Shown here one piece after another: positions 1 through 64,000 of a stretch of 64,000 bases of DNA. The stretch covers positions 1,280,768 through 1,344,767 of the forward strand of contig NZ_SODV01000002.1 in NCBI RefSeq assembly GCF_004366355.1, written 5' to 3'. A model generated the notes under the pieces. It was not told the DNA's origin and searched no databases. It worked only from the letters and a program-made list of their open reading frames with translations. A program made the position numbers and the translations under genes. Source of the DNA: Dinghuibacter silviterrae. GTDB taxonomy: Bacteria; Bacteroidota; Bacteroidia; Chitinophagales; Chitinophagaceae. Within the stretch, counting starts at the first letter, position 1; each line of letters begins with the position of its first letter.

Positions 1-2084
1 CCACGCTGGCACACGGCCAGGGGACCGAGGCCCTCGCCAACACGATCCCGTCCGTCACCTATCCATTCGGGATGACCCAGTGGGTCGCCCAGACCCGTTT
101 TTCCGAAACCAAATGCGTGGCTCCTTACTATTATGGGGACAGCCTTTTCTCCGGTTTCCGGGGCTCTCACTGGATCAGCGGCAGCTGTATGCAAGACTAT
201 GGGAGCGTGACCGTGACCGCCATCACCGGCACCCTCAGACTCGACGATCCGGGTACAGCGTTTACCCACGCCGCGGAAACGGCGACGCCCGCTTACTACC
301 GGGTGGACCTGCCGCAACGTGGTCTCCGGGCAGAGGTCACCGCCACCGCCCGCTGCGGTTTTATCCGTTTTACCGCACTCCGCGACGATTCCGTCTACAT
401 CCTCATACACCCCAACAGCGACCGCGGCCTGGCCACCCTGCAGGTGGACGGCAACCTCGTCAGCGGACGCAATCCCGTATACCGCCTCTACCAGGGCGGC
501 GGCCAACCCGCGGGTTTTGACGGTTGCTTTGCCGTGCGCTTCCCGGGGGTTACCTCTTCCGTGAAAATTGTGCCTGTCGCCGGTGGGGTGGTGGCGTATG
601 TGGGATTTTGGGAAAAAGCAGGACAAACCATCCAACTAAAAATCGGTACGTCTTTCACCTCCGAAGCAGGCGCCGCCCGCAACCTGACCGCCGAAATACC
701 GGGCTGGAATTTCGACGCGGTGGTTTCCGCCGCCCGGCGCGTATGGGAACAGGAGTTGTCCCGCGTCACCCTCGAAGTCATGGCCGACTCCGTGCGCCGG
801 ATATTCTATACCGCGATGTATCATGCGATGCAGCAGCCGCGGTTGTATAGCGATGTGGATGGCACTTATCCTATGTTCGCAACGTCGTACAAGAACGCGC
901 GGCTGGCGCACGCCATGGCCGCCCGTCGCACCGCCGCCGCGCCGCCAGCCGTCGGCGGCGCCTACTACGACGACTTCTCGATGTGGGACATCTACCGCGC
1001 CCAGATCCCGCTGATAGAGATCCTGCGCCCCGCGCTGGCGGGCGACCTCGTGCATTCGATCCTGCTCAAGGCGGAACAGGGCGGCTGGTTGCCCGACTTC
1101 CCCTGCTGGAACAACTATACCGCCGAAATGGTCGGGAACCATGCCAACGCATTGATCGCCTCTGCCGCCGCCCGGGGCATACCCGTGGACCTGGAAACGG
1201 CGTATCGGTACATGCGCAAAGACGCGTTCGACATACCCGATGCCGCAGCCTACAAAGACGGCAGGGGCCGCCGGTCTCTGGCCTCTTACCTTGCATTAGG
1301 TTATTATCCGTTGGAGGACGAGGTATCCGAAGCCTTTCACAAAAACGAGCAAACGTCGAGGACCCTCGAATACGCGTACGATGACTACTGCATCGCACAA
1401 ATCGCAAAGACATTAAAAAAGCAACAGGACTACGACACCCTGATGGCACGGTCCCGCAACTATGTCCACGTCTTCGACAAAAGAACCGGCTTTATGAATG
1501 GCCGCCATGCGGACGGCAGCTTTTATCCGCTGAAGGACCCGGACGCCCGGTTGTACTTCGTCACCGAGGGTACCCCTCGCCAGTATACTTTCTACGTCCC
1601 CCAGGACATGCCGGGGCTGACCGGATTGCTGGGCGGACCCGAAAAATTGGAGGCAGCGCTGGACTCGTTGTTTGACAAAGGACAATACTGGCACGGCAAT
1701 GAACCCGACCAGCAAACACCCTTCCTGTATAATTATACCGACCATCCTTATCGTTCCTCGCAACGGGTACACACGATCCTGGAAGAAGAATATGCCAACC
1801 GGCCCGGTGGGCTTTGCGGGAACGACGACGAAGGGGAAATCAGTGCCTGGTATGTGCTGGGCGCCTTGGGATTGTATCCCGTAGACCCCGCTTCCGGCGA
1901 CTATGCGGTGTGTCTGCCGCTGGTCCGCGCGGCCACGCTGCACCTGCCGGGCGGGAAGACGTTCAGGATCATCGTGCGTACAGCAGGACCGCAGTACACC
2001 CTTGTGCTCAACGGACAGCCGCATCCTTCCTTTAGCCTCTCTCACGCGGAGCTACAAAAAGGCGGCGTGCTCGAATTCCGCTAA
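1..2084 (+). CDS. GH92 family alpha-mannosidase, 5'-truncated by window edge
   Basis: About 693 C-terminal residues of a glycoside hydrolase family 92 enzyme. Known members are Ca2+-dependent, inverting exo-alpha-mannosidases, usually secreted or periplasmic in Bacteroidota. The frame is open to the left edge (first full codon at 3), so the Met at 72 is internal and the true start lies outside. Two family hallmarks are visible: PSVTYPFGMTQW around 51-85 and GNDDEGEISAWYVLGALG around 1813-1870, whose acidic cluster lies where GH92 enzymes carry catalytic base aspartates. The desaturase gene starts 18 bases downstream on the same strand. The nearby SusC/SusD locus on the other strand may import its products. 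The family is secure; linkage specificity cannot be read. Confidence 0.93.
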   Translation, partial: TLAHGQGTEALANTIPSVTYPFGMTQWVAQTRFSETKCVAPYYYGDSLFSGFRGSHWISGSCMQDYGSVTVTAITGTLRLDDPGTAFTHAAETATPAYYRVDLPQRGLRAEVTATARCGFIRFTALRDDSVYILIHPNSDRGLATLQVDGNLVSGRNPVYRLYQGGGQPAGFDGCFAVRFPGVTSSVKIVPVAGGVVAYVGFWEKAGQTIQLKIGTSFTSEAGAARNLTAEIPGWNFDAVVSAARRVWEQELSRVTLEVMADSVRRIFYTAMYHAMQQPRLYSDVDGTYPMFATSYKNARLAHAMAARRTAAAPPAVGGAYYDDFSMWDIYRAQIPLIEILRPALAGDLVHSILLKAEQGGWLPDFPCWNNYTAEMVGNHANALIASAAARGIPVDLETAYRYMRKDAFDIPDAAAYKDGRGRRSLASYLALGYYPLEDEVSEAFHKNEQTSRTLEYAYDDYCIAQIAKTLKKQQDYDTLMARSRNYVHVFDKRTGFMNGRHADGSFYPLKDPDARLYFVTEGTPRQYTFYVPQDMPGLTGLLGGPEKLEAALDSLFDKGQYWHGNEPDQQTPFLYNYTDHPYRSSQRVHTILEEEYANRPGGLCGNDDEGEISAWYVLGALGLYPVDPASGDYAVCLPLVRAATLHLPGGKTFRIIVRTAGPQYTLVLNGQPHPSFSLSHAELQKGGVLEFR

Positions 2085-2102
2085 AATGACTAGCTTTCAG
2101 GG

Positions 2103-3095
2103 ATGAAAAGAGATTTTGTGTACTCGACCCAGGGCGAGCCGCACCGTATCCGCACCAAGCGCATCCTGAAGGACTATCCCGATATACGCAAACTGATCGG
2201 CAAAAACCCGCTCACCTTTTGGGTCATCTTAGGCATCGTTGCCTTCCAGATCGTTCTGGCCGCTCTCCTGGCGCACCAGTCGTGGTGGCTTGTCATTGCG
2301 GCGGCTTACCTCGTGGGTGCGTTTGCCGATCACGCCCTTTTCGTCATGATCCATGAATGCGCCCACGCCCTGATCTTCAAGGGGCGCGTGCCCAACCGCC
2401 TGGCGGGTATGTTGGCCAATATTCCACTCGTATTCCCCAGCTCCGTCGGTTTTGAGCGGTATCACCTCAAACACCACACCTTCCAGGGCGTCCACGAACT
2501 CGACGCCGACCTTCCCAACCACTGGGAGGCCAAACTGATCAACAACTTTTTTGTCGGAAAAGCCCTCTGGCTTTTGTTATATCCCCTGGTGCAGTTGTTG
2601 CGTATCGGCCGTCTGAAAGAAATCAAACCGGTGGACGGCTGGAACATCCTCAACCTGGGCATACAGATCGTCGCGATGGCCGCCATCTGGTGGTTTCTGG
2701 GACCCAAGGCGCTCGTGTTCATCGTGGCAAGCTTTTTCTTTTCCATCGGTCTTCACCCCCTGGGGGCCCGCTGGATCCAGGAGCACTACCTTGTCGAAGA
2801 CGAAGAACAGGAGACCTACAGCTACTATGGTGTGCTGAACACCGTGGCCTTTAATGTGGGGTACCACAACGAACACCACGACTTCCCCTCCGTCCCGTGG
2901 AACAAGCTGCCCCTCATCAAGGCGGGCGCGCCTTCGTACTACAACAGCCTGCACGCCCACAAATCCTGGACGCTTCTTTTCTTCCGTTTTCTTTTCGACC
3001 GGGAAATATCGCTGTTTTCGCGGATCGTCCGCAAGGAGCGGGGCAAGGTGCCCCTGACGGATATGGCGACGCCGGATCGGGAGTTGGTGGGCTAG
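2103..3095 (+). CDS. Membrane desaturase resembling sphingolipid (dihydroceramide) delta-4 desaturase
   Basis: A 330-residue di-iron membrane desaturase. The three histidine boxes are HECAH (84-88), HLKHH (121-125) and HNEHH (255-259), with hydrophobic pairs around 40-80 and 180-220. The sequence follows the animal/fungal DEGS family more closely than ordinary acyl-lipid desaturases. It has the N-terminal lipid-desaturase stretch FVYSTQGEPHRIRTKRIL, then YPDIRKLIGKNP, ETYSYYGVLN and GYHNEHHDFPSVP. Known DEGS proteins put a 4,5-trans double bond into the sphingoid base. Bacteroidota make sphingolipids, so a sphinganine-type substrate is plausible here, but that is inference. It lies 18 bases after the GH92 gene and may share its transcript. 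Another long-chain lipid substrate is the main alternative. Confidence 0.88.
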   Translation: MKRDFVYSTQGEPHRIRTKRILKDYPDIRKLIGKNPLTFWVILGIVAFQIVLAALLAHQSWWLVIAAAYLVGAFADHALFVMIHECAHALIFKGRVPNRLAGMLANIPLVFPSSVGFERYHLKHHTFQGVHELDADLPNHWEAKLINNFFVGKALWLLLYPLVQLLRIGRLKEIKPVDGWNILNLGIQIVAMAAIWWFLGPKALVFIVASFFFSIGLHPLGARWIQEHYLVEDEEQETYSYYGVLNTVAFNVGYHNEHHDFPSVPWNKLPLIKAGAPSYYNSLHAHKSWTLLFFRFLFDREISLFSRIVRKERGKVPLTDMATPDRELVG

Positions 3096-3188
3096 GCGCC
3101 CGAAGGCGCGGCGCCGCGCGCCCACCGTGCCGCGCCGCGCGCCACAACACGCGCGTGCCGCGCGCTCGCGCCGCCGCTGCGCGGCGAG
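3096..3188. repeat. GC-rich hairpin-forming spacer
   Basis: A 93-base spacer between two converging genes, made almost only of G and C with runs of GCGCC, GCGCG and CCGCGC. It opens with the stem-loop GCGCC-CGAA-GGCGC (3096-3109), which recurs in related form at 39358-39372 and inside ispE at 33771-33783. It may act as a bidirectional transcription barrier, but there is no U-tract. I see no coding potential that deserves a call. Confidence 0.5.
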
Positions 3189-3911
3189 CTACAGCTCTAT
3201 CGTGACCGCGTACTTCTTAATACTGTACTTGCAAGGCAACGCCAGCGCCAGCGCCCGCATCACCTCATCAAGGCGCGCCTGAGCGAAGCTCCCTGTAATG
3301 GCCGAGGCCTTCGTCTCGTCCCCGCGCACCTCCACGGTGACGCCGAACCAATCCTCTATCCGCCGCACCGCGGAATCGAAGGGCGTATGCCGGAACTCCA
3401 GCGTGCCGGCGCGCCAGGTGGACAGCTCGGTGGTGTCGTATGTTTCTTTTTCCATCAAATCGATGGACCGGTTGATCATGACCATATTCCCGGAAACCAA
3501 CGTATCGGACTCACTATCGGGGGATGTATAGGCTTTAACGGCAACGATCGAGCCCCGTAATATTTCCGCGCTCTCCCCTTCATCCTTTGCAAAAGCACTG
3601 ACCCGCCAGCCGCCCGTCCCCTTCATCACGAGGTTGCGGGTCCGCACGGTGAACGGCCGCGGCGCGTCGAAAAATGCATCCCCGTCCAACCGAACCCCGT
3701 GCCGGGCATACACGACCAGCGTACCCGGGTTTAAAACGGCCAATGTCGTGTCAGGTAAGACGACCGTGCGGCGCGCCAGGGAGCCGCTTTCGAGGAAAAG
3801 GCTGTCGCCCCGGTGGGTGGTCGTTTCGAGGGTATCGCTCAAAGAAGGGGGTGCCGAAGCAGAATGGCAGCTCCAAAAAGCAAAAGCAATAAGTAGGTAC
3901 CTGCGCGTCAT
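3189..3911 (-). CDS. FecR-like periplasmic protein without anti-sigma and membrane domains
   Basis: A 240-residue protein with an N-terminal signal peptide (about 1-19, MTRRYLLIAFAFWSC). It then has a FecR-like beta-helix region (about 40-140) and a C-terminal DUF4974-type domain (about 165-240) with the motif FDSAVRRIEDWFGVTVEV. This aligns with MKEAAERIERWFGMPVRL in the full-length FecR at 9362-10357. The cytoplasmic anti-sigma helix bundle and central transmembrane segment of normal FecR proteins are absent, so it should be wholly periplasmic or, if Cys15 is acylated, membrane-anchored. It follows susC/susD on the same strand but lies behind their terminator, with only about 20 bases between the hairpin and the start codon. 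It may bind the SusC STN domain in competition with FecR (inference). Confidence 0.8.
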   Translation of the reverse strand: MTRRYLLIAFAFWSCHSASAPPSLSDTLETTTHRGDSLFLESGSLARRTVVLPDTTLAVLNPGTLVVYARHGVRLDGDAFFDAPRPFTVRTRNLVMKGTGGWRVSAFAKDEGESAEILRGSIVAVKAYTSPDSESDTLVSGNMVMINRSIDLMEKETYDTTELSTWRAGTLEFRHTPFDSAVRRIEDWFGVTVEVRGDETKASAITGSFAQARLDEVMRALALALPCKYSIKKYAVTIEL

Positions 3912-3921
3912 CCCGCGAAGA

Positions 3922-3950
3922 TAACAAAAAGCCCCGCCAAAAGGCGGGGC
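3922..3950 (-). terminator. Intrinsic terminator of the susCD operon
   Basis: Perfect 8-bp stem GCCCCGCC / GGCGGGGC with an AAAA/TTTT loop (3931-3950). On the minus strand it is followed at once by TTTTTGTT. It lies 20 bases past the susD stop and about 20 bases before the start codon of the FecR-like gene at 3911, so that gene needs readthrough or a promoter overlapping the hairpin. Confidence 0.9.
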
Positions 3951-3969
3951 ACCGAAACCAACCGGCTGT

Positions 3970-5787
3970 TTACCAACCGGAATTCTGCACTAGGTTTTTA
4001 TCGATATTGATCTCGTTTTGCGGTATGGGGAACAGGTAGTGTTTTTGTTGGAACACCCGGTTTTCAAAGGATGTCACCGTGTAAAAACCCGGTGGGTCCT
4101 GGGTGATGTTCAGTCCATAAAAGGGACCGTTGTCGGTGGTCGTGGCGATTTTCCACTGGCGGGTGTCGAAAAAGCGGACGTTTTCGAAGGCGAGCTCCAC
4201 CCGCCGTTCCATGCGGATGGCGGTACGCATGGCGTCCTGGCTGGGGGGCACGGGGAGACCGGCGGACCCGTACAAAGGCACGCCTGCGCGTTGCCGGATC
4301 AGGTTGAGGTATTTGAGGATGTCGGGGTCCGAAGGATTGGATTCGTTGAGCGCTTCTATGTAGTTGAGGTAGACATTGGCCAAACGGTAAAGGATCCAAC
4401 CCCGGCCGCCATTGCGCCAGTCGCCGAGGGCCATATTTTTCCTTACAATATAACCCGTGCGCGAATAGTCGTTGCCGCCGATCTGGAGACCGGAGTTTCC
4501 CGTATAGTTTGTATACGTGACCACGTCGCCGGAATTCCGGTTGAGCCAAAGCCTGCCGGTATAGGTGACGTCTACGTAAAAACGGGGCTCCCGGTTGATC
4601 CATTGGTTGTAGGTGGGCCGGAGGGTGTCGTCGTCGGGCGCCTGGTAATCGGTAAACCCGCCGGTCTGGTAACCGGAATTGGGATCGGTGATGGGCAGCC
4701 CGTTGGCCATAAAGAAAGCATCCACCATCGTCTGGGTCACCGCCAGCCCACCGCTGCCGCGGTCTTCGGCCTGGGCCCCATTGTGGTAAGGCGTGGTTTC
4801 GTATTGCCGGGTACTGCACGAATTGGCGTTGGCAGGGCGGGCGAGGATCCATTCCTTGTTCCAGTCGGTGAGCATCACATCCCGGCAGGACAGGAAGGCG
4901 CTAAAGTTTCCGTTGGCATCGTTTTCCGTAAAGAGGTCGTACGTCGTGGGCACGAACTGAGTGATAAAAGCCTTTGCGGAAGCCGCGGCCAGCGTCCATT
5001 TGTTGGCGTCGTAGGTCTGGTTGATAAGGGGTTTTCCATCCGCCCCTACCATGGCTGCATAGTCGCTGTTCCCGTTGTACAAAGGGCGCGCCGCCATAAA
5101 AAGCACTTCCTGCTTGAAGGCCAGGGCAATCCCCTTGGTAATCCGCGCAATCTCATCGTTGTTGTAGGAGACGGGCAGATCGGCAGCGGCCTTGTCGAGT
5201 TCCGAGGTCACCCAGCTTACGCAGGAGTCGAAGCCGGTGCGTGGGAGTTGTATGTCCCCTAAGGAAGCGTCGGGGGCGATGGACTGGTCGCCGAGCATCA
5301 CCACGGGGCCGAACATGCGCATCAGGTAGAAGTAAAACATGGCCCTCAGCGCCCGGGCCTCCGCCGTGTAGCGCGTATTGAGTTGAACCCCGCATTCCTT
5401 GCAGTCGTTGACGTTCTGGATCAGGTAGGTGGCGTTCCGGATACCCTGGTAGTAGTTTCTCCAGAACGTTTCCACCCAGGCGCTGCTGGCGTTCCAGTTC
5501 CCGATGTTGTAGTCGTTGCTGGTGACAAAGCTCCAGTCGTATTCGGCTTCATCGGAGGCACCGGTCCAGGGACCCGAGTTACCATGACCCTGGCCGGAGT
5601 TGACAAAGCGCTGGCAGGCTTCGTCCGGGATCTCTGCGTAGATGTCGGCTAAAAAGGATTCGGTGTTGGTCCGGTTGGCAAAAACCTGGTCGAGGGTGAG
5701 CCGGTCGTTCGGCACCTGGTCCAGGAAACCTTTTTTACAGGACAGGCCGAGGCAACATAGAAGGGCGGTATAGACAAATTTTTTCAT
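3970..5787 (-). CDS. SusD/RagB family outer-membrane glycan-binding lipoprotein
   Basis: A 605-residue SusD-type lipoprotein that forms the surface lid over its SusC partner and captures oligosaccharide. The signal peptide ends in the lipobox LGLSC (Cys17), followed by the usual start of the mature protein, KKGFLDQVPNDRLTLDQVF. The alpha-helical TPR-like core and the C-terminal RagB/SusD region (RMERRVELAFENVRFFDTRQWK, then LFPIPQNEIN) are complete, and the length is typical or slightly long. It starts 11 bases after susC, and the order susC-susD is standard. The nearest carbohydrate enzyme is the GH92 on the opposite strand, so an alpha-mannose-containing glycan is a reasonable guess for the ligand, but the binding residues cannot be read. 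Confidence 0.95.
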   Translation of the reverse strand: MKKFVYTALLCCLGLSCKKGFLDQVPNDRLTLDQVFANRTNTESFLADIYAEIPDEACQRFVNSGQGHGNSGPWTGASDEAEYDWSFVTSNDYNIGNWNASSAWVETFWRNYYQGIRNATYLIQNVNDCKECGVQLNTRYTAEARALRAMFYFYLMRMFGPVVMLGDQSIAPDASLGDIQLPRTGFDSCVSWVTSELDKAAADLPVSYNNDEIARITKGIALAFKQEVLFMAARPLYNGNSDYAAMVGADGKPLINQTYDANKWTLAAASAKAFITQFVPTTYDLFTENDANGNFSAFLSCRDVMLTDWNKEWILARPANANSCSTRQYETTPYHNGAQAEDRGSGGLAVTQTMVDAFFMANGLPITDPNSGYQTGGFTDYQAPDDDTLRPTYNQWINREPRFYVDVTYTGRLWLNRNSGDVVTYTNYTGNSGLQIGGNDYSRTGYIVRKNMALGDWRNGGRGWILYRLANVYLNYIEALNESNPSDPDILKYLNLIRQRAGVPLYGSAGLPVPPSQDAMRTAIRMERRVELAFENVRFFDTRQWKIATTTDNGPFYGLNITQDPPGFYTVTSFENRVFQQKHYLFPIPQNEINIDKNLVQNSGW

Positions 5788-5798
5788 GACACAAGCGT

Positions 5799-8700
5799 TT
5801 AAAAAGACAGGTTTGCACCCAAAGAGTATGTCTTGACGATGGGATAGTTGGTCCCGTTACCCGTATTTAGTTCCGGGTCCCAGAGCTTGAACTTGCTAAA
5901 GGTGAGCAGGTTCACCCCGTTGAAATAGATCCGGGCGTTGGTCACCCCGAAGCGCTTTAGCGTTCCCCTGGGAAGGGTATAGCCCAGCTCCGCGGTTTTC
6001 AACCGGATAAAGCCCACGTCGCGTTTCCAGTAGGTGCTGTACAGGGCGTTGTTCTGGTTTTTGTCCGAGCCATAAGCCAGGCGCGGATAGGCCGCGTTCG
6101 GGTTGGGGTTGGCCTCCGTCCACCGGTTGGTCGCGTCGGCGTACACATTGTCCACCCCCCCGTCGGCGTTAAAGGGAATGATCCCGGTTCCGTTGATGAT
6201 GCGGCTGGCGTGCCCGGTGCCTTCAAAAAACGAACCTAAGTTGAACTGTTTCCAGGTCAGGTTGAACCCCCCGCCCCAGGTCAGGTAAGGGACATCCCCG
6301 TCGCTGATCTTGACCATGTCATAGGCGTTGATGGTGCCGTCTCCGTTCATATCCTTGTACTTGATGTCCCCGGGCATGACCGTGCTTTTGTCAAAGGGAA
6401 CCGCGGACTTGTTGATCTCGTCCTGGCTGGTAAACAAGCCCTCGGCGACATAGCCCCATTGGGCCAGCACGCTCGCCCCCCTTTGGTTCAGCCAGGGATA
6501 CGGCTGGTTGGGCTGGTCGTTTTCGATGACCTTGTTGGCGGCGTAGGTCGCTGTGCCCCGCAGGTTGAGGTGTACTTTCCCGATGGCAATGTCGGGGACC
6601 TCCACCGTCGCATCAATGCCCTTGTTGTCGACGATGCCCAGGTTCCCGTACGGATTGTTATACAACCCGACGAAGTCCGGGACGGATTGCCGTTGAAGGA
6701 AAATGTCGGTCCGGTGTTCCTTGAACAGGTCCACGGTCAGGGAAACCATCGACTTGAACGTACGGAGCTCCATGCCCAGGTCCATTTTCCGGGATTTTGC
6801 CCAGCCGACGTTGACCCCGTAGGTCGTCACCTCCGTGCCCCCGATGCCGTTTTGCCCGTTGTTCCCATAGGTATATCCCGGCTGGTTCTGGTTGTTGAGG
6901 ATGGTCAGGTAGGCAAAGCGGTTGATGCCGCCCTGGTCACCCAGCAACCCGTCCGACCAGCGGAACTTCAGGTAGGAGAGGGCGCCCGACAGGGGTTTGA
7001 AAAAGTGTTCGTTGGAGACGACCCAGCCCACTCCATAGGAAGGAAAAAAGCCGTACCGCCGCGCGGGGGCGAAGTTTTCCGACCCGTTATACCCAAAGTC
7101 GAATTCCGCAAAATACCGCGACAGGTACCCATACGTGGCGCGGCCCGCCAGCCCCCGGGAGCGATAGGGGATCGAGCTCGTAAAGTCGCCTGGGAACGCA
7201 TTGTCGTAGTCGCTCTGGTTGTACAAAAGCATGGCGCTGACGTCATGCTTGTCTGCAAAAAGGCGTTCATAGTTGAGCGCCGTCTCCGTATAGATGCGCC
7301 GGTTCCCCGCGTTGGCATTCGAGAAGCCCAAAGACGTGTTGGGCGACTGGTACACCAGGTTCAGGTTGGGGGTTCCGTCGGGGTTATAGGGGTTGTTGGG
7401 GTCGATGATGTAGGTGCTTTTGCGTTTGGTGCGCGAGATTTGCTGCTGGTTGAATACGTCGAACGAAAACATGCTCGTAAAACTCAACCCCCTCAGCCAG
7501 AAGCCCAGGTCCTGGGTCGCCCGGATGTTCGAGTACACCTGGTTGTTAAACGTATTGACGTACCCGCTTTGCGTGGCCATCGCGTAAGGATTTTGCTCCC
7601 CGCCGTTGGGGTTGCGGCCGGGCACGAAACCCCCGGGATACATGATGGGGTAGGCCACCGGGGACACCGTGACCGCCTGGCCGAAGATGTCCGAAGGGGA
7701 ATTCCCCGGGTAGTTGACGTTGGAGATATAGCCCTGAACCCCCAGCTCCACCTTTGTCGTCTTGGTGACGGAGAGGTCCAGGTTGCTGGTAAAATTATAC
7801 CGCTGATAGCGCGTGGTGGCGTTGTATTGCTCCAGCCCGTCGGTTTTAAAAAAACCAGATTCGTCATAATAGGCCACCGACGTATAGTAGCGCGCATTGG
7901 CAGAGCCCCCCGTGGCGCTCAGGTTCAGTCGCCGGTTCGACGCCGTGGGGTTGAACACCGCCTTAAACCAGTTGACGTTTGGGTAGAGGAGGGGGTCCTT
8001 GTTGTCCTGTGTATTGGCGATCGTCTGGGCAGAATACAAGGCCGTACCGCCGCGGGTGACGTTTGCTTCGTTGGCCAGGTTCATATAGGTGATCCCGTCG
8101 ACCATTTGCGGTAACCGGGTAAACGCCGTGACGCCTTCGTTATAGTTTACGTCTATTTTGGTTTTGCCCGCCACCCCGGACTTGGTTTTGATCAGGATGA
8201 CGCCGTTGGCGCCCCGCAACCCATACACCGAGGTCGACACCGCGTCCTTCAACACCGAAAAGGACGCAATGTCCTGGGGATCGATGTTGTCGATCGCGCG
8301 TTCCACCCCGTCGATCAATACCAGGGGGGTGGCCCCGTTGGCTGCAAACGTGGCCAGCCCCCGGATCCAGATGTCCGCCCCGTCCGCGCCCGGCTGCCCG
8401 CTGCGCTGGACCTGGACGATCCCCGCAATCCGGCCCGCCAGCATGGTGCCCACATTGGCCACCGGTTGCTTGAGCTCGCCCACGTCGACCGTGCTTTGGG
8501 CGCCCACGAGGCTGATCTTTTTTTGTTTGCCATACGCCACCATGACCACCTCCTCCAGGTTACCGGCCGAGGGCGTCAGGGTAATGTCCAACACTAGGGA
8601 CTCCCGAAGGACCTGGGTCAATGCCCCATAACCCACCGACGTAAAACGTAAGGAATCCCCCGGGCTGCCTTCTATGACGAAAGTGCCCTTGGCGTTGGTG

Positions 8701-9200
8701 GCCGTGGCTTTACCGGTCCGGAGGTTCTGGACGGTGACCCCTGCCAGGGGCGTATTGAGCTGGTCGTGGACCGTGCCCGTGATCCGTACGTCCGCGTGCT
8801 CCGGGGCGCCGCCCGCAGGCAGCAACCCCACCAGGATGTAATTGTTTTTTTGCTGGAACCCAAGCCCCCTGGGCGTGAGCAACTCGTGCAGCACCTCCTC
8901 CAAGCTCCGGTGGTTCGCCCGGATGGTGACGTCCGTAAAACCCGCGAGCTCTTCGGGACGGTAGGCGAAACGGAAGTCCGTTTCCTTTTCGATCTCCCGG
9001 AAGACAAATTCCAGGCTTTTGGCGTGTATGTCCAGGCTGATTTTTGCTTTTTGCAGGTCTTGTCCCTCCAGCCCGCTGGCCAGTAGGAGACTTGAGGAAA
9101 GAAGGAGCGAGAAAAGCGTCAGCAGTGTTTTGGCGACTGTTTTGGTGGGTACAAAAGAAGTACCGCTCGGGCCCTGGGGCCGAGTTTTTGGAAAAAGCAT
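5799..9200 (-). CDS. SusC/RagA family TonB-dependent transporter with STN signalling domain
   Basis: A 1133-residue outer-membrane transporter for TonB-driven uptake of glycan fragments. Order: signal segment (about 20-42), STN domain (about 52-124), carboxypeptidase-regulatory-like domain (about 138-210), TonB box with SusC signature EEVVMVAYG (216-224), plug (about 230-340) and a 22-strand barrel ending in YSLGANLSF with a terminal Phe. The STN domain is the part that contacts FecR in trans-envelope signalling, and it fits the FecR and ECF sigma genes directly upstream. The start at 9200 is the first ATG and leaves an unusually long basic N-region (19 residues) before the hydrophobic core; a start nearer to it is possible. 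Confidence 0.95.
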   Translation of the reverse strand: MLFPKTRPQGPSGTSFVPTKTVAKTLLTLFSLLLSSSLLLASGLEGQDLQKAKISLDIHAKSLEFVFREIEKETDFRFAYRPEELAGFTDVTIRANHRSLEEVLHELLTPRGLGFQQKNNYILVGLLPAGGAPEHADVRITGTVHDQLNTPLAGVTVQNLRTGKATATNAKGTFVIEGSPGDSLRFTSVGYGALTQVLRESLVLDITLTPSAGNLEEVVMVAYGKQKKISLVGAQSTVDVGELKQPVANVGTMLAGRIAGIVQVQRSGQPGADGADIWIRGLATFAANGATPLVLIDGVERAIDNIDPQDIASFSVLKDAVSTSVYGLRGANGVILIKTKSGVAGKTKIDVNYNEGVTAFTRLPQMVDGITYMNLANEANVTRGGTALYSAQTIANTQDNKDPLLYPNVNWFKAVFNPTASNRRLNLSATGGSANARYYTSVAYYDESGFFKTDGLEQYNATTRYQRYNFTSNLDLSVTKTTKVELGVQGYISNVNYPGNSPSDIFGQAVTVSPVAYPIMYPGGFVPGRNPNGGEQNPYAMATQSGYVNTFNNQVYSNIRATQDLGFWLRGLSFTSMFSFDVFNQQQISRTKRKSTYIIDPNNPYNPDGTPNLNLVYQSPNTSLGFSNANAGNRRIYTETALNYERLFADKHDVSAMLLYNQSDYDNAFPGDFTSSIPYRSRGLAGRATYGYLSRYFAEFDFGYNGSENFAPARRYGFFPSYGVGWVVSNEHFFKPLSGALSYLKFRWSDGLLGDQGGINRFAYLTILNNQNQPGYTYGNNGQNGIGGTEVTTYGVNVGWAKSRKMDLGMELRTFKSMVSLTVDLFKEHRTDIFLQRQSVPDFVGLYNNPYGNLGIVDNKGIDATVEVPDIAIGKVHLNLRGTATYAANKVIENDQPNQPYPWLNQRGASVLAQWGYVAEGLFTSQDEINKSAVPFDKSTVMPGDIKYKDMNGDGTINAYDMVKISDGDVPYLTWGGGFNLTWKQFNLGSFFEGTGHASRIINGTGIIPFNADGGVDNVYADATNRWTEANPNPNAAYPRLAYGSDKNQNNALYSTYWKRDVGFIRLKTAELGYTLPRGTLKRFGVTNARIYFNGVNLLTFSKFKLWDPELNTGNGTNYPIVKTYSLGANLSF

Positions 9201-9361
9201 ACCTTTAGAAAGATTGTAAGCTGTGACAAGAAAGGTTTACGATCCACCGGCCGCTGTGCACCGCGAATGCCTGCGGCCAATTTTTTTCCCTTTTATGGTG
9301 GTAGGATAGTAGTGTGCTTTGGCATAAGCATAATCGTTTTAGCGGGTGAATAAAAATAATC
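9201..9361 (-). promoter_or_regulatory. susC upstream region, probable ECF-sigma target promoter
   Basis: A 161-base gap between fecR and susC with AT-rich stretches near 9330-9361 and 9201-9240. In Bacteroidota such gaps normally carry the promoter read by the adjacent ECF sigma factor. I cannot point to a defined -35/-10 pair. A GC stem (GGCCGC at 9250-9255 with GCGGCC at 9274-9279) is present, but the T-run beside it faces the plus strand, where no gene needs it. Confidence 0.35.
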
Positions 9362-10357
9362 TTACCTGATCAGGACTTCTCCTTTTTCCATCCGGTAGGT
9401 GCAGCCGTTCAACATACAAACGACGTCCATCACGTCTTTTATTGGCGCTCCTTTTTTAAAGGACACGGTAAACCGGGCGTTGCTGACGGCGGTGTCCAGC
9501 CTTACCGGCATCCCAAACCATCGTTCGATCCTTTCGGCGGCCTCCTTCATCGATATATTGTTAAAGATCAGTTCCCCGTTTGTCCAGGCCGACAGTTCGG
9601 TGCCGCTTACGTCTTCCAGGGTGACCATACCGTTGTACCACCGGAGTTGCCGGTCTTTTGTCAAACGCCCCAGCGCCTTGTCCCCGCTATCCACACGCAC
9701 CACTCCTTCTGCAACCGTGATCGTGACCGTTTTTGCCGTGTATGCTTCCACGTCGAAGGCAGTTCCCAACACCTGGGTGCTCAAATCACCGGTCCGCACG
9801 ACAAACGGTTTTTGCGGGTCCTTGCGGACCTCGAAAAAGGCTTCCCCTTCCAGGTGTACCTCGCGGATCGGGCCCGTGCTATAGGACAACCGGCTTCCGG
9901 CGTTCAGCCAGACGTGCGTGCTGTCCGGAAGGTAGAGGTCCTTTCGTTCGCCTTTGGCTGTGGCATAGGACAGGGCCGGGGTTTTTTCCGGCCGGGTCGC
10001 GTAGCGCCACCATAGGGCGAGGCCGGCCAGCAGGAGTACGCTGGCGGCGGCGATCCAATAGGCGCGCCTTAATTGGTGAACCGGCGCCGCAACGCCGGAG
10101 GCTGGCGCCCGCTCGCGCAACGCCGCGAGGCCCTGCCCCGCGGCATCGCCGCCGGCTGCGGCCTCCCAAATTCTCCGGTACAACCCCTCATCCACCTCCC
10201 CGGAAGGGGCCTCCTCCAGGAGCCCCTCCATACCTTCCAAGAGGTCGCCCTCCGCCTCCTTCCTATGGACCAGGTCCATCAGCTCATCGTATTCGCCGGG
10301 GGTAAGCAAGCCATGCGCCAGGGATTGTAACAAATAGTTCAGTCTGTTCCGGTCCAA
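9362..10357 (-). CDS. FecR family anti-sigma factor
   Basis: A 331-residue inner-membrane regulator. The N-terminal cytoplasmic anti-sigma part is about 1-90, one transmembrane helix is about 99-118 (YWIAAASVLLLAGLALWW), the periplasmic FecR beta domain is about 130-245 and the DUF4974-like tail about 255-331. It should hold the ECF sigma factor encoded 46 bases upstream and release it when the STN domain of SusC signals. The start is a TTG at 10357, since no ATG lies nearby and the N-terminus LNYLLQSLAHGLLTPGEYDEL fits the family from that point. The linker at about 70-92 is Ala/Gly/Arg-rich and encoded by a GC-rich stretch (10081-10150), one of several such inserts in this window. Confidence 0.92.
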   Translation of the reverse strand: MDRNRLNYLLQSLAHGLLTPGEYDELMDLVHRKEAEGDLLEGMEGLLEEAPSGEVDEGLYRRIWEAAAGGDAAGQGLAALRERAPASGVAAPVHQLRRAYWIAAASVLLLAGLALWWRYATRPEKTPALSYATAKGERKDLYLPDSTHVWLNAGSRLSYSTGPIREVHLEGEAFFEVRKDPQKPFVVRTGDLSTQVLGTAFDVEAYTAKTVTITVAEGVVRVDSGDKALGRLTKDRQLRWYNGMVTLEDVSGTELSAWTNGELIFNNISMKEAAERIERWFGMPVRLDTAVSNARFTVSFKKGAPIKDVMDVVCMLNGCTYRMEKGEVLIR

Positions 10358-10403
10358 AGTCGGGATGGTTTACAGGGTATACACCTCAACGGGAGGTTTA
10401 GGA

Positions 10404-10931
10404 CTAGTGGTGTAAAAAATTTTTGCGCATCATCTTTAGCGCCGCGAGGAGGTGGTTCTTGACGGTGTGGGGAGAAATGTGCATCCGTTCGGAGATCTGG
10501 TCAAAGGTCAATCCCTCAAAACGGCTGAGCCGGAAAACCTGTTGTTGTTGGGGAGGCAGGGTGAGCAACACCTGTTCGGTGTGCCGGCGGAGGTCGTTGT
10601 GTAGGATGGTGTGCTCTGTGTCGTTGCAGTGCTGCTGTAACCGCTGGAAAAAACGCCGCCGGGCGTTAAGCCCATGGGTTTGTTTTCGTAAAGCGTTCAG
10701 CGTTAAGTTTTTGGCAGTCCTGAAAAGATAGGCTTCCAAAGATTGCCGCTCGTCCAGGCCTTCCCGGTGCTGCCAGACCGCGAGGAATGCTTCCTGAACC
10801 ACGTCCTCGCTGGGGGCCTTGTCCTTGAGAAAGTACTGCACAAAACACGTCAGTCGGGAACCGTACAAAACGAAGAGCTCGTGAAAAGCCCTTTCATCGC
10901 TTTGTCGCAGCCGGAGCGTTAGTTCTGTCAT
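10404..10931 (-). CDS. ECF-type RNA polymerase sigma-70 factor
   Basis: A 175-residue extracytoplasmic-function sigma factor of the FecI/SusC-associated type. Region 2 is visible at about 5-75 (DERAFHELFVLYGSRLTCFV, EDVVQEAFLAVWQHRE, AYLFRTAKNLTLNALR). Region 4 with its helix-turn-helix is at about 115-170 (LTLPPQQQQVFRLSRFEG, DQISERMHISPHTVKNHL). It should direct transcription of the downstream susCD operon and be restrained by FecR. I chose the ATG at 10931 over the in-frame GTG at 10943. The gene order sigma, fecR, susC, susD on one strand is the standard self-contained regulatory unit of Bacteroidota glycan-uptake loci. Confidence 0.94.
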   Translation of the reverse strand: MTELTLRLRQSDERAFHELFVLYGSRLTCFVQYFLKDKAPSEDVVQEAFLAVWQHREGLDERQSLEAYLFRTAKNLTLNALRKQTHGLNARRRFFQRLQQHCNDTEHTILHNDLRRHTEQVLLTLPPQQQQVFRLSRFEGLTFDQISERMHISPHTVKNHLLAALKMMRKNFLHH

Positions 10932-10967
10932 GTCGGAGGGCACTGGTGCAGTCGTTTGAAAATAAAA

Positions 10968-12269
10968 TTAACGGTTTTCCCTGATTTCCTTTAGTGTTTT
11001 GCCCTTGTCGTGGCGTAGCCGCTCAACTTTCGAAACGCCCACCCGCTGGGAATGATAGATACCCGAATGACCGCTGAAATAATACGCCGTGAAACAAACG
11101 ATCGCATAATACAGGACGTTATCCGCACCAAAGAGTTCCACCCCCATGAGGGTGCAGGCGATCGGGGTATTGGTGGCCCCCGCAAAGACCGCGATAAAAC
11201 CCAGTCCCGCCATCAGGTCGACCGGTGCGCCGCAAAGCGTGGCGAGGGTGTTGCCCAGCGCCGCCCCGATAAAGAACAGGGGCGTCACTTCGCCACCCTT
11301 GAAACCCGTGCCCAGGGTAATCGCGGTAAAAAGCAATTTCCACAGCCAGCTCCACGGCGTCGCGCCCCCGGCCAGGAAACAGGAAGGTATGGTAACCGAA
11401 TGGGCATACTTACCCATTACGCCGAGGCTTAGGTAGTCTTCCGTACCTAAGAGGTAGGTCAACCCGATGATGAGCAGGCCGCCGGCAACGGGTATTGCCC
11501 ACGCCGGGCGTATCCACTTCTTACCGGCATTTTTGATCGTGTGACAGGTCTCCGCAAAAGCAAACCCCGCCAGCCCGAACGCGACACCCGAGCCGATGAC
11601 TTTGACCAATAAGAAGAAATCGAAGTGAAAAGCCGTACCGATGTGGTAGGCGGTGTGGTGTATTCCCCAGGCGCGACAGGTGACGTCGGCCAGGACACTC
11701 GCCATCAGGCAGGGCAAAAGGGCATCAAACCGGATACGGCCAAGGGTCAGCACCTCCAGGGCAAAGACGGCGCCGGCGACCGGCGTTCCGAAGACGGCAC
11801 CAAAACCCGCGGCGATGCCCGTCGTGAGCACGATGCGCACATCCCCGGGGGTCAGCCGGAACAGCCGTGCGAAAAATTGCGCCACGCTTCCCCCGATCTG
11901 CACCGCCGTGCCTTCCCGCCCCGCCGAGCCCCCGAACAAGTGTGTCATGACGGTGGTCACCAGCACCAGGGGCGCCATCCGGGCAGGTACCCCGCCTCCG
12001 GGCTCGTGGATTTCGTCCATGATCAGGTTGTTCCCGGCTTCCGCATTTTTACCTAAGTATCGGTATAACCCATAAATGACGACACCCGCCACCGGCAGGA
12101 GGAACAATAACCAGTCGTGCGCAAAGCGGAAACGGACACTCCAGTCCAGCAGCCAGAGAAATAAGGCTACCAGCGAGCCCGCGACGAGCGCAATAGGAAT
12201 GACCAAAAGGGTCCAGCGGAATAAATGGGTAACGACAAAAAGCTGTTCGAACTTCGTTTTTGGGCGCAT
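10968..12269 (-). CDS. ClC family chloride channel / H+/Cl- antiporter
   Basis: A 433-residue multi-pass ClC protein that moves chloride, in many bacteria in exchange for protons. The selectivity-filter loop reads [14 protein letters not shown] with the gating glutamate at residue 119; the usual GREGP has Thr for Pro here. The internal proton glutamate region is [16 protein letters not shown] (Glu172). The first filter loop is GGGVP rather than GSGIP. The ATG at 12269 is preferred over the longer frame beginning at 12395 because AGGAG lies just upstream and the conserved region begins soon after. A perfect 19-base palindrome (12279-12297) sits immediately upstream and may control it. Close relatives in Bacteroidota have no fixed partner gene. 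Confidence 0.9.
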
Positions 12270-12278
12270 AACTCCTAC

Positions 12279-12297
12279 AATATTAACACTTAATATT
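12279..12297. promoter_or_regulatory. Perfect AT-rich palindrome, candidate operator for the ClC gene
   Basis: Arms AATATTAA and TTAATATT around a CAC centre, perfect over 19 bases. The longer flanks CTACAA and TTGTAG extend it to 12275-12303 with a two-base offset. It ends 9 bases before the ClC start codon and overlaps the ribosome-binding region, where a bound repressor would block expression. It also lies in the gap shared with the divergent hydrolase gene. No regulator gene is adjacent. Confidence 0.5.
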
Positions 12298-12429
12298 TTG
12301 TAGGCGTCATCAGCCCCGCAAGGGCGGTTACCGGGGCGGACACCATCGCCCCATGGATATATTGCGTAAATATACGTTAAGATAGTGAAAGTCATTTATT
12401 ATCTTACCCTCCGACCTTGGACATTCGCT

Positions 12430-13443
12430 ATGCCAGAACAGCGCTTTGAAGAATACCTCTTTACCGCCCTGGACGGGTTCCCTTGCAGCTTATGGCGCTT
12501 GATCAAAGAGGAGGCTTCCCCGGAAGGACCGGTGCTGCTGGTGCACGGCGCGGGTGTCAGCGGAAACATCTTCAACCCGCCCACCCCCCGCAACATCATC
12601 GACGCCCTTTCGATCGCCGGGTTTGACGTCTGGCTGGAGAACTGGAGAGGCAGCATCGCCTGTCCGGCCAACCAGTGGGACCTCGACCAGGCTGCGGAAA
12701 ACGACCATCCCGTTGCCGTCCGCGAAGTATGCCGTCTCACGGGCGCCGCCAACCTGAAAGCCATCATCCATTGTCAGGGCTCCACCAGCTTTATGATCTC
12801 CGCGGTCAAAGGGCTCGTCCCACAGGTGACCACGGTCGTGACCAATGCCGTTTCGCTGCACCCCGTGGTGCCCTGGTTCTCCCGGGTCAAGCTGGAAGGC
12901 GCCCTGCCCCTGATCCAATCCGTTACGCCCTTTCTGAACCCCCGTTGGGGCGACGAGCCCGATGACGCCGTGGCCCGCTGGCTAAAACGCTGGGTAGACC
13001 TCACCCACTGGGAAAAAGATACGGAAGTCGGAAAGTTCGTCAGCTTTACTTACGGAAGCGGACACCCAGCTTTGTGGGAGCTCGCCAACCTGTCCCGCGT
13101 CGTGATGGATTGGATAAAGACCGAATTTGGAAAAGTGCCCGTCTCATTTTTCGAACACATCCGCAAGTGCGTGGCCGCCGGTCAGCTCGTCAGCGCCGAT
13201 GATTCCGTCCGGTATGCCGACCAGACACCCAAGACCGCGGCCCGGTTTGTGTTTCTGACCGGTAAAAAGAACCGGTGTTTCCTCCACGCCAGCCAGGAAA
13301 AAAGTTTTGAATACTTCAACCTCCGCCGGCCCGGCTTTCACCGCCTGTATGAATATGAGCGGTACAGCCACCTGGACATATTCCTGGGCGAACACGCCAG
13401 CCGGGACATCTTCCGCGATATCATCAGGGAACTCCAACAATAA
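12430..13443 (+). CDS. Alpha/beta-fold hydrolase with probable Cys nucleophile, first gene of lipid operon
   Basis: A 337-residue alpha/beta hydrolase. The oxyanion loop is VLLVHGAGVSGN (about 35-46). The nucleophile elbow reads IHCQGS, placing Cys115 where most family members have Ser. PHA synthases and the hydrolase parts found with cholesterol-oxidase-like proteins also use Cys. A C-terminal YSHLDIFLGE (about 309-318) offers the catalytic His. It heads seven co-directional genes with gaps of 17 bases or less. In some actinobacterial proteins a hydrolase of this kind is fused to a GMC oxidoreductase like the one at 16676, which suggests the two work on the same lipid substrate (inference). 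A GTG at 12385 would add 15 residues; I chose the ATG. Confidence 0.85.
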   Translation: MPEQRFEEYLFTALDGFPCSLWRLIKEEASPEGPVLLVHGAGVSGNIFNPPTPRNIIDALSIAGFDVWLENWRGSIACPANQWDLDQAAENDHPVAVREVCRLTGAANLKAIIHCQGSTSFMISAVKGLVPQVTTVVTNAVSLHPVVPWFSRVKLEGALPLIQSVTPFLNPRWGDEPDDAVARWLKRWVDLTHWEKDTEVGKFVSFTYGSGHPALWELANLSRVVMDWIKTEFGKVPVSFFEHIRKCVAAGQLVSADDSVRYADQTPKTAARFVFLTGKKNRCFLHASQEKSFEYFNLRRPGFHRLYEYERYSHLDIFLGEHASRDIFRDIIRELQQ

Positions 13444-13460
13444 AAACCCTTCAATTACCT

Positions 13461-14351
13461 ATGAGTATTCCAAATCGAATCAAAGCCTATACAGGCCGGT
13501 ACGCGCTGGTTGACGGCATCCCGTTTACGATGCCCGTGCGCACCGTCAACGCCCAGGCCTTTATGGCCGGTTTCTTTTGCGACTATCAAAAGGCTGCCGC
13601 GTTGCTGCCCGGCATCCAGCTCCATCCCCTGCGCCTCTGGAACGGAAAGGCCGTATTTATGGTCACGGTTGTCAACTATATCAACACCACCATCGGCAAA
13701 TACATCGAATACAGCCTGGCGCTGGCCGTCACCCGCGGCGCCCGTCCCGCTCCGCCCATGTTGCCCGCCGTTTTTATGAGCACCTATCATACCGGCCAGT
13801 TCATCCTCGACCTCCCCGTCAGCACCGAAATATCCGTAAAGGGAGGCAAGGGCATCTGGGGCATGCCCAAACACCGCGCCAGCCTCGACTTCAATGTAAC
13901 AGACGACCTCGTCTCCGCGCAATACGAAGACGCCGGTGAGTTTGCCTTCCGGATCGAGATCGAGCGCCCCAAGACCGCCCGGTTCCCCCTCAACATTATG
14001 GCCACCAACTACAGCCACTTCCGCAACATGCTCATGGCCTCGTACATCTATTTCAACGCCGGGGCCGGTATCCGTTTTGGTAAAAAAGCCAGGGGCAGCA
14101 TCTATATCGGGGAACACGCCCGCACCGCCTTCATGCGCGACATCGGCCTCGAAGGCGACCCCTTTTTCACTCTTTTTATGCCCGACGCCACCGGCGTGCT
14201 TGACGACCACTTCCAGTGTTGGTTCATGACCTACGACACGCCCCCCACCTCCGTTACACCCGAAGGCATGGAAAGCGTCATCTACCTCGGCCTCGGCGAA
14301 CAATGGCTGCCCGCACCCTCCATCACCGATTACGCCCGCTTTAAAATTTAG
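13461..14351 (+). CDS. Acetoacetate decarboxylase-fold protein
   Basis: A 296-residue protein of the acetoacetate decarboxylase (ADC) superfamily, which includes decarboxylases, dehydratases and aldolase-like enzymes that work through a lysine Schiff base. The stretch KGGKGIWGMPKHRASLDF (about 127-144) matches the active-site segment of the family, with Lys137 as the likely Schiff-base lysine. The region LPAVFMSTYHTGQ just upstream is also ADC-like. It starts 17 bases after the hydrolase. With hydrolase, patatin and cholesterol-oxidase-type genes around it, it may act on a keto-acid or enol produced by lipid oxidation (inference). True acetoacetate decarboxylase activity is unlikely to be the sole role given the context. 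Confidence 0.8.
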   Translation: MSIPNRIKAYTGRYALVDGIPFTMPVRTVNAQAFMAGFFCDYQKAAALLPGIQLHPLRLWNGKAVFMVTVVNYINTTIGKYIEYSLALAVTRGARPAPPMLPAVFMSTYHTGQFILDLPVSTEISVKGGKGIWGMPKHRASLDFNVTDDLVSAQYEDAGEFAFRIEIERPKTARFPLNIMATNYSHFRNMLMASYIYFNAGAGIRFGKKARGSIYIGEHARTAFMRDIGLEGDPFFTLFMPDATGVLDDHFQCWFMTYDTPPTSVTPEGMESVIYLGLGEQWLPAPSITDYARFKI

Positions 14352-14357
14352 GTACGC

Positions 14358-14816
14358 ATGAAAAATATACTCATCGGCTTTTCCTTTTTCACCGCCTCCA
14401 TATACATGGGCGTGATGTGGGCCCTTCACTTCTTCTGGTATCCCAGCTGGCAATACCTCAACTTAGGAAGCGTCCAGGACGCCTTTGTAGGCCCCACCAG
14501 CCGCGCCACGTCCTTTTTCACCATCCTCGTCCCCATCATGATGGTCTGTTGCATCATCCTGATCATCACCGAATGGAAAAAGCCCACCGCCTGGACCACC
14601 TGGGTCATGACCGCCGGCATCCTCGGCGCCACTCTCGTCGGTCAGCTCCTCATCATCCCCATCAACAAGACCGTCGCCGCCGGCGTCGCCGACCAGCAAA
14701 CCCTCACGACGCTTTTGGAGCGCTGGATGATGCTCAACAACGTCCGCATGGCCATTACCACGGTCATGTGGCTGGGCTGCCTCTTCTTTTGTTTGGTAAG
14801 GAAAAATAATCCCTGA
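14358..14816 (+). CDS. Four-helix membrane protein (DUF1772-like)
   Basis: A 152-residue integral membrane protein with four predicted helices: about 3-25, 53-72, 82-101 and 128-148. The layout, with polar HFFWYPSWQYLN after helix 1 and the LLERWMMLNNVRM segment before helix 4, resembles the DUF1772 / anthrone-oxygenase-like family, but I hold that weakly. It lies 6 bases after the ADC-fold gene and overlaps the next gene by one base (stop TGA, start ATG at 14816), so it is co-translated with its neighbours. Its role in the operon is unknown. A membrane scaffold or redox partner for the lipid-modifying enzymes is one guess. Confidence 0.75.
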   Translation: MKNILIGFSFFTASIYMGVMWALHFFWYPSWQYLNLGSVQDAFVGPTSRATSFFTILVPIMMVCCIILIITEWKKPTAWTTWVMTAGILGATLVGQLLIIPINKTVAAGVADQQTLTTLLERWMMLNNVRMAITTVMWLGCLFFCLVRKNNP

Positions 14817-15301
14817 TGTCCCCCGCACTCCGTTATATCAATATCGCCATCGGGGTTGTAACCGTCCTATCCGGCGCCGTCCAGACCGTGGCTCCCGCCT
14901 TTATCCTGCGTCTCGTCCACGCGGAGACGTCTGCGACGGCGACGCAGTCGTTTGCCATTGTGGGGTTTTTTATGGTGCTTTTTGGGGGATTGCTGATACA
15001 GAGCCTTGTCGGTGCGAGCCCTCGCGGCCCAGCCGCGCCGGGCGGCTCCGCTGCCGGCGAGCCTCTGCGGCCTTCGCCCCGCGCCGCGGCTCCCCTCAGC
15101 GGAGGCTCCTCCACGGCCTTCTTGCCCAGCGTCTTTTGGTGCGGCCTCCAAAAAGTCGGCGCCAGCGTCGCCGTGTTCGTCGGCATCTATCACGGCGTTT
15201 TCGGCGGCCTCGCCGCGGCAGTAGCCTCTTTCGACGGCCTGTCGGCCATACTCATTCTCGGCTACTGGTGGGCCGTCCGCCGGGCCCGAACCATCCCCTA
15301 A
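14816..15301 (+). CDS. Small membrane protein interrupted by a GC-rich Pro/Ala/Gly segment
   Basis: A 161-residue membrane protein of no recognised family with helices at about 5-27, 43-64, 110-127 and 130-152. Between helices 2 and 3 lies a hydrophilic insert of about 35 residues (66-101, beginning GASPRGPAAPGGSAAG) rich in Pro, Ala, Gly, Arg and Ser. It is encoded by a markedly GC-richer DNA stretch (15010-15115). Without it the protein would be a compact four-helix unit of about 125 residues, comparable to its upstream neighbour. The insert keeps the frame. It starts one base inside the previous stop codon and ends 10 bases before the patatin gene. Confidence 0.75.
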   Translation: MSPALRYINIAIGVVTVLSGAVQTVAPAFILRLVHAETSATATQSFAIVGFFMVLFGGLLIQSLVGASPRGPAAPGGSAAGEPLRPSPRAAAPLSGGSSTAFLPSVFWCGLQKVGASVAVFVGIYHGVFGGLAAAVASFDGLSAILILGYWWAVRRARTIP

Positions 15302-15311
15302 CGCGCACCTC

Positions 15312-16673
15312 ATGTCCCTCCTCGACCCCAACGCTCCTTATCGTCGCTCCCTCGTCCTGGCCGGGGGCGGCATCCGCGTGGCCTACCACGCCGGGGTGCT
15401 CCTTGCCCTGGAGGAAGCGGGGCTTACCTTCCGGCACGTCGATGGAACTTCCGGCGGGATTTTCGGTACCGCCATGCTCGCCAGCGGCATCACCCCCACC
15501 GACGCCGCCCGGCACTGGAGACGTCTCCACCTCGGCGGCTTTATGAAACCGCTGCCTTTCTGGGACTACCTCCGCTGGGGCGCCCTCCCGGCCCTCGGCA
15601 GCGCTACCGGCGTGCGTGATAAAATATTCCCGGAGCTTGGTATCTCACCCGACCGCATCCGTTCCAACGAAGACGCGGATTTTACCTTTAACGTCTGCAA
15701 CTTCACCCAAAAGGTCCTCCAGTCCATCCCAGGGCCGGAAGTAACCGTCGACTATCTCGTCGCCGGTATTTCTCTTCCGCTCTTTATGCCCGCCGTTCCC
15801 ATCGCGGGGGAGTCCTTCCTCGACGGTGTCTGGATCAAGGACGCCAACCTCACGGAGGCCTATAACCGCGGGGCCGAGGAAGTCTGGCTTGTCTGGTGCA
15901 TCGGCAATACCCCCACCTACCGTTCCGGCCTTTTCCATCAGTACGTCCACATGATCGAGATCGCCGCGAACGGCGCCCTTTTCGAGGAAATGGACCAGCT
16001 CTTCGCCCGCGCGGCCCGCGAGGGGCGGGCTTTCCGCATACACGTCCTTGCGCCCGAGTATGCGCTTCCGCTCGACCCGGACTTCGTTACCGGCAAGATC
16101 GATGCGGATACGCTGATCAATATGGGGTACGCGGAGGCGAAGCGATACCTTGCGCACCCGCGGGCCCTGACGGGCGCGCAGCGCGGCAATCCCGCGGTCT
16201 ACGCCGCGTCCACGGCCATGCGCGAACCCGGCCCCGCCCTTCACTTCCGGCAGCAGTTTCGCGGGCGGCTCGCGGGGCGGGAGCGGCAGGTCAACCTGGG
16301 CTTTTTTCTGCGGCCCACGGGGCCCCAGCTTTTTGGGTCGCTGGTGTGGGACAAAGACAAGACGGTGTCGGGTTTTGACGTCACCGCGAGCATCCCGGCG
16401 CCGGGGCAGTGTGCCCTCTCTTTTCGCTGTCTCGTAGACGGGCAGGAATACACCGTCGAGGTCCATCTGAACATGAGGGCCTTGTCGTCCGCTTCTGTAA
16501 CGCTTTGGAAGGACCGGCAGGTGGCTGGTAGCGCACAGCTTTATCAATCCTTCGGACAGCGCCTGCGCAACCGGTGGTTCGCGTATGTCATCGGGGTAGA
16601 CGGGGTGTTTGCCCGGATAAAAGCGCGGCAGCAACTAAAGGCTATTTTCACCCAAAAACCTATAGCACCATAG
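15312..16673 (+). CDS. Patatin-like phospholipase with C-terminal extension
   Basis: A 453-residue patatin-family lipid acyl hydrolase. The glycine-rich oxyanion loop is GGGIRVAYHAG (18-28), the nucleophile motif is GTSGG with Ser47, and the catalytic aspartate lies in DGVWIKD (Asp171); these form the Ser-Asp dyad. After the patatin core (about 10-285) comes an extension (about 300-440). Its pattern (HFRQQFRGRL, GSLVWD, SFRCLVDGQEYTVEVHL, VTLWKD) resembles the C-terminal extension of the GMC oxidoreductase encoded next. No signal peptide is seen, so it should act in the cytoplasm or at the inner membrane. It is placed 2 bases before the GMC gene. It may release a fatty acyl chain that other operon products process. 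Confidence 0.88.
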   Translation: MSLLDPNAPYRRSLVLAGGGIRVAYHAGVLLALEEAGLTFRHVDGTSGGIFGTAMLASGITPTDAARHWRRLHLGGFMKPLPFWDYLRWGALPALGSATGVRDKIFPELGISPDRIRSNEDADFTFNVCNFTQKVLQSIPGPEVTVDYLVAGISLPLFMPAVPIAGESFLDGVWIKDANLTEAYNRGAEEVWLVWCIGNTPTYRSGLFHQYVHMIEIAANGALFEEMDQLFARAAREGRAFRIHVLAPEYALPLDPDFVTGKIDADTLINMGYAEAKRYLAHPRALTGAQRGNPAVYAASTAMREPGPALHFRQQFRGRLAGRERQVNLGFFLRPTGPQLFGSLVWDKDKTVSGFDVTASIPAPGQCALSFRCLVDGQEYTVEVHLNMRALSSASVTLWKDRQVAGSAQLYQSFGQRLRNRWFAYVIGVDGVFARIKARQQLKAIFTQKPIAP

Positions 16674-16675
16674 AT

Positions 16676-18988
16676 ATGAAACAACTCGCCCTTCCCCTTT
16701 CCGATATCAAGCCTTTTTACGACGTCCTCATCATCGGCAGCGGCTATGGGGGTAGCATTGCCGCCTCCCGCCTGTCGAGGGCGGGTTTCCGCGTCGGTCT
16801 CCTGGAAAAAGGCAAGGAATTTCAACCGGGCCAATACCCGTCGGACCTGGCCGCCGCCGGCGAAGAGATGCAGGTGCACGCCCCGGACAAACCGGCGGAG
16901 ACGAACGGGCTGTACGAATTCCACTTCGGTGCCGACATCAGCGTGTTCAAGGGTTGCGGGCTGGGGGGCACTTCCCTCGTCAACGCCAACGTCTCCATAA
17001 AACCGGAGGAACGCGTTTTTGAGAACCCGCGCTGGCCAAAGGCCATCCGGGACGACATGGACAGCCTGAACCTGGGGTATGAGCGGGCAAGGTCTATGTT
17101 GTCTCCGTCGCCTTATCCCGAAGGGGCGGAGGGTTACCCGGAACTGGCCAAGGCACGGGCGATGAAGACCTCCGCGGGAGCGCTGGGGTTCCCGTTCAGG
17201 TATCCTGACATCAACGTGACTTTTGCAGACCATGTCAACACGGCCGGTGTTCCGCAAAGCGCGTGCACCAATTGCGGGGACTGCGTCACCGGGTGTAATC
17301 ACGGGGCCAAGAATACCTTGCTCATGAACTACCTGCCCGATGCCTACAACCACGGCGCGGAGATCTTTTGCGGGGTCGCGGTGTCGCATATTGTGCCGCC
17401 CGCCGCCGGCACGGCGGACGCCTGGACCGTCTACTACGACGTCTTCAACACCGGCCGCGACCTCTTCCACGCCCCGCCGCTCTTTACACGGGCACGCGTC
17501 GTCATCGTCTCCGCGGGCACGCTGGGCAGCACCGAAATCCTGCTCCGCAGCAGGGAAAAAGGGCTACAACTGAGCGATACCCTCGGAACACACTTTACCG
17601 GCAACGGTGACGTACTGGGTTTTTCCTACAATTGTAAGGAGCCCATCAATGGAATCGGCCTGGGCAACCACGAGGGAGAACCCGTAGGGCCTTGTATCAC
17701 GAGCCTTGTCGATATGCGGCACCGGGAGGTGCTGACCGACGGCATGACCTTTGAAGAGGGCAGTATCCCGGCGCCGATCGCCTCGGTCGTCAATACTGCA
17801 ATGCTTGGGCTGGCGGGGTTGGATCCGCGGCACGACTGGTTCCGGGAGAAGAAGCAGGAGGCCATCAGCTTGCTGGAGGGTCCGTATAAGGGCGCGACGA
17901 ACCGGATGCAGACCTATCTCGTCATGACCCACGACGACGGCAATGGGACCATGACGCTAAGGGACAACCGGCTGGCTATTTCATGGCCGGGTGTGGGGCA
18001 GCAACCCATTTTCCAAAAAGTAAACGACGCGTTGAAAACATCGACGGAGGCTTTACAGGGCGAATTTATCCGGGACGTCGTATGGAACAAATTCTTTCAC
18101 TACGAACTCGTCACCGTACATCCGCTGGGTGGTTGTTGCATGGGCGAGGACGCAGAAACCGGGGTCACGGATCACAGTGGCGGTGTTTTTAAAACGGAAA
18201 AAGATACCTGGCCCGGTTTGTATGTATTGGACGGGTCTGTCGTACCCGTACCCCTGGGTACCAATCCACTCTTTACCATTTCCGCCCTGGCCGAAAGGGC
18301 CGCGCCGATGATCGCCGCCCGGTATGGTCGCTCCATCGACTATACGGATCACCCGCCCCAGACGCCGCCGGGCGTGGAATACCCGGTGGCCGTGCAATTC
18401 ACCGAAACCATGAAGGGGTTTGTTTCCACCGGAGAAAAGACTGATTTCCAGGCGGGCTATGACAAAGGCAAGGCGGATGGCTCTGCATGTTTGTTTACGC
18501 TCACCGTCCGGACGGGTGACATATCAAAAATGGCAGCAGACCCGGCTCACCCGGGCACCATGTCCGGAACCCTGACCGCTCCAGCGCTTTCGGACCAGCC
18601 CATGACCATCAGCGGCGGTGTCTTCAACCTTTTTGAAGCCGACCCGGATCCCGCCCACCTCAAAATGAAATACCAGATGCAATTGCATACGCACGAGGGC
18701 CGGACCTTTTTCTTTTACGGCTATAAGGAGGTCGACGACGACCAGGGGCTTCGGCTTTGGAAGGACACTACCGTTTTGTACAGCACCATATATGATGGTA
18801 CCGACGCCGGCGCACCTGTCCTGGCCAAAGGCATCCTCAAGATCGCTCCCGTAGACTTCGCCCTGCAGATGACGACCATGGAGGTCGTTCACGCCTCTTC
18901 GCTGGGCGAAAAGGCCAGGGCCATGACGGCCTTCTCCCGGTTTTTTGCGGGAAAGCTCGCGGACATCTATTTCAAAAAATGGTTATGA
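16676..18988 (+). CDS. Cholesterol-oxidase-type GMC oxidoreductase
   Basis: A 770-residue FAD enzyme. The Rossmann motif is GSGYGGSIAASRL (21-33), a second FAD contact is GCGLGGTSLVNANV (93-106), and the family histidine motif is HPLGGCCMG (about 482-490), followed by the C-terminal FAD segment NPLFTISALAERAA. Family members oxidise sterols and other alcohols. Residues 197-207 carry Cys in the spacing CxxCxxCxxxC (CTNCGDCVTGC), like a 4Fe-4S site. The part after about 570 is a beta-rich extension common in long GMC proteins of this type. No signal peptide is seen, so it is not an exported cholesterol oxidase. Start: the ATG at 16676, 2 bases after patatin. It overlaps the phosphoesterase start by 4 bases. 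Confidence 0.9.
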   Translation: MKQLALPLSDIKPFYDVLIIGSGYGGSIAASRLSRAGFRVGLLEKGKEFQPGQYPSDLAAAGEEMQVHAPDKPAETNGLYEFHFGADISVFKGCGLGGTSLVNANVSIKPEERVFENPRWPKAIRDDMDSLNLGYERARSMLSPSPYPEGAEGYPELAKARAMKTSAGALGFPFRYPDINVTFADHVNTAGVPQSACTNCGDCVTGCNHGAKNTLLMNYLPDAYNHGAEIFCGVAVSHIVPPAAGTADAWTVYYDVFNTGRDLFHAPPLFTRARVVIVSAGTLGSTEILLRSREKGLQLSDTLGTHFTGNGDVLGFSYNCKEPINGIGLGNHEGEPVGPCITSLVDMRHREVLTDGMTFEEGSIPAPIASVVNTAMLGLAGLDPRHDWFREKKQEAISLLEGPYKGATNRMQTYLVMTHDDGNGTMTLRDNRLAISWPGVGQQPIFQKVNDALKTSTEALQGEFIRDVVWNKFFHYELVTVHPLGGCCMGEDAETGVTDHSGGVFKTEKDTWPGLYVLDGSVVPVPLGTNPLFTISALAERAAPMIAARYGRSIDYTDHPPQTPPGVEYPVAVQFTETMKGFVSTGEKTDFQAGYDKGKADGSACLFTLTVRTGDISKMAADPAHPGTMSGTLTAPALSDQPMTISGGVFNLFEADPDPAHLKMKYQMQLHTHEGRTFFFYGYKEVDDDQGLRLWKDTTVLYSTIYDGTDAGAPVLAKGILKIAPVDFALQMTTMEVVHASSLGEKARAMTAFSRFFAGKLADIYFKKWL

Positions 18989-20220
18989 GCAAGCGGGATC
19001 AATCAGACTATCTCCACCTGGGCCGGACCGTTATTGAAAACCACTTCAGGACCGAGCGAAAAAAGTCAAAGGGCGCCCCGGTGCTGAACCAGATCACTGC
19101 TTTTATCGCGCGTCATTTCTGGAGCTGGATCTATTACTACCTGGACAGCCGTTTTGGCAAACCCCATCCGTATCCCACCTATCCTGAAACGGGCGACCGG
19201 GGCGTGTATCCCTTACCCGGGCGCAACGGCGTCCGCCTGGCTGTTTGCGCCGACTGGGGCACGAATACGGCCGAGTCCCGCCAGATCGCCGACCGGATGC
19301 GTTCCCACGAACCCGACTACACCATCCACTTAGGCGACACCTATTATGTGGGGGAACCAAAAGAAATTGCCGCCAATTTCCTCGATCCCGGTTCGCCCTG
19401 GTACCGCGGGCCGCTGGGAAGTTTTGCCGTGCTGGGGAATCATGAGATGTATGCGAAAGGGAGTGCGTTTTTTGAGAACCTGCTGCCGACGATGGGACCC
19501 GCCGCCGCGCCCGGCCGGGCGCTCCTCGGCCAGCGCGCCGGCTACTTCTGCCTCGAAAACGCCCACTGGCGCCTCCTGGGCCTCGACACCGGCTATCACT
19601 CGATCGGCAAACCGATCCTGGAGCTGTTGCCCCGGTTCCAGCCCGACTGCCGCCTGGACGATACCCTTGTGCAGTGGCTAAAGAATGTCGTGCGGGTAGG
19701 GGAGGATCAAAGGGGACTTGTGCTGATGACCCACCACCAGTATATCAGTGCATTTAACGAACCCGAATACACGGTACCGGCGCGCCAGCTTGCCGAACTC
19801 ATCGGGGAAGACCGTCCGGTGATCTGGATATGGGGGCACGAGCACCGGTTTTCGTTGTATGAAAAGTTCTCGATGAAAAACGGCCTCACAGCTTATGGCC
19901 GTTGTATCGGTCATGGGGGTATGCCGATCGAAATAAAGACCGATGCGCGCAAGCCCGGTAATAAAGGCTACGATCGCCTGGTCATGGTAGACGACCGGGT
20001 TCGCCCGGGGGTGGGGGCGCCAAAGGGAGATCCGCTGGGATGGAATGGCTACGCGGTGTTGACCGTCAACGGTCCGGAACTGACGATTGAATATTGCGAT
20101 GCGGAACGATCGTTGTTCAGTGAGACATGGACGAGCGAGATGCGCGGTACCGTCACGGTCGACCCGCATTGTCCGTTAAAACCGGTGTCGGGCAAACAGT
20201 GGCAGGACGCGGTGCGTTAG
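18985..20220 (+). CDS. Calcineurin-like metallophosphoesterase
   Basis: A 411-residue metallophosphoesterase. All metal-binding blocks are visible: CADWGTN (about 86-92), HLGDTYY (about 114-120), LGNHEMY (about 150-156), MTHHQY (about 248-253) and WGHEHRF (about 286-292). There is no signal peptide, so it is likely cytosolic or membrane-associated through its basic N-terminus. The ATG at 18985 overlaps the GMC stop as ATGA; an ATG two codons earlier is also possible. It is the last gene of the seven-gene operon, and its stop overlaps that of the converging SnoaL-VOC gene by four bases. It may remove a phosphate from a phospholipid or isoprenoid intermediate (inference from context). Confidence 0.88.
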   Translation: MSKRDQSDYLHLGRTVIENHFRTERKKSKGAPVLNQITAFIARHFWSWIYYYLDSRFGKPHPYPTYPETGDRGVYPLPGRNGVRLAVCADWGTNTAESRQIADRMRSHEPDYTIHLGDTYYVGEPKEIAANFLDPGSPWYRGPLGSFAVLGNHEMYAKGSAFFENLLPTMGPAAAPGRALLGQRAGYFCLENAHWRLLGLDTGYHSIGKPILELLPRFQPDCRLDDTLVQWLKNVVRVGEDQRGLVLMTHHQYISAFNEPEYTVPARQLAELIGEDRPVIWIWGHEHRFSLYEKFSMKNGLTAYGRCIGHGGMPIEIKTDARKPGNKGYDRLVMVDDRVRPGVGAPKGDPLGWNGYAVLTVNGPELTIEYCDAERSLFSETWTSEMRGTVTVDPHCPLKPVSGKQWQDAVR

Positions 20221-21023
20221 CGCGTCACTGCCCCCAGTATCTTCGAATACGCCTCATCATCCGATTCCCAGAGTTCGATCTTGTTGTTTTCCGGATCGAG
20301 GATGTGGACGAATTTCCCATAAGGATAGGCCTCGATCTCGTCCAGCACGACGACCCCTTCCTCGCGCAATTGGGCGACGAGGGATTCGATGTGGACCACG
20401 CGATAATTAAACATAAAATCCTTGTCCGAGGGGGCAAAGTAATTGGTATCCGGGGGGAAGGGGCTCCAGGCGGTAAAGCCTTTCCGGCGACCGTCCCATT
20501 GTCTCCAGGCAAAACTTGTCCCGTACGCGTCGGTGCGGAGCCCGAGGTGACGGGTGTACCATTCCTTTAGTTTTTCCGGTTCCCGGCACTTGAAAAAGAC
20601 ACCCCCGATGGAGGTAACCCGGGCGCCATCGGGCGAAACTGCCGCGTGCCGGTCAATGATGTCGAATGGGATTTTTGTATCCGCGTATACTTGCCAATGG
20701 CTGATCTGGTCTCCCAGTATCTGGGCCTTCCAGGCGGCCGGGATCCTCCAATGGTTTTCCCCCGGGATACCCAGGTATGTCCCCATCGCAAAACCGGTGG
20801 CCAGGACGGTATGGGCGGTTTCCAGCGCGTCCGTGAGCTCGATGGCATAGTCCGGGAACCAATGAAAGTATTTGATCCACCCGTCCCTGGCCGCGTCTGC
20901 CCCGTTCACCCGGTTGCCGATGGCGTCTAAGAAAACGTGGTCCGGGGTCATGAGCGAATGCAACCGTTCGGCGTCACGGGCGTTGATGGCCGTGACAAAA
21001 TCGAAAAAAGCTACTGTCGACAT
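20217..21023 (-). CDS. SnoaL-like / VOC (glyoxalase-fold) fusion protein
   Basis: A 268-residue fusion of two small-molecule folds. Residues about 1-125 are a SnoaL/NTF2-like domain (FVTAINARDAERLHSLMTPD, then WIKYFHWFPDYAIEL). Residues about 140-260 are a VOC domain (IGGVFFKCREPEKLKEWYTR, then FVHILDPENNKIELWE). The latter holds the C-terminal Glu typical of the metal site. SnoaL-like proteins act on polyketides, steroids or serve in binding; VOC proteins are glyoxalases, dioxygenases or resistance proteins. The substrate cannot be read. It converges on the lipid operon, with stop codons overlapping at 20217-20220, and diverges from the esterase gene at 21097. The two domains often occur as separate proteins. 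Confidence 0.82.
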   Translation of the reverse strand: MSTVAFFDFVTAINARDAERLHSLMTPDHVFLDAIGNRVNGADAARDGWIKYFHWFPDYAIELTDALETAHTVLATGFAMGTYLGIPGENHWRIPAAWKAQILGDQISHWQVYADTKIPFDIIDRHAAVSPDGARVTSIGGVFFKCREPEKLKEWYTRHLGLRTDAYGTSFAWRQWDGRRKGFTAWSPFPPDTNYFAPSDKDFMFNYRVVHIESLVAQLREEGVVVLDEIEAYPYGKFVHILDPENNKIELWESDDEAYSKILGAVTR

Positions 21024-21096
21024 GAGGGTTCTTTGTACTGTAATATACTTATATACGCCCGTCCCCCGTTTATACGGGAACGAAAAAAACTGCCGT

Positions 21097-22005
21097 ATGC
21101 GTTTTTGCTATACGATCCTTGCCCTGTTCCTGGCACTTCAGGGGGGCGCCCAAAACGCCGTTCACCTGGGGACACGAGACTTCCTGGTATACGTCCCGAA
21201 GCGCATCACTTCCGGCGCCCATCCGTTGATCCTCGTGCTCCACGGACGGCTGGGGACGGGTTCAGGGATGGTGCGGCTGGCAGACTTCAGGCCCATTGCC
21301 GACCGGGAAGGCGTGATCCTCGTTTACCCCGACGGCATCGACCGGAGCTGGAACGATGGACGGACCTCTTCCCCGGCGTATAAAAAGGGGGTGGACGATG
21401 TGGATTTTATCAACCGGACCATCGACTATATGGCGGCGCACTACCCGGTAGACTCCACGAGGGTATACGTTACCGGGATGTCCAACGGCGGGTTTATGAC
21501 CTCCAGGCTGGGGGATGAGCTGACAAAACGCATTGCCGCCATCGCTGTGGTAGCGGCTTCCGTCGACAAAGACGAAAAGCCTGCGACGATTCCGCTTCCC
21601 GTATTATACCTCCAGGGAACCAAGGATCCCCTTGTTCCCTTCAAGGGCGGCGCCATCAGGGGCGGCACCATTTTGTCCCACCAGGAGACCTTGGACCGCT
21701 GGGTGGCCATCGATGGTTGCGATCCGGCGCCGGTGGTCGTGACCCGGCCGGACAGCGCACATGACGGCACCACCATCACCAAACAAACCTACACCAACAG
21801 GCAAACGGGCATCCAGGTCGTGGGTATCACTGTTGAAGACGGCGGCCACACCTGGCCCGGCGGATGGCCCTACCTGCCCAAGGCGATCATCGGCATCACC
21901 AGCCGCAACCTGGATGCGAACGAAGCCATCTGGGAATTCTTCAGGCTGTTCCGGCGCGTCTCTTCTCCAAAGGGCGCCACAGGCGTCCTGCCCGAAGGGC
22001 CATAA
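21097..22005 (+). CDS. Secreted PHB-depolymerase / feruloyl-esterase-like hydrolase (LpqC family)
   Basis: A 302-residue alpha/beta hydrolase with a signal peptide ending near residue 19 (ALFLALQGGAQ). The strand-loop PLILVLHGRLGTGSGM (about 43-58) gives the oxyanion hole, VTGMSNGGFM has nucleophile Ser129, and GGHTWPGG near the end offers the catalytic His. It matches the esterase family that covers extracellular polyhydroxybutyrate depolymerases, feruloyl esterases and acetylxylan esterases, so a role in releasing acyl groups from plant polymers is likely. I chose the ATG at 21097. The longer frame back to 20872 runs antisense into the SnoaL-VOC gene and would bury the signal peptide. A small stem (CCCGT/ACGGG, 21065-21078) lies in its leader. 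Confidence 0.88.
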   Translation: MRFCYTILALFLALQGGAQNAVHLGTRDFLVYVPKRITSGAHPLILVLHGRLGTGSGMVRLADFRPIADREGVILVYPDGIDRSWNDGRTSSPAYKKGVDDVDFINRTIDYMAAHYPVDSTRVYVTGMSNGGFMTSRLGDELTKRIAAIAVVAASVDKDEKPATIPLPVLYLQGTKDPLVPFKGGAIRGGTILSHQETLDRWVAIDGCDPAPVVVTRPDSAHDGTTITKQTYTNRQTGIQVVGITVEDGGHTWPGGWPYLPKAIIGITSRNLDANEAIWEFFRLFRRVSSPKGATGVLPEGP

Positions 22006-22013
22006 TTAGCGGT

Positions 22014-22058
22014 GTTGCGGCGGCAGCCTAAATTGTCCGCTTAGGCTGCCGCCGCAAC
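22014..22058. repeat. Perfect 18-bp inverted repeat over the MFS stop codon
   Basis: Arms GTTGCGGCGGCAGCCTAA (22014-22031) and its exact reverse complement (22041-22058) with a 9-base loop. It lies between two converging genes and includes the last codons and stop of the MFS gene (22028). There is no clear U-tract on either side, so it is either a bidirectional terminator of unusual form or an mRNA 3'-end protecting hairpin. Confidence 0.6.
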
Positions 22059-23272
22059 TCAATATTAGGAAGGAATCCTGTCAGAAGACCGATCAACGGC
22101 AGGAAGGAGCATACCTTGTACACAAAACGGATGCTGGTGTGGTCGGCCAGGTTGCCGAGGACGGCGGACCCCAGCCCGCCCATCCCAAAAGCCAGCCCGA
22201 AAAACAAACCGGCAATCATCCCCAGTTTGCCCGGCACCAATTCCTGGGCGTATACCAGGATAGCCGAAAATGCGGAGGCCAGGATGACCCCGATAAAAAC
22301 CGTCAGCACGGTGGTCCAGAAGAGGCTGGCATAAGGCAGCATTAGGGTGAAGGGCGCCACCCCCAGGATCGAAAACCAGATCACGTATTTGCGCCCGTAC
22401 CGGTCCCCCACCGGTCCCCCGATCAGGGTGCCGGCCGCCACCGCAAACAAAAAGATGAACAAGTGTATCTGCGCATTCTGTACCGAGACGCCGAACTTAC
22501 TCATCAGGTAGAAGGTATAATAGCTGGACATACTCGCCAGGTAGAAATATTTGGAGAAAATGAGGGCCAGCAGGATGCCCAGCGATACGATCACGGTACG
22601 CGCCGGCAGGGGAGGACCGGAAGCCGCGCGCGAGGCCTGGACGGTACGACCGGCGCGTACCCGGTACCATGCGCCCACCCGGAGCAATACCACGATGGCG
22701 GCAACCGCCGCCAGGCTGAACCAGGCAATATATCGCTGTCCGTGGGGAACGACGATCCAGGCAGCCAGCAAGGGGCCCAGCGAACTGCCGGCGTTACCCC
22801 CCAACTGGAAAACGGATTGCGCCAGCCCCCTTTTGCCACCCGAGGCCAGAAAGGCCACCCGGGAAGATTCGGGGTGGAAGATCGAGGAGCCGATGCCGAC
22901 CAGGGCCACCGACACCAGGACCATGGCGTATGTATGCGCCATCGATAAACACACCAGGCCCCCCAGGGAAAAGGTCATCCCCGCTGCCAGCGACCAGGGC
23001 TGCGGTCGTTTGTCGGTAAAAAAGCCGACCATGGGCTGGAGAAGGCTCGCGGTCAGTTGAAAGGTAAAGGTGATCATCCCGAGCTGCCCAAAGCTGACGT
23101 GCAGCGATTGTTTGAGCAAAGGGTAGATCGAGGGAATCAGCGACTGGATGGTGTCGTTGAGCAGGTGGGAGATGCTGATCATCACGAGCACGGAATACAC
23201 CGTCCGCTCCGCTATCTGTTTGGCTTGCAGGGCGGACGGTGCAACCGTTCCTGTGACCTGGAGGTCTTTCAT
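22028..23272 (-). CDS. MFS transporter, fosmidomycin-resistance (Fsr) type
   Basis: A 414-residue major facilitator protein with twelve predicted transmembrane helices. The family stretch after a short cytoplasmic N-terminus reads ISISHLLNDTIQSLIPSIYP, followed by FTDKRPQPW in the loop between helices 2 and 3, and GIGSSIFHPESSRVAF. This combination identifies the Fsr subfamily of drug/H+ antiporters. A basic loop rich in Arg and Ala at about 195-220 separates the two halves. The start at 23272 is a clear ATG. It shares its strand with the acetate-permease-like gene 25 bases upstream. The natural substrate is unknown; resistance to fosmidomycin is known only for some members. Confidence 0.92.
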   Translation of the reverse strand: MKDLQVTGTVAPSALQAKQIAERTVYSVLVMISISHLLNDTIQSLIPSIYPLLKQSLHVSFGQLGMITFTFQLTASLLQPMVGFFTDKRPQPWSLAAGMTFSLGGLVCLSMAHTYAMVLVSVALVGIGSSIFHPESSRVAFLASGGKRGLAQSVFQLGGNAGSSLGPLLAAWIVVPHGQRYIAWFSLAAVAAIVVLLRVGAWYRVRAGRTVQASRAASGPPLPARTVIVSLGILLALIFSKYFYLASMSSYYTFYLMSKFGVSVQNAQIHLFIFLFAVAAGTLIGGPVGDRYGRKYVIWFSILGVAPFTLMLPYASLFWTTVLTVFIGVILASAFSAILVYAQELVPGKLGMIAGLFFGLAFGMGGLGSAVLGNLADHTSIRFVYKVCSFLPLIGLLTGFLPNIELRRQPKRTI

Positions 23273-23296
23273 GCCTCCAAATATACGACCGTAATG

Positions 23297-23881
23297 CTAG
23301 GACTTGATACCCAGCGGCAACACGGTCTTTCCATAGACATCGTTGAGGAGGGTTGCCGTAGCGGTGTATATGGCAGTGGCCCCGCAGAGGATCCCTTCGC
23401 CCCCGGCAATCATACCAAGGTTTTTGTTGCCTGAAAATTCGCTGAAGGCCAGCAACAGGAAAAGGATGGTCAGCGTGGCGAATACCACCTGCAGGGCGCG
23501 GCTGATCCGGAGGGTGCCCAGGAACAACAGGAAGGTGAAGATGCCCCAAAGCAACAGGTAGCAGCCCAACGATTTGCCTGTGATGGCCGCGGCCCAGCCA
23601 AGCTTTGGCAGGACCAGAAGGGTGACCAGGGTCAGCCAGAAGAAACCGTAAGAGAGAAAGGCTGTAAAGCCGAAGGTATTTTTTTTGCGCGCCTCCATGA
23701 TCCCCGCGATGACCTGGGCCAGCCCGCCGTAAAAGATGCCCATCGCCAGGATCATTGAGTCCAGGTCATACAGGCCGGCGTTGTGCAGGTTGAGCAGGAC
23801 GGTCGTCATACCGAAAGCAAACAGGCCGAGTGGAGCGGGATTTGCGGAATTGTCCTTGAGGACAACGGTTGTTTCATTCAT
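23297..23881 (-). CDS. Acetate/succinate permease of the GPR1/FUN34/YaaH family
   Basis: A 194-residue membrane protein with six predicted helices and the family signature NPAPLGLFAFGMTTVLLN (about 14-31). Length and motif match the bacterial SatP/YaaH acetate-proton symporters. I took the ATG at 23881; the frame continues to 23974, but the extra basic stretch (KILTFKKNLKRLL) is not part of the family. It is divergent from the GH19 chitinase at 23937 with a 55-base AT-rich gap that should hold both promoters. It lies upstream of the MFS gene on the same strand. Confidence 0.9.
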   Translation of the reverse strand: MNETTVVLKDNSANPAPLGLFAFGMTTVLLNLHNAGLYDLDSMILAMGIFYGGLAQVIAGIMEARKKNTFGFTAFLSYGFFWLTLVTLLVLPKLGWAAAITGKSLGCYLLLWGIFTFLLFLGTLRISRALQVVFATLTILFLLLAFSEFSGNKNLGMIAGGEGILCGATAIYTATATLLNDVYGKTVLPLGIKS

Positions 23882-23936
23882 GAGCAATCGTTTGAGGTTT
23901 TTTTTGAATGTAAGTATTTTTCTCAATTTTGCTGGT

Positions 23937-24677
23937 ATGAGTTGGATTTTTCTTCTACTACCCGTCCTGATCAACAGCGCCGATTGGGATCATTTGTTTC
24001 CCCATCGCAACGCCTTATACACTTTCCAGGCCTTCCAATCCGCCGCTGCCCGCTTCCCGGGATTCCTGTCGGAAACCGACGACACCCTTCGCCGGAGGGA
24101 GCTCGCCGCTTTTCTTGCCAACGTTTCCCAGGAAACGAGCGGTGGCTGGGACAAGGCGCCGGGAGGATATTGCGCATGGGGGTTGTACTTTGTTTCGGAA
24201 GGGAAAGGGACGTATGCGGACACCACCAAGCCCGCTTACCCTCCCGCCCCCGGACAGGCATACTATGGCCGGGGACCCGTGCAGCTCAGTTGGAACTACA
24301 ACTATGGGCAGTTCAGCCAGGCCTTCTTCGGCGATAAAGACGTTTTGCTCAAGGATCCCGGTCGGATGGAACGGGACCCGGAGCTGGCCATGGCGTCCGC
24401 GGTTTGGTTTTGGATGACCCCCCAGGCGCCCAAACCCTCCTGTCACCAGGTGATGTCCGGGGAATGGACGCCCAATCCGGAGGACCGGGCCAAAGGGCGC
24501 GTCCCGGGCTTTGGCGCCACGGTCAACATCATCAACGGAGGGGTAGAATGTGGAACCGGCCAGGACCAGGAGCGAACCCTGCACCGGTATCAGTTTTACC
24601 GGTATTTCTGCGCCTATCTGCACGTAAGCCCGGGGGAGAACGTCGGGTGCGCGGACCAGACGCCCTTTGGACGCTAG
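23937..24677 (+). CDS. GH19 chitinase
   Basis: A 246-residue glycoside hydrolase family 19 catalytic domain preceded by a short signal peptide (MSWIFLLLPVLINSA). GH19 enzymes hydrolyse chitin or related N-acetylglucosamine polymers with inversion. The first catalytic glutamate lies in VSQETSGGW (Glu66), and YYGRGPVQLSWNYNYGQF (about 105-122) and NIINGGVECG (about 198-207) are the substrate-cleft motifs. There is no carbohydrate-binding module. The ATG at 23937 is preferred because the upstream frame runs through the divergent promoter region and into the permease gene. Its stop overlaps the stop of the converging Dabb gene by four bases. Confidence 0.93.
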   Translation: MSWIFLLLPVLINSADWDHLFPHRNALYTFQAFQSAAARFPGFLSETDDTLRRRELAAFLANVSQETSGGWDKAPGGYCAWGLYFVSEGKGTYADTTKPAYPPAPGQAYYGRGPVQLSWNYNYGQFSQAFFGDKDVLLKDPGRMERDPELAMASAVWFWMTPQAPKPSCHQVMSGEWTPNPEDRAKGRVPGFGATVNIINGGVECGTGQDQERTLHRYQFYRYFCAYLHVSPGENVGCADQTPFGR

Positions 24678-24991
24678 GCGGTGATGCTATCGGTGACAAC
24701 GACCCTGGTCCATAAATGGCCACATGCTTCCACGAATGCCAGGTGAACCGGGTCTACCTGGTAGGCGTCCTGGGCCGCCCGGTCGTCAAAAACCGCCAGC
24801 CAGGATACCGCATAGGAGGCATCGACGACGTCCCGGGTGGTTCCGGCGGGGACGCCAATGTGCGCCCGCTGGATGCCGGGTATGGCGACCAGGGTGCGAA
24901 GGCCCTGGATAAGCCTGTCCCGGTCCTGTATATTGTCGGGCTGATGGAGCCAGAAAAAAACGTGGTGGATAAATTGGTTAGAGAATTCCAT
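24674..24991 (-). CDS. Stress-responsive A/B barrel (Dabb) domain protein
   Basis: A 105-residue dimeric alpha-beta barrel protein. The N-terminal FIHHVFFWLHQPDN and the middle DRDRLIQGLRTLVAIPGI are the Dabb signature (HHVFFWL..., L..L..IPGI). Relatives include plant stress proteins, olivetolic acid cyclase and many bacterial proteins of unknown role. I took the ATG at 24991 since the extra upstream codons show no family match. It is divergent from the histidine kinase at 25063. It converges with the chitinase. The function is not predictable from context. Confidence 0.85.
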   Translation of the reverse strand: MEFSNQFIHHVFFWLHQPDNIQDRDRLIQGLRTLVAIPGIQRAHIGVPAGTTRDVVDASYAVSWLAVFDDRAAQDAYQVDPVHLAFVEACGHLWTRVVVTDSITA

Positions 24992-25062
24992 TACCCAAAT
25001 TAGGGGATTCGCACGGTATGGCATGAAATTTTCGCGCTTGGTTGCCAGAGAGACGGATTCCA

Positions 25063-25863
25063 ATGGACGCCACCCCGAAGTCTGATGTAAACCTTTCTGA
25101 AATTCACGACCTGCGGCACGCCAACGCCCTACTCCGCCAGCGCAATGCTGAACTGGAACAGTTTGCCTATGTCACTTCCCACGACCTCCAGGAGCCCTTG
25201 CGGAAAATCAGGGTTTTTGTGGATATGCTCCTTCTCCAGGAATTGGAAAAGGACCGCTACCATGCCCTGGACCGGATCCGCAGCTCCGCCGACCGCATGG
25301 CCCAGTTGATCAGGGACCTGTTGAGCTATTCCCGTGTGGGTCAGGAAGGCCATCCCTTCGTGCCGACCGACCTCCATTCCGTCGTCCTGGCCGCCCTCAG
25401 GGATTTTGACCTCCGCATCGAGGAGACCGGGGCCACGGTACACATATTGCCCCTGCCTACCATAGACGCCGTGCCGTTACAGATGAACCAATTGTTTTGC
25501 AACCTGCTCGGGAACGCGCTCAAGTTCCGGCGTCCGGACACCACGCCCCTGCTGCACGTTTCCGCCCAGCTCCTGGGCCCGGAAGAAGTGACCGGTTATC
25601 CCGGTCTGGCGCAAGGGGAATCGTACTACCGGATTGTTGTAAAGGACAATGGAATCGGGTTTAACCCAGCCTTTACGGAAAAGATCTTCGCCATTTTCCA
25701 ACGCCTGCATCAGGACGAACACTTTCCCGGGACGGGCATAGGCCTCGCCATTTGCCGGAAGATCGCCCACCAGCACCGGGGAGAAATATTTGCGTATGGA
25801 CGGGAAGGGGAGGGCGCGGAGTTTCACGTTGTCCTTCCCCAGCGCTACCGGCTTACGCCCTGA
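25063..25863 (+). CDS. Sensor-less histidine kinase
   Basis: A 266-residue cytoplasmic histidine kinase with no transmembrane helix and no PAS or GAF domain. A short N-terminal coiled coil leads into the H-box FAYVTSHDLQEPLRKI (His40). The ATPase domain has an N-box QLFCNLLGNALKFR, G1 KDNGIGF, F-box EKIFAIFQRLH and G2 GTGIGLAIC. This is the kinase type found at the end of bacteriophytochromes and PAS kinases. With no sensor it must receive its input from a partner, and no response regulator lies nearby, so it is an orphan. The frame also has a TTG at 25042; I chose the ATG. Its last 19 bases overlap the converging TPM gene. Confidence 0.88.
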   Translation: MDATPKSDVNLSEIHDLRHANALLRQRNAELEQFAYVTSHDLQEPLRKIRVFVDMLLLQELEKDRYHALDRIRSSADRMAQLIRDLLSYSRVGQEGHPFVPTDLHSVVLAALRDFDLRIEETGATVHILPLPTIDAVPLQMNQLFCNLLGNALKFRRPDTTPLLHVSAQLLGPEEVTGYPGLAQGESYYRIVVKDNGIGFNPAFTEKIFAIFQRLHQDEHFPGTGIGLAICRKIAHQHRGEIFAYGREGEGAEFHVVLPQRYRLTP

Positions 25864-26420
25864 AGCTTTTGCATGATGGCCGCCAGGCCGATCAACGTGC
25901 CCAGGTAGTAGTCTCCTTTTTCAAATTCCGGCAGGAAGGCGGCGTCTACGATCTGCTGGGTATCCGCATCGGAAAGGGTGGCAGCCACCCCTACACCATT
26001 TTGTATGCGCATGATACCCAGGCTGTTGGAGATGCCTACAACAATGCCTTTGCTGGAATCCTGGCCCACTCCCCAGGTATTGCCCAACCGGAGAATGACC
26101 GAATCGAAGCCATCCTTGCTGGACATAGAGGAATCTACCGTGACCACGGCGATCTGGATACCGGTCTGACGGCTAAAATCGGCCACCATCGAATCGATGT
26201 GTGCCTCCTGTGCATCGGTAAAGAGGTTTTCCCAATCCGTCACGTACCCTGAGGCAGGGGGGACTTCATCCTTAAAGTGTTTGTGGTAGACACGCCCATG
26301 AAGCGAAAATCCGCCCGGAGCCTGGGCAATGATCACGTCGTCCTTTTCCTGGGCGCTTGCGGTAAAACATACCTGCGCGAAAAGCAGGCCGATCAGGCTG
26401 ATCTTTATGATAGGTTGCAT
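25845..26420 (-). CDS. Secreted TPM-domain protein
   Basis: A 191-residue protein with a signal peptide (about 1-23, ending FTASAQ) and a TPM domain (about 55-175). The domain holds YVTDWENLFTDAQEAHID, TGIQIAVVTVDSS and SSKGIVVGISNSLGIMRIQNGVG. TPM domains (YgcG/TLP18.3 type) are found in thylakoid and periplasmic proteins with phosphatase activity or photosystem repair roles. In bacteria their function is mostly unknown. It lacks the C-terminal transmembrane helix and Gly-rich tail common in YgcG proteins. It overlaps the end of the kinase gene by 19 bases, tail to tail. Confidence 0.87.
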   Translation of the reverse strand: MQPIIKISLIGLLFAQVCFTASAQEKDDVIIAQAPGGFSLHGRVYHKHFKDEVPPASGYVTDWENLFTDAQEAHIDSMVADFSRQTGIQIAVVTVDSSMSSKDGFDSVILRLGNTWGVGQDSSKGIVVGISNSLGIMRIQNGVGVAATLSDADTQQIVDAAFLPEFEKGDYYLGTLIGLAAIMQKLQGVSR

Positions 26421-26464
26421 GCGGGAATTCGGTTTGGATTCCCTGCTAAGATCCGGGATTTTGC

Positions 26465-26689
26465 CTAAGGTTTAACTGGTTCCGCAGCCTTTTTCCTGGG
26501 GGCCTGTTTTTTAACAGCCTTTTTCGGCTTGGCGGTAGAAGCGGTTTTAGGGGCAGCGTCACTAAACAGCTTGCTGGCTTTTTTTATCCGGCTTTTGAAC
26601 TTTTTTTCACTCATACCAGGTTTAAAATCAGCAAGGGCGGTTTCAAGTTTAGCGGCAATTTGATGACGTACTTCTTTCTTGGATAGCAT
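26465..26689 (-). CDS. Small basic histone-H1-like protein
   Basis: A 74-residue protein. The first half (about 1-45) is a charged helical region (SKKEVRHQIAAKLETALADF, then SEKKFKSRIKKASKLF). The second half is a disordered tail of Lys, Ala and Pro (AKPKKAVKKQAPRKKAAEP). The tail has the composition of histone H1 and of bacterial H1-like DNA-compacting proteins, so a nucleoid role is likely (inference from composition). It stands alone with its own short upstream gap, and the ATG at 26689 is the only sensible start. Tails of this kind also occur on ribosome-associated proteins. Confidence 0.75.
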   Translation of the reverse strand: MLSKKEVRHQIAAKLETALADFKPGMSEKKFKSRIKKASKLFSDAAPKTASTAKPKKAVKKQAPRKKAAEPVKP

Positions 26690-26771
26690 ATAGTTCGATT
26701 AGTTAATAAAAAGGTAACGTAAATTTAATGCAGAATCCGAAGTTTACAATGTTAAGTTTTTTATTTGCACA

Positions 26772-27179
26772 ATGAAGTATTCCCAATCGATCGGCATTGT
26801 GCTCGTCCTGGCTTTTGGCGTCGTCGCCTTCCTCCCCTGGATCTACATCCCCTCCCTCCATGTATTCGTCAAAGGCATGGACGCCGGGGGCACCCTTTTT
26901 GGCAAACCTGCCCTGTTCAATATTTTTTGTTGTGGCTTTGCGCTGCTATTTTTTGCCATCCCCCGGCTCTGGGCAAAGCGCGCCAACATATTCTTCACGA
27001 CCATGAACCTGGCCTGGGCCCTGAAAAACTTCATCATCCTGAGCATCTGCCGGGAAGGGGAATGTCCCGAACGGCTTCCCTCTTTGTACCTCATGTTCAT
27101 CCTGGCGCTGGGCATCCTGGTGATGTCTTTTCTGCCCAAATTGGAGATAAAAAAAGGGACGTCCGAAGACGTCCCTTAG
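26772..27179 (+). CDS. Four-helix membrane protein of unknown function
   Basis: A 135-residue membrane protein with helices at about 7-25, 45-63, 72-92 and 104-122 and a short polar C-terminus. Two Cys (CREGEC, about 92-97) lie in the loop before the last helix and could form a pair. I do not recognise the family. It is divergent from the histone-like gene and converges on the large secreted protein. Its last codons (27156-27175) double as the terminator of that facing gene, which fixes part of its C-terminal sequence, GTSEDVP. Confidence 0.75.
   Translation: MKYSQSIGIVLVLAFGVVAFLPWIYIPSLHVFVKGMDAGGTLFGKPALFNIFCCGFALLFFAIPRLWAKRANIFFTTMNLAWALKNFIILSICREGECPERLPSLYLMFILALGILVMSFLPKLEIKKGTSEDVP
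27149..27175 (-). terminator. Terminator for the secreted-protein gene, embedded in the facing coding sequence
   Basis: Read on the minus strand: GGGACGTC, loop TTCG, GACGTCCC, then seven T. The 8-bp stem is perfect, the loop is the very stable C(UUCG)G type and the U-tract is strong. It lies entirely inside the coding end of the plus-strand membrane-protein gene, whose stop codon is at 27177. Confidence 0.92.
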
Positions 27180-27240
27180 CCATTTATATCGTTTAAACCC
27201 TTTCTTGTGTGCGTTTTGCGCAGAGCGCTTCGCATTGCGC

Positions 27241-29538
27241 TTAGTGCCGTCCGCCGCGGCCACCGCCGCCTCCGCCACCACGGCTACCGCCGCCAAATCC
27301 GCCGCCGCCACCGCGATAACCACCACCGCCTCCGCCGCCACGGAAGGCCGGGGCCGAGTACGTACGGGCCGGGGCAGCGGCCCGCTGGGGCTGCTGGAAG
27401 GTCCGTTGTTGGGGTTGTTGCTGGAACGTCCGGTTTTGGGACTGGGCCTGCGGCTGGAACGTCCGGTTTTGTGCCTGTGGCTGGAACGTCCGGTTTTGCG
27501 CTTGCGGTTGGAAGCTCCTGTTTTGCGCCTGCGGCTGGAACGACCGGTTTTGGGCAAACCCGTTGGTCGCCACGCGGCTGTTCATGGCCGCCGGCCGGCT
27601 AAAGCCGCCGTTTACCTGGTTCCGGCCGTAGATGGATCCCCTGGAAGCGAACGAGTTGATCCGGTTGCCCGGCATGGTACCGATCCGCCCGCCACCGGGA
27701 GCAATGCTGTTCCGCATCACGCGTCCGGGTGCACCGGAGATCGGGCCCCTGTTGACGTGGACAAAACCACCGCGGCCCCAGGAATTATAGATATTGACCC
27801 GGTTGATAAAGACGGGACCACCCCAGTGGCCGTAACCACCATAGAAGGGATGATACCAACCCCAGGGACCCCACCAGGGGCGATAACAGGGGCTGTAAAA
27901 CCCGAAGCCGAAGTTGAAGTAGGCGCCAAAACCCCAAGCCGGACCCCAGCCAAAGCCAGCCCCGTACCCGAAGGAATAAGGATAGCCATACCAGTAGGAA
28001 CCGATCCAGGGCCGGTACCACCAACCGGTACCGAAGACGGGGCATCCCCAGTAAGAGTCATACACCCCAAAATAACCGGGGGTATACCCAAAGGTCACGT
28101 CGTCATCCGCCTGGTCATAGTCATAGACCTTTACGTAGGTAACGTTGTAAACGGGAGAGTTGCTCGGGATCGCGTAAATCTCGTCCGGGACGTGTACCGC
28201 TACCGTCCAGGGACCATAGGGGCTTGCGGACTGGAACCAGACCGCCTTGTCACAGGCATAGAACTCGTCCCCGTCCCGGATCACCGGGGCGGAGGCGTTG
28301 GTCGCGTATTCCAGGTCCGTATTGGAAATCGCTTTGAACTTGGGATCCCCATCGTAGTTGGCTTTGAAGGAAGCCTGCGAACGGTCCACCGTCGCCGTCT
28401 GGGGAATATCGTTGGCCATGACCGCCTCCTGGGACTGGCTGGTGTTGGGCACCGATACCAGTACCCGGGCTTCGGGGTTGTCCTGGGGAATCTTGGAAAA
28501 GTCCGCCGGCAGTTGGGTAGGATCCACCCAGGTCCAGGGACCGTCTATGGAAGGAGCGCTGTACCAGCGTCCGGAAATCAGCGTATAGGTCCTGCCGTCA
28601 TCGCTATCCTGGAACAGGTCCCCCTTAGCGTTCTGGGCATATGTCAGGTTCGTACCGGAGATCGGTTGGTAGTCAGGATTGCCGTTGGTCACCAGCAATT
28701 CGGCGGGACGTTCGGAGACATACAACAGGGGGAGCGTCCCGTTCTGGGCGGCGGCCGCTACCTCGTCCGAATTGTTGTCCGGGATCGAGAGGTTGAGGCT
28801 CTTATCTGCCTGCAGCTTTGCCTTTGCATCGTTCAGGGCGTCGCTCGCCGGGGCGATGGTCCAGTTTGTGTTGGCCAGGTCCGAGGTCACCGCCCACTGG
28901 TCGCCGATCGGGGTATAGTAATTGGTGCCGTCATACAGGATCATAAAGTTCGTGTTCATGATCCGTTGATAGGAGGTCCCCTGTACCTGTGTCATGTGGG
29001 GCTGTCCGTCGATGATCACCAGCAGGGCGGGATCGCTCGAATGGATGATGGCGGGCGGGTCGTTCTTTACGGCAACACCCGAACCCGTACCCAGTTTTTT
29101 ACCGGCAAGGGCGACGTCGTCCTGCAGCTTGCGCTGGCTCACGACCGGCAAAGCGCCGGCGTTGGCCGTAATGGTCTGGACCAGGCTCTGCCCGTTGTCG
29201 GTCAGGCTCGGGAAATTCTGACGGGTAATCGTATAGTTGCTGAGCGTGACACGTCCATTCCCGGCGTCATTGGTGTTCGCCTGGAAATAGACCACCCCGT
29301 ACCGGTTCTGGGTCTCCCCCTGGGAGTGAATCGATACGGACTGGGAACCTTGAAGGGTTTGACCGCTCAAGGAAGTTGCCTGAGGCTGGTATAACCAGAT
29401 GGAGTCACCACCGGAAACGATCAGGTATGGCCACGCATATGATCCTTTATTATCCTGCGCGCCGGAGGCACTGCTCGTCAGACTGCACAGCACGAAGAGC
29501 GGCAAGGTAAACAATAAAGACATTTTGCTCGGTTTCAT
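27241..29538 (-). CDS. Large secreted protein with GPW repeats, QNR(S/T)FQPQA repeats and Gly-rich tail
   Basis: A 765-residue exported protein with a signal peptide ending near SSASGAQ. The middle has repeated units ending in aromatic motifs (WYSAPSIDGPWTW, VWFQSASPYGPWTV), each preceded by a strand-rich region starting near NPDYQPISGTNL or DPKFKAISNTDL. Then comes a Tyr/Trp/Gly/Phe-rich stretch (about 500-580), five tandem nonapeptides QNR(S/T)FQPQA, and a Gly/Arg-rich tail ending GGRGGRH. Similar Bacteroidota proteins are sometimes labelled carbohydrate-binding family V/XII, but I cannot confirm a sugar-binding fold. The ATG at 29538 begins the signal peptide; the frame continues to 29685. 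A role at the cell surface or in the matrix is likely. The terminator is at 27149-27175. Confidence 0.85.
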   Translation of the reverse strand: MKPSKMSLLFTLPLFVLCSLTSSASGAQDNKGSYAWPYLIVSGGDSIWLYQPQATSLSGQTLQGSQSVSIHSQGETQNRYGVVYFQANTNDAGNGRVTLSNYTITRQNFPSLTDNGQSLVQTITANAGALPVVSQRKLQDDVALAGKKLGTGSGVAVKNDPPAIIHSSDPALLVIIDGQPHMTQVQGTSYQRIMNTNFMILYDGTNYYTPIGDQWAVTSDLANTNWTIAPASDALNDAKAKLQADKSLNLSIPDNNSDEVAAAAQNGTLPLLYVSERPAELLVTNGNPDYQPISGTNLTYAQNAKGDLFQDSDDGRTYTLISGRWYSAPSIDGPWTWVDPTQLPADFSKIPQDNPEARVLVSVPNTSQSQEAVMANDIPQTATVDRSQASFKANYDGDPKFKAISNTDLEYATNASAPVIRDGDEFYACDKAVWFQSASPYGPWTVAVHVPDEIYAIPSNSPVYNVTYVKVYDYDQADDDVTFGYTPGYFGVYDSYWGCPVFGTGWWYRPWIGSYWYGYPYSFGYGAGFGWGPAWGFGAYFNFGFGFYSPCYRPWWGPWGWYHPFYGGYGHWGGPVFINRVNIYNSWGRGGFVHVNRGPISGAPGRVMRNSIAPGGGRIGTMPGNRINSFASRGSIYGRNQVNGGFSRPAAMNSRVATNGFAQNRSFQPQAQNRSFQPQAQNRTFQPQAQNRTFQPQAQSQNRTFQQQPQQRTFQQPQRAAAPARTYSAPAFRGGGGGGGYRGGGGGFGGGSRGGGGGGGRGGRH
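27395..27562 (-). repeat. 27-bp tandem coding repeat
   Basis: Five imperfect copies of a 27-base unit encode QNRSFQPQA or QNRTFQPQA, followed by degenerate units (SQNRTFQQQ, PQQRTFQQP) inside the secreted-protein gene. The copies differ mainly at third positions, so the repeat is partly aged. Copy number could vary between strains. Confidence 0.85.
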
Positions 29539-29651
29539 ATATAACCTTAGTTTATTGATATATAAGACGGCAATATTCGGGCAAGGTTGCATCCGCTCAT
29601 CCACAAAATCAGGGGTTTTGGTGTTAAAGAAATGTTTAAAAAGACCACACC

Positions 29652-31322
29652 TCAGGCCCCTTCTTTTTTCACCTCCTTCGCCCACGTATCCTTTAGCGTA
29701 ACTGTTTGATTGAAAACAAGTTTTCCGGGGCGACTGTCCTTGTCCAATACAAAGTACCCCTTGCGGATAAACTGGTATTTTGTAGCCGGGTCCGCGTCCG
29801 CCATACCCGGTTCCAGGTACGCTGCCGGGATGACAGTCAGGCTTTCCGGGTTCAGGTCGTCTTTAAAGTCGCCTTCCTCCGCGGCCGGGTTTTCCGACCG
29901 GAAAAGACGGTCATACAGACGGATCTCCGCCGTAATCGCATGCGCCGCGCTTATCCAATGGATCGTCCCTTTCACCTTAACGCTGCTCCCTTCTTCCCCG
30001 CTCCGGCTCTCCGGGAGGTAGGTTGCCCGGACCTCGGTAACATTGCCCTCGTCATCCTTTGTAAAGTCGTCACACCGGACGATATAGGCATTCTTCAACC
30101 GGACCACGGCTCCCGGGGCCAGCCGGAACCATTTTTTGGACGGCACCTCCATAAAGTCCTCGCGTTCGATCCAAAGTTCCCTGGAAAAAGGGACGGGACG
30201 CGTCCCTGCGTTGGGATCTTCCGGGTTGTTTTCCCCCTCCATGATCTCCACTTCGCCTTCGGGGTAGTTCGTCAGGATAAGTTTAATCGGGTCCAGGACC
30301 GCCATCCGCCGGAGGGCGATCTTATTGAGGTGTTCCCGTATGCAAAATTCCAGCAGGCTCACGTCGATGATGTTCTCCCGCTTGGCGATCCCCACCCGGT
30401 CGCAGAAGTCACGGATGCTTTCCGGGGTATAGCCCCTACGCCTCAGACCGCTGATCGTCGGCATGCGCGGATCGTCCCAGCCGCTCACAAAACCCTCGTT
30501 GACCAGTTGCAGGAGCTTGCGTTTGCTCATCACCGTATAGTTCAGGTTGAGCCGGGCAAACTCGTACTGGTGGGAGGGGAAGATGTCCAGCTTTTCGATA
30601 AACCAGTCGTACAGCGGGCGGTGCGGTATAAACTCCAGCGTACAGATCGAGTGCGTGATGTGTTCGATCGAATCGCTTTGACCGTGCGCAAAATCATACA
30701 TCGGGTAAATACACCAGGCATCCCCCGTGCGGTGGTGGTGTGCGTGTTTAATTCTGTACAGGATCGGGTCCCGCATGTGCATATTCGGGGAAGCCAGGTC
30801 GATCTTCGCCCGCAGGGTGCGGCTCCCGTCCGGGAACTTGCCCGCCCGCATCGCCTCAAACAATTCCAGGTTTTCTTCCACGCTCCGGTCCCGGTTCGGC
30901 CCCGGTCTCCCCTGCTCCGTCGGTGTGCCCTTGGACAGGGCAATCTGTTCCGCCGTGCTGTCGTCTACATAGGCCAGCCCCTTTTTGATCAGGGTTACCG
31001 CCATCCGGTATAGTTCTTCGAAATAATCGGAAGCATACCTTTCGTTGTCCCACTGGAAACCCAGCCAACGGATGTCGTCCTTGATGCTGTCCACGTACTC
31101 CGTTTCTTCCGTCGTCGGGTTCGTATCGTCAAAGCGCAGGTTGGTTTGTCCCCCATACCTCGCCGCCAGGCCAAAGTTCAGGCAGATGCTTTTGGAATGT
31201 CCTATATGAAGGTAACCGTTGGGTTCCGGGGGAAAACGAGTATGGATCTGCGGGTGTTTCCCGTCTTTAATATCCTGTTCAATAATCTCTTCCAGGAAGT
31301 TGAGGCTCTTTTCTTCAGTCAT
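29652..31322 (-). CDS. glnS: Glutaminyl-tRNA synthetase
   Basis: A 556-residue class I aminoacyl-tRNA synthetase that charges tRNA-Gln in the cytosol. The HIGH motif is [15 protein letters not shown] (about 31-45) and the KMSKS-type motif is VMSKRK (about 270-275). The GlnRS-type catalytic core (about 25-340) is followed by two anticodon-binding beta-barrels (about 345-550). Length and motif order match bacterial GlnRS rather than GluRS. It is complete from the ATG at 31322. The VIT-family gene lies 34 bases upstream on the same strand. Confidence 0.97.
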
Positions 31323-31356
31323 ACCCCCAAAGATACGAAAACTGCGCCGCCTCGCC

Positions 31357-32067
31357 CTATTGGAACACCTTGGCCACGAAGAACGCCGCCGCCGCCGCGG
31401 CGGCCCCGATGAGGGTCACGCGAACCGCGCCCCACCAGGGGTTGATGCCGGTGACGCGGCTTTTGAAGAAACCGAAGATGAACAGGCAAACCAGGGTGAC
31501 GACCACCGACCATTTAAGGGCATCGGTCGGATGTTGTATGAAAAAATAGGGGCTTAGCGGAATAAGCCCGCCTACGATATAGGAACCACCGATATTGAAA
31601 GCACTGTTCCGGGCGCGTTTTGGATCCGGCTCGTCCAGGTTGAGTTCGTACTTCATCATGAAATCCACCCATTTTTTCTTGTCCCGGGTGATCTCCTCTA
31701 CCGCCTTGTCCTGTACGTCGCTGCTCAACCCCAGCTCCCGGAAAAACTCCTTCACCTCGCGTTTTTCCTCATCCGGCACCGTATCCACCTCCTCGTATTC
31801 GCGTTTCAGCTCGCTGTTGTAAAAATCCAATTCCGTTTTCCCTGCCAGGTAACCCCCCAGGCCCATGGCAATCGACCCCGCGGTGATTTCCGCCAGCCCC
31901 GCCAGCACGATCAGGCTGGTGGACGAGACCGCTCCGCTCAAACCGGCCGCAAGGGCAAATGGAACCGTAAGACCATCGCTCATGCCGATGACCACGTCTT
32001 TGATGAAGTCCGAACTGGAATTGTGGTGTTCCTGGTGAGGGGCGCCGGGCGCGTGGGTATTTGCCAT
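31357..32067 (-). CDS. VIT1/CCC1-family membrane transporter
   Basis: A 236-residue protein of the VIT1/CCC1 family, whose characterised members move Fe2+ or Mn2+. Helix 1 holds [20 protein letters not shown] (about 20-39) and helix 2 the [22 protein letters not shown] stretch with its metal-path residues. The central cytoplasmic domain (about 78-150) is rich in Glu and Asp, as in metal-binding domains of this family, and three helices follow. An N-terminal HxxxxxxxHQEHH cluster (His 5, 11, 14, 15) may bind metal. It stands 34 bases upstream of glnS and 48 bases downstream of the aminotransferase. Confidence 0.92.
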
Positions 32068-32114
32068 GCTGCAAGATAATATTATTCCACTTTTGGCAAA
32101 CCCTCAGTAAATGA

Positions 32115-33350
32115 TTAGTCCAGCTCTCTTAAACCTTCGGCGAATAGTTCGATGCACTCCCTGACCTGCGCCTCGGTGATGACCAGCGGCGGCGCCAGGC
32201 GGATCTTGTCCCCGTGCGTCGGCTTCGCCAGCATCCCCAGGTCCTTCAGCCGCAGACAAAGCTCCCAGGCCGCGTCCAGGTCCGGATGACTGATCACCAC
32301 GGCGTTCAGCAGACCCCTGCCCCGCACCAGTTCGATATGGGGAGAATCGATGTCCATCAACCCATTTCTCAGCAGGACGCCCATGGACGCCGCGTGGGCG
32401 ATCATACCTTCGTCCTGGAGCACCTGCAGCGCCGTCATCGCTACCCGGCAGGCCAGCGGATTTCCTCCGTAGGTGGACCCGTGTTCGCCCGCTTTTATGG
32501 TCAGCATAATTTCGTCGTCCGCCAGCACCGCACTGACCGGCAGCAAACCCCCGCTCAGGGCCTTGCCAAGGATGAGGATATCCGGCCGCACCCCCTCGTG
32601 GTCACACGCCAGCATGCGGCCCGTCCGGCCCAAACCTGTCTGTATCTCGTCCGCCATAAACAAGACGCCCGCGTCTTCGCACGCCTTTTGCGCCTTGGCC
32701 AGGTAACCGTCGTCCGGCACCACGACCCCCGCTTCCCCCTGGATCGGTTCCACCAGGAAGCCCGCCACGTTTTTGTCCTCCAGCGCCAGCGCCAGCGCCC
32801 CCAGGTCATTATACGGGATCACCCTGAAGCCCGGCAAAAAGGGACCAAAGCCCGACCGCGCCGACGGGTCGGAACTGAAAGAGATGACCCCCGTCGTACG
32901 ACCGTTAAACGTCCCCTCGCACACGATGATCTGCGCCTTGTTTTCCGGGATGCCCTTGACGTCATACCCCCAGCGCCGGCACAACTTGATCGCCGTCTCC
33001 ACCGCTTCCACGCCCGTATTCATCGGAAGTACCTTGTCATAACCAAAAAGGTCCGTAACAAAGGCCGCGTACTCTCCCAACAGGTCGCTGTGAAAGGCCC
33101 TCGACGTCAGCGTCAGCCGCCCCGCCTGTTCCACCAGGCTTTGGACGATCCGCGGGTGACAATGCCCCTGGTTCACCGCCGAATACCCGCTGAGGAAATC
33201 AAAATATCTTTTGCCATCCACGTCCCACACAAAAACGCCTTCCCCCCTGGTCAGTACCACGGGCAAGGGGTGATAGTTGTGTGCCCCATATTTTTCTTCC
33301 AGCTCCAGGAAATGCTGCGCGCGGACGGATAATGCGCCGGTCAATTGCAT
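32115..33350 (-). CDS. rocD: Ornithine--oxo-acid aminotransferase
   Basis: A 411-residue class III PLP-dependent aminotransferase that converts ornithine to glutamate-5-semialdehyde. The N-terminal [18 protein letters not shown] and [23 protein letters not shown] are typical of ornithine aminotransferase. The PLP lysine lies in [12 protein letters not shown], with [12 protein letters not shown] upstream for the cofactor aspartate. I chose the ATG at 33350; the frame from 33398 adds a hydrophobic run that is the translated gap, not a signal peptide. Acetylornithine aminotransferase is a less likely alternative given the close N-terminal match. Confidence 0.93.
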
Positions 33351-33370
33351 AAAAAAAAGGATAATAAGAA

Positions 33371-33418
33371 TGAGGAAAAATAATAGCGGTGCCCGCACGT
33401 CCCTCGCGGGGGCGTGCG
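33371..33418 (-). terminator. Possible terminator after ispE
   Basis: Stem CGCACGTCCC (33394-33403) with GGGGGCGTGCG (33408-33418), one wobble pair, and on the minus strand a T-rich run (TATTATTTTT) about 12 bases further on. It lies in the 152-base gap between ispE and rocD, which otherwise holds no gene or RNA that I can see. Confidence 0.4.
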
Positions 33419-33502
33419 CGTTTATCTCAACGGGTGGTGGTCGAGAAAATCAAGGTTCTGATCGAGGAAATGGAGGCTCATTCTGATAGCAAGTTACGAA
33501 AA

Positions 33503-34372
33503 TCACCCCATGTAGACCCAATAATCCTTTGGAAAAGACAATCGCGGCATTTGCCCTTCGGGGTACAACGCGTACACGGTGCTCCCGCTCCCGCTCATGG
33601 AGGCGTACACGGCGCCCGTGGCATATAAGGTCTCTTTAATCGCCTTTATGGCCGGGTAGGCGGCGAAGACCGCGGGTTCGAAGTCGTTGTGGAAGATGTC
33701 GCGCCAGGACGACACCGGGGGGATGGCCCGCAGGGCCGCGGCGTCCGGCTCCCCGCGGCGTTGCGCGTCCGCGCCTTCGGCGCCGCTGCTTTGCGCCCTA
33801 CTTTCGCTGCGCGCAGCGCCCAACCCCAGTTGCGCAAACGCCCACCCCGTTGGCACGTGTATCCCCGGGTTCACCAGCACCAGCCGGTAGTCCGACAGGT
33901 CGAGTGCCGCAGGTTGCAGGATTTCGCCTCGCCCCGACGCCCAGCAAGGGCCATCGTACAAAAAAAACGGACAGTCGCTGCCCAACTGAAGCGCGTAGGG
34001 GAGAAGGTCCTCCCGGGTGAGCCCCAGGCGGAAAAGACGGTTGACAAGGACAAGCGCCAACGCCCCGTCGGCAGATCCCCCGCCAAGACCGGCACCCATC
34101 GGGATGGATTTGTGGAGGTAGATATCCACCGGGCGGACGGCCGGGAAATCGGCCGCCAGCAGGGCGTGCGCCCTTACGCAAAGATTGGTGGAAGGCGCCC
34201 CGGGTATGTCGGCACCTGTCACGTGAAGACGGGTGGTGTCGGAAGGCAGCATTTCCAGTGCATCCCGAAGGGGGACGGGCCAGAACAATGTTTCCAGGTC
34301 ATGAAAACCGTCCGATCTTTTGCGGAGAATCCGTAAACCGATGTTGATCTTACACGGGGGGAAAAGGATCAT
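33503..34372 (-). CDS. ispE: 4-diphosphocytidyl-2-C-methyl-D-erythritol kinase with low-complexity insert
   Basis: A 289-residue GHMP kinase of the non-mevalonate isoprenoid pathway. The substrate-binding start is PPCKINIGLRILRKRSDGFH, the ATP loop is PMGAGLGGGSADGA (about 91-104), and the C-terminal motif is YASMSGSGSTVYAL. Between GIHVPTGWAFAQL and WRDIFHNDFE lies an insert of about 35 residues rich in Ala, Ser, Arg, Gly and Glu (about 184-219). It is encoded by GC-rich DNA with a GCGCC-TTC-GGCGC stem at 33771-33783. The insert sits in a surface loop and should be tolerated. The start overlaps the stop of the nuclease gene upstream as ATGA, so the two are co-translated. Confidence 0.93.
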   Translation of the reverse strand: MILFPPCKINIGLRILRKRSDGFHDLETLFWPVPLRDALEMLPSDTTRLHVTGADIPGAPSTNLCVRAHALLAADFPAVRPVDIYLHKSIPMGAGLGGGSADGALALVLVNRLFRLGLTREDLLPYALQLGSDCPFFLYDGPCWASGRGEILQPAALDLSDYRLVLVNPGIHVPTGWAFAQLGLGAARSESRAQSSGAEGADAQRRGEPDAAALRAIPPVSSWRDIFHNDFEPAVFAAYPAIKAIKETLYATGAVYASMSGSGSTVYALYPEGQMPRLSFPKDYWVYMG

Positions 34373-34962
34373 TTTTTCCGGCTGTTGATCTCGTCCCGGA
34401 TAGCGATGGCCCTTATATAGTCTTCCTGTTCGAGCACTTCACCCAGGAGATGGTTCAGTTCTTCGAGGGTCAGGTTTTTAAGGTCGTCGTTGCCACCGGT
34501 GGTGGTCGTCGTCGTAGAAGCCAGCTCTGTTTTGCCTTTGACCTTGTGGGTATCCTCCATAAGGATGCCGGCGCTTTCGAGGATGTGTTCAAAGGTATAG
34601 ATGGGGCAACCAAAACGCACCGCCAACGCAAGGGCGTCCGAGGTGCGTGAATCGATTTCCACCGTATCGCTTTCAGAAGAACAAACCAGCTTTGAATAAA
34701 AGATGCCTTCCTGGAGGTCATTGATGATGACCTCGTGCAATTCCACGTTAAAGGCCATCATAAAGTTTTTCATCAGGTCATGGGTAAGCGGCCGGCTCGG
34801 TTGCATACGTTCGAGGGCCACGGCAATAGCCTGGGCCTCGAACCCCCCGATCACGATCGGCAGGCGCCGCAGTCCGTTCACTTCACCCAGTACTACTGCG
34901 TACGAATGCGTTTGTGTAATACTATGGGAGAGGGCTACAATTTCCAATTCAATTTTCTTCAT
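34369..34962 (-). CDS. Bifunctional nuclease domain (DUF151) protein with UVR motif
   Basis: A 197-residue protein. Residues about 1-135 are a bifunctional nuclease (BFN/DUF151) domain, seen in YAVVLGEVNGLRRLPIVIGG, EAQAIAVALE and DSRTSDALALAVRFGCPIYT. After a Thr-rich linker, residues about 163-196 form a UvrB/UvrC-type UVR helix hairpin (LEELNHLLGEVLEQEDYIRA). This two-domain form is common in Bacteroidota and its biochemical role is unsettled. I chose the ATG at 34962; the longer frame runs back through the etf terminator. It overlaps ispE by four bases. Confidence 0.92.
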   Translation of the reverse strand: MKKIELEIVALSHSITQTHSYAVVLGEVNGLRRLPIVIGGFEAQAIAVALERMQPSRPLTHDLMKNFMMAFNVELHEVIINDLQEGIFYSKLVCSSESDTVEIDSRTSDALALAVRFGCPIYTFEHILESAGILMEDTHKVKGKTELASTTTTTTGGNDDLKNLTLEELNHLLGEVLEQEDYIRAIAIRDEINSRKK

Positions 34963-35014
34963 ATTCCATTCTTCTGCCCCAGGGTGGGCGGTGAATAGTG
35001 CAATATAGCCCCAA

Positions 35015-35062
35015 AAATAACAAAATAAAGAGGCTGTCCCTAAAAATTCAAGGGACAGCCTC
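35015..35062 (-). terminator. Intrinsic terminator of the etfB-etfA operon
   Basis: Perfect 12-bp stem GAGGCTGTCCCT (35030-35041) / AGGGACAGCCTC (35051-35062) with a 9-base loop. On the minus strand it is followed by TTTATTTTGTTATTTTT. It lies 21 bases past the etfA stop and before the nuclease gene, separating the two transcripts. Confidence 0.93.
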
Positions 35063-35083
35063 GGGTAAAAGGTATTGAATATC

Positions 35084-36052
35084 TTATATTCCTTTAAGCT
35101 TTTTGACGGCCTCGGTGAACTTCGGCACGACCTCGAAGGCGTCGCCGACAATGCCATAGTCCGCCGCCTTGAAAAACGGGGCCTCCGGATCCTTGTTGAT
35201 GACCACGATCACTTTAGAACCGTTGACACCGGCCAGGTGCTGGATGGCACCGGAGATACCGATGGCGATGTACAGGTTGGGGCGTATCGTCAAACCCGTT
35301 TGTCCCACGTGTTCGTGGTGAGGACGCCAGTGCGCATCCGCCACGGGCCGGCTACACGCCGTCGCAGCCCCCAGCACTTTTGCCAGGTCTTCCACCAGGC
35401 CCCAGTTCTCGGGACCCTTGAGCCCCCTTCCGCCGCTGACGACGATTTCCGCCTCTGACAGTGGAACTTCGCCCGAGACCTTATTCACGGCCGTTACCTT
35501 TACACGGGGGGCGGCGACCGTGGGTTGGAACGCCACGACTTCCGCTTTCCCGTCTCCCTCCTGTACGTGGAAGGAGTTCGGGTTCAATGAAATGACTTTG
35601 ATAGGAGACTTAATGGTCACGTAGGCAAAGGCCTTTCCGGAAAAAACATTTTTCCGCACAACGAATCCACCACCCGAAAGATCAGGCAGGTCGATCGCGC
35701 CGGTGACAAGCCCGGCCTTGAGACGGACGGCGACCCTGGGCGCCACCGACTTACCGTCAGGATTGTGCGGGAAAACAACCACCTGCGCGTTTTCCGCGGT
35801 AGCGGCCTGGGCGATGGCCTCGGCAAACACCTGGCCGTCGAGGTGTGTAAAGGCATCGGAGGACGCCAACAGTACTTTCGATACGCCAAACTTACCCAGA
35901 CCGGCGGCGACGTCGTTACTTATGGGTCCCAAGACCACCGCAGTGGCCGTGGTTTGCAGCGAACGGGCGAGGGCCGCCCCATAGCTAAGGGCTTCCAGCG
36001 CCGCTTTTTTGATATGACCTTCGGATTGGTCGGCAAATATGATGACAGACAT
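35084..36052 (-). CDS. etfA: Electron transfer flavoprotein alpha subunit
   Basis: A 322-residue ETF alpha subunit. It pairs with the EtfB encoded 2 bases upstream to carry electrons from acyl-CoA and other dehydrogenases to the quinone pool. The FAD-binding C-terminal half is clear: [53 protein letters not shown] and [20 protein letters not shown]. The N-terminal half (about 1-190) has the usual nucleotide-like fold. The order etfB-etfA and the tight spacing are standard, and a strong terminator follows. Confidence 0.96.
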
Positions 36053-36054
36053 GT

Positions 36055-36798
36055 TTAAATGACTTTTGCTTCTTCATGTAATAGACGGACCAGTTCCCCT
36101 GCGTTGTCGGGGCTAACGAGTTTCACACCGGCCTTTGCGGGCGGAAGTTCGAAATGATGGATGGCCGTAAGGGCTTCAACCGCGACGGGCTCCACCACCT
36201 TCAGCGGTTTTGTCCTGGCGGACATGATGCCCTTCATGTTCGGGATGCGTTGTTCCGCCACGCCCTTCTGGCAACTGATCGCCACCGGGAGTGCTACTTC
36301 GGCGACCTCTTCCCCTCCTTCGATTTCCCGGGTGACCGTGACCGTAGCTCCCTGTACGTCTACCTTGGTGGCCAGGGCGATGTACGGCAGATTGAGCAAT
36401 TCCGCCACCATGGCCCCTATGGCGGAACCATTGTAGTCGATCGTCTCTTTACCCAAAAGAATCAGGTCGTACCCTCCTCCGGTGGCCACCGAAGCAATCT
36501 GGGAAGCAATGACAAAGCTGTCTGATGCGTCGGCGTTGACCCGGATCGCTTCATCCCCGCCGAGCGCCAGGGCCTTGCGGATCACCGGCTCCACGTCCGC
36601 GCCCCCCACCGTCACCAGGTGGATCACCGACGAGGGATCCGCTTCTTTCAGCTCGATCGCGCGGACCAGCGCATACCATTCGTCATAGGGATTGATAATG
36701 AACTGCACCCCGGCTTCGGCGAATTTCGTATTGTTGTCCGTGAAGGCTATTTTTGCCGTGGTGTCAGGTGTTTTACTGATACAGACGAGTATCTTCAT
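36055..36798 (-). CDS. etfB: Electron transfer flavoprotein beta subunit
   Basis: A 247-residue ETF beta subunit that binds AMP structurally and docks with dehydrogenases. Visible family features are MKILVCISKTPDTTAKI, FIINPYDEWYALVRAIELKE, LILLGKETIDYNGSAIGAMV and the recognition-loop region IPNMKGIMSARTKPLKVV near 190-210. It is the first gene of the etfB-etfA pair. The 52-base gap to the divergent TPR gene at 36851 contains an AGTTG/CAACT inverted repeat at 36805-36820 but no clear promoter boxes. Confidence 0.96.
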   Translation of the reverse strand: MKILVCISKTPDTTAKIAFTDNNTKFAEAGVQFIINPYDEWYALVRAIELKEADPSSVIHLVTVGGADVEPVIRKALALGGDEAIRVNADASDSFVIASQIASVATGGGYDLILLGKETIDYNGSAIGAMVAELLNLPYIALATKVDVQGATVTVTREIEGGEEVAEVALPVAISCQKGVAEQRIPNMKGIMSARTKPLKVVEPVAVEALTAIHHFELPPAKAGVKLVSPDNAGELVRLLHEEAKVI

Positions 36799-36850
36799 AT
36801 GGAAAGTTGTTTATGCAACTAAGATGACTTTTTAAAGATAGGGGTTTTTT

Positions 36851-37162
36851 ATGGATAGAATTGCTTTACTCAAACAACATTTGGAAACAAGCCCCGACGA
36901 CCCTTTTTTGCAACACGCCCTCGCCCTTGAACTCGTCAAAATGGGCGACGACGAAGGCGCCAGGGCGAGCTTCGAACGCCTTTTGTCCAAAGACCCCACT
37001 TACGTAGGCAGCTATTACCACCTGGCAAAGCTCCTCGAACGCACCGGCCACACTGATGAAGCCATCGCTGTTTATGAGCGGGGCATGGACGCCGCCCGCG
37101 CCTCCGGCGACCGCAAGGCCCTGGGAGAACTCCGGTCCGCGTATGAAGAATTGACGATGTAG
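36851..37162 (+). CDS. Small TPR-repeat protein
   Basis: A 103-residue protein made of about two and a half tetratricopeptide-like helix pairs: PFLQHALALELVKMGDDEGA, SYYHLAKLLERTGHTDEAI and a C-terminal ALGELRSAYEEL. Such small TPR proteins usually mediate protein contacts. It starts tilS 11 bases downstream, so it is probably co-transcribed with it. No signal peptide is present, so it is cytosolic. The function is unknown. Confidence 0.87.
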   Translation: MDRIALLKQHLETSPDDPFLQHALALELVKMGDDEGARASFERLLSKDPTYVGSYYHLAKLLERTGHTDEAIAVYERGMDAARASGDRKALGELRSAYEELTM

Positions 37163-37173
37163 TTTTTATAAAT

Positions 37174-38703
37174 ATGGAAGCACCCCTTCTGACCCGTTTT
37201 ACCGCTTTTTTGCACAAGGAGCACCTCCTGCGACCCGGCGACAGCTGGCTCCTTGCCGTCAGCGGCGGTCTCGACTCCGTCGTCCTTGCCCACCTTTGTG
37301 TCCTGGCCGGGATCGAAGGTCCCCTCGTCCATTGCAACTTCCAACTACGCGGTGCCGAAAGCGACCGCGACGAAGCCTTCGTCCGCGCGCTTGCGGAACG
37401 CTACGGCCGGGCGTTCCAGGTTGCCCGCTTCGACACCGCCGCTTACGCCGCGTCCCACAAGGTGTCGATCCAGGTCGCCGCGCGTGAGTTGCGCTACACC
37501 TGGTTCCGGCAGTTGCTCGGCGCCGCCCCGGCTGCGTCCGGCGCCGGCATCGCCGCCGCTCCGACCACCGCCGCTCCGTCCACCGCCGCTCCGTCCACCG
37601 CCGCTCCGCCCGCCGCCGCGGCCCCCGCCCCGCGGCTCACGGCGATCGCTACCGCCCACCACCTGGACGACAATATCGAGACGATGTTGATGAACCTGTT
37701 CAAGGGTACCGGCGCCAGCGGCCTCCGCGGGATGCTCCCGTTCCAGGAACAGATCGTCCGCCCCCTCCTTTTTGCCACACGAGAGGAGCTCGAAACGTAT
37801 GCCGCCGCTGAAGGCCTCCAACACGTGGAAGACAGCAGCAACGCTTCCGATAAGTATACCCGTAATTTTTTCCGTCATAAAGTCATCCCCCTCATCGAAG
37901 AACGATACCCCGACGTCCGGCAGAACCTGGCCGCCAACCTTACCCGGTTCCGCGACCTGGAGGACCTCTATCGCCAGGCGGTCACCCGTCACGTCGAAGA
38001 CCTCCTCGAACCGCATGGACGGGGGGAGTGGCGCATCGCCGTTGCCAAACTGGAAAAGGCCCGCCCGTTGGAGACCCTTCTTTTCGAGCTGCTCAAACCC
38101 TTTGGCTTTTCCCCTGCCCAGGCCGGAGAGGCGCTGGCGCTCCTGCACACCACCTCCGGACACTTCGTGGCCTCGGCCACGCACCGCGTCATCCGCGACC
38201 GGCGGTTCCTCATCATCTGCGCCCCCGCCGGTCAGGGCGTTTCGCAAGTGGCGATAGAGGAAGGGCAGACGCAGGTGGCGTTCACGGAGGGCGTGATCAC
38301 CATCGCCATGGAGGCCGCACCCGCTGCGGCTGCCGCGCCGCCCGCTGCCGCCGCGTCGCTCGCCGCCGCGGGCCCGCCCGCCGCGGGCCCTCCCGCCGGG
38401 CGTGCCCACGCCCCACGCGCAAGCGAGCCCCTGGCCCTCCTCGACGCCGCCCGCGTCACCTTCCCCCTGCTGCTCCGGCGGTGGAAGGCAGGCGACTACT
38501 TTTACCCCCTGGGTATGGCCAAAAAAAAGAAGCTCGCGCGTTTCTTTATCGACAACAAGCTGTCATTGGCGGACAAAGAGAAAGTCTGGGTCCTCGAATC
38601 CGGCGGCCGGATCCTGTGGGTGGTCGGCCACCGCATCGATGACCGGTTCAAGGTAACGGCGGGCACCACCCACGCCCTGCGGCTGGAATGGACGCAACCC
38701 TAA
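37174..38703 (+). CDS. tilS: tRNA(Ile)-lysidine synthase with two Ala/Pro-rich inserts
   Basis: A 509-residue PP-loop ATPase that adds lysine to C34 of tRNA-Ile(CAU). The PP-loop is SGGLDS (30-35), with HCNFQLRGAESDRDE and ATAHHLDDNIETMLMNLFKG as the further catalytic blocks. The C-terminal TilS domain ends with RRWKAGDYFYPLGM and KKKLARFF. Two foreign-looking segments break it. One at about 117-153 carries AAPST-type pentapeptides from a 15-base tandem repeat. The other at about 377-418 is almost pure Ala, Pro and Gly. Without them the length (about 430) is normal. The frame is kept in both cases. It follows a TPR gene by 11 bases. Confidence 0.93.
   Translation: MEAPLLTRFTAFLHKEHLLRPGDSWLLAVSGGLDSVVLAHLCVLAGIEGPLVHCNFQLRGAESDRDEAFVRALAERYGRAFQVARFDTAAYAASHKVSIQVAARELRYTWFRQLLGAAPAASGAGIAAAPTTAAPSTAAPSTAAPPAAAAPAPRLTAIATAHHLDDNIETMLMNLFKGTGASGLRGMLPFQEQIVRPLLFATREELETYAAAEGLQHVEDSSNASDKYTRNFFRHKVIPLIEERYPDVRQNLAANLTRFRDLEDLYRQAVTRHVEDLLEPHGRGEWRIAVAKLEKARPLETLLFELLKPFGFSPAQAGEALALLHTTSGHFVASATHRVIRDRRFLIICAPAGQGVSQVAIEEGQTQVAFTEGVITIAMEAAPAAAAAPPAAAASLAAAGPPAAGPPAGRAHAPRASEPLALLDAARVTFPLLLRRWKAGDYFYPLGMAKKKKLARFFIDNKLSLADKEKVWVLESGGRILWVVGHRIDDRFKVTAGTTHALRLEWTQP
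37525..37635 (+). repeat. GC-rich insert with 15-bp tandem repeat inside tilS
   Basis: The core holds four copies of a 15-base unit close to ACCGCCGCTCCGTCC (about 37560-37625), flanked by further GCC/GCG runs. It encodes AAP(S/T)T units between two conserved catalytic blocks of TilS. The length is a multiple of three, so copy-number change would not break the gene. Confidence 0.85.
38305..38440 (+). repeat. Second GC-rich insert inside tilS
   Basis: About 130 bases of nearly pure G and C, including GCCGCGGGCCC twice (near 38360-38395), encode an Ala/Pro/Gly run between the tRNA-binding region and the C-terminal domain of TilS. Base composition is well above the flanking coding sequence. Confidence 0.75.
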
Positions 38704-38721
38704 AATGGTATGGGCAAAGCC

Positions 38722-39324
38722 CTAAATCGGCGGGTGCATCAACTGATTCAGGAAGAAGGGAACAACACCCCTTACGAGGATGATGACAAAAACCCACCCG
38801 TAGAGCCCTCCCCAAAGGTGGGCGTCGTGGTTTATATTGTCCGCCCGCCGGCGGCTGGAGTATACGCAATAAGCCGTATATAAAACGGCATAGAGGATAC
38901 CCGGCACCGGTATGATACCGAAGATGCCGATCTTCATCCAGGGGTCGAAAAGGATAGTGGCAAAAAGAAAGGCGGACACGGCTCCCGAGGCACCGATGCT
39001 CCGGTAGCCGTAGGAACGGCGATGTTTGATGTAGGAGGGGATATCGGAGACAACGATCGCTGTCAGGTAAAACAGAATCAAGACAGGGGCCGAGAATACA
39101 CCGGTTTCTTCAAGGGCGGTCCCGAAAAAATAAAGGGTGAACATGTTGAAGAACAGGTGCATCAGGTCGCCGTGGATAAAACCGCTGGTGATGAACCGGT
39201 AATACTGCTTCTTCTGGTCGATCTTCACGGGCCACATCGAGAGGTCGTCTATGGCTTTCGGATTGCTGAACGAGGTGAGCGAAATCAAGGCCGTTAGGAT
39301 GATAATGCCGATAGTAATAGTCAT
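38722..39324 (-). CDS. Rhomboid family intramembrane serine protease
   Basis: A 200-residue membrane protease that cleaves substrates within the bilayer. The catalytic serine lies in GASGA (Ser113), the histidine in HDAHLWGGLYGW (His169), and the helix-2 motif HLFFN (56-60) supplies the oxyanion-stabilising residues. Six helices fit the minimal bacterial rhomboid. The gene is complete and converges on tilS with an 18-base gap. Natural substrates cannot be predicted. Confidence 0.92.
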   Translation of the reverse strand: MTITIGIIILTALISLTSFSNPKAIDDLSMWPVKIDQKKQYYRFITSGFIHGDLMHLFFNMFTLYFFGTALEETGVFSAPVLILFYLTAIVVSDIPSYIKHRRSYGYRSIGASGAVSAFLFATILFDPWMKIGIFGIIPVPGILYAVLYTAYCVYSSRRRADNINHDAHLWGGLYGWVFVIILVRGVVPFFLNQLMHPPI

Positions 39325-39354
39325 GTGGTAAAAATAGATAAAACTCGCTTATGT

Positions 39355-39375
39355 CCCGGCGCCGAAGGCGCCGGG
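39355..39375 (-). terminator. GC hairpin after rlmH
   Basis: Perfect stem CCCGGCGCC (39355-39363) / GGCGCCGGG (39367-39375) with a 3-base loop, immediately after the rlmH stop on the minus strand. No strong U-tract follows. It shares the GGCGCC-GAA-GGCGCC core with hairpins at 3096-3109 and 33771-33783, so it may be a dispersed palindromic element that also stops transcription. Confidence 0.55.
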
Positions 39376-39379
39376 GGGC

Positions 39380-39832
39380 TTAGCTGTGGTGATATTTCTC
39401 ATTCCTCAGGATCGTGCACCCGCGATACACTTGTTCGGCAAGGATCAACCGCACGAGTTGGTGGGGGAAAACCAGGGAAGACAGCGACCAGATAAATTGA
39501 GCCCTCGCACGCACGCTGGGGTCCACGCCAAAAGCGCCGCCGATCAGGAAAACCAGGTGGCGGCAGCTATCGCCGGCCCTGGCCCCGATAAAGGCGGATA
39601 ACTGTTCGGAGGTCCAGGATTTTCCTCTTTCGTCGAGCAGAACGAGGTAGTCGTCCTTCGACAAGGCTTCGAGGATGGTCGCTGCCTCTTCCCGTTTGTC
39701 GGTATGTTTGGAGGGGGGCAGTAACCTCCAGGTACAAGGAAAGTACCGGTTGACACGATCCGTGAAAAGCGTGACCCCTTCGCGGACGTATTCCTCATGT
39801 CCTTTTCCCACCGTATAAAAAGAAATGCGCAT
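39380..39832 (-). CDS. rlmH: 23S rRNA (pseudouridine1915-N3)-methyltransferase
   Basis: A 150-residue SPOUT methyltransferase that methylates pseudouridine 1915 of 23S rRNA in the mature ribosome. It has the family N-terminus MRISFYTVGKGHEEYV, the central LDERGKSWTSEQLSAFI, the SAM-binding knot LVFLIGGAFGVD and the C-terminal LVRLILAEQVYRGCTI near the end. I chose the ATG at 39832, which gives the usual length; the frame goes on to 39973 but the extra part overlaps the GH3 leader. A GC hairpin follows the stop codon. Confidence 0.95.
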   Translation of the reverse strand: MRISFYTVGKGHEEYVREGVTLFTDRVNRYFPCTWRLLPPSKHTDKREEAATILEALSKDDYLVLLDERGKSWTSEQLSAFIGARAGDSCRHLVFLIGGAFGVDPSVRARAQFIWSLSSLVFPHQLVRLILAEQVYRGCTILRNEKYHHS

Positions 39833-40023
39833 ATATCCCTGCAAAAATAGTCGGGAAAGACATTGATGTAGTGTTGATGTAGGGGTGAATTTTTGCGTCC
39901 CGGGTACTTCAATCGTCACTTTTGGTACATCATTTATTTCTTCCGGGGCTGCGGGACGCTTCATTTCTGCCAAATGCCGCTACTTTTAATTTTTTCGGAA
40001 CATCATCTAATAATTGCAGCAAC
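39833..40023. promoter_or_regulatory. Divergent rlmH/GH3 gap with an 11-bp direct repeat
   Basis: The longest gap in the window without a gene. TTGATGTAGTG (39863-39873) is followed at once by TTGATGTAGGG (39874-39884), a near-perfect tandem pair that could be a regulator site. The stretch before the GH3 start (39980-40020) is AT-rich and may hold its promoter. I see no RNA gene here. Confidence 0.35.
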
Positions 40024-42255
40024 ATGATAAGATTGAGGAAATGCGCTGTTTGGGCAACCTTGTTAGCGATCTCAGGAGCCGTATCGGCCCAACAAAATGT
40101 GGCCCAACAAAACGGGCCCGCGCCATCCGCCGAAGGCCGCCGGACAATCCACGTCCAGGGCACCGATGCCACAGAGGCAAAGATCGGGCAACTCATCAAA
40201 GAAATGACCCTGGAAGAGAAGGTCAATATGATCCATGCGAGTAGCTCCTTTACCTCCGGGGGCGTTCCCCGCCTGGGTATTCCGGAGCTCGTGACTTCTG
40301 ACGGACCGCACGGGGTGCGTCTCGAACACGGCAGGGGCTGGGACGACTCCCAGGTACACGTCTTCGATTCGGCCACCTATTTCCCGGTGGGTGTTTGCCT
40401 GGCGGCGACCTGGAACCCGCACCTGGGCTTCCTGCAAGGGAGCGCCCTGGGGGCGGAGTCCAATGCCCGGGGCAAAGACGTCCAGTTGGGACCCGGGATC
40501 AATATCATCCGGACACCGCTCAACGGGCGCAACTTTGAATATATGAGCGAAGATCCCTATCTGATTTCCCGGATGGTGGTCGGGGAGATCAAAGGGATGC
40601 AGTCCCAAGGCATCTCGGCCTGTGTCAAACACTACTTAGCCAACAACCAGGAGATCAACCGGAGCCACATCGACGTCGAAATGAGCGAACGTGCCCTGCG
40701 GGAAATCTATTTGCCCGGTTTCAAGGCGGCGATCACTGAGGGGGGCGCCAACACCATCATGGGGGCTTACAATAAGTTCCGGGGGCAGTTTTGCACGGAG
40801 AATGCCTATTTGATCGACACTATATTAAAAAAGGAGTGGGGATTCAAGGGCATCGTGATCAGTGATTGGGGCGCTGTGCACAACACGATGGAGGCCCTGG
40901 AAAACGGGACGGACCTGGAAATGGGTACGGACCTGGATATGCTGCCTAACCCGGACTACCATAAATTTTTCATGGGGGACACCGTGCTCACGCTGGTGAG
41001 GAACGGCGTGGTTTCCCAGGAGTTGGTGGACGATAAGGTGCGCCGGATCCTGAGGATCATGTTTAAAACCCGGATGATGGACCATGGCCGGCAAAAGGGT
41101 TCTTTTGACACCAGGGAACACCAGGAAGTGGCCAGAAAAGTCGCGGAGGAAGGGATCGTGCTGCTCAAAAACGATACCCACATCCTGCCGCTGGACGCCC
41201 ATACCGTACATACCGTTGCCGTGATCGGTGCCAATGCCGGCCGGCTCAACGCGCAGGGGGGCGGAAGCTCGCAGGTGCGTTCGCTGTATGAGATCACCCC
41301 GCTTCAAGGGCTAAAGAACCTGGTGGGGGCGCAGGTAAAATTGACGTACGCCCAGGGGTACACCATAGCCCGGGGCGCACAGGCCGATCCGGCCCTGATT
41401 GCACAAGCCGCGGAAGCCGCTGCCCATGCGGATGTGGCGATCATCGTCGGTGGCTGGACCCACGGCTATGACTATGCGATCTGGAAAGACAATGCGTATG
41501 ACGCCGAGGACGTGGATAAACCCAATATGGATATGCCCTTTGGACAGGACGAGCTGATCCGGGCGGTGGTAAAAGCCAACCCCCGGACGGTGGTGGTGCT
41601 GATGGGGGGCGGCCCCATCGACATGACCCGCTGGGAAACAACGGTGCCGGGCATCCTGCAGGCCTGGTATCCCGGCCTGGAAGGGGGAACGGCCCTGGCA
41701 AAGATTCTCTTTGGAGAGGTCAACCCTTCGGGCAAGTTACCTATGTCCTTTCCCCGTAAGCTGGAGGACGTGCCGGCTCAGAAACTTGGAGAGTATCCCG
41801 GTGACGGAACGACCGTTCGGTATAATGATGGGATTTATGTTGGGTACCGTTACTATGATACCTATAAGGTGGCGCCGCTGTTCCCGTTCGGCCACGGGTT
41901 GTCGTATACAACCTTTGGCTATAGCGATCTGAGTGTCGTTCCCGCCGGCAAAGACCAGGTGACGGTACGCTTCACCGTTCGCAATACGGGTAAAAGGGCA
42001 GGGTCGGAAGTCGCCCAGGTTTACGTCCACGAAGAGAAGTGTTCCGTCGACCGGCCGGAAAAGGAGCTCAAATCCTTTGAAAAGGTATACCTGGAACCGG
42101 GCGCCTCCAAGGTCGTCACGCTTACCCTGAACAAAGACGCCTTCCAATATTATAGCGAGGCCAAACATAAGTGGGTGTTAGAGCCTGGGCGTTTTGATTT
42201 CCTCGTGGGCAGCTCTTCCAGGGACATACGACTACAAGGAAACCTTGGTTTATAA
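40024..42255 (+). CDS. GH3 family beta-glucosidase
   Basis: A 743-residue secreted glycoside hydrolase family 3 enzyme that releases terminal beta-linked sugars with retention. The signal peptide is about 1-22 (WATLLAISGAVSAQ). The N-terminal barrel carries SDGPHGVRLE, KHYLANNQE and the nucleophile motif VISDWGA. The second domain includes VAEEGIVLLKNDTHILPL and the C-terminal fibronectin-III-like domain starts near VRFTVRNTGKRAGSEVAQVY. The ATG at 40024 begins the signal peptide; the frame upstream to 39922 crosses the leader. A terminator follows at 42272. The symporter downstream may import the sugar it releases (inference). Confidence 0.94.
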   Translation: MIRLRKCAVWATLLAISGAVSAQQNVAQQNGPAPSAEGRRTIHVQGTDATEAKIGQLIKEMTLEEKVNMIHASSSFTSGGVPRLGIPELVTSDGPHGVRLEHGRGWDDSQVHVFDSATYFPVGVCLAATWNPHLGFLQGSALGAESNARGKDVQLGPGINIIRTPLNGRNFEYMSEDPYLISRMVVGEIKGMQSQGISACVKHYLANNQEINRSHIDVEMSERALREIYLPGFKAAITEGGANTIMGAYNKFRGQFCTENAYLIDTILKKEWGFKGIVISDWGAVHNTMEALENGTDLEMGTDLDMLPNPDYHKFFMGDTVLTLVRNGVVSQELVDDKVRRILRIMFKTRMMDHGRQKGSFDTREHQEVARKVAEEGIVLLKNDTHILPLDAHTVHTVAVIGANAGRLNAQGGGSSQVRSLYEITPLQGLKNLVGAQVKLTYAQGYTIARGAQADPALIAQAAEAAAHADVAIIVGGWTHGYDYAIWKDNAYDAEDVDKPNMDMPFGQDELIRAVVKANPRTVVVLMGGGPIDMTRWETTVPGILQAWYPGLEGGTALAKILFGEVNPSGKLPMSFPRKLEDVPAQKLGEYPGDGTTVRYNDGIYVGYRYYDTYKVAPLFPFGHGLSYTTFGYSDLSVVPAGKDQVTVRFTVRNTGKRAGSEVAQVYVHEEKCSVDRPEKELKSFEKVYLEPGASKVVTLTLNKDAFQYYSEAKHKWVLEPGRFDFLVGSSSRDIRLQGNLGL

Positions 42256-42271
42256 TATTTATTTGTATATT

Positions 42272-42308
42272 GAGCCCTCCTTCCAAGGAAGGCTCTTTTT
42301 TTTAGGGC
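42272..42308 (+). terminator. Intrinsic terminator after the GH3 gene
   Basis: A stem built from GAGCC and GGCTC with inner CCTTCC/GGAAGG (42272-42295) is followed by eight T. It lies 17 bases past the GH3 stop and separates it from the symporter gene at 42365. Confidence 0.85.
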
Positions 42309-42364
42309 CACCCTAGAAGTGTTAAAATCACACTTATTCACTTTTGAACGAATTGCTTTTGTAA

Positions 42365-44056
42365 ATGAAATCCCTCCAACCAGCCGATTACATCGTCTTC
42401 CTGATCTATTTCTGCATTGTGGCTTTTTACGGGTATTGGATCTACCGCAGGAAACGCAAAGCCCAAACTACTTCTGCCGATTACTTCCTGGCGGAGGGAT
42501 CCCTGACCTGGTGGGCCATCGGCGCTTCCCTGATCGCGTCCAATATCTCTGCGGAACAGTTCATCGGGATGAGCGGCTCGGGCTTCCAGATGGGCCTGGC
42601 GGTGTCGACCTACGAATGGATGGCGGCCGCCACCCTGGTCATCGTGGCCGTATTCTTCATCCCCGTATACCTGAAGAACAGGATTTTCACGATGCCCCAG
42701 TTCCTGAGCCAGCGCTACAACGACAAAGTGGCGATGATCATGGCTATTTTCTGGCTGGCGCTGTATATTGTCGTCAACCTCATGTCTATTTTGTACCTGG
42801 GCGCCCTGGCGGTCAGCAGTATTTCGGGGCTGAATATCTACTTATGTATTTTTGCCCTGGCCATCTTCGCGGTGATCATCACCCTGGGGGGGATGAAAGT
42901 CATCGGGTATACGGACGTCATCCAGGTGTTCTTCCTTATCTTAGGCGGCCTGGTGGCCACCTACATCGCCCTCCACCTGGTAGCGGAGAAGTCCGGGACG
43001 TCCGGGCTTATCAACGGCTTTAAGATCCTCACGTCTTCGGCCAATGACCATTTCCACATGATCTTCAAAAAGGACAACCCCAACTACGTCAGCCTTCCGG
43101 GCCTCTCGGTCCTGATCGGGGGGATGTGGATCACCAACCTGAACTACTGGGGTTGCAACCAATACATCACCCAACGGGCCCTGGGCGCCGACCTCAAGAC
43201 CGCGCGCAGCGGGATCCTGTATGCCGCTTTCCTGAAACTCCTCATGCCGGTCATCGTCGTCCTCCCTGGGATTGGCGCTTACGTCCTGTGGCAAAAGGGT
43301 ATGTTCCACACCGAGATGCTGAGTTCCGCAGGGGTGGTCGACCCGAACAAGGCCTATCCCAACCTGATGAACCTGCTCCCCGTCGGTTTCAAGGGGGTTG
43401 CCTTTGCGGCCCTGACCGCTGCGATTGTCGCCTCCCTGGCGGGTAAGGCCAACAGCATCGCCACGATCTTTACGCTCGACGTCTATAAGAAAGCCTTCAA
43501 TAAGAATGCAGACGAAGCCCACCTGGTACGCATGGGGAAATGGACCGTCGTAGTGTCCATGCTCCTGGCCATCGCCATGTCCCTGATCATCGGTGAGAAG
43601 CTGATGGGCGAGGGCAAACAAGGCTTTAACTACATCCAGGAATACACGGGGTTCGTATCTCCCGGTATCCTCGCGATGTTCCTGCTGGGCTTCTTCTATA
43701 AAAGAACGACGTCCGACGCGGCCCTGTTCGCCACCATCGGCGGCTTTATCATGTCGGTGGTCCTGAAGTTTCTGCCGATGTTTGCCAACCTGAGCTTCCT
43801 GACGCCTTACGGTCTGTACCAGCCGAACTATGCCAACAAGGGCCTGTACGAAATCCCCTTCATGGACCGGATGGGCCTGGTGTTCATCTTCTGTATCATC
43901 GGTATGGCGATCATCACCAACTTCCAAAACCGGCGTGGGGTGCAGAACAAAGGGCTCATCGTCGACAAATCCATGTTCAGGGTATCGAAGGGCTTTGCCT
44001 TCGGGGCGGCGGTCATCGTCGTCATCCTGACAGCGCTATATTCCTACTTTTGGTAG
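42365..44056 (+). CDS. Sodium/solute symporter (SSS family)
   Basis: A 563-residue Na+-coupled transporter of the SSS family with about 14 helices. The N-terminal YGYWIYRRKRKAQTTSADYFLAEGSLTWWAIG and the helix-1 region SNISAEQFIGMSGSGF match the sodium/glucose (SGLT-like) branch, as do WGCNQYITQRALGA and the ATAAIVASLAGKANSIATIF-like stretch near 340. Na+-site residues of helix 8 are therefore likely present. With GH3 upstream, a monosaccharide substrate is probable. The last ten bases and stop codon lie in a perfect hairpin (44038-44062). Confidence 0.94.
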   Translation: MKSLQPADYIVFLIYFCIVAFYGYWIYRRKRKAQTTSADYFLAEGSLTWWAIGASLIASNISAEQFIGMSGSGFQMGLAVSTYEWMAAATLVIVAVFFIPVYLKNRIFTMPQFLSQRYNDKVAMIMAIFWLALYIVVNLMSILYLGALAVSSISGLNIYLCIFALAIFAVIITLGGMKVIGYTDVIQVFFLILGGLVATYIALHLVAEKSGTSGLINGFKILTSSANDHFHMIFKKDNPNYVSLPGLSVLIGGMWITNLNYWGCNQYITQRALGADLKTARSGILYAAFLKLLMPVIVVLPGIGAYVLWQKGMFHTEMLSSAGVVDPNKAYPNLMNLLPVGFKGVAFAALTAAIVASLAGKANSIATIFTLDVYKKAFNKNADEAHLVRMGKWTVVVSMLLAIAMSLIIGEKLMGEGKQGFNYIQEYTGFVSPGILAMFLLGFFYKRTTSDAALFATIGGFIMSVVLKFLPMFANLSFLTPYGLYQPNYANKGLYEIPFMDRMGLVFIFCIIGMAIITNFQNRRGVQNKGLIVDKSMFRVSKGFAFGAAVIVVILTALYSYFW

Positions 44057-44062
44057 GAATAT
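44038..44062. repeat. Perfect 10-bp inverted repeat over the symporter stop codon
   Basis: Arms ATATTCCTAC (44038-44047) and GTAGGAATAT (44053-44062) with a TTTTG loop enclose the stop codon at 44054-44056. It ends 12 bases before the DUF2252 start. There is no U-tract. It may protect the mRNA end or attenuate transcription into the next gene. Confidence 0.5.
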
Positions 44063-44074
44063 GTATCTTAGGGG

Positions 44075-45289
44075 ATGACCGAGCCTAGCCTCCTCCACAG
44101 AATCCAGGCCTACAACAAGGGACGGATCCCTGCTGTCCTGGCCATGAAGTACACTGCCATGAGCAGGAATGCCTTTGGTTTCTTGCGCGGCAGCGACCAT
44201 TTGTTCTTCGAAGACATCCCCAAGGACAGCCCGATCCTGCAGTCGCCAAAGACCTGGATCTGCGGGGACCTGCACCTGGAGAACCTCGGCAGTTTCAAGG
44301 GCGATAACGGCCTGGCCTACTTCGACCTGAATGACTTCGATGAAGCCGCCCTGGCGCCCTGTCTGCTGGACATTACGCGCTTTGCGTGCAGCGTCCATGT
44401 CGGGGCGGACGAGCTGGGCATGGACGCCAAGGGCGCGGTGTTTCATGTGAAGGCATTCCTGGACCAGTTTGCGACGACCCTGCAAAAAGGGTATATCCGG
44501 GTGCTGGAAAAGGAAACAGCCGTGGGGGTCATCCGCCAGCTCCTTCAAACCGTGCAAAACCGGACCCGGAAGGAATTCCTGACGGGTAGGGTAGAGGGGA
44601 AAAAGAAACCCCGCCTGGTCACCGGGACAGGCCACTATATCGCCATCAGTGAGGAAGAGCAGAAGCGCGTAAGCGACGCTTTTTGCAAGACCCCCTTGTA
44701 CAAGAGCAATCCCGAATTTTTTGCCATCAAGGACATCGCTTTTCGCATAGCCGGCACCGGCAGCCTGGGGATGGAACGGTACGCTGTTCTTGTGGAAGGC
44801 CACTCCGGCAAGGGCCGGTATGCCCTGATCGATATCAAGGAAGCCCAGGCACCCAGCCTGCTCCTGAGACACCACTTCCGGCAGCCCGCCTGGACCTCCC
44901 AGGCGGAACGGATCGTAGAAATCCAAAAACGCGTGGAGGCTGCCGCCCCGGCGTTGCTCAGCACCATGGAAATAGACGGCCGGCACTTTGTGGTCAAGGA
45001 ACTCCAACCCATGGAAGACAAACTCAACCTCGCTCACTTCGGGGGCAAAACCAAACGCTGCAGCCAATTTATCGACAAAGTAGGGGCCATTTGCGCCTGG
45101 GGCGCGCTGCGCTCCGGTGGGCGCCAGGGATCGGCCACGGCTGACGAACTGATCGCCTTTGCCGGGAAGGCGGATGAATGGAAAAAATACGTTGCGGACT
45201 ATGCTTCCAAATATGCCGGGAAGGTGCGCAGGGACTACGCCCACTTCAAGAAAGCCTACGATTCCGGGAAACTGACGCCAGAACGTTAA
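44075..45289 (+). CDS. DUF2252 family protein
   Basis: A 404-residue protein of the DUF2252 family, which has a kinase-like fold related to aminoglycoside phosphotransferases. The signature blocks are KTWICGDLHLENLGSF (about 58-73) and LAYFDLNDFDEAALAP (about 78-93), where HxxN and DxxD resemble the catalytic and metal-binding residues of such kinases. IAFRIAGTGSLGMERYAVLV follows near 222. No substrate is known for the family. It starts 18 bases after the symporter and may be translated from the same mRNA. Confidence 0.88.
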   Translation: MTEPSLLHRIQAYNKGRIPAVLAMKYTAMSRNAFGFLRGSDHLFFEDIPKDSPILQSPKTWICGDLHLENLGSFKGDNGLAYFDLNDFDEAALAPCLLDITRFACSVHVGADELGMDAKGAVFHVKAFLDQFATTLQKGYIRVLEKETAVGVIRQLLQTVQNRTRKEFLTGRVEGKKKPRLVTGTGHYIAISEEEQKRVSDAFCKTPLYKSNPEFFAIKDIAFRIAGTGSLGMERYAVLVEGHSGKGRYALIDIKEAQAPSLLLRHHFRQPAWTSQAERIVEIQKRVEAAAPALLSTMEIDGRHFVVKELQPMEDKLNLAHFGGKTKRCSQFIDKVGAICAWGALRSGGRQGSATADELIAFAGKADEWKKYVADYASKYAGKVRRDYAHFKKAYDSGKLTPER

Positions 45290-45339
45290 AAAAAACCTAT
45301 CATTTCCGCTGGATTCCCATAAACTCCCTAATTTGCCGC

Positions 45340-48300
45340 ATGAGTTTTAAAAAGACCAATACCATCTTCGGGTGGATCATCTGTGCCATTGCCTGCACCG
45401 TGTTTGTGATGACCCGTGAGGCCACCGTGAGCTTCTGGGACTGCGGGGAATTCACCCCCTGCGCTTACAAACTGCAAATTTCACACGCACCCGGTGCCCC
45501 TCTGTTTATCCTTCTGGGACGCATCTTTATCATCCTTTTCGGGGGTGGCTGGGACGCCACCGTGGCCAATGCCCACGCCGCCGTCCAGGTGAACCTCCTG
45601 AGTTCGCTGTCCAGCGGGTTTACGGTCATGTTCCTTTTCTGGACCATTACCCACCTGGCCAAACGCCTGGTGGTCGGTAAAGGGGAAGAGATCAACCGCG
45701 AAAAAACCATTGCCATCTTAGGGGCCGGAGCCGTAGGGGCGCTGGCCTTTGCTTTTTCCGACTCTTTTTGGTTCTCTGCCGTGGAAGCCATCGTGTTCGG
45801 TGTATCCCCGCTCTTTATCGCGATGACCGTCTGGGCCATCATGAAATGGGAAGAGCAGGCCGACCAGCCCGGCTCCGACCGCTGGCTCATCCTCATCTGC
45901 TATATCATTGGTTTGTCGATCGGCGTCCACCTGCTCTCGATCCTGAGTATACCCGCCATCGTCATGACGATTTACTTCCGCCGCTATAAGTTCTCCCGCA
46001 AGGGGATGCTCCTGGCATTTCTGATCGCCTGCGTCCTGACCGGCGTGGTCCAGGTCGTGCTCATCCAATACAGCGTCAAGTTGATGGGGGCGTTCGAGCT
46101 GATGTTCGTGAACGACTTCGGTCTGCCTTTCAACTCGGGTTGCTACTTCTTCATCGCCCTTATGCTGGGGCTGGTGATCTGGGGTATCCGGTGGTCCATC
46201 AAACGGGGCAAGCGCTACCTGGAGATTGGGTTATACGGCCTGATCTTTATCCTGCTGGGGTATTCTTCCTATGCCGTGATCCTGATCCGCGCCAACGCGA
46301 ATCCCGCGGTGAACATGCAGAACGTCAACAACCCGATCGAGCTCGTGGCCTACCTGGACCGGTCCCAGTACGGCGACTGGCCTGTTCTTTCGGGGGCATA
46401 CTTTACAGCGCGGCCTATCAATTCCGCCGAAACGGGGAACATCTATTATAAGGATGAAACCACCGGACGCTACGAGATCGTAGGCAAAAAACTCAAATAC
46501 GAATACGACCCTGCTGACATCCACCTGTTCCCGCGTATGTGGGATTCCGACAACAGCCAGGGACACGTGGATTATTATAAGAACTACGCAGGTCTTGCAG
46601 ACGGTGAAGAGCCCACCGTCGGGGACAATATCAAATGGCTGTGGGATCGCCAGTTCAACTGGATGTACTGGCGCTACTTCATGTGGAATTTCGCCGGCCG
46701 CCAGAACGACCTCCAGGGGTTGGGCAATGTCCGGGACGGGAACTGGATTTCCGGTATACCCTTCTACGACAACCTGAGGCTGGGTGACCAAAGCAAGCTC
46801 CCCGAGTCCCTCAAACACAACAAGGCCCACGCCCCGCTGTTCATGCTGCCGTTGCTCTTGGGTGTGCTGGGGTTGATATTCCAATACAAGCGCGACAAGA
46901 CCAATGCGGTCGTCGTCTTCCTGTTGTTCTTCTTTACCGGCATCGCCATCATCCTTTACCTCAACCAGGCCCTTCCGCAACCGAGGGAACGCGACTATTC
47001 TTATGTAGGATCGTTTTACGCGTTTTCGATCTTTATCGGGTTGGGTGTTCTTTTTGTATATGACCTGTTGAAGCGTCAGAAAGTAGCGGGTCTTTCCGCT
47101 GCCGCCGGGTCCACGGTCCTTTGCCTGGCCGCGGTTCCCCTGCTGATGGCCTGCCAGGAGTGGAAGGCCCACGACCGGTCCGCAAAGACCCTGGCCCGTG
47201 ACGCCGCCTCCGATTACCTCAACTCCTGTGCGCCCAACGCCATCCTGTTCACCGGCGGTGACAACGATACCTATCCGCTCTGGTACGCCCAGGAAGTGGA
47301 AAACGTCCGGCCCGACGTCCGTGTCATCGTGACCAGCCTTTTGGGAACGGACTGGATGATCAACCAGCTCCGCAGCAAGATCAACGAAAGTGCGCCCATC
47401 CCCATGAGTTGGACGCCTGATAAATACCTGGGGGATAACCGCAACTACGTACCTTATTCCGACCAGGGCAAATTCCCGAAGGACGGGTATATGGACCTGA
47501 ACGACCTCATGGCCTTTATCGGAGACGATAAAAATCAATTGCAAACCCAGGGCGGGGGCGCGTTGAACTATTTCCCGACGCACAACTTCTCCCTGCCCGT
47601 AGACAAGACAACCGTCCTGGCCAACGGGACTGTGGTGGAGAAAGACAGCGCCCGCATCCTCGACAAGATCAACTTTACCTTCCCCGGCAATGCGCTGCTG
47701 AAGAACGACATTATGGAGTTCAACATCATCGCCGCCAATAAATGGAATCGACCGGTATATTTCTCGCAGCCTTACGGGTTGGGGATCACCAATTTCGTCC
47801 AGGAAGACGGGATCGCCTACCGCCTGGTTCCCCTCCGTCCCGAACAAGGGGTGCCCACCGTCAATACGGACACCATGTATCATAACCTGATGGATAAGTT
47901 CAAGTTCGGCGGCGCGGAAAAATCCGACGTCTACTTCGACGAGAACGGGCGCCGCGTCCTTCTCTCCATCCGGAGCGCCTTCTCTACCTTAGGTCAGGTC
48001 CTGGCGACGAAGTCCCAAAAAGACACCGCCCTCAAGGTCCTCAACTACGGGTACGACAAGATCAAGGCGGCTTCTCTTCCCTGGGGCATGGTATCCTTCC
48101 GGAACCAGGAAGACATCACTTCGATGCAGTACGCCTACGCGTTCTACCTCGCCGGGGATACCGCGAAGGGTCAGCAGATAGCCGACGCCGTGATCCGCGA
48201 CTGCCGCCAGCAAGTGGACTACTATAGTTCCCTTTCCGACAACGACGCCACGGCATTCCAGGAAGACCTCCAGACCGCCAAGGCCATTGTATCGCAGCTC

Positions 48301-48393
48301 CAGGGTCTGAAGACGCAGTTCTCCAAACAGGCCGCGTCCCTGGAAAGCGGGAAGCAGGTCACCAAAGACACGACCAAAGACACGTCGAAATAA
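45340..48393 (+). CDS. DUF2723 multi-pass membrane protein, putative glycosyltransferase
   Basis: A 1017-residue membrane protein with a DUF2723 region at the N-terminus. The motif TVSFWDCGEFTPCAYKLQIS followed by HAPGAPLFILLGR corresponds to the acidic first loop of GT-C glycosyltransferases. About 12 helices extend to roughly residue 610, followed by a large soluble C-terminal domain. The human relative TMEM260 is an O-mannosyltransferase, so a polyprenyl-phosphate-sugar-dependent protein glycosylation role is plausible here (inference). I chose the ATG at 45340; the longer frame overlaps the end of DUF2252. A strong terminator follows. Confidence 0.87.
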   Translation: MSFKKTNTIFGWIICAIACTVFVMTREATVSFWDCGEFTPCAYKLQISHAPGAPLFILLGRIFIILFGGGWDATVANAHAAVQVNLLSSLSSGFTVMFLFWTITHLAKRLVVGKGEEINREKTIAILGAGAVGALAFAFSDSFWFSAVEAIVFGVSPLFIAMTVWAIMKWEEQADQPGSDRWLILICYIIGLSIGVHLLSILSIPAIVMTIYFRRYKFSRKGMLLAFLIACVLTGVVQVVLIQYSVKLMGAFELMFVNDFGLPFNSGCYFFIALMLGLVIWGIRWSIKRGKRYLEIGLYGLIFILLGYSSYAVILIRANANPAVNMQNVNNPIELVAYLDRSQYGDWPVLSGAYFTARPINSAETGNIYYKDETTGRYEIVGKKLKYEYDPADIHLFPRMWDSDNSQGHVDYYKNYAGLADGEEPTVGDNIKWLWDRQFNWMYWRYFMWNFAGRQNDLQGLGNVRDGNWISGIPFYDNLRLGDQSKLPESLKHNKAHAPLFMLPLLLGVLGLIFQYKRDKTNAVVVFLLFFFTGIAIILYLNQALPQPRERDYSYVGSFYAFSIFIGLGVLFVYDLLKRQKVAGLSAAAGSTVLCLAAVPLLMACQEWKAHDRSAKTLARDAASDYLNSCAPNAILFTGGDNDTYPLWYAQEVENVRPDVRVIVTSLLGTDWMINQLRSKINESAPIPMSWTPDKYLGDNRNYVPYSDQGKFPKDGYMDLNDLMAFIGDDKNQLQTQGGGALNYFPTHNFSLPVDKTTVLANGTVVEKDSARILDKINFTFPGNALLKNDIMEFNIIAANKWNRPVYFSQPYGLGITNFVQEDGIAYRLVPLRPEQGVPTVNTDTMYHNLMDKFKFGGAEKSDVYFDENGRRVLLSIRSAFSTLGQVLATKSQKDTALKVLNYGYDKIKAASLPWGMVSFRNQEDITSMQYAYAFYLAGDTAKGQQIADAVIRDCRQQVDYYSSLSDNDATAFQEDLQTAKAIVSQLQGLKTQFSKQAASLESGKQVTKDTTKDTSK

Positions 48394-48411
48394 TTGCACA
48401 ATACCATCCCA

Positions 48412-48441
48412 AAGGCCCGCTTCCGGCGGGCCTTTTTTTTT
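48412..48441 (+). terminator. Intrinsic terminator after the DUF2723 gene
   Basis: Perfect 9-bp stem AAGGCCCGC / GCGGGCCTT with a 5-base loop, followed by a run of T. It lies 18 bases past the stop and isolates the gene from the efflux operon. Confidence 0.93.
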
Positions 48442-48499
48442 GCTCCTCCCCCCCGGCGGGCACAGAATTTCCCCAGAATCTTTCCGCACCTTTGCCTCC

Positions 48500-49756
48500 A
48501 TGTTCAAAGGTGTGCAAATTCGATGGCTCCTGGGGCTGGGTTTGATCGTCGGGGGAACCGCCCGTGCCCAGGGTCCCCATCAGGGTCTTTCCTATTATGT
48601 CGGCGAGGCGCTGAAGGGGAGCCCGCTTTTGAAAGACTACCGGAACCAGGCCCGGTCCAACCAGATCGACAGCGCCCGCATCCGGGCGGGGTATAAACCG
48701 CAGATCAACGGGGTGAGCAGCAATACCTATGCACCCACGGTCAATGGGTGGGGATACGACAATGCCATCACCAACGGCGCGAATTTCAGTGAACTGATCA
48801 CCTTCAACCAGCGCCTGGTTGGAAAAAGCAACCTTGAAAACCAGTACGACGCCCTCCGGCTCCAAAACGAGTCGCTCTCGGTGACGGGGAAAATCAGCGA
48901 ACAGGACTTAAAAAAGACGGTCGCCACCCAGTACATCACGGCGTATGGCGACTGGCAGCAATACCAGTTCAACCAGGATGTGCTGAAACTCCTGACGGAT
49001 GAGGAGGGGTTGCTCAAACAGCTGACGGAAAAAGGCGTCTACCGTCAGACCGATTATCTTACATTCCGGGTGACCCTGCAGCAGGAAGCCTTGACGCTCA
49101 CCCAGGCCCGGGTGCAATTCCAGGTGGACTTCGCCGCGCTGAATTACACCTGCGGACTCGCGGATACGTCATTCGGCGAGCTCCCGGCGCCCGCCCTGGA
49201 TTCCGTGAGCTGGCTCGACCCCGAGAGCACGGTCTTTTACCGGAAATTCGTGGTGGACAGCCTGGTCCTGCGCAACAGTGATGCGTTGATAGACTACGGC
49301 TATAAAGCCAAGGTCAGCCTGTATGCGGATGCCGGCTATGTGTCTTCGCTGGCATTTACGCCTTATCAGAACTTTGGTTTCAGTGTGGGCGTCAACATCA
49401 CCGTACCGATCTACGACGGCAGGCAGCGCAAGATGCAACACGACAAAGTCTCCATCGAAGAAATGACCCGGGCGAACTACCGGGACTTTTTCAAGACGCA
49501 ATACCAGCAGCAGGTAGCCCAACTGATCCAACAACTGCAGGCGACCCAGGGTGTGATCGATCAGGCCACCGAGCAATCCCGGTATACCCGCGCCCTCATC
49601 GACGCGAACCGGAAGCTGCTGGCCACCGGGGACGTAAAGATCGCGGACTATATCATCGCCATCGGCAACTACCTGGCCGCCCAGAACGTCATTACCCAAA
49701 ATACCGTGGGCAAGCTCCAAATCATTAACCAAATCAATTACTGGAACCGCAAATGA
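48500..49756 (+). CDS. TolC-like outer-membrane efflux protein
   Basis: A 418-residue outer-membrane channel of the OEP/TolC family. The signal peptide is about 1-24 (LLGLGLIVGGTARAQ). Two half-repeats of long helices and barrel strands are visible, for example ISEQDLKKTVATQYITAYGDW in the first half and YQQQVAQLIQQLQATQGVID in the second. It starts the tripartite efflux operon and ends with ATGA shared with the adaptor gene. I chose the ATG at 48500 because the frame upstream to 48440 overlaps the previous terminator. Confidence 0.91.
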   Translation: MFKGVQIRWLLGLGLIVGGTARAQGPHQGLSYYVGEALKGSPLLKDYRNQARSNQIDSARIRAGYKPQINGVSSNTYAPTVNGWGYDNAITNGANFSELITFNQRLVGKSNLENQYDALRLQNESLSVTGKISEQDLKKTVATQYITAYGDWQQYQFNQDVLKLLTDEEGLLKQLTEKGVYRQTDYLTFRVTLQQEALTLTQARVQFQVDFAALNYTCGLADTSFGELPAPALDSVSWLDPESTVFYRKFVVDSLVLRNSDALIDYGYKAKVSLYADAGYVSSLAFTPYQNFGFSVGVNITVPIYDGRQRKMQHDKVSIEEMTRANYRDFFKTQYQQQVAQLIQQLQATQGVIDQATEQSRYTRALIDANRKLLATGDVKIADYIIAIGNYLAAQNVITQNTVGKLQIINQINYWNRK

Positions 49757-50688
49757 GGCTACGATACATTGTAATGCTGACGCTTGGTCTTGGTCTTGCC
49801 GCCTGCAAGCATGCCGCCTCTGACGAAGAGGCGGACGCCAACCCGGCCGACGCCGTCACTCCGGTGACCCTTACGCATCCCGCCGTCGGGCGCATGGACG
49901 AAACCGTGGAAGTCAACGCGGTGTCTTCCTTCCTGCTGAAGTACTATGTCAAGGCCAATGCGGGGGGATACCTGGTCACTGTCAATGCGCAACTGGGCAA
50001 GTACGTGCACAAGGGGGAAGACCTGTTTATCCTCCAGACCAAAGAGGCCCGAAGCCTGGGGAATACGGTCACGGCCCTGGATACCTCGCTGCACTTTGTA
50101 GGGACGATCCATCTCAAATCGCCTGGGGATGGGTACATCACCCAGCTGACCTACCATGCCGGCGACTATGTCCAGGACGGCGAGCAACTGGCGGTGATCA
50201 GCGATGAAACCAGCTTTGTGTTTTTGCTGAACCTGCCCTACGAACTAAAACCTTACTTGTCGGAAAACCGCCAGCTTCAGCTCCACCTGCCGGACGGAAC
50301 CGTGATCCCGGGGACGTTATCCGAGGCATTGCCGTCGGTCGACCCGGCGAGCCAGACACAGCCGTACGTGATCCGGGTGCAAACCAGGCAATCCCTGCCG
50401 GAGAACCTGATCGCCAAGGTGACCCTGGTCAAACAGGCAAAGACAGGGGCGGTATCGCTTCCCAAGGCAGCCGTGCTTACCGACGAAACCCAAAGCCAGT
50501 ACTGGATCATGAAAATGATCGACAGCGCTACGGCGGTCAAGGTGCCTGTCCAAAAGGGGCTGGAGACCACAGACCGGGTGGAAATCCTGTCACCGTCTTT
50601 GAAAGCGACCGATAATGTCTTGCTGACGGGGAACTATGGACTTGGCGATACCGCAAAAGTATCGGTTGACACGACCGCGAACCAATAA
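49753..50688 (+). CDS. Membrane fusion lipoprotein (HlyD/AcrA family) with short hairpin
   Basis: A 311-residue periplasmic adaptor for the RND pump. The lipobox LGLAAC places the acylated Cys at 18. The two lipoyl halves are GGYLVTVNAQLGKYVHKGED (about 76-95) and GDGYITQLTYHAGDYVQDGE (about 125-144). The link between them is only about 30 residues, so the alpha-helical hairpin that normally reaches TolC is nearly absent. The beta-barrel and membrane-proximal parts follow. It overlaps the TolC gene by 4 bases and the pump starts 3 bases downstream. Confidence 0.9.
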   Translation: MRLRYIVMLTLGLGLAACKHAASDEEADANPADAVTPVTLTHPAVGRMDETVEVNAVSSFLLKYYVKANAGGYLVTVNAQLGKYVHKGEDLFILQTKEARSLGNTVTALDTSLHFVGTIHLKSPGDGYITQLTYHAGDYVQDGEQLAVISDETSFVFLLNLPYELKPYLSENRQLQLHLPDGTVIPGTLSEALPSVDPASQTQPYVIRVQTRQSLPENLIAKVTLVKQAKTGAVSLPKAAVLTDETQSQYWIMKMIDSATAVKVPVQKGLETTDRVEILSPSLKATDNVLLTGNYGLGDTAKVSVDTTANQ

Positions 50689-50691
50689 GAA

Positions 50692-53600
50692 ATGGACCGT
50701 TTTTTTACCACATACAAAAGTCCCATCACCGTTATCCTGGTGATCATCCTCCTCGGTGGGGGTTTTGCGTACAGCCGTATGCAAACCTCCCTTTTCCCGG
50801 AGATCACGTTCCCAAAGATTAAGATTATCGCCGACGCCGGCCAGATGCCGGTGCGCAAGATGATGATTACGGTGACCCGCGACCTTGAAAACGCCGTCAA
50901 GCAGGTACCGGACCTCCAGATGATCCGGAGCACGACGAGCCGGGGCACCTGCGAAATATCCGCCTTTATGGACTGGAAGGCCGATATAGACATCAGCCTG
51001 CAGCGCATCGAATCCAAGATCAACGAGATCCGGGGCAACCTGCCCCCCGATGTACAGATTACCGTGGAGCGGATGAACCCGTCTATCCTACCCGTCATCG
51101 GGTACTCGCTGGAGAGCAAGACGCGTTCGCCCATAGACATGAAGCTCCTGGCCATGTACACGATCAAACCCTTTTTATCGCAGGTCCCCGGGGTCTCCGA
51201 GGTGCGCGTGATCGGGGGAAAAACAAAAGAGTACTGGCTGATCCTGGATACCAAAAAAATGAGCACCCTTGGCCTGACCCCGGACAGCGTCAGCGCCATC
51301 CTGGCCCAGACCAACTTCGTCCGGTCGAATGGCTACTTAGCCGACTACCGCCTGCTTTACCTGACCCTGACCGACGCGTCCGTGGCGGATAAAACACAAC
51401 TGGGCCAGATCGTCCTGAGCAACAACGGCAAAAGGATCATCCTTCTCCGGGATATCGCCGACGTCCAGATCCAGGAGGCCAAAGAGTACGTCAAGATCAA
51501 CGCCAACGGGCACGAGGGGATCTTGTTGGCGGTGATCAAACAGCCCAATGCCAACCTCGTCGACGTGTCCGATCTTATGAACGCCAAGCTGACGGAGTTG
51601 CGCAAGACGCTTCCGCCGGACGTGTCCATACAACCGTTTTATGTCCAGGCCGATTTTGTCAGGGATGCCGTCAAAAGCGTGACGGACAGTCTTTGGATCG
51701 GTTTGGCACTGGCCATTTTTGTGGCCATTCTTTTCCTGCGCTCTTTCAAGGCCAGCAGCGTCATCCTGCTGACCATCCCCGCTACGCTTTGCCTGACGCT
51801 GATCTGTTTGTACGCCACCGGCCAGACGTTTAACATTATGACACTGGGTGCCATCGCGGCGGCGATCGGCCTGATCATCGACGACGCCATCGTGGTGGTG
51901 GAGCAGATCCACCGGACCCACGAGGAACACCCCGATGAAGCCTCGGTGTCGCTGGTGCAAAAGGCCATCCGTTACCTGTTCCCCGCTATGGTAGGGTCAT
52001 CGCTGAGCACCATCGTGATCTTTTTACCCTTCGTGTTGATGACAGGGGTGGCGGGCGCCTATTTCAAGGTGATGACCAATACCATGATCATCACACTGAT
52101 CTGTTCTTTTGCGGTGACCTGGCTGATCCTTCCGGTGATCTACCTGCTGCTGTCGCGTAAAGGCGGCGCCAAAGCAGCCACCAAGATCCCGCCTCCGCAT
52201 GCCGTACACCGTCAGCGCTGGGTCGCCTTCTTTATCCGCCGTCCATACATCAGCCTCGTCATCATCGCGGGGCTGATCGTCTCCATCGTCCTGATTTTTC
52301 CCCAACTGGAAACGGGTTTTCTCCCGGAAATGGACGAGGGCAGCATTGTGATGGACTATACGTCTCCTCCGGGTACCTCCCTGGAAGAAACGGACCGCAT
52401 GCTCCGGGAGGTGGAAAAGATCATCGTGACCACCCCGGAAGTCCAGGCGTATTCGCGACGGACGGGGACGCAGATGGGCTTCTTTATCACGGAACCCAAT
52501 ACCGGGGACTACCTGATATCCTTAAAGAAAAGCCGGGATAAAAGTACCGACGAGGTCATCGCCGACCTCCGGCACAAGATCCAGGCGACGCAACCGGCGC
52601 TCCGGGTGGACTTCGGCCAGGTGATCGGGGACATGCTGGGCGACCTGATGACGTCGGTGCAACCGATCGAAGTAAAAATCTTTGGCGAGGACCAGGCGCG
52701 TTTGCAACAGCTGTCCCGGCAGGTGGACAGCATCGTCTCCCACGTGGACGGCACGGCGGACGTCTTTGATGGGATCGTCATTGCGGGCCCCTCCGTCGAC
52801 GTGACGCCCCGCCCGGAGGCCCTGGCGCAATACGGTGTCACGCCCTCCAGCCTGCAATTCCAGTTGCAGACCGCCCTGGAAGGGAACGTCGTCGGTTCGG
52901 TCTACGACCGCGACCAGCTCACGGACGTACGCATGGTGTACCCGGGCAACCGGACCTTGAGCGTGGACGGCCTCCGGCAGCTCCAGGTGTTTTTGCCCGA
53001 TGGTAAGCTCAAGCCGATCACGACCCTGGCAGACGTGCACCTGAACCCCGGGGATGCGGAGATCAACCGGCAGGACCTCCAGTCCATGGGCGTGGTTACC
53101 GGCCGTCTCGAAGGACGGGACCTGGGCAGCGTCATGAAAGAGATCCAGCAGGCCGTGTCCGCCAAACTCTCCCTGCCGCAAGGATATTCCATCGCCTACG
53201 GCGGGGCGTATGCCGACCAGCAACAGTCTTTCCAGGAACTGTTGATCATCCTGATCACCGCGAGTCTCCTCGTTTTCGGGGTCATCCTGTTCCTGTTCCG
53301 CGACTTCCGCGTCGCCCTTGTCATCCTCCTGGTCTCCGTGCTGGGTATTTCCGGGAGTTACCTGGCGCTCTACCTGACGGGCACGCCCCTGAACGTGGGC
53401 AGCTATACCGGTCTGATCATGATCGTCGGGATCATCGGCGAGAACGCGATCTTCACTTTCTGGCAATTCCGGGAGTCCCTCCGGGAAAGCGGGGACGTGG
53501 ACCAGGCGGTTATCTATTCCATTTCCACCCGGCTGAGGCCAAAGCTCATGACCGCCCTGGGGGCGATCATTGCGCTCGCGCCCATCGCCCTGGGGATCGG

Positions 53601-53724
53601 TACGGGGGCCCAGCTCCACCAGCCCCTCGCGATCGCGGTGATCGGCGGTTTTATCATCGCTCTTCCCTTGCTCCTGGTCGTCCTCCCCAGCCTCATCCAC
53701 CTCATCTTTAAACCAAAACAGTAG
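50692..53724 (+). CDS. RND family efflux pump (AcrB-like)
   Basis: A 1010-residue inner-membrane proton-driven pump with the 12-helix, two-porter-domain layout. The paired aspartates of the proton relay are present in GLIIDDAIVVVEQIHRTHEE (helix 4), and the second half repeats the fold with its own FTFWQFRESLRESGDV loop. The N-terminus (ITVILVIILLGGGFAYSRMQ, then SLFPEITFPKI) matches the hydrophobe/amphiphile exporter class rather than the heavy-metal class, though I hold that moderately. The beta-propeller gene starts only 2 bases after its stop, so it is part of this operon. Confidence 0.94.
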   Translation: MDRFFTTYKSPITVILVIILLGGGFAYSRMQTSLFPEITFPKIKIIADAGQMPVRKMMITVTRDLENAVKQVPDLQMIRSTTSRGTCEISAFMDWKADIDISLQRIESKINEIRGNLPPDVQITVERMNPSILPVIGYSLESKTRSPIDMKLLAMYTIKPFLSQVPGVSEVRVIGGKTKEYWLILDTKKMSTLGLTPDSVSAILAQTNFVRSNGYLADYRLLYLTLTDASVADKTQLGQIVLSNNGKRIILLRDIADVQIQEAKEYVKINANGHEGILLAVIKQPNANLVDVSDLMNAKLTELRKTLPPDVSIQPFYVQADFVRDAVKSVTDSLWIGLALAIFVAILFLRSFKASSVILLTIPATLCLTLICLYATGQTFNIMTLGAIAAAIGLIIDDAIVVVEQIHRTHEEHPDEASVSLVQKAIRYLFPAMVGSSLSTIVIFLPFVLMTGVAGAYFKVMTNTMIITLICSFAVTWLILPVIYLLLSRKGGAKAATKIPPPHAVHRQRWVAFFIRRPYISLVIIAGLIVSIVLIFPQLETGFLPEMDEGSIVMDYTSPPGTSLEETDRMLREVEKIIVTTPEVQAYSRRTGTQMGFFITEPNTGDYLISLKKSRDKSTDEVIADLRHKIQATQPALRVDFGQVIGDMLGDLMTSVQPIEVKIFGEDQARLQQLSRQVDSIVSHVDGTADVFDGIVIAGPSVDVTPRPEALAQYGVTPSSLQFQLQTALEGNVVGSVYDRDQLTDVRMVYPGNRTLSVDGLRQLQVFLPDGKLKPITTLADVHLNPGDAEINRQDLQSMGVVTGRLEGRDLGSVMKEIQQAVSAKLSLPQGYSIAYGGAYADQQQSFQELLIILITASLLVFGVILFLFRDFRVALVILLVSVLGISGSYLALYLTGTPLNVGSYTGLIMIVGIIGENAIFTFWQFRESLRESGDVDQAVIYSISTRLRPKLMTALGAIIALAPIALGIGTGAQLHQPLAIAVIGGFIIALPLLLVVLPSLIHLIFKPKQ

Positions 53725-53726
53725 AT

Positions 53727-54716
53727 ATGAAAAAGCTAATCCTGTTTCTTTCGATGTCGGGCATAGTCCTACCCGCGGATTATGCCGTTCTGAATACGTT
53801 CCATATCGCCAGTTCCGGTGGCTGGGACTACATATTCGTGGATCCCCAATCCAACCACCTTTATGTATCCCATGGCACACAGGTCAACATCCTGGACAAG
53901 GCCACCGGCGATTCCCTGGGGGTTATCCCCAACACCACCGGTGTCCATGGTATCGCCATTGCGCCCAACGGCAAGGGCTATACGAGCAACGGGCGCATCA
54001 ACACCGTCACCGTATTCGATCAGAAGAGCCTGGCCGTCGAAGCGCAAATACCGGCCGGCCAGAACCCCGATGCCATTTTCTATGACGACTACTCTGGCAA
54101 AGTAGTGACCTGTAACGGCCGCAGCCAGGACCTGTCCATCATCGACCCGGCCACCAACCAGGTCGTTGCCACGGTCCCCGTGGGCGGCAAGCCCGAGACC
54201 GCTGTCAGCGACGGGGCCGGGAAGATCTTTGTCAACATCGAAGACAAAGCCCAGATCATCGCCGTGGACGCTAAGACCTTCCAGGTCGTCAACCGCTGGT
54301 CCATCGCCCCGGGTGAATCCCCTTCCGGTCTGGCCATCGACCGCAAAACCCGCCGCCTGTTTGCCGGCTGTGACAACAAAACCCTGATCGTCCTGGATGC
54401 CGATAAGGGGACTGTCGTGGCCCAGGTGCCCATCGGGGATGGTTGCGACGGTGTCGGGTTCGACTCGAAACTGCGCCGGGTCTACTCTTCCAACGGGGAA
54501 GGCACCCTCACGGTTATCCAGGAAAAGGACGCCTCCACCTTTACGGTCCTAGCCAATGTACCCACCAAACGGGGCGCGCGGACCTGTACCGTGGACGAAT
54601 CCACGCACAAGATCTATACGCCTACCGCCGACTTCGAAGCCACTACGGCTCCCGGTCAGCGTCGTCCGAACACCGTGCCCGGGTCCTTCCAGGTGCTGGT
54701 CGTAGGTCTTAAATAG
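53727..54716 (+). CDS. Secreted YncE-like beta-propeller protein
   Basis: A 329-residue exported seven-bladed propeller. The signal peptide is about 1-19 (LILFLSMSGIVLPADYA). Blade repeats of about 40 residues each include HLYVSHGTQVNILDKATGD, GKVVTCNGRSQDLSIIDPAT and RRLFAGCDNKTLIVLDADKG. The closest named relatives are the YncE/YVTN-repeat proteins, some of which bind DNA or metals, but a specific function cannot be assigned. The 2-base spacing to the RND gene makes it the fourth gene of the efflux operon, so it may sense or bind a compound the pump removes (inference). A cluster of hairpins follows. Confidence 0.9.
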   Translation: MKKLILFLSMSGIVLPADYAVLNTFHIASSGGWDYIFVDPQSNHLYVSHGTQVNILDKATGDSLGVIPNTTGVHGIAIAPNGKGYTSNGRINTVTVFDQKSLAVEAQIPAGQNPDAIFYDDYSGKVVTCNGRSQDLSIIDPATNQVVATVPVGGKPETAVSDGAGKIFVNIEDKAQIIAVDAKTFQVVNRWSIAPGESPSGLAIDRKTRRLFAGCDNKTLIVLDADKGTVVAQVPIGDGCDGVGFDSKLRRVYSSNGEGTLTVIQEKDASTFTVLANVPTKRGARTCTVDESTHKIYTPTADFEATTAPGQRRPNTVPGSFQVLVVGLK

Positions 54717-54747
54717 TTTGCTTCGGCAACATTCAACCCATCCAATG

Positions 54748-54838
54748 AAGGCCCCCGAAAGGGGGCTTTCCATTTTGGCGCCGCCAGAGGCGGCGCGCCC
54801 CGCGAAAGACCCCCTTTGGGGGGTCTTTTATTTTCGCT
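54748..54838 (+). terminator. Cluster of three hairpins ending the efflux operon
   Basis: Three stem-loops within 90 bases: GCCCCC-GAAA-GGGGGC (54751-54766), GCGCCGCC-AGA-GGCGGCGC (about 54778-54796) and AAAGACCCCC-TTT-GGGGGTCTTT (about 54805-54827). The last is followed by TTTTATTTTC and is the likely true terminator. The DUF1569 gene begins right after it at 54845. Confidence 0.8.
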
Positions 54839-54844
54839 AAATTT

Positions 54845-55306
54845 ATGGTGCCTATGCACAGCCTGTTTAACCGGACGGACGTAGCCCTTATCCTGGACCG
54901 TATCGGCAGCCTGACGCCCCAAAGCGTCCGGCAATGGGGCAAGATGACCGTATCCCAGATGCTGGCCCACTGTTCCCTTGCCCTCGAAGTAGCCTGTGGT
55001 AAAAAGCCAAACCCCCGCCCCTGGCTAAGCTACCTGTTCGGCCCCCTGATCAAAAAACGCATCCTCGACGAGCACCGCGGGTGGCCCAAAAACAGCCCGA
55101 CCGATAAGGACTTTGTCATCCTGCATGAGCCCGATTTTGCCACAGAAAAGAACCGCCTGACGGCGCTGGTCAGCCAGTTTTTCGAGGGGGGACGCGACAA
55201 GTGCACCCAATACCCGCATTCATTTTTCGGCGCGATGGCGCCGGAGGAATGGGCGATGTTTATGTATAAACACCTGGATCATCACCTACGGCAGTTCGGG
55301 GTGTAA
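54845..55306 (+). CDS. DUF1569 (DinB-like) protein
   Basis: A 153-residue four-helix-bundle protein of the DUF1569 group, related to DinB-like metal-binding proteins. Key stretches are RQWGKMTVSQMLAHCSLALE (about 29-48), where His42 may bind metal, and KHLDHHLRQFGV at the C-terminus with a further His cluster. The family's activity is unknown; DinB relatives often act as thiol transferases or detoxifying enzymes. A start at the ATG 54854 is equally possible and would remove three residues. It converges on the next gene with a one-base gap. Confidence 0.87.
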   Translation: MVPMHSLFNRTDVALILDRIGSLTPQSVRQWGKMTVSQMLAHCSLALEVACGKKPNPRPWLSYLFGPLIKKRILDEHRGWPKNSPTDKDFVILHEPDFATEKNRLTALVSQFFEGGRDKCTQYPHSFFGAMAPEEWAMFMYKHLDHHLRQFGV

Positions 55307-55307
55307 G

Positions 55308-56834
55308 CTAGTTTCCGCCGATATATGCCCTCAGGGTAAAGGCATTTCCATCCAGGTTGCTTCCCCCCGGGTTGGCGTAATGGAACAGGTGAAAAGCGCC
55401 CTCCAGCCCCAGGTGGCCGCGTCTCGAATAGAAATAATTAACGCGTATGCCGTTGCTCCAGTCCGCCGACGAGATCACTTTGGGGTTGAGGATTTTATCC
55501 TGGCTCGTGTCCAGGGGCGCAACGGCGAAATTGTCAACACTGATTCCCGTATTCCATCCAATTTCCCATTGCGTCCGGTGAACAAAAAACCGTGTGTATT
55601 CCAAGCCAAAGTGAGTGCCTGAGTAGTAGGTACGCGCCCTTAAGGTGTCGTCCCGTAAGACGTAGTAAGGCGTAGGCGTTCGTAGCATTCGGAAACCAAA
55701 AGCAAAGGCATATTCATTTTTCCGGTTGCCCCCGCCGATAACAAAGTCGAGGGAGGGATGCACCCCTAGCCTGGAGAGGGGACCGGTAGGAATCCAGGCG
55801 CTGGCCGATGCCTCGATCATTACCCTGCCAAGGCCTTTCGGATAGGTTCGCTCGATGGCAGCACATTTGTCGCTCAAGGTGTCAAGGACAGGAAGGTTTC
55901 TTTTTGTTTTTTTCCACGTCCTAACCGACTGCGCATCATTACCGGCAAAGACATTACACAAATAACGCTCCAGGGGGCTCATCGGATTTTCGCGGCGCAA
56001 CAGGTCTTTGGCCCAGTCCCTTGCGACGATAAATAGCGGGTACATATACCGGGTCAAATCCAGGTACACGTGTTTTGCCACCGGTAGATGATAGGTGAAA
56101 AAAGTTTCATAGTCGATGTCTCCCATGCTGTACGTATATGCAGACAATACCCATTGGAGGTCACAGGGCAAACGAAACGGGGAAAAAGTTTTCGATTCGA
56201 TCATACATAGGATCCGCAGGGAAGTCTGTACGGCATTGTAGTTGAATCCGGTATCTACGGCCGGGCAGTGACAGTCCGTGTCTATCCGCATGAAATGCGC
56301 CAGTGAGTCGAATTGTCTTTCGGCATACCAGCGGGGCGCCTTTTGGCTGGCTTCCTCCGTCCATAACATAAAAGATCGCAGCCTCCTTGAATTCTCCGAT
56401 GGCGAGACAAGGATGCTAAGGTCCGAATGACGGTTACAATACTCCGAGGGATAAGCGATCCGGCCCGCGTACACCTCGCAGCAAAACCGCTGCAAAATAT
56501 CCATGCTGTCCTGCTTTTCCTTGAGCAGCCTGTCCGCCCATGCAGCCAACGGACCATGCATGGGCGACGCCCCCCGTGCATAGGAATCGAGGAGGTTTTG
56601 AATAAACCTGGGCGGGAATACCATTTTGTACCAGGTATTGTTCTCCGTGGCCAGTAGGGTTTGTAAGGCGAAATAAAGTTCAGGATAGGCATTGTTCAAG
56701 CCCGGCCCCCCTCGTTCCAGGTACATTTGAAGGGAATCGAAATGCCGGGAGACCACCCACTCCGTAAGCTTGGCGGGATTTTGCGCGTGAGCCAGGAGCG
56801 GCAGCGCAAGGAGGATGCAAAGCAAGCGTTTCAT
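55308..56834 (-). CDS. Secreted protein of an unrecognised family: two helical modules plus barrel-like domain
   Basis: A 508-residue exported protein with a signal peptide (MKRLLCILLALPLLAHAQ). It is built from two copies of a helical module (about 19-150 and 170-335) and a C-terminal beta-rich, barrel-like domain (about 345-508) ending in AYIGGN. Each module holds the same landmarks: (R)xFDSL, a WA..LL stretch (AWADRLLKEK, DWAKDLLRRE) and V(F/Y)AG. The downstream half resembles the paralogue at 56849, which carries one module only. I do not recognise either family. The ATG at 56834 begins the signal peptide. It is 14 bases downstream of the paralogue on the same strand. Confidence 0.82.
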   Translation of the reverse strand: MKRLLCILLALPLLAHAQNPAKLTEWVVSRHFDSLQMYLERGGPGLNNAYPELYFALQTLLATENNTWYKMVFPPRFIQNLLDSYARGASPMHGPLAAWADRLLKEKQDSMDILQRFCCEVYAGRIAYPSEYCNRHSDLSILVSPSENSRRLRSFMLWTEEASQKAPRWYAERQFDSLAHFMRIDTDCHCPAVDTGFNYNAVQTSLRILCMIESKTFSPFRLPCDLQWVLSAYTYSMGDIDYETFFTYHLPVAKHVYLDLTRYMYPLFIVARDWAKDLLRRENPMSPLERYLCNVFAGNDAQSVRTWKKTKRNLPVLDTLSDKCAAIERTYPKGLGRVMIEASASAWIPTGPLSRLGVHPSLDFVIGGGNRKNEYAFAFGFRMLRTPTPYYVLRDDTLRARTYYSGTHFGLEYTRFFVHRTQWEIGWNTGISVDNFAVAPLDTSQDKILNPKVISSADWSNGIRVNYFYSRRGHLGLEGAFHLFHYANPGGSNLDGNAFTLRAYIGGN

Positions 56835-56848
56835 AACGATAACAGTTT

Positions 56849-57955
56849 TTAGTTTCCACCTATAAGAACCCGAACCGTAAAGGCATCGCCGCTCAGATCG
56901 GTGCCCTTGGGATTGTCGTAGTGGATGAGGTGATAGACAGCCTCCAGGCCGATATGCGATCTTCCGAGGGAAAACCAATTGAACCGGAGGCCATTCATCC
57001 AGTCGGCCGAATTGATATCCGCAGGATCGAGCCGTTTGTATATACCTGTATCGTTCTCGGTAATGTCAAACCCTTCATAGGCAATCCCGGTTACCAGCCC
57101 AAGTTCCCAGTGCGGATGACGGAAAACATAACGGGTATAGGTTGCGCCGATATGACCGCCAAAGAAATCTGTGCACGACCACAAGGAATCATCCCTAAAT
57201 ACCTGGTAGGGGCGAGGGGTTGAAAAAAAACGGAAGCCGAAGTCTATGGCAATTTCATACGTCGCCCTGCCTCCACCGAAATGGCAGTCCAGTGACGGGT
57301 GCGTGCCTACTACGCTCAGGGGCCCGATGGGTATCCAGGCACCAGAGCCTCCCTCTAAGGCATATCGCCCGTGGCCTGATGGATAGCGGCGCATGCTGGA
57401 GAGGCAATGTAATTCTACCGCGTGGATCACCGAATCGAGCGCTTTGTCTCCTTTCAAAAATTGGCGTGGCCTTAGTATATCCCCTGAGAAGACCCGGAGC
57501 ATAAAGACCTCGGTGGAATCCAGGCCGTTTCTTCGTGCAAGCAGGTCGTTTGCCCAGCGTGCAGACAGGAGGAACAAAGGTTTGACATACCGGGTCATGT
57601 CGGAAGGTTCCCTCTTCCCGGCGTCTATGTTAAACGCAAACGTCCCCTTTTGCAAACCTCTGAAATAGTAAGAAAGACGGCATAGGCGCCGTCGCACATT
57701 GCAGGGCAAGCGGTCTGCGGCGAAATTCCCGGCTTCGATCTCCGCCAGTTTTTGTAACGCAAATATGAACACGTAATGATCGTCTTCACCTTTTAAAAAG
57801 CTTTCCAGGGAATCCAGATGGTTCTCCGCATAAAGAGCAGGGTAGTCCGCGCCCATTCTTTTGAGATGTTGCACGACCCGGGCATATTGAGCGCGCGCCG
57901 GAAGAAATCCGGTGCATAAAAGTGCAAGGAGCAGCAGTGTTGTTGTGCGTATCAT
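56849..57955 (-). CDS. Secreted paralogue: one helical module plus barrel-like domain
   Basis: A 368-residue exported protein with a signal peptide (about 1-22, ending GFLPARAQ). It has one helical module (about 30-180) with NHLDSLESFL, RWANDLLARR and VFSGDI. The C-terminal domain (about 205-368) is clearly related to that of its neighbour: GPLS..G.HPSLD, INSADWMNGLRFNWFSLGRS and HIGLEAVYHLIHYDNPKG, ending LIGGN. It is the first gene of the pair. A perfect 18-base palindrome (57990-58007) lies 35 bases before its start. The two proteins probably arose by duplication with gain or loss of a module. Confidence 0.82.
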   Translation of the reverse strand: MIRTTTLLLLALLCTGFLPARAQYARVVQHLKRMGADYPALYAENHLDSLESFLKGEDDHYVFIFALQKLAEIEAGNFAADRLPCNVRRRLCRLSYYFRGLQKGTFAFNIDAGKREPSDMTRYVKPLFLLSARWANDLLARRNGLDSTEVFMLRVFSGDILRPRQFLKGDKALDSVIHAVELHCLSSMRRYPSGHGRYALEGGSGAWIPIGPLSVVGTHPSLDCHFGGGRATYEIAIDFGFRFFSTPRPYQVFRDDSLWSCTDFFGGHIGATYTRYVFRHPHWELGLVTGIAYEGFDITENDTGIYKRLDPADINSADWMNGLRFNWFSLGRSHIGLEAVYHLIHYDNPKGTDLSGDAFTVRVLIGGN

Positions 57956-57989
57956 GGCAAGCCGTTGAATCGGCCGTAATGATAGCGCG

Positions 57990-58007
57990 GCAGGGATTAA
58001 TCCCTGC
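57990..58007. promoter_or_regulatory. Perfect 18-bp palindrome, candidate operator
   Basis: GCAGGGATT followed by its reverse complement AATCCCTGC with no spacer. It lies between the stop of the LacI-type gene and the start of the two-gene paralogue operon at 57955, in a good position for control of the latter. It has no U-tract and so is not a typical terminator. Confidence 0.5.
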
Positions 58008-58043
58008 TAATAGTCCGTTAGTTCCTGTTAATGTTAAAATGTC

Positions 58044-59048
58044 CTAACGTATCCTGAGAGAGGATGCCCTGGGCACCAGGATAGGGTCGAGCATGACCGA
58101 AGCCGGGGTGTTGCCGGATACCGTGCCGAGAAAAAGTTCCGCTGCGATCTCTCCCATGCGGACCGTTTGCTGGTCCACGGAAGACAAACCGGGGGTTACC
58201 AGTGTTCCGAACGATTCATTGGCAAATCCAATGACGCCTACTTCGTCGGGTACCCGCACGCCTCGTTCCAACAGCTCTTGCAGGGCGCCTAAAGCGGTGA
58301 AGTCTTCGAGCGCAAAGAGGGCGTCGAAGGGCACCTTTCTATCCAGCAGGCTTGCCACACAGGCCCTTCCGAAATCTGCGGAAAAGGGTCCTTTGCAGAT
58401 CAGTTCCTCCTGAACCGGCAAACCGTGCCGGATCAGTGCATCCCGGTAACCCCTGAGCCGTTCGGTGGCAATGGCCAGGTCTTGTTCCGCCGTGATGTGC
58501 GCGATGTTCGTATAACCCTGGGCAATCAGGTGTTCCGTCGCCATAAAGCCTCCCTTGTAGTCGTCGATGCGGACGGAAGGCACGCGCAAGCTCTCTGCGA
58601 CCCGGTCGAAGAGGATGAGCGGGACATGGCGTTTTCGGATCTCGTCGTAATGTTCATAGTGCGAGGTCTCCCGGGTAATCGACGCGATGATCCCGTCTAC
58701 CCGGGACCTCAGAAAGGTATCAATGCCTTTCACCTCCTGGCCCAGGGATTCGTTGGACTGGTACAGGAGCAGGCTGTACTGGTGTTCGTTGAGCACCGTG
58801 TCGATGCCGTGGACGACAGAGCTGAAAAAGCTGACGTGCAGGTTGGGGACGATCACGCCCACTACATGGGTCTTTCCCGAGCGCAAGGATGAGGCCAGCT
58901 TGTTGGGCCGGTAGTGCATTTTGCGGGCGGCCTCCCTGACCCGCTTTTTGGTGGCGGGACTGATGGCAGGGTGGTCGTTGAGCGCCCGGGCAACCGTCGA
59001 GAAGGAAATGTTTAGTGCCTCTGCAATATCCTGTATGGTGACTTTTTT
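58044..59048 (-). CDS. LacI-family transcriptional regulator of the xylose genes
   Basis: A 334-residue repressor with an N-terminal LacI helix-turn-helix (KKVTIQDIAEALNISFSTVA, then RALNDHPAISPATKKRVREA) and hinge (RPNKLASSLRSGKT), followed by a periplasmic-binding-protein-like effector domain (about 60-330). Effector is likely xylose or a related sugar given the neighbours. I chose the TTG at 59048, giving MKKVTIQDIAEAL; a TTG at 59072 would add eight residues. It is divergent from xylB, and a perfect 22-base palindrome (59121-59142) lies between them, so it probably represses xylB-xylA and itself. Confidence 0.9.
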   Translation of the reverse strand, partial: KKVTIQDIAEALNISFSTVARALNDHPAISPATKKRVREAARKMHYRPNKLASSLRSGKTHVVGVIVPNLHVSFFSSVVHGIDTVLNEHQYSLLLYQSNESLGQEVKGIDTFLRSRVDGIIASITRETSHYEHYDEIRKRHVPLILFDRVAESLRVPSVRIDDYKGGFMATEHLIAQGYTNIAHITAEQDLAIATERLRGYRDALIRHGLPVQEELICKGPFSADFGRACVASLLDRKVPFDALFALEDFTALGALQELLERGVRVPDEVGVIGFANESFGTLVTPGLSSVDQQTVRMGEIAAELFLGTVSGNTPASVMLDPILVPRASSLRIR

Positions 59049-59120
59049 CAAAAAGACCAGTGTTCCGGACAAATGTAGTTTTTTTCCACAAGCCTTGGCC
59101 GGAAACCAAAAACCGCTATC

Positions 59121-59142
59121 TTTATGCCAACGTTGGCATAAA
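59121..59142. promoter_or_regulatory. LacI-type operator palindrome upstream of xylB
   Basis: Arms TTTATGCCAA (59121-59130) and TTGGCATAAA (59133-59142) around a CG centre form a perfect 22-base palindrome with the central CG step typical of LacI-family operators. It ends 23 bases before the xylB start and lies about 72 bases upstream of the regulator's start, so one site can serve both divergent genes. Confidence 0.85.
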
Positions 59143-59165
59143 CACCCTGGCCTCGAAACGATTGT

Positions 59166-60647
59166 ATGCTTTTACTTGGAATCGACTTAGGAACTTCTTC
59201 TATTAAGGTGTCGGTGGTGGACGCTTCCACCCAGGAGTGCCTGGCTTCGGCCAAATATCCGGACACCGAATCTCCCATTGACGTGCCCGCCCCGGGTTGG
59301 GCTGAACAGGACCCCGCCATGTGGTGGGACCACGTTTGCGCGGCCATCCAGCGGGTCCATGCGCAAAAGGCGTATGACCCCGGGGCCATCGGGGCCATCG
59401 GTATTGCCTACCAGATGCACGGCCTGGTGATCCTGGATAAGGCCGGCGCGGTTCTTCGTCCCTCCATCATCTGGTGTGACAGCCGGGCGGTGGAAACGGG
59501 CAATGCTGCCCTGGAGGCCATCGGGCGCGGCCGGGCGCTGAACCACCTGCTCAATTCCCCCGGGAACTTTACGGCCTCCAAGCTGGGTTGGGTAAAAAAT
59601 AACGAACCGGCCGTATATGCGCGCGTTGACAAGGCGATGCTGCCCGGCGATTATATTGCTTACCGGATGACAGGGGAGGCGACCACGAGCATTTCCGCAT
59701 TGTCGGAGGGGATCTTCTGGGATTTTAAGGAGGACCGGTTGAGCGAGGATGTTTTTCGGTACTTCGGTTTCGACACCAGGCTCATTCCAGAGGTGCGGCC
59801 TGTTTTTGCGGAGCACGGACGCTTGAGTAAGGACGTAGCGAGGCTGCTGGGTTTGACGCCCGGTGTGCCGGTGACCTATAAGGCCGGCGACCAACCCAAT
59901 AACGCCCTTTCATTAAATGTTTTGAAACCCGGTGAGGTGGCGGCAACCGCAGGCACCTCCGGAGTGATTTACGGGGTCACGGATCAATTGCTGGTCGACG
60001 TGGCGTCGAGGGTCAATACTTTTGCCCACGTCAATTACCTGCCTGATGTCAAACGGCTGGGCGTCCTTTTGTGTATCAACGGGACGGGTATCCTTAACCG
60101 TTGGGTCCGCGAACAGGTGGGGGCGGGGTTGTCCTACGAGGCCATCAACCGCGAGGCGGCTTCGGTTCCCGTCGGGAGCGAAGGCGTCCGCATCCTGCCT
60201 TTTGGCAACGGGGCCGAACGCATGCTGGGCAACCGCATCCCGGGGGCCCAAATCCAAGGCCTTGACCTCAATAAGCACACACGGGCCCATTTGTTCCGCG
60301 CGAGCCAGGAGGGCATTGCGTTTGCCTTCCGCTATGGGCTGGACATCCTGCGGGAAAACGGGATGAGCCCCTCACGCATCCGCGCTGGAATGGCCAACCT
60401 GTTCCTCAGCGAGGTTTTTACCGATGCTTTTGTGGAGATCACCGGCGTGCCCGTGGATCTTTACCGCAACGACGGAAGCGTTGGCGCGGCACTGGGCGCG
60501 GGGATCGGGGCGGGGGCCTTTGCTACGGAAGCGGAGGCGTTTAGCCATACGGTGCCGGTGAAACAGGTGAAGCCCACGGGGGCGAGGGCCTATGAGCAGG
60601 CGTATAAGGAGTGGCTTGCGCTCCTGGAGCCGCAGGTTGTCGTGTAG
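59166..60647 (+). CDS. xylB: Xylulokinase
   Basis: A 493-residue FGGY-family kinase that phosphorylates D-xylulose, the second step of xylose use. The N-terminal phosphate loop is GIDLGTSSIKVSVVD, IAYQMHGLVILDK and WCDSRAVETGN follow, the ATP/Mg2+ region holds YKAGDQPNNALSLNVL (catalytic Asp near 241) and AGTSGVIYGVTDQLL. Its place before xylA, under a LacI-type operator, separates it from glycerol and gluconate kinases. A GC-rich spacer with hairpins separates it from xylA. Confidence 0.95.
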   Translation: MLLLGIDLGTSSIKVSVVDASTQECLASAKYPDTESPIDVPAPGWAEQDPAMWWDHVCAAIQRVHAQKAYDPGAIGAIGIAYQMHGLVILDKAGAVLRPSIIWCDSRAVETGNAALEAIGRGRALNHLLNSPGNFTASKLGWVKNNEPAVYARVDKAMLPGDYIAYRMTGEATTSISALSEGIFWDFKEDRLSEDVFRYFGFDTRLIPEVRPVFAEHGRLSKDVARLLGLTPGVPVTYKAGDQPNNALSLNVLKPGEVAATAGTSGVIYGVTDQLLVDVASRVNTFAHVNYLPDVKRLGVLLCINGTGILNRWVREQVGAGLSYEAINREAASVPVGSEGVRILPFGNGAERMLGNRIPGAQIQGLDLNKHTRAHLFRASQEGIAFAFRYGLDILRENGMSPSRIRAGMANLFLSEVFTDAFVEITGVPVDLYRNDGSVGAALGAGIGAGAFATEAEAFSHTVPVKQVKPTGARAYEQAYKEWLALLEPQVVV

Positions 60648-60650
60648 CGG

Positions 60651-60736
60651 GCGGCGCGGCCGCGCCATTTGGGGCGGCCGCGCCGCGGCACCTAGGGTTA
60701 TCCGCGAAACGCGCCGGCGCCGCCGCGCCTATTTTT
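60651..60736 (+). repeat. GC-rich hairpin spacer between xylB and xylA
   Basis: Perfect 13-bp arms GCGGCGCGGCCGC (60651-60663) and GCGGCCGCGCCGC (60674-60686) with a 10-base loop, then a second stem GGCGC/GCGCC (60716-60729) followed by TATTTTT. The second could act as an attenuator before xylA; the first may stabilise the upstream xylB message. No protein is encoded. Confidence 0.55.
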
Positions 60737-60761
60737 CCTCAAAAAATATCAACTATCGAAT

Positions 60762-62093
60762 ATGGCAAACATTGTATTGGGGCAGCAAGAATACTTCAAG
60801 GGCATCGGGCGTATCGCCTATGAAGGCCCGGACTCCAACAATCCCCTGGCTTTCCGCTGGTACGACGAGAACAAGGTCGTGCGCGGGAAGACGATGAAGG
60901 AACACCTGCGTTTTGCGGTGGCGTACTGGCACTCTTTTGTGGGTAACGGGTCCGATCCGTTTGGGGGACCTACCCATATTTTTCCCTGGGACACACAGGC
61001 CGATCCTGTGGCCAGGGCGCGAGATAAGATGGACGCCGCCTTTGAGTTTATCACCAAAATCGGTTTTCCCTACTATTGCTTTCACGACGTGGACGTCGTG
61101 GATTATGGCAACGACATTGCCGAAAACGACCGCCGTCTCCAGGCGCTGGTGGACTATGCAAAAGCCAAACAGGCGTCCAGCGGTGCAAAGCTCCTCTGGG
61201 GCACCGCCAACCTGTTTAGCCACAAACGCTATATGAACGGCGCGGCGACCAACCCCGACTTCCACGTCCTGACCCATGCCGCGGCCCAGGTCAAGGCAGC
61301 CCTGGACGCCACCATTGCCCTGGGTGGAGAGAACTATGTATTCTGGGGCGGGCGTGAAGGCTATATGAGCCTCCTCAACACGAACATGAAGCGTGAACAG
61401 GAACACCTGGCGCGCTTCCTCCACGCCGCCAAAGACTATGCCCGTGCACAGGGCTTTAAGGGTACGTTCTTTATCGAACCCAAGCCCTGCGAACCCACCA
61501 AGCACCAGTACGACTATGACGCCGCCACGGTCATCGGCTTTCTGAGACAGTATGACCTGCTGGGCGACTTTAAGCTCAACCTTGAAGTCAACCACGCCAC
61601 CCTGGCCGGCCATACCTTCCAGCATGAACTGCAGGTCGCCGCCGACGCCGGTCTCTTAGGCTCCATGGACGCCAACCGCGGCGACTACCAGAATGGCTGG
61701 GATACCGACCAGTTCCCCAACAACATCAACGAACTCACCGAGGCCATGCTCATCATCCTCGAAGCCGGTGGCTTCCAGGGCGGGGGCATCAACTTCGACG
61801 CCAAGATCCGGCGCAACTCCACCGACCCTGCCGATCTGTTCTACGCCCACATAGGCGGGGCCGATACGTTTGCCCGGGCCCTTGTGGTCGCCGATCGTAT
61901 CCTGGCGAACGGCGAGTACCAAAAGCTGCGCGCGGCGCGGTATGCTTCCTTCGACAGTGCGGATGGGAAGGCTTTTGAACAAGGGAAGCTGGACCTTGCG
62001 GCGCTCCGCGCGTATGCGGTGGCCCACGGAGAGCCGGCGGTGACCAGCGGGCGGCAGGAGTATATCGAGAACCTGGTGAACAGGTTTATCTAA
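60762..62093 (+). CDS. xylA: Xylose isomerase
   Basis: A 443-residue class II xylose isomerase that converts D-xylose to D-xylulose using two divalent metals. Family hallmarks are [20 protein letters not shown], the catalytic histidine in [32 protein letters not shown], the metal-binding [18 protein letters not shown] and [17 protein letters not shown], and [19 protein letters not shown]. The gene is complete. It lies 114 bases after xylB with the GC-rich spacer between them and probably shares its transcript. Confidence 0.97.
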
Positions 62094-62139
62094 AACGTTG
62101 CCTTTTTTTGGCACGCCCGGACCATTAATTTGTACAATA

Positions 62140-62198
62140 GCACTAGTGCATCGTCTTGTCTTTGTCTACCTTTCGGGTGATAAAACAGCGATGCACTA
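62140..62198. promoter_or_regulatory. Inverted repeat spanning the GH53 start codon
   Basis: TAGTGCATCG (62144-62153) and its exact reverse complement CGATGCACTA (62189-62198) enclose 35 bases and reach the A of the GH53 start codon. The left arm also belongs to the small palindrome GCACTAGTGC (62140-62149). In mRNA the pair could hide the start codon; as DNA it could be a paired regulator site. Confidence 0.45.
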
Positions 62199-63553
62199 TG
62201 TGTTTACAAAGGCTTCTGACCGGGGCGGTCCTCGTCCCTTTGTTCGCGTCCGCGCAAAACCGGAGCACTCTTCCCGAGATTGTCGTTACGCCCTATACTA
62301 CCACGATTGTGGCGGGTGGGAAGGATACGGCTCTTTTGAAGATCAGCCTGCTCGACAGGCAGGGGGCACCCCTCGCCGCGAATAACGTGGTGCGTTTTTC
62401 GCTGACGGGGGACGCGCAAATCCGGAGTGTCGACGGGCAACGTCCGGACACCGCTGCCCACCTCATGAACGGCCAGCTATGGGTCGTCCTCCAGGCCGGC
62501 ACAGCCAACGGCATCGTCCGCTTCAAAGTCACGGGCGACAGCCTCCAACCCGGTTCTACCGAAATTCATACCATCCATCCCGGGCGTCCGCATCCTGTAA
62601 CGGATGGGCCGCCCATCGCGGGAAACGCGATCATAAGAGAAAAAATCATCGGCGCCGACATTTCTTTCCTTCCACAACTGGAAGCCCGGGGTATGAAGTT
62701 CTACGATAAGGACGGTCAGCCCGGGGACGTGTTGCAAATAATGCATGCCCACGGCTTCAACTATATCCGCCTCCGCGTCTTCGACCATCCGGAGCAACCA
62801 AAGGGTTATTCCCCCGGCAAAGGGTTTTGCGACTACGGACGTACCGCGGCTATGGCACAGCGGATCAAGGCCGCGGGGATGAAATTTCTTCTGGACATTC
62901 ACTACAGTGACTACTGGGCGGATCCGCAACAGCAAAACAAACCGGCAGCTTGGAGCGGCCTTGACTTTGCAACCCTCAAGGATTCGGTGTATGCCTATAC
63001 TAAGGGTTTGGTAGCAGCCCTTGCACAGCAAGGCACCCCGCCCGACATGGTCCAAATCGGCAACGAAATCAACCACGGTCTGCTGTGGCCAGATGGCGGC
63101 ATCACCAACCTGGACAGCTTGGCGCAATTGCTGTACGCCGGGATCAGGGGTGTCAAAGATGCCTCGCCTTCAACCACCATCATGCTGCACATCGCGTTAG
63201 GCGGCCAAAACAGGGAGGCCCGTTTTTTTATCGACAACATGCTTGCCCGAAAGGTTCCCTTCGACGTCATAGGCCTTTCTTACTATCCCCGCTGGCATGG
63301 CACCCCCGACGACCTCCAGGCCAACATGACCGACCTCGCGCACCGGTATCATAAATACGTGATGGTGGCCGAATACTCGCAGCTCAAGACCGTCGTCAAC
63401 GACATCGCATTCACTGCTCCGGGGAAATACGCATTGGGTACGTTTATTTGGGAACCGTTAAGTACGTGGGAGTCGTTTTTTGACCGGTCGGGGAAGGCTA
63501 CGCTGTTGCTGGATTTGTATCTGCCTATTGCGAAGAAATATGGGGTGCGTTAA
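62198..63553 (+). CDS. GH53 endo-beta-1,4-galactanase with N-terminal Ig-like domain
   Basis: A 451-residue secreted enzyme. A signal peptide (about 1-20, ending LVPLFASAQ) leads into an Ig-like beta domain (about 25-130; VAGGKDTALLKISLLDRQGA resembles the Big-type domains of bacterial beta-galactosidases). The GH53 barrel follows (about 140-450): GADISFLPQLEARGMKFYDK, LDIHYSDYWADPQQQ, acid/base Glu290 in VQIGNEINHGLLWP and nucleophile Glu392 in VMVAEYSQLK. GH53 enzymes cut beta-1,4-galactan side chains of pectin. It follows xylA by about 104 bases; the inverted repeat over its start suggests separate control. Confidence 0.92.
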   Translation: MCLQRLLTGAVLVPLFASAQNRSTLPEIVVTPYTTTIVAGGKDTALLKISLLDRQGAPLAANNVVRFSLTGDAQIRSVDGQRPDTAAHLMNGQLWVVLQAGTANGIVRFKVTGDSLQPGSTEIHTIHPGRPHPVTDGPPIAGNAIIREKIIGADISFLPQLEARGMKFYDKDGQPGDVLQIMHAHGFNYIRLRVFDHPEQPKGYSPGKGFCDYGRTAAMAQRIKAAGMKFLLDIHYSDYWADPQQQNKPAAWSGLDFATLKDSVYAYTKGLVAALAQQGTPPDMVQIGNEINHGLLWPDGGITNLDSLAQLLYAGIRGVKDASPSTTIMLHIALGGQNREARFFIDNMLARKVPFDVIGLSYYPRWHGTPDDLQANMTDLAHRYHKYVMVAEYSQLKTVVNDIAFTAPGKYALGTFIWEPLSTWESFFDRSGKATLLLDLYLPIAKKYGVR

Positions 63554-63684
63554 GCGATGAAACCTTTTCCACTAGCGGTTTTTAGCTGATATGGTAAATT
63601 GTAAAAGCATATAGAATGGGCAAAAAAATATTTGTATTTCTAACAAAAATTTCCCGATGTTTGTAGAAAATACAACACGTGGGG
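63554..63684. other. Gap with no recognised gene before the nuclease fragment
   Basis: 131 AT-rich bases following the GH53 gene (for example TTGTATTTCTAACAAAAATTTC near 63630-63655). I see no hairpin strong enough to be called a terminator and no coding frame of note on the plus strand. It probably holds the promoter of the nuclease gene. Confidence 0.4.
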
Positions 63685-64000
63685 ATGGGATTGGAGGGGC
63701 GGCAGCCGAAACAGGTCAACCAGTATGACAAGGTACTCAAGGAAAACATCGAGGTAATCCTGCCGGGTATTATGAAGCACGTCGTTGGTGTAGAGCCTGA
63801 GACCGTCGAGGGGTTACCGGACGGGGTGCAACACACCCGGGAGCGGAGACCGGATGTATTGAGAAAAGTGACGGATCGTAAGGGAAATACGTTTATACTT
63901 CAGATCGAGTTTCAGACCAGAAATGATCCGGAAATGGTGTGCCGGATGGCGGAGTACCACATCGTACTTTGGCGTAAATATAAGTTGCCTGCAAAGCAAT
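63685..64000 (+). CDS. Rpn / PD-(D/E)XK nuclease family protein, 3'-truncated by window edge
   Basis: The first 105 residues of a protein open at the right edge. The sequence VNQYDKVLKENIEVILPGIM near the start, then RRPDVLRKVTDRKGNTFILQ and IEFQTRNDPEMVCRMAEYHI, matches the N-terminal part of the Rpn (recombination-promoting nuclease) / PD-(D/E)XK transposase-like family. The Asp in RRPDV and the Glu in LQIEFQ are the likely catalytic pair. Such genes are often multi-copy and mobile in Bacteroidota and cyanobacteria. A GTG at 63679 is an alternative start. Codon use looks AT-richer than its neighbours, in keeping with transfer. Confidence 0.75.
   Translation, partial: MGLEGRQPKQVNQYDKVLKENIEVILPGIMKHVVGVEPETVEGLPDGVQHTRERRPDVLRKVTDRKGNTFILQIEFQTRNDPEMVCRMAEYHIVLWRKYKLPAKQ

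Follow-up and report, generated by a model that had tools for sequence, protein, structure and literature searches.

The 64,000-nucleotide stretch of Dinghuibacter silviterrae DNA analysed here (the window) contains a seven-gene operon at 12430–20220, with all genes on the plus strand. In order, these encode an acid-lipase-fold alpha/beta hydrolase (ABH), an acetoacetate-decarboxylase-fold protein (ADC), two small membrane proteins (MP1 and MP2), a patatin-like phospholipase (PAT), a GMC flavoprotein (GMC), and a calcineurin-like metallophosphoesterase (MPE). The ORF coordinates bear out an earlier note on this DNA, which had described seven plus-strand genes with gaps of 17 bases or less; the six junctions from ABH to MPE measure 17, 6, −1, 10, 2, and −10 bases, distances that derive from our choice of start codons. 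With these starts two junctions overlap (MP1/MP2 and GMC/MPE) rather than the three of the earlier note, a third same-strand overlap requiring that GMC start at the GTG at 16574. The 3′ end of MPE overlaps a convergent minus-strand gene (20217–21023) by 4 bases. Sigma-70-like sites (2 versus 2.8 expected) and terminator-like sites (11 versus 9.2 expected) occur in the stretch at chance level, and it contains no 5′-TAnnTTTG motif.

Genes and predicted products

ADC (13461–14351; 296 aa) scores above the cut-off for the acetoacetate decarboxylase superfamily (PF06314; 49.6 bits versus 29.8), and Lys137 and Glu83 are invariant in all ten sequences of alignment A6, which is alignment A2 with L100 excluded. 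Both residues are common to two annotated ADC-family proteins, and Lys137 is the Schiff-base lysine, in keeping with the ADC-type Schiff-base step that the earlier note had proposed; in the operon protein the lysine is followed directly by His138, which sets it apart from the superfamily. Sequence searches for ADC relatives in the PDB found none.

MP1 (14358–14816; 152 aa) and MP2 (14816–15301; 161 aa) are both predicted from hydropathy to have four transmembrane segments. MP1 matches Anthrone_oxy (PF08592) at 27.3 bits, exactly the threshold of 27.3, and its homologues occupy the matching place in other loci. MP2 has no Pfam match itself and contains a loop of ~32 aa missing from its aligned relatives (alignment A9); two of the 14 members of the MP2 alignment reach DUF4345 weakly (best E 0.0036). 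Homology among MP1, MP2, DUF4345 proteins, and the four-transmembrane part of a Pseudomonas di-heme protein was not found, all hhalign comparisons of these shallow alignments giving probabilities below 1%.

PAT (15312–16673; 453 aa) matches PF01734 with 61.7 bits (cut-off 27.7), and its catalytic dyad is conserved, with Ser47 in 20 of 21 sequences (one gap) and Asp171 in 21 of 21. MPE (18979–20220; 413 aa) matches Metallophos (PF00149; 49.6 bits versus 21.5) and contains the metal-binding motifs ADWG, GDTYY, GNHE, and GHEH. Relatives of this MPE type are found in L107 and in both Mucilaginibacter loci (L020 and L021), and PDB sequence searches with two MPE alignments returned no relatives. A hydropathy scan, by which all transmembrane segments were called, finds one weak internal hydrophobic segment in PAT (residues 144–162) and none in ABH, ADC, GMC, or MPE; these four also have no signal-like segment by the same scan, in line with the earlier report that the enzymes lack signal peptides.

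ABH and GMC

Database records label proteins of the ABH type (12430–13443; 337 aa) plainly as 'alpha/beta fold hydrolase', and the Pfam match to Abhydrolase_1 is weak (20.8 bits, below the cut-off of 25.8). The nucleophile position is occupied by Cys115 in 83 of 83 aligned sequences and not by serine, so that the earlier wording of a plain alpha/beta hydrolase needs revision. Asn281 lies at the presumed acid position (83/83), and His314 is conserved in all but one of the 83. A profile alignment places the HCQG of ABH on the HSQG of gastric and lysosomal acid lipases, and the AF2 model (pLDDT 92.9) resembles these lipases over the whole fold (VIA Z 31.8–33.1 over 307–313 residues), lysosomal acid lipase giving Z 33.1 and rmsd 2.6 over 313 aligned residues. 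The acid lipases differ from ABH in their serine nucleophile and in the Asn281 of ABH. PHA synthase PhaC, which uses a cysteine nucleophile in an alpha/beta hydrolase fold, shares both that fold (Z 26.1) and the cysteine position with ABH, but its PhaC_N domain (PF07167) is not in ABH, which reaches only Abhydrolase_1 at E up to 0.1; none of seven genomes searched has a PhaC_N match. With a cysteine in place of the nucleophilic serine of an acid-lipase fold, ABH is probably an acyltransferase or thioesterase.

GMC (16676–18988; 770 aa) matches GMC_oxred_N (55.1 bits; cut-off 23) and GMC_oxred_C (48.6 bits; cut-off 24.6). It contains a CX2CX2CX3C motif (Cys197, Cys200, Cys203, and Cys207), of which Cys197, Cys203, and Cys207 (C-x5-C-x3-C) are conserved in 93 of 93 sequences, as are the active-site residues His482 and Asn530, while Cys200 is missing from two actinobacterial members. 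The cysteines align column for column with those of the two other GMC proteins of the host genome. Beside the gene for one of these two lies that for a small protein whose N-terminus is twin-arginine-like.

The closest solved GMC structures by sequence are O2-using cholesterol oxidases. The class I enzymes of Streptomyces and Brevibacterium share the GMC fold and FAD motif, and their active-site His and Asn (presumably His447 and Asn485, the counterparts of His482 and Asn530) align with the HPLGG and GxNP of GMC; the region of what we take to be their active-site Glu361 falls inside an unaligned gap between two aligned parts. The printed alignments show no cysteine cluster in them, and their chains of ~500 residues are without the C-terminal barrel of GMC, which also falls far short of the NCBIfam cholesterol-oxidase family NF058674 (170.9 bits versus a cut-off of 850).

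The spacing of Cys197, Cys203, and Cys207 is instead that of the 3Fe-4S ligands Cys212, Cys218, and Cys222 of the Burkholderia cepacia FAD-glucose dehydrogenase, as given in PMC6719666. In this dehydrogenase and related GMC complexes C-x5-C-x3-C occupies the corresponding region of the fold, a placement made through the host's two other GMC proteins and not by direct alignment to the glucose dehydrogenase. The same paper has that enzyme working with hitchhiker (gamma) and cytochrome c subunits, neither of which is encoded in the operon according to a Pfam scan, and Cys200 is an additional feature of the operon protein. GMC probably carries an iron-sulphur cluster, predicted from the cysteine spacing only, and the motif argues for an electron-transferring dehydrogenase over an O2-using oxidase as its probable identity. 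Of the families named in the earlier note, ADC, patatin, metallophosphoesterase, the two membrane proteins, and the GMC fold stand, while the cholesterol-oxidase type and the sterol link drawn with it are not supported.

The C-terminal part of GMC (18353–18985) forms an accessory domain at approximately residues 564–767, which, folded as a separate segment, is modelled as a barrel of eight long strands (AF2 pLDDT 91.3). A domain of this type is also found on the patatins of L104 (E 1e-51) and L105, and is by these matches portable between GMC and patatin. A named fold is withheld because Foldseek returned nothing in the PDB at E ≤0.001 and the best VIA Z of 9.7 is a level common to unrelated small barrels. 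The C-terminus of PAT in the window appeared barrel-like by eye, an impression ruled out by hhalign (probability 0.4%).

Conservation of the cluster

The full set of ABH, ADC, MP1, MP2, PAT, and GMC is present in 20 of the 40 GMC loci examined outside Pseudomonas. The locus counts omit L115, the short loci L001–L014 and L097–L103, and two loci, L015 and L109, whose genomes are already represented by L022 and L017. The order ABH-ADC-MP1-MP2-PAT is constant in all 20, with GMC downstream of this block in 17 and ahead of it in three; MPE is also present in 18. Co-occurrence, which the earlier note would have taken as refuting its reading had it been confined to the host genome, extends beyond it: colinear full sets are found in Bacteroidota and at one locus on an Actinomycetota megaplasmid, and copies of the cluster are carried by plasmids. 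The ADC subfamily occurs in 4 of 395 genomes of the phylum and 3 of 248 of the order, and all six different genomes with it carry the cluster beside the ADC gene.

GMC and ABH are also found together in Pseudomonadota, Spirochaetota, and Chloroflexota. The two are joined in a single polypeptide in Pseudomonas, Chloroflexi, Leptospira, Rhizobium, and others, and in Ensifer one protein combines GMC and ABH with a PhoD-type phosphatase. The earlier note had placed hydrolase-GMC fusions in some actinobacteria; none of those found here, without a dedicated survey of actinobacterial genomes, is actinobacterial. Together with the colinear sets and the barrel domain on the patatins of two genomes, these fusions uphold the claim that the genes act together.

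On the strand of GMC and no more than 9 kb from it, an MPE is encoded in 32 of the 40 non-Pseudomonas loci and in 53 of 54 Pseudomonas loci. No MPE is detected in the other eight non-Pseudomonas loci, which include four GMC-ABH fusion loci (L087, L110, L111, and L112). Six of the 32 matches are queries finding themselves, assigned by Pfam scores over cut-off (L047, L117, and L118), by 32–35% identity to a 578-aa type (L113 and L116), or by motifs alone (L114); a Chloroflexi patatin query likewise finds itself. The GMC-linked MPEs comprise at least four subfamilies with no mutual BLAST similarity at 1e-4. Within the 578-aa type, the L019 member has no Pfam match and the L030 member has one over cut-off, and the PhoD part of L118 resembles this type weakly (E 0.001 over ~40 residues). 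A homologue of the di-heme partner gene is present in 53 of 54 Pseudomonas loci, and the one partner protein examined has four transmembrane segments and two CxxCH motifs.

The cluster is conserved and widely shared, and is without an existing name; searches of open-access papers turned up no description of the gene set. From these comparisons, its core is GMC with the cysteine ABH, most often accompanied by MPE; Bacteroidota and the Actinomycetota plasmid locus extend this core by ADC, the two four-transmembrane proteins, and patatin. The 6.5 Mb host genome has several members of both the metallophosphoesterase and the patatin family, as packing of unrelated genes would allow, but chance is scarcely credible as an explanation: gene order and content are kept across two phyla, the fusions and domain swapping contradict it, and the host has few such genes (14 Metallophos matches, five patatin genes with one below cut-off, and three GMC_oxred_C matches).

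Proposed function and alternatives

The reading we favour, which we hold to be about evenly balanced between right and wrong, is that of a conserved, horizontally mobile cluster for the intracellular, membrane-associated oxidation of a lipid-type alcohol. Patatin and MPE would strip acyl and phosphate groups to free the substrate, and GMC would move hydride from the exposed alcohol to FAD, a membrane acceptor then receiving the electrons by way of the predicted Fe-S cluster. For Pseudomonas the likely acceptor is the membrane-anchored di-heme protein encoded alongside; in Bacteroidota it may, as a guess, be MP1/MP2, although hhalign finds no homology of these with the four-transmembrane part of the di-heme protein. 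Also counting against the favoured reading are the O2-using cholesterol oxidases as nearest solved GMC relatives, the lack of hitchhiker and cytochrome genes in the operon, the two actinobacterial GMC proteins without Cys200, and the eight loci in which no MPE is detected. Cys115 and His314 of ABH would bind an acyl group as a thioester, in a transferase or thioesterase reaction, and the lysine of ADC would work on the carbonyl that GMC produces, through decarboxylation or chemistry of the aldol type. Of the route in the earlier note, the families for acyl and phosphate removal are present; the route itself is still inferred, and its ABH and GMC chemistry is revised. In a bolder version, which we consider quite unlikely, GMC and ABH, which many bacteria have as a fusion, would form a tandem machine converting a lipid alcohol, supplied free by the phosphoesterase, to an acyl thioester: GMC would oxidise the alcohol to an aldehyde, Cys115 would trap this as a thiohemiacetal, and a second oxidation would leave a thioester on ABH from which the acyl group is handed on. 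If true, this would turn an alcohol into an activated acyl group with no need of NAD or CoA.

Biosynthesis of a special lipid (a hydroxy- or keto-lipid, or pigment-like) with MP1 acting like an anthrone oxygenase is possible but doubtful. The patchy distribution, plasmid-borne copies, membership of MP1 in Anthrone_oxy, and acyltransferase-like cysteine of ABH are consistent with it, but MP1 is just at the family threshold, patatin and the phosphoesterase are hydrolases, and a Pfam scan of 56 selected neighbour and partner proteins found neither a polyketide synthase nor an acyl carrier protein or ligase, although a CoA-transferase, a short-chain dehydrogenase, and a protein with a Polyketide_cyc2 domain are among them, one of each. 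It is improbable that the cluster handles peroxides or oxylipins, with GMC making H2O2 or meeting lipid hydroperoxides used by neighbouring haem enzymes. DyP-like and catalase-like genes do adjoin GMC in L016 and L030, and 53 of 54 Pseudomonas loci have a gene for a di-heme peroxidase-family protein close to GMC-ABH, but the window's seven genes include no haem enzyme family, none of the 20 full-set loci has a relative of these three haem proteins, and the Fe-S-type motif points to dehydrogenase activity.

A sterol or steryl-ester pathway, in which ABH frees the sterol, GMC oxidises the 3-hydroxyl, and ADC decarboxylates a 4-carboxy-3-keto sterol, is unlikely. Decarboxylation of a 3-keto-4-carboxylate is known sterol chemistry, and the nearest structures are lysosomal acid lipase/cholesteryl ester hydrolase for ABH and cholesterol oxidases for GMC; against these stand the cysteine of ABH, the low NF058674 score, and the Fe-S-type cysteines, which are not in the printed cholesterol-oxidase alignments. 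Gene content was compared in seven GMC-bearing genomes, of which G000, G012, G175, G318, and G232 carry the full set and G027 and G145 have GMC only or a GMC-ABH fusion. Squalene-hopene cyclase is found in one of the seven (G145) and not in the host, and the TIGR03213 ring-cleavage dioxygenase, a family presumably linked to steroid rings, is over cut-off in none and weak in three. Together with the absence of PhaC_N from the same seven, these tests count against hopanoids made by the organisms themselves, against PHA, and against a steroid-ring pathway of the standard kind.

The cluster defines a testable and as yet unnamed enzyme module, linking a GMC protein that bears an Fe-S-type cysteine motif to a cysteine enzyme of the acid-lipase fold. 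Its correct naming would alter annotations in many Pseudomonas, where 53 of 54 loci have phosphoesterase and di-heme neighbours, and GMC and ABH offer a new enzyme pair for lipid chemistry.

Operon layout and distribution

The operon contains seven rightwards-transcribed (plus strand) genes encoding an alpha/beta hydrolase (ABH; 12430-13443), an acetoacetate-decarboxylase-fold protein (ADC; 13461-14351), two four-TM membrane proteins (MP1, 14358-14816; MP2, 14816-15301), a patatin (PAT; 15312-16673), a GMC enzyme (16676-18988) and a metallophosphoesterase (MPE; 18979-20220). Spacings between the ORFs are 17, 6, -1, 10, 2 and -10 bases in order, bearing out the tight packing (gaps of 17 bases or less) described in the earlier note, although two junctions overlap rather than the three it counted. 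Sigma-70-like and terminator-like sites occur at chance level in the operon interior. Pfam assigns the ADC, patatin, GMC and calcineurin-like phosphoesterase families to their respective genes; MP1 scores exactly at the Anthrone_oxy threshold, the Abhydrolase_1 match of ABH is weak and under the cut-off, MP2 has no Pfam assignment, and NCBIfam names none of the seven proteins over its cut-offs. A Pro/Ala/Gly-rich loop of ~32 aa in MP2 is an addition that its 13 aligned relatives lack. A convergent minus-strand gene (20217-21023) coding for a SnoaL-like plus glyoxalase-domain protein overlaps the operon end by 4 bases, and is partially matched in only one of 82 loci checked (L047).

With the GMC protein as query, a search of 84,980 species genomes identified 114 stretches encoding a relative, of which the best 80 were retained. 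Gene maps show ABH-ADC-MP1-MP2-PAT in fixed order together with GMC in at least 20 of 40 non-Pseudomonas loci, a lower bound because several of the 40 are cut by contig ends; the co-occurrence beyond the host genome for which the earlier note proposed a search is therefore found. Judging by record titles, these full-set loci span the Chitinophagaceae, Sphingobacteriaceae, Prolixibacteraceae and Cyclobacteriaceae, and also include a distant Bacteroidota genome (L105) and the megaplasmid of Arthrobacter sp. StoSoilB13 (L116), an unannotated record in which all seven families are encoded on one strand by packed, partly overlapping ORFs (L116 4138-13262). Among the 20, GMC is 3′ of PAT in 17 and 5′ of ABH in three (L104, L105 and L116), and MPE is additionally present in all except L018 and L105 (18/20). 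Twelve of the 40 non-Pseudomonas loci (e.g. L017 6431-6883) encode a third small membrane protein, DUF4345, between MP2 and PAT; the window lacks it.

Among 59 relatives, three genomes, the window's own being one, have GMC orthologues with >50% identity; none was found in the one same-genus genome searched (91% complete). ADC orthologues occur in 4/395 phylum genomes and 3/248 order genomes, together six different genomes, each with the gene inside the cluster (the window genome, L109, L104, L105, L015 and G593, the last with ADC coordinates identical to those of L023); GMC relatives at E up to 1e-100 occur in 6/395 phylum genomes. Seventeen plasmid records match GMC at 1e-40, eight of them covering at least 80% of it, and one of six matching plasmid records carries a full-length ADC. 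The patchy occurrence and the plasmid records fit horizontal spread of the cluster.

Fusions and the phosphoesterase partner

GMC and ABH form a single protein in relatives from Pseudomonas, Chloroflexi, Leptospira, Rhizobium, Azospirillum, Variovorax, Bernardetia and Persicobacter, and a 1,908-aa Ensifer protein (L118 7821-13547) joins GMC, ABH and a PhoD-type phosphatase. Downstream of the GMC-ABH fusion in Chloroflexi L087 lie a patatin-family gene and a second gene clustering with it. The GMC C-terminal domain (~205 residues) is predicted to be an 8-stranded barrel (pLDDT 91.3), for which structure comparison found no clear PDB relative; it is carried by the patatin in L104 (E 1e-51) and in L105, where the 601-aa GMC ORF lacks it. 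Adenylate/guanylate cyclase genes lie near GMC-ABH in three unrelated genomes (L047 14892-16916, L111 14659-17822, L118 3465-7475).

A phosphoesterase gene is located within 9 kb of GMC on the same strand in 32/40 non-Pseudomonas loci (including six queries matching themselves) and in 53/54 Pseudomonas loci, the single miss being at a contig end. It mostly adjoins GMC directly in Bacteroidota and is ~3.5 kb downstream in Pseudomonas, beyond the ABH part and a di-heme gene. At least four groups, sharing no BLAST similarity at 1e-4, can be told apart among these phosphoesterases; one of them, a 578-aa type, is assigned from a single member over the Pfam cut-off (L030), similarity and motifs. The window MPE has intact motifs; the 6.5 Mb host genome has 14 Metallophos matches.

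Conserved residues

In the GMC motif CX2CX2CX3C, C197, C203 and C207 are present in 93/93 sequences and C200 in 91/93. C-x5-C-x3-C matches the spacing of Cys212/218/222, which ligate the 3Fe-4S cluster in B. cepacia FAD-GDH (PMC6719666). In the alignments inspected, the cholesterol oxidases lack these cysteines. The host's two other GMCs show the C-x5-C-x3-C spacing at identical alignment positions. One of them (L119 2253-4552) adjoins a 202-aa protein whose start is twin-arginine-like, and together they resemble a gluconate/FAD-dehydrogenase pair. A RoxA-like/di-heme peroxidase-family gene is 3′ of GMC in 53/54 Pseudomonas loci, and in L048, the single example inspected, its product combines four TM segments with two CxxCH sites. 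GMC relatives also occur in a different cluster (L030 7098-16432; L016) alongside DyP-like peroxidase and catalase-like proteins as well as a protein of 424-425 aa that has no match in Pfam, and as shorter ~560-aa forms without the barrel (L107 7679-10946, L108 286-3640) adjoining a D-arabinono-1,4-lactone-oxidase-type flavoprotein.

ABH Cys115 falls on the nucleophile serine of gastric and lysosomal acid lipase in a profile alignment. Cys115 and Asn281 are present in 83/83 mostly Pseudomonas sequences and His314 in 82/83; all three are invariant in 21 diverse sequences. From the local pattern, Asn281 appears to stand where the catalytic Asp would be. The AF2 model (pLDDT 92.9) has its nearest structural match in lysosomal acid lipase (Z 33.1, rmsd 2.6 over 313 residues), followed by gastric lipases (Z 31.8-32.3), with PhaC behind (Z 26.1). 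K137 and E83 of ADC and the patatin dyad S47/D171 are also conserved.

A proposed pathway

Gene-content tests on seven genomes lower the likelihood that the substrate involves the carriers' own hopanoids, PHA or a standard steroid-ring pathway. Searches of mainly open-access literature found no account of the cluster, although one may have been published in subscription journals. Co-conservation, fusions, conserved residues and predicted folds are demonstrated, and from here we infer reaction steps. Patatin and MPE would lay bare an alcohol, which GMC would dehydrogenate via FAD and a predicted Fe-S cluster, passing electrons toward the membrane; ABH may transfer or release an acyl group through Cys115, and ADC would work on the resulting carbonyl.
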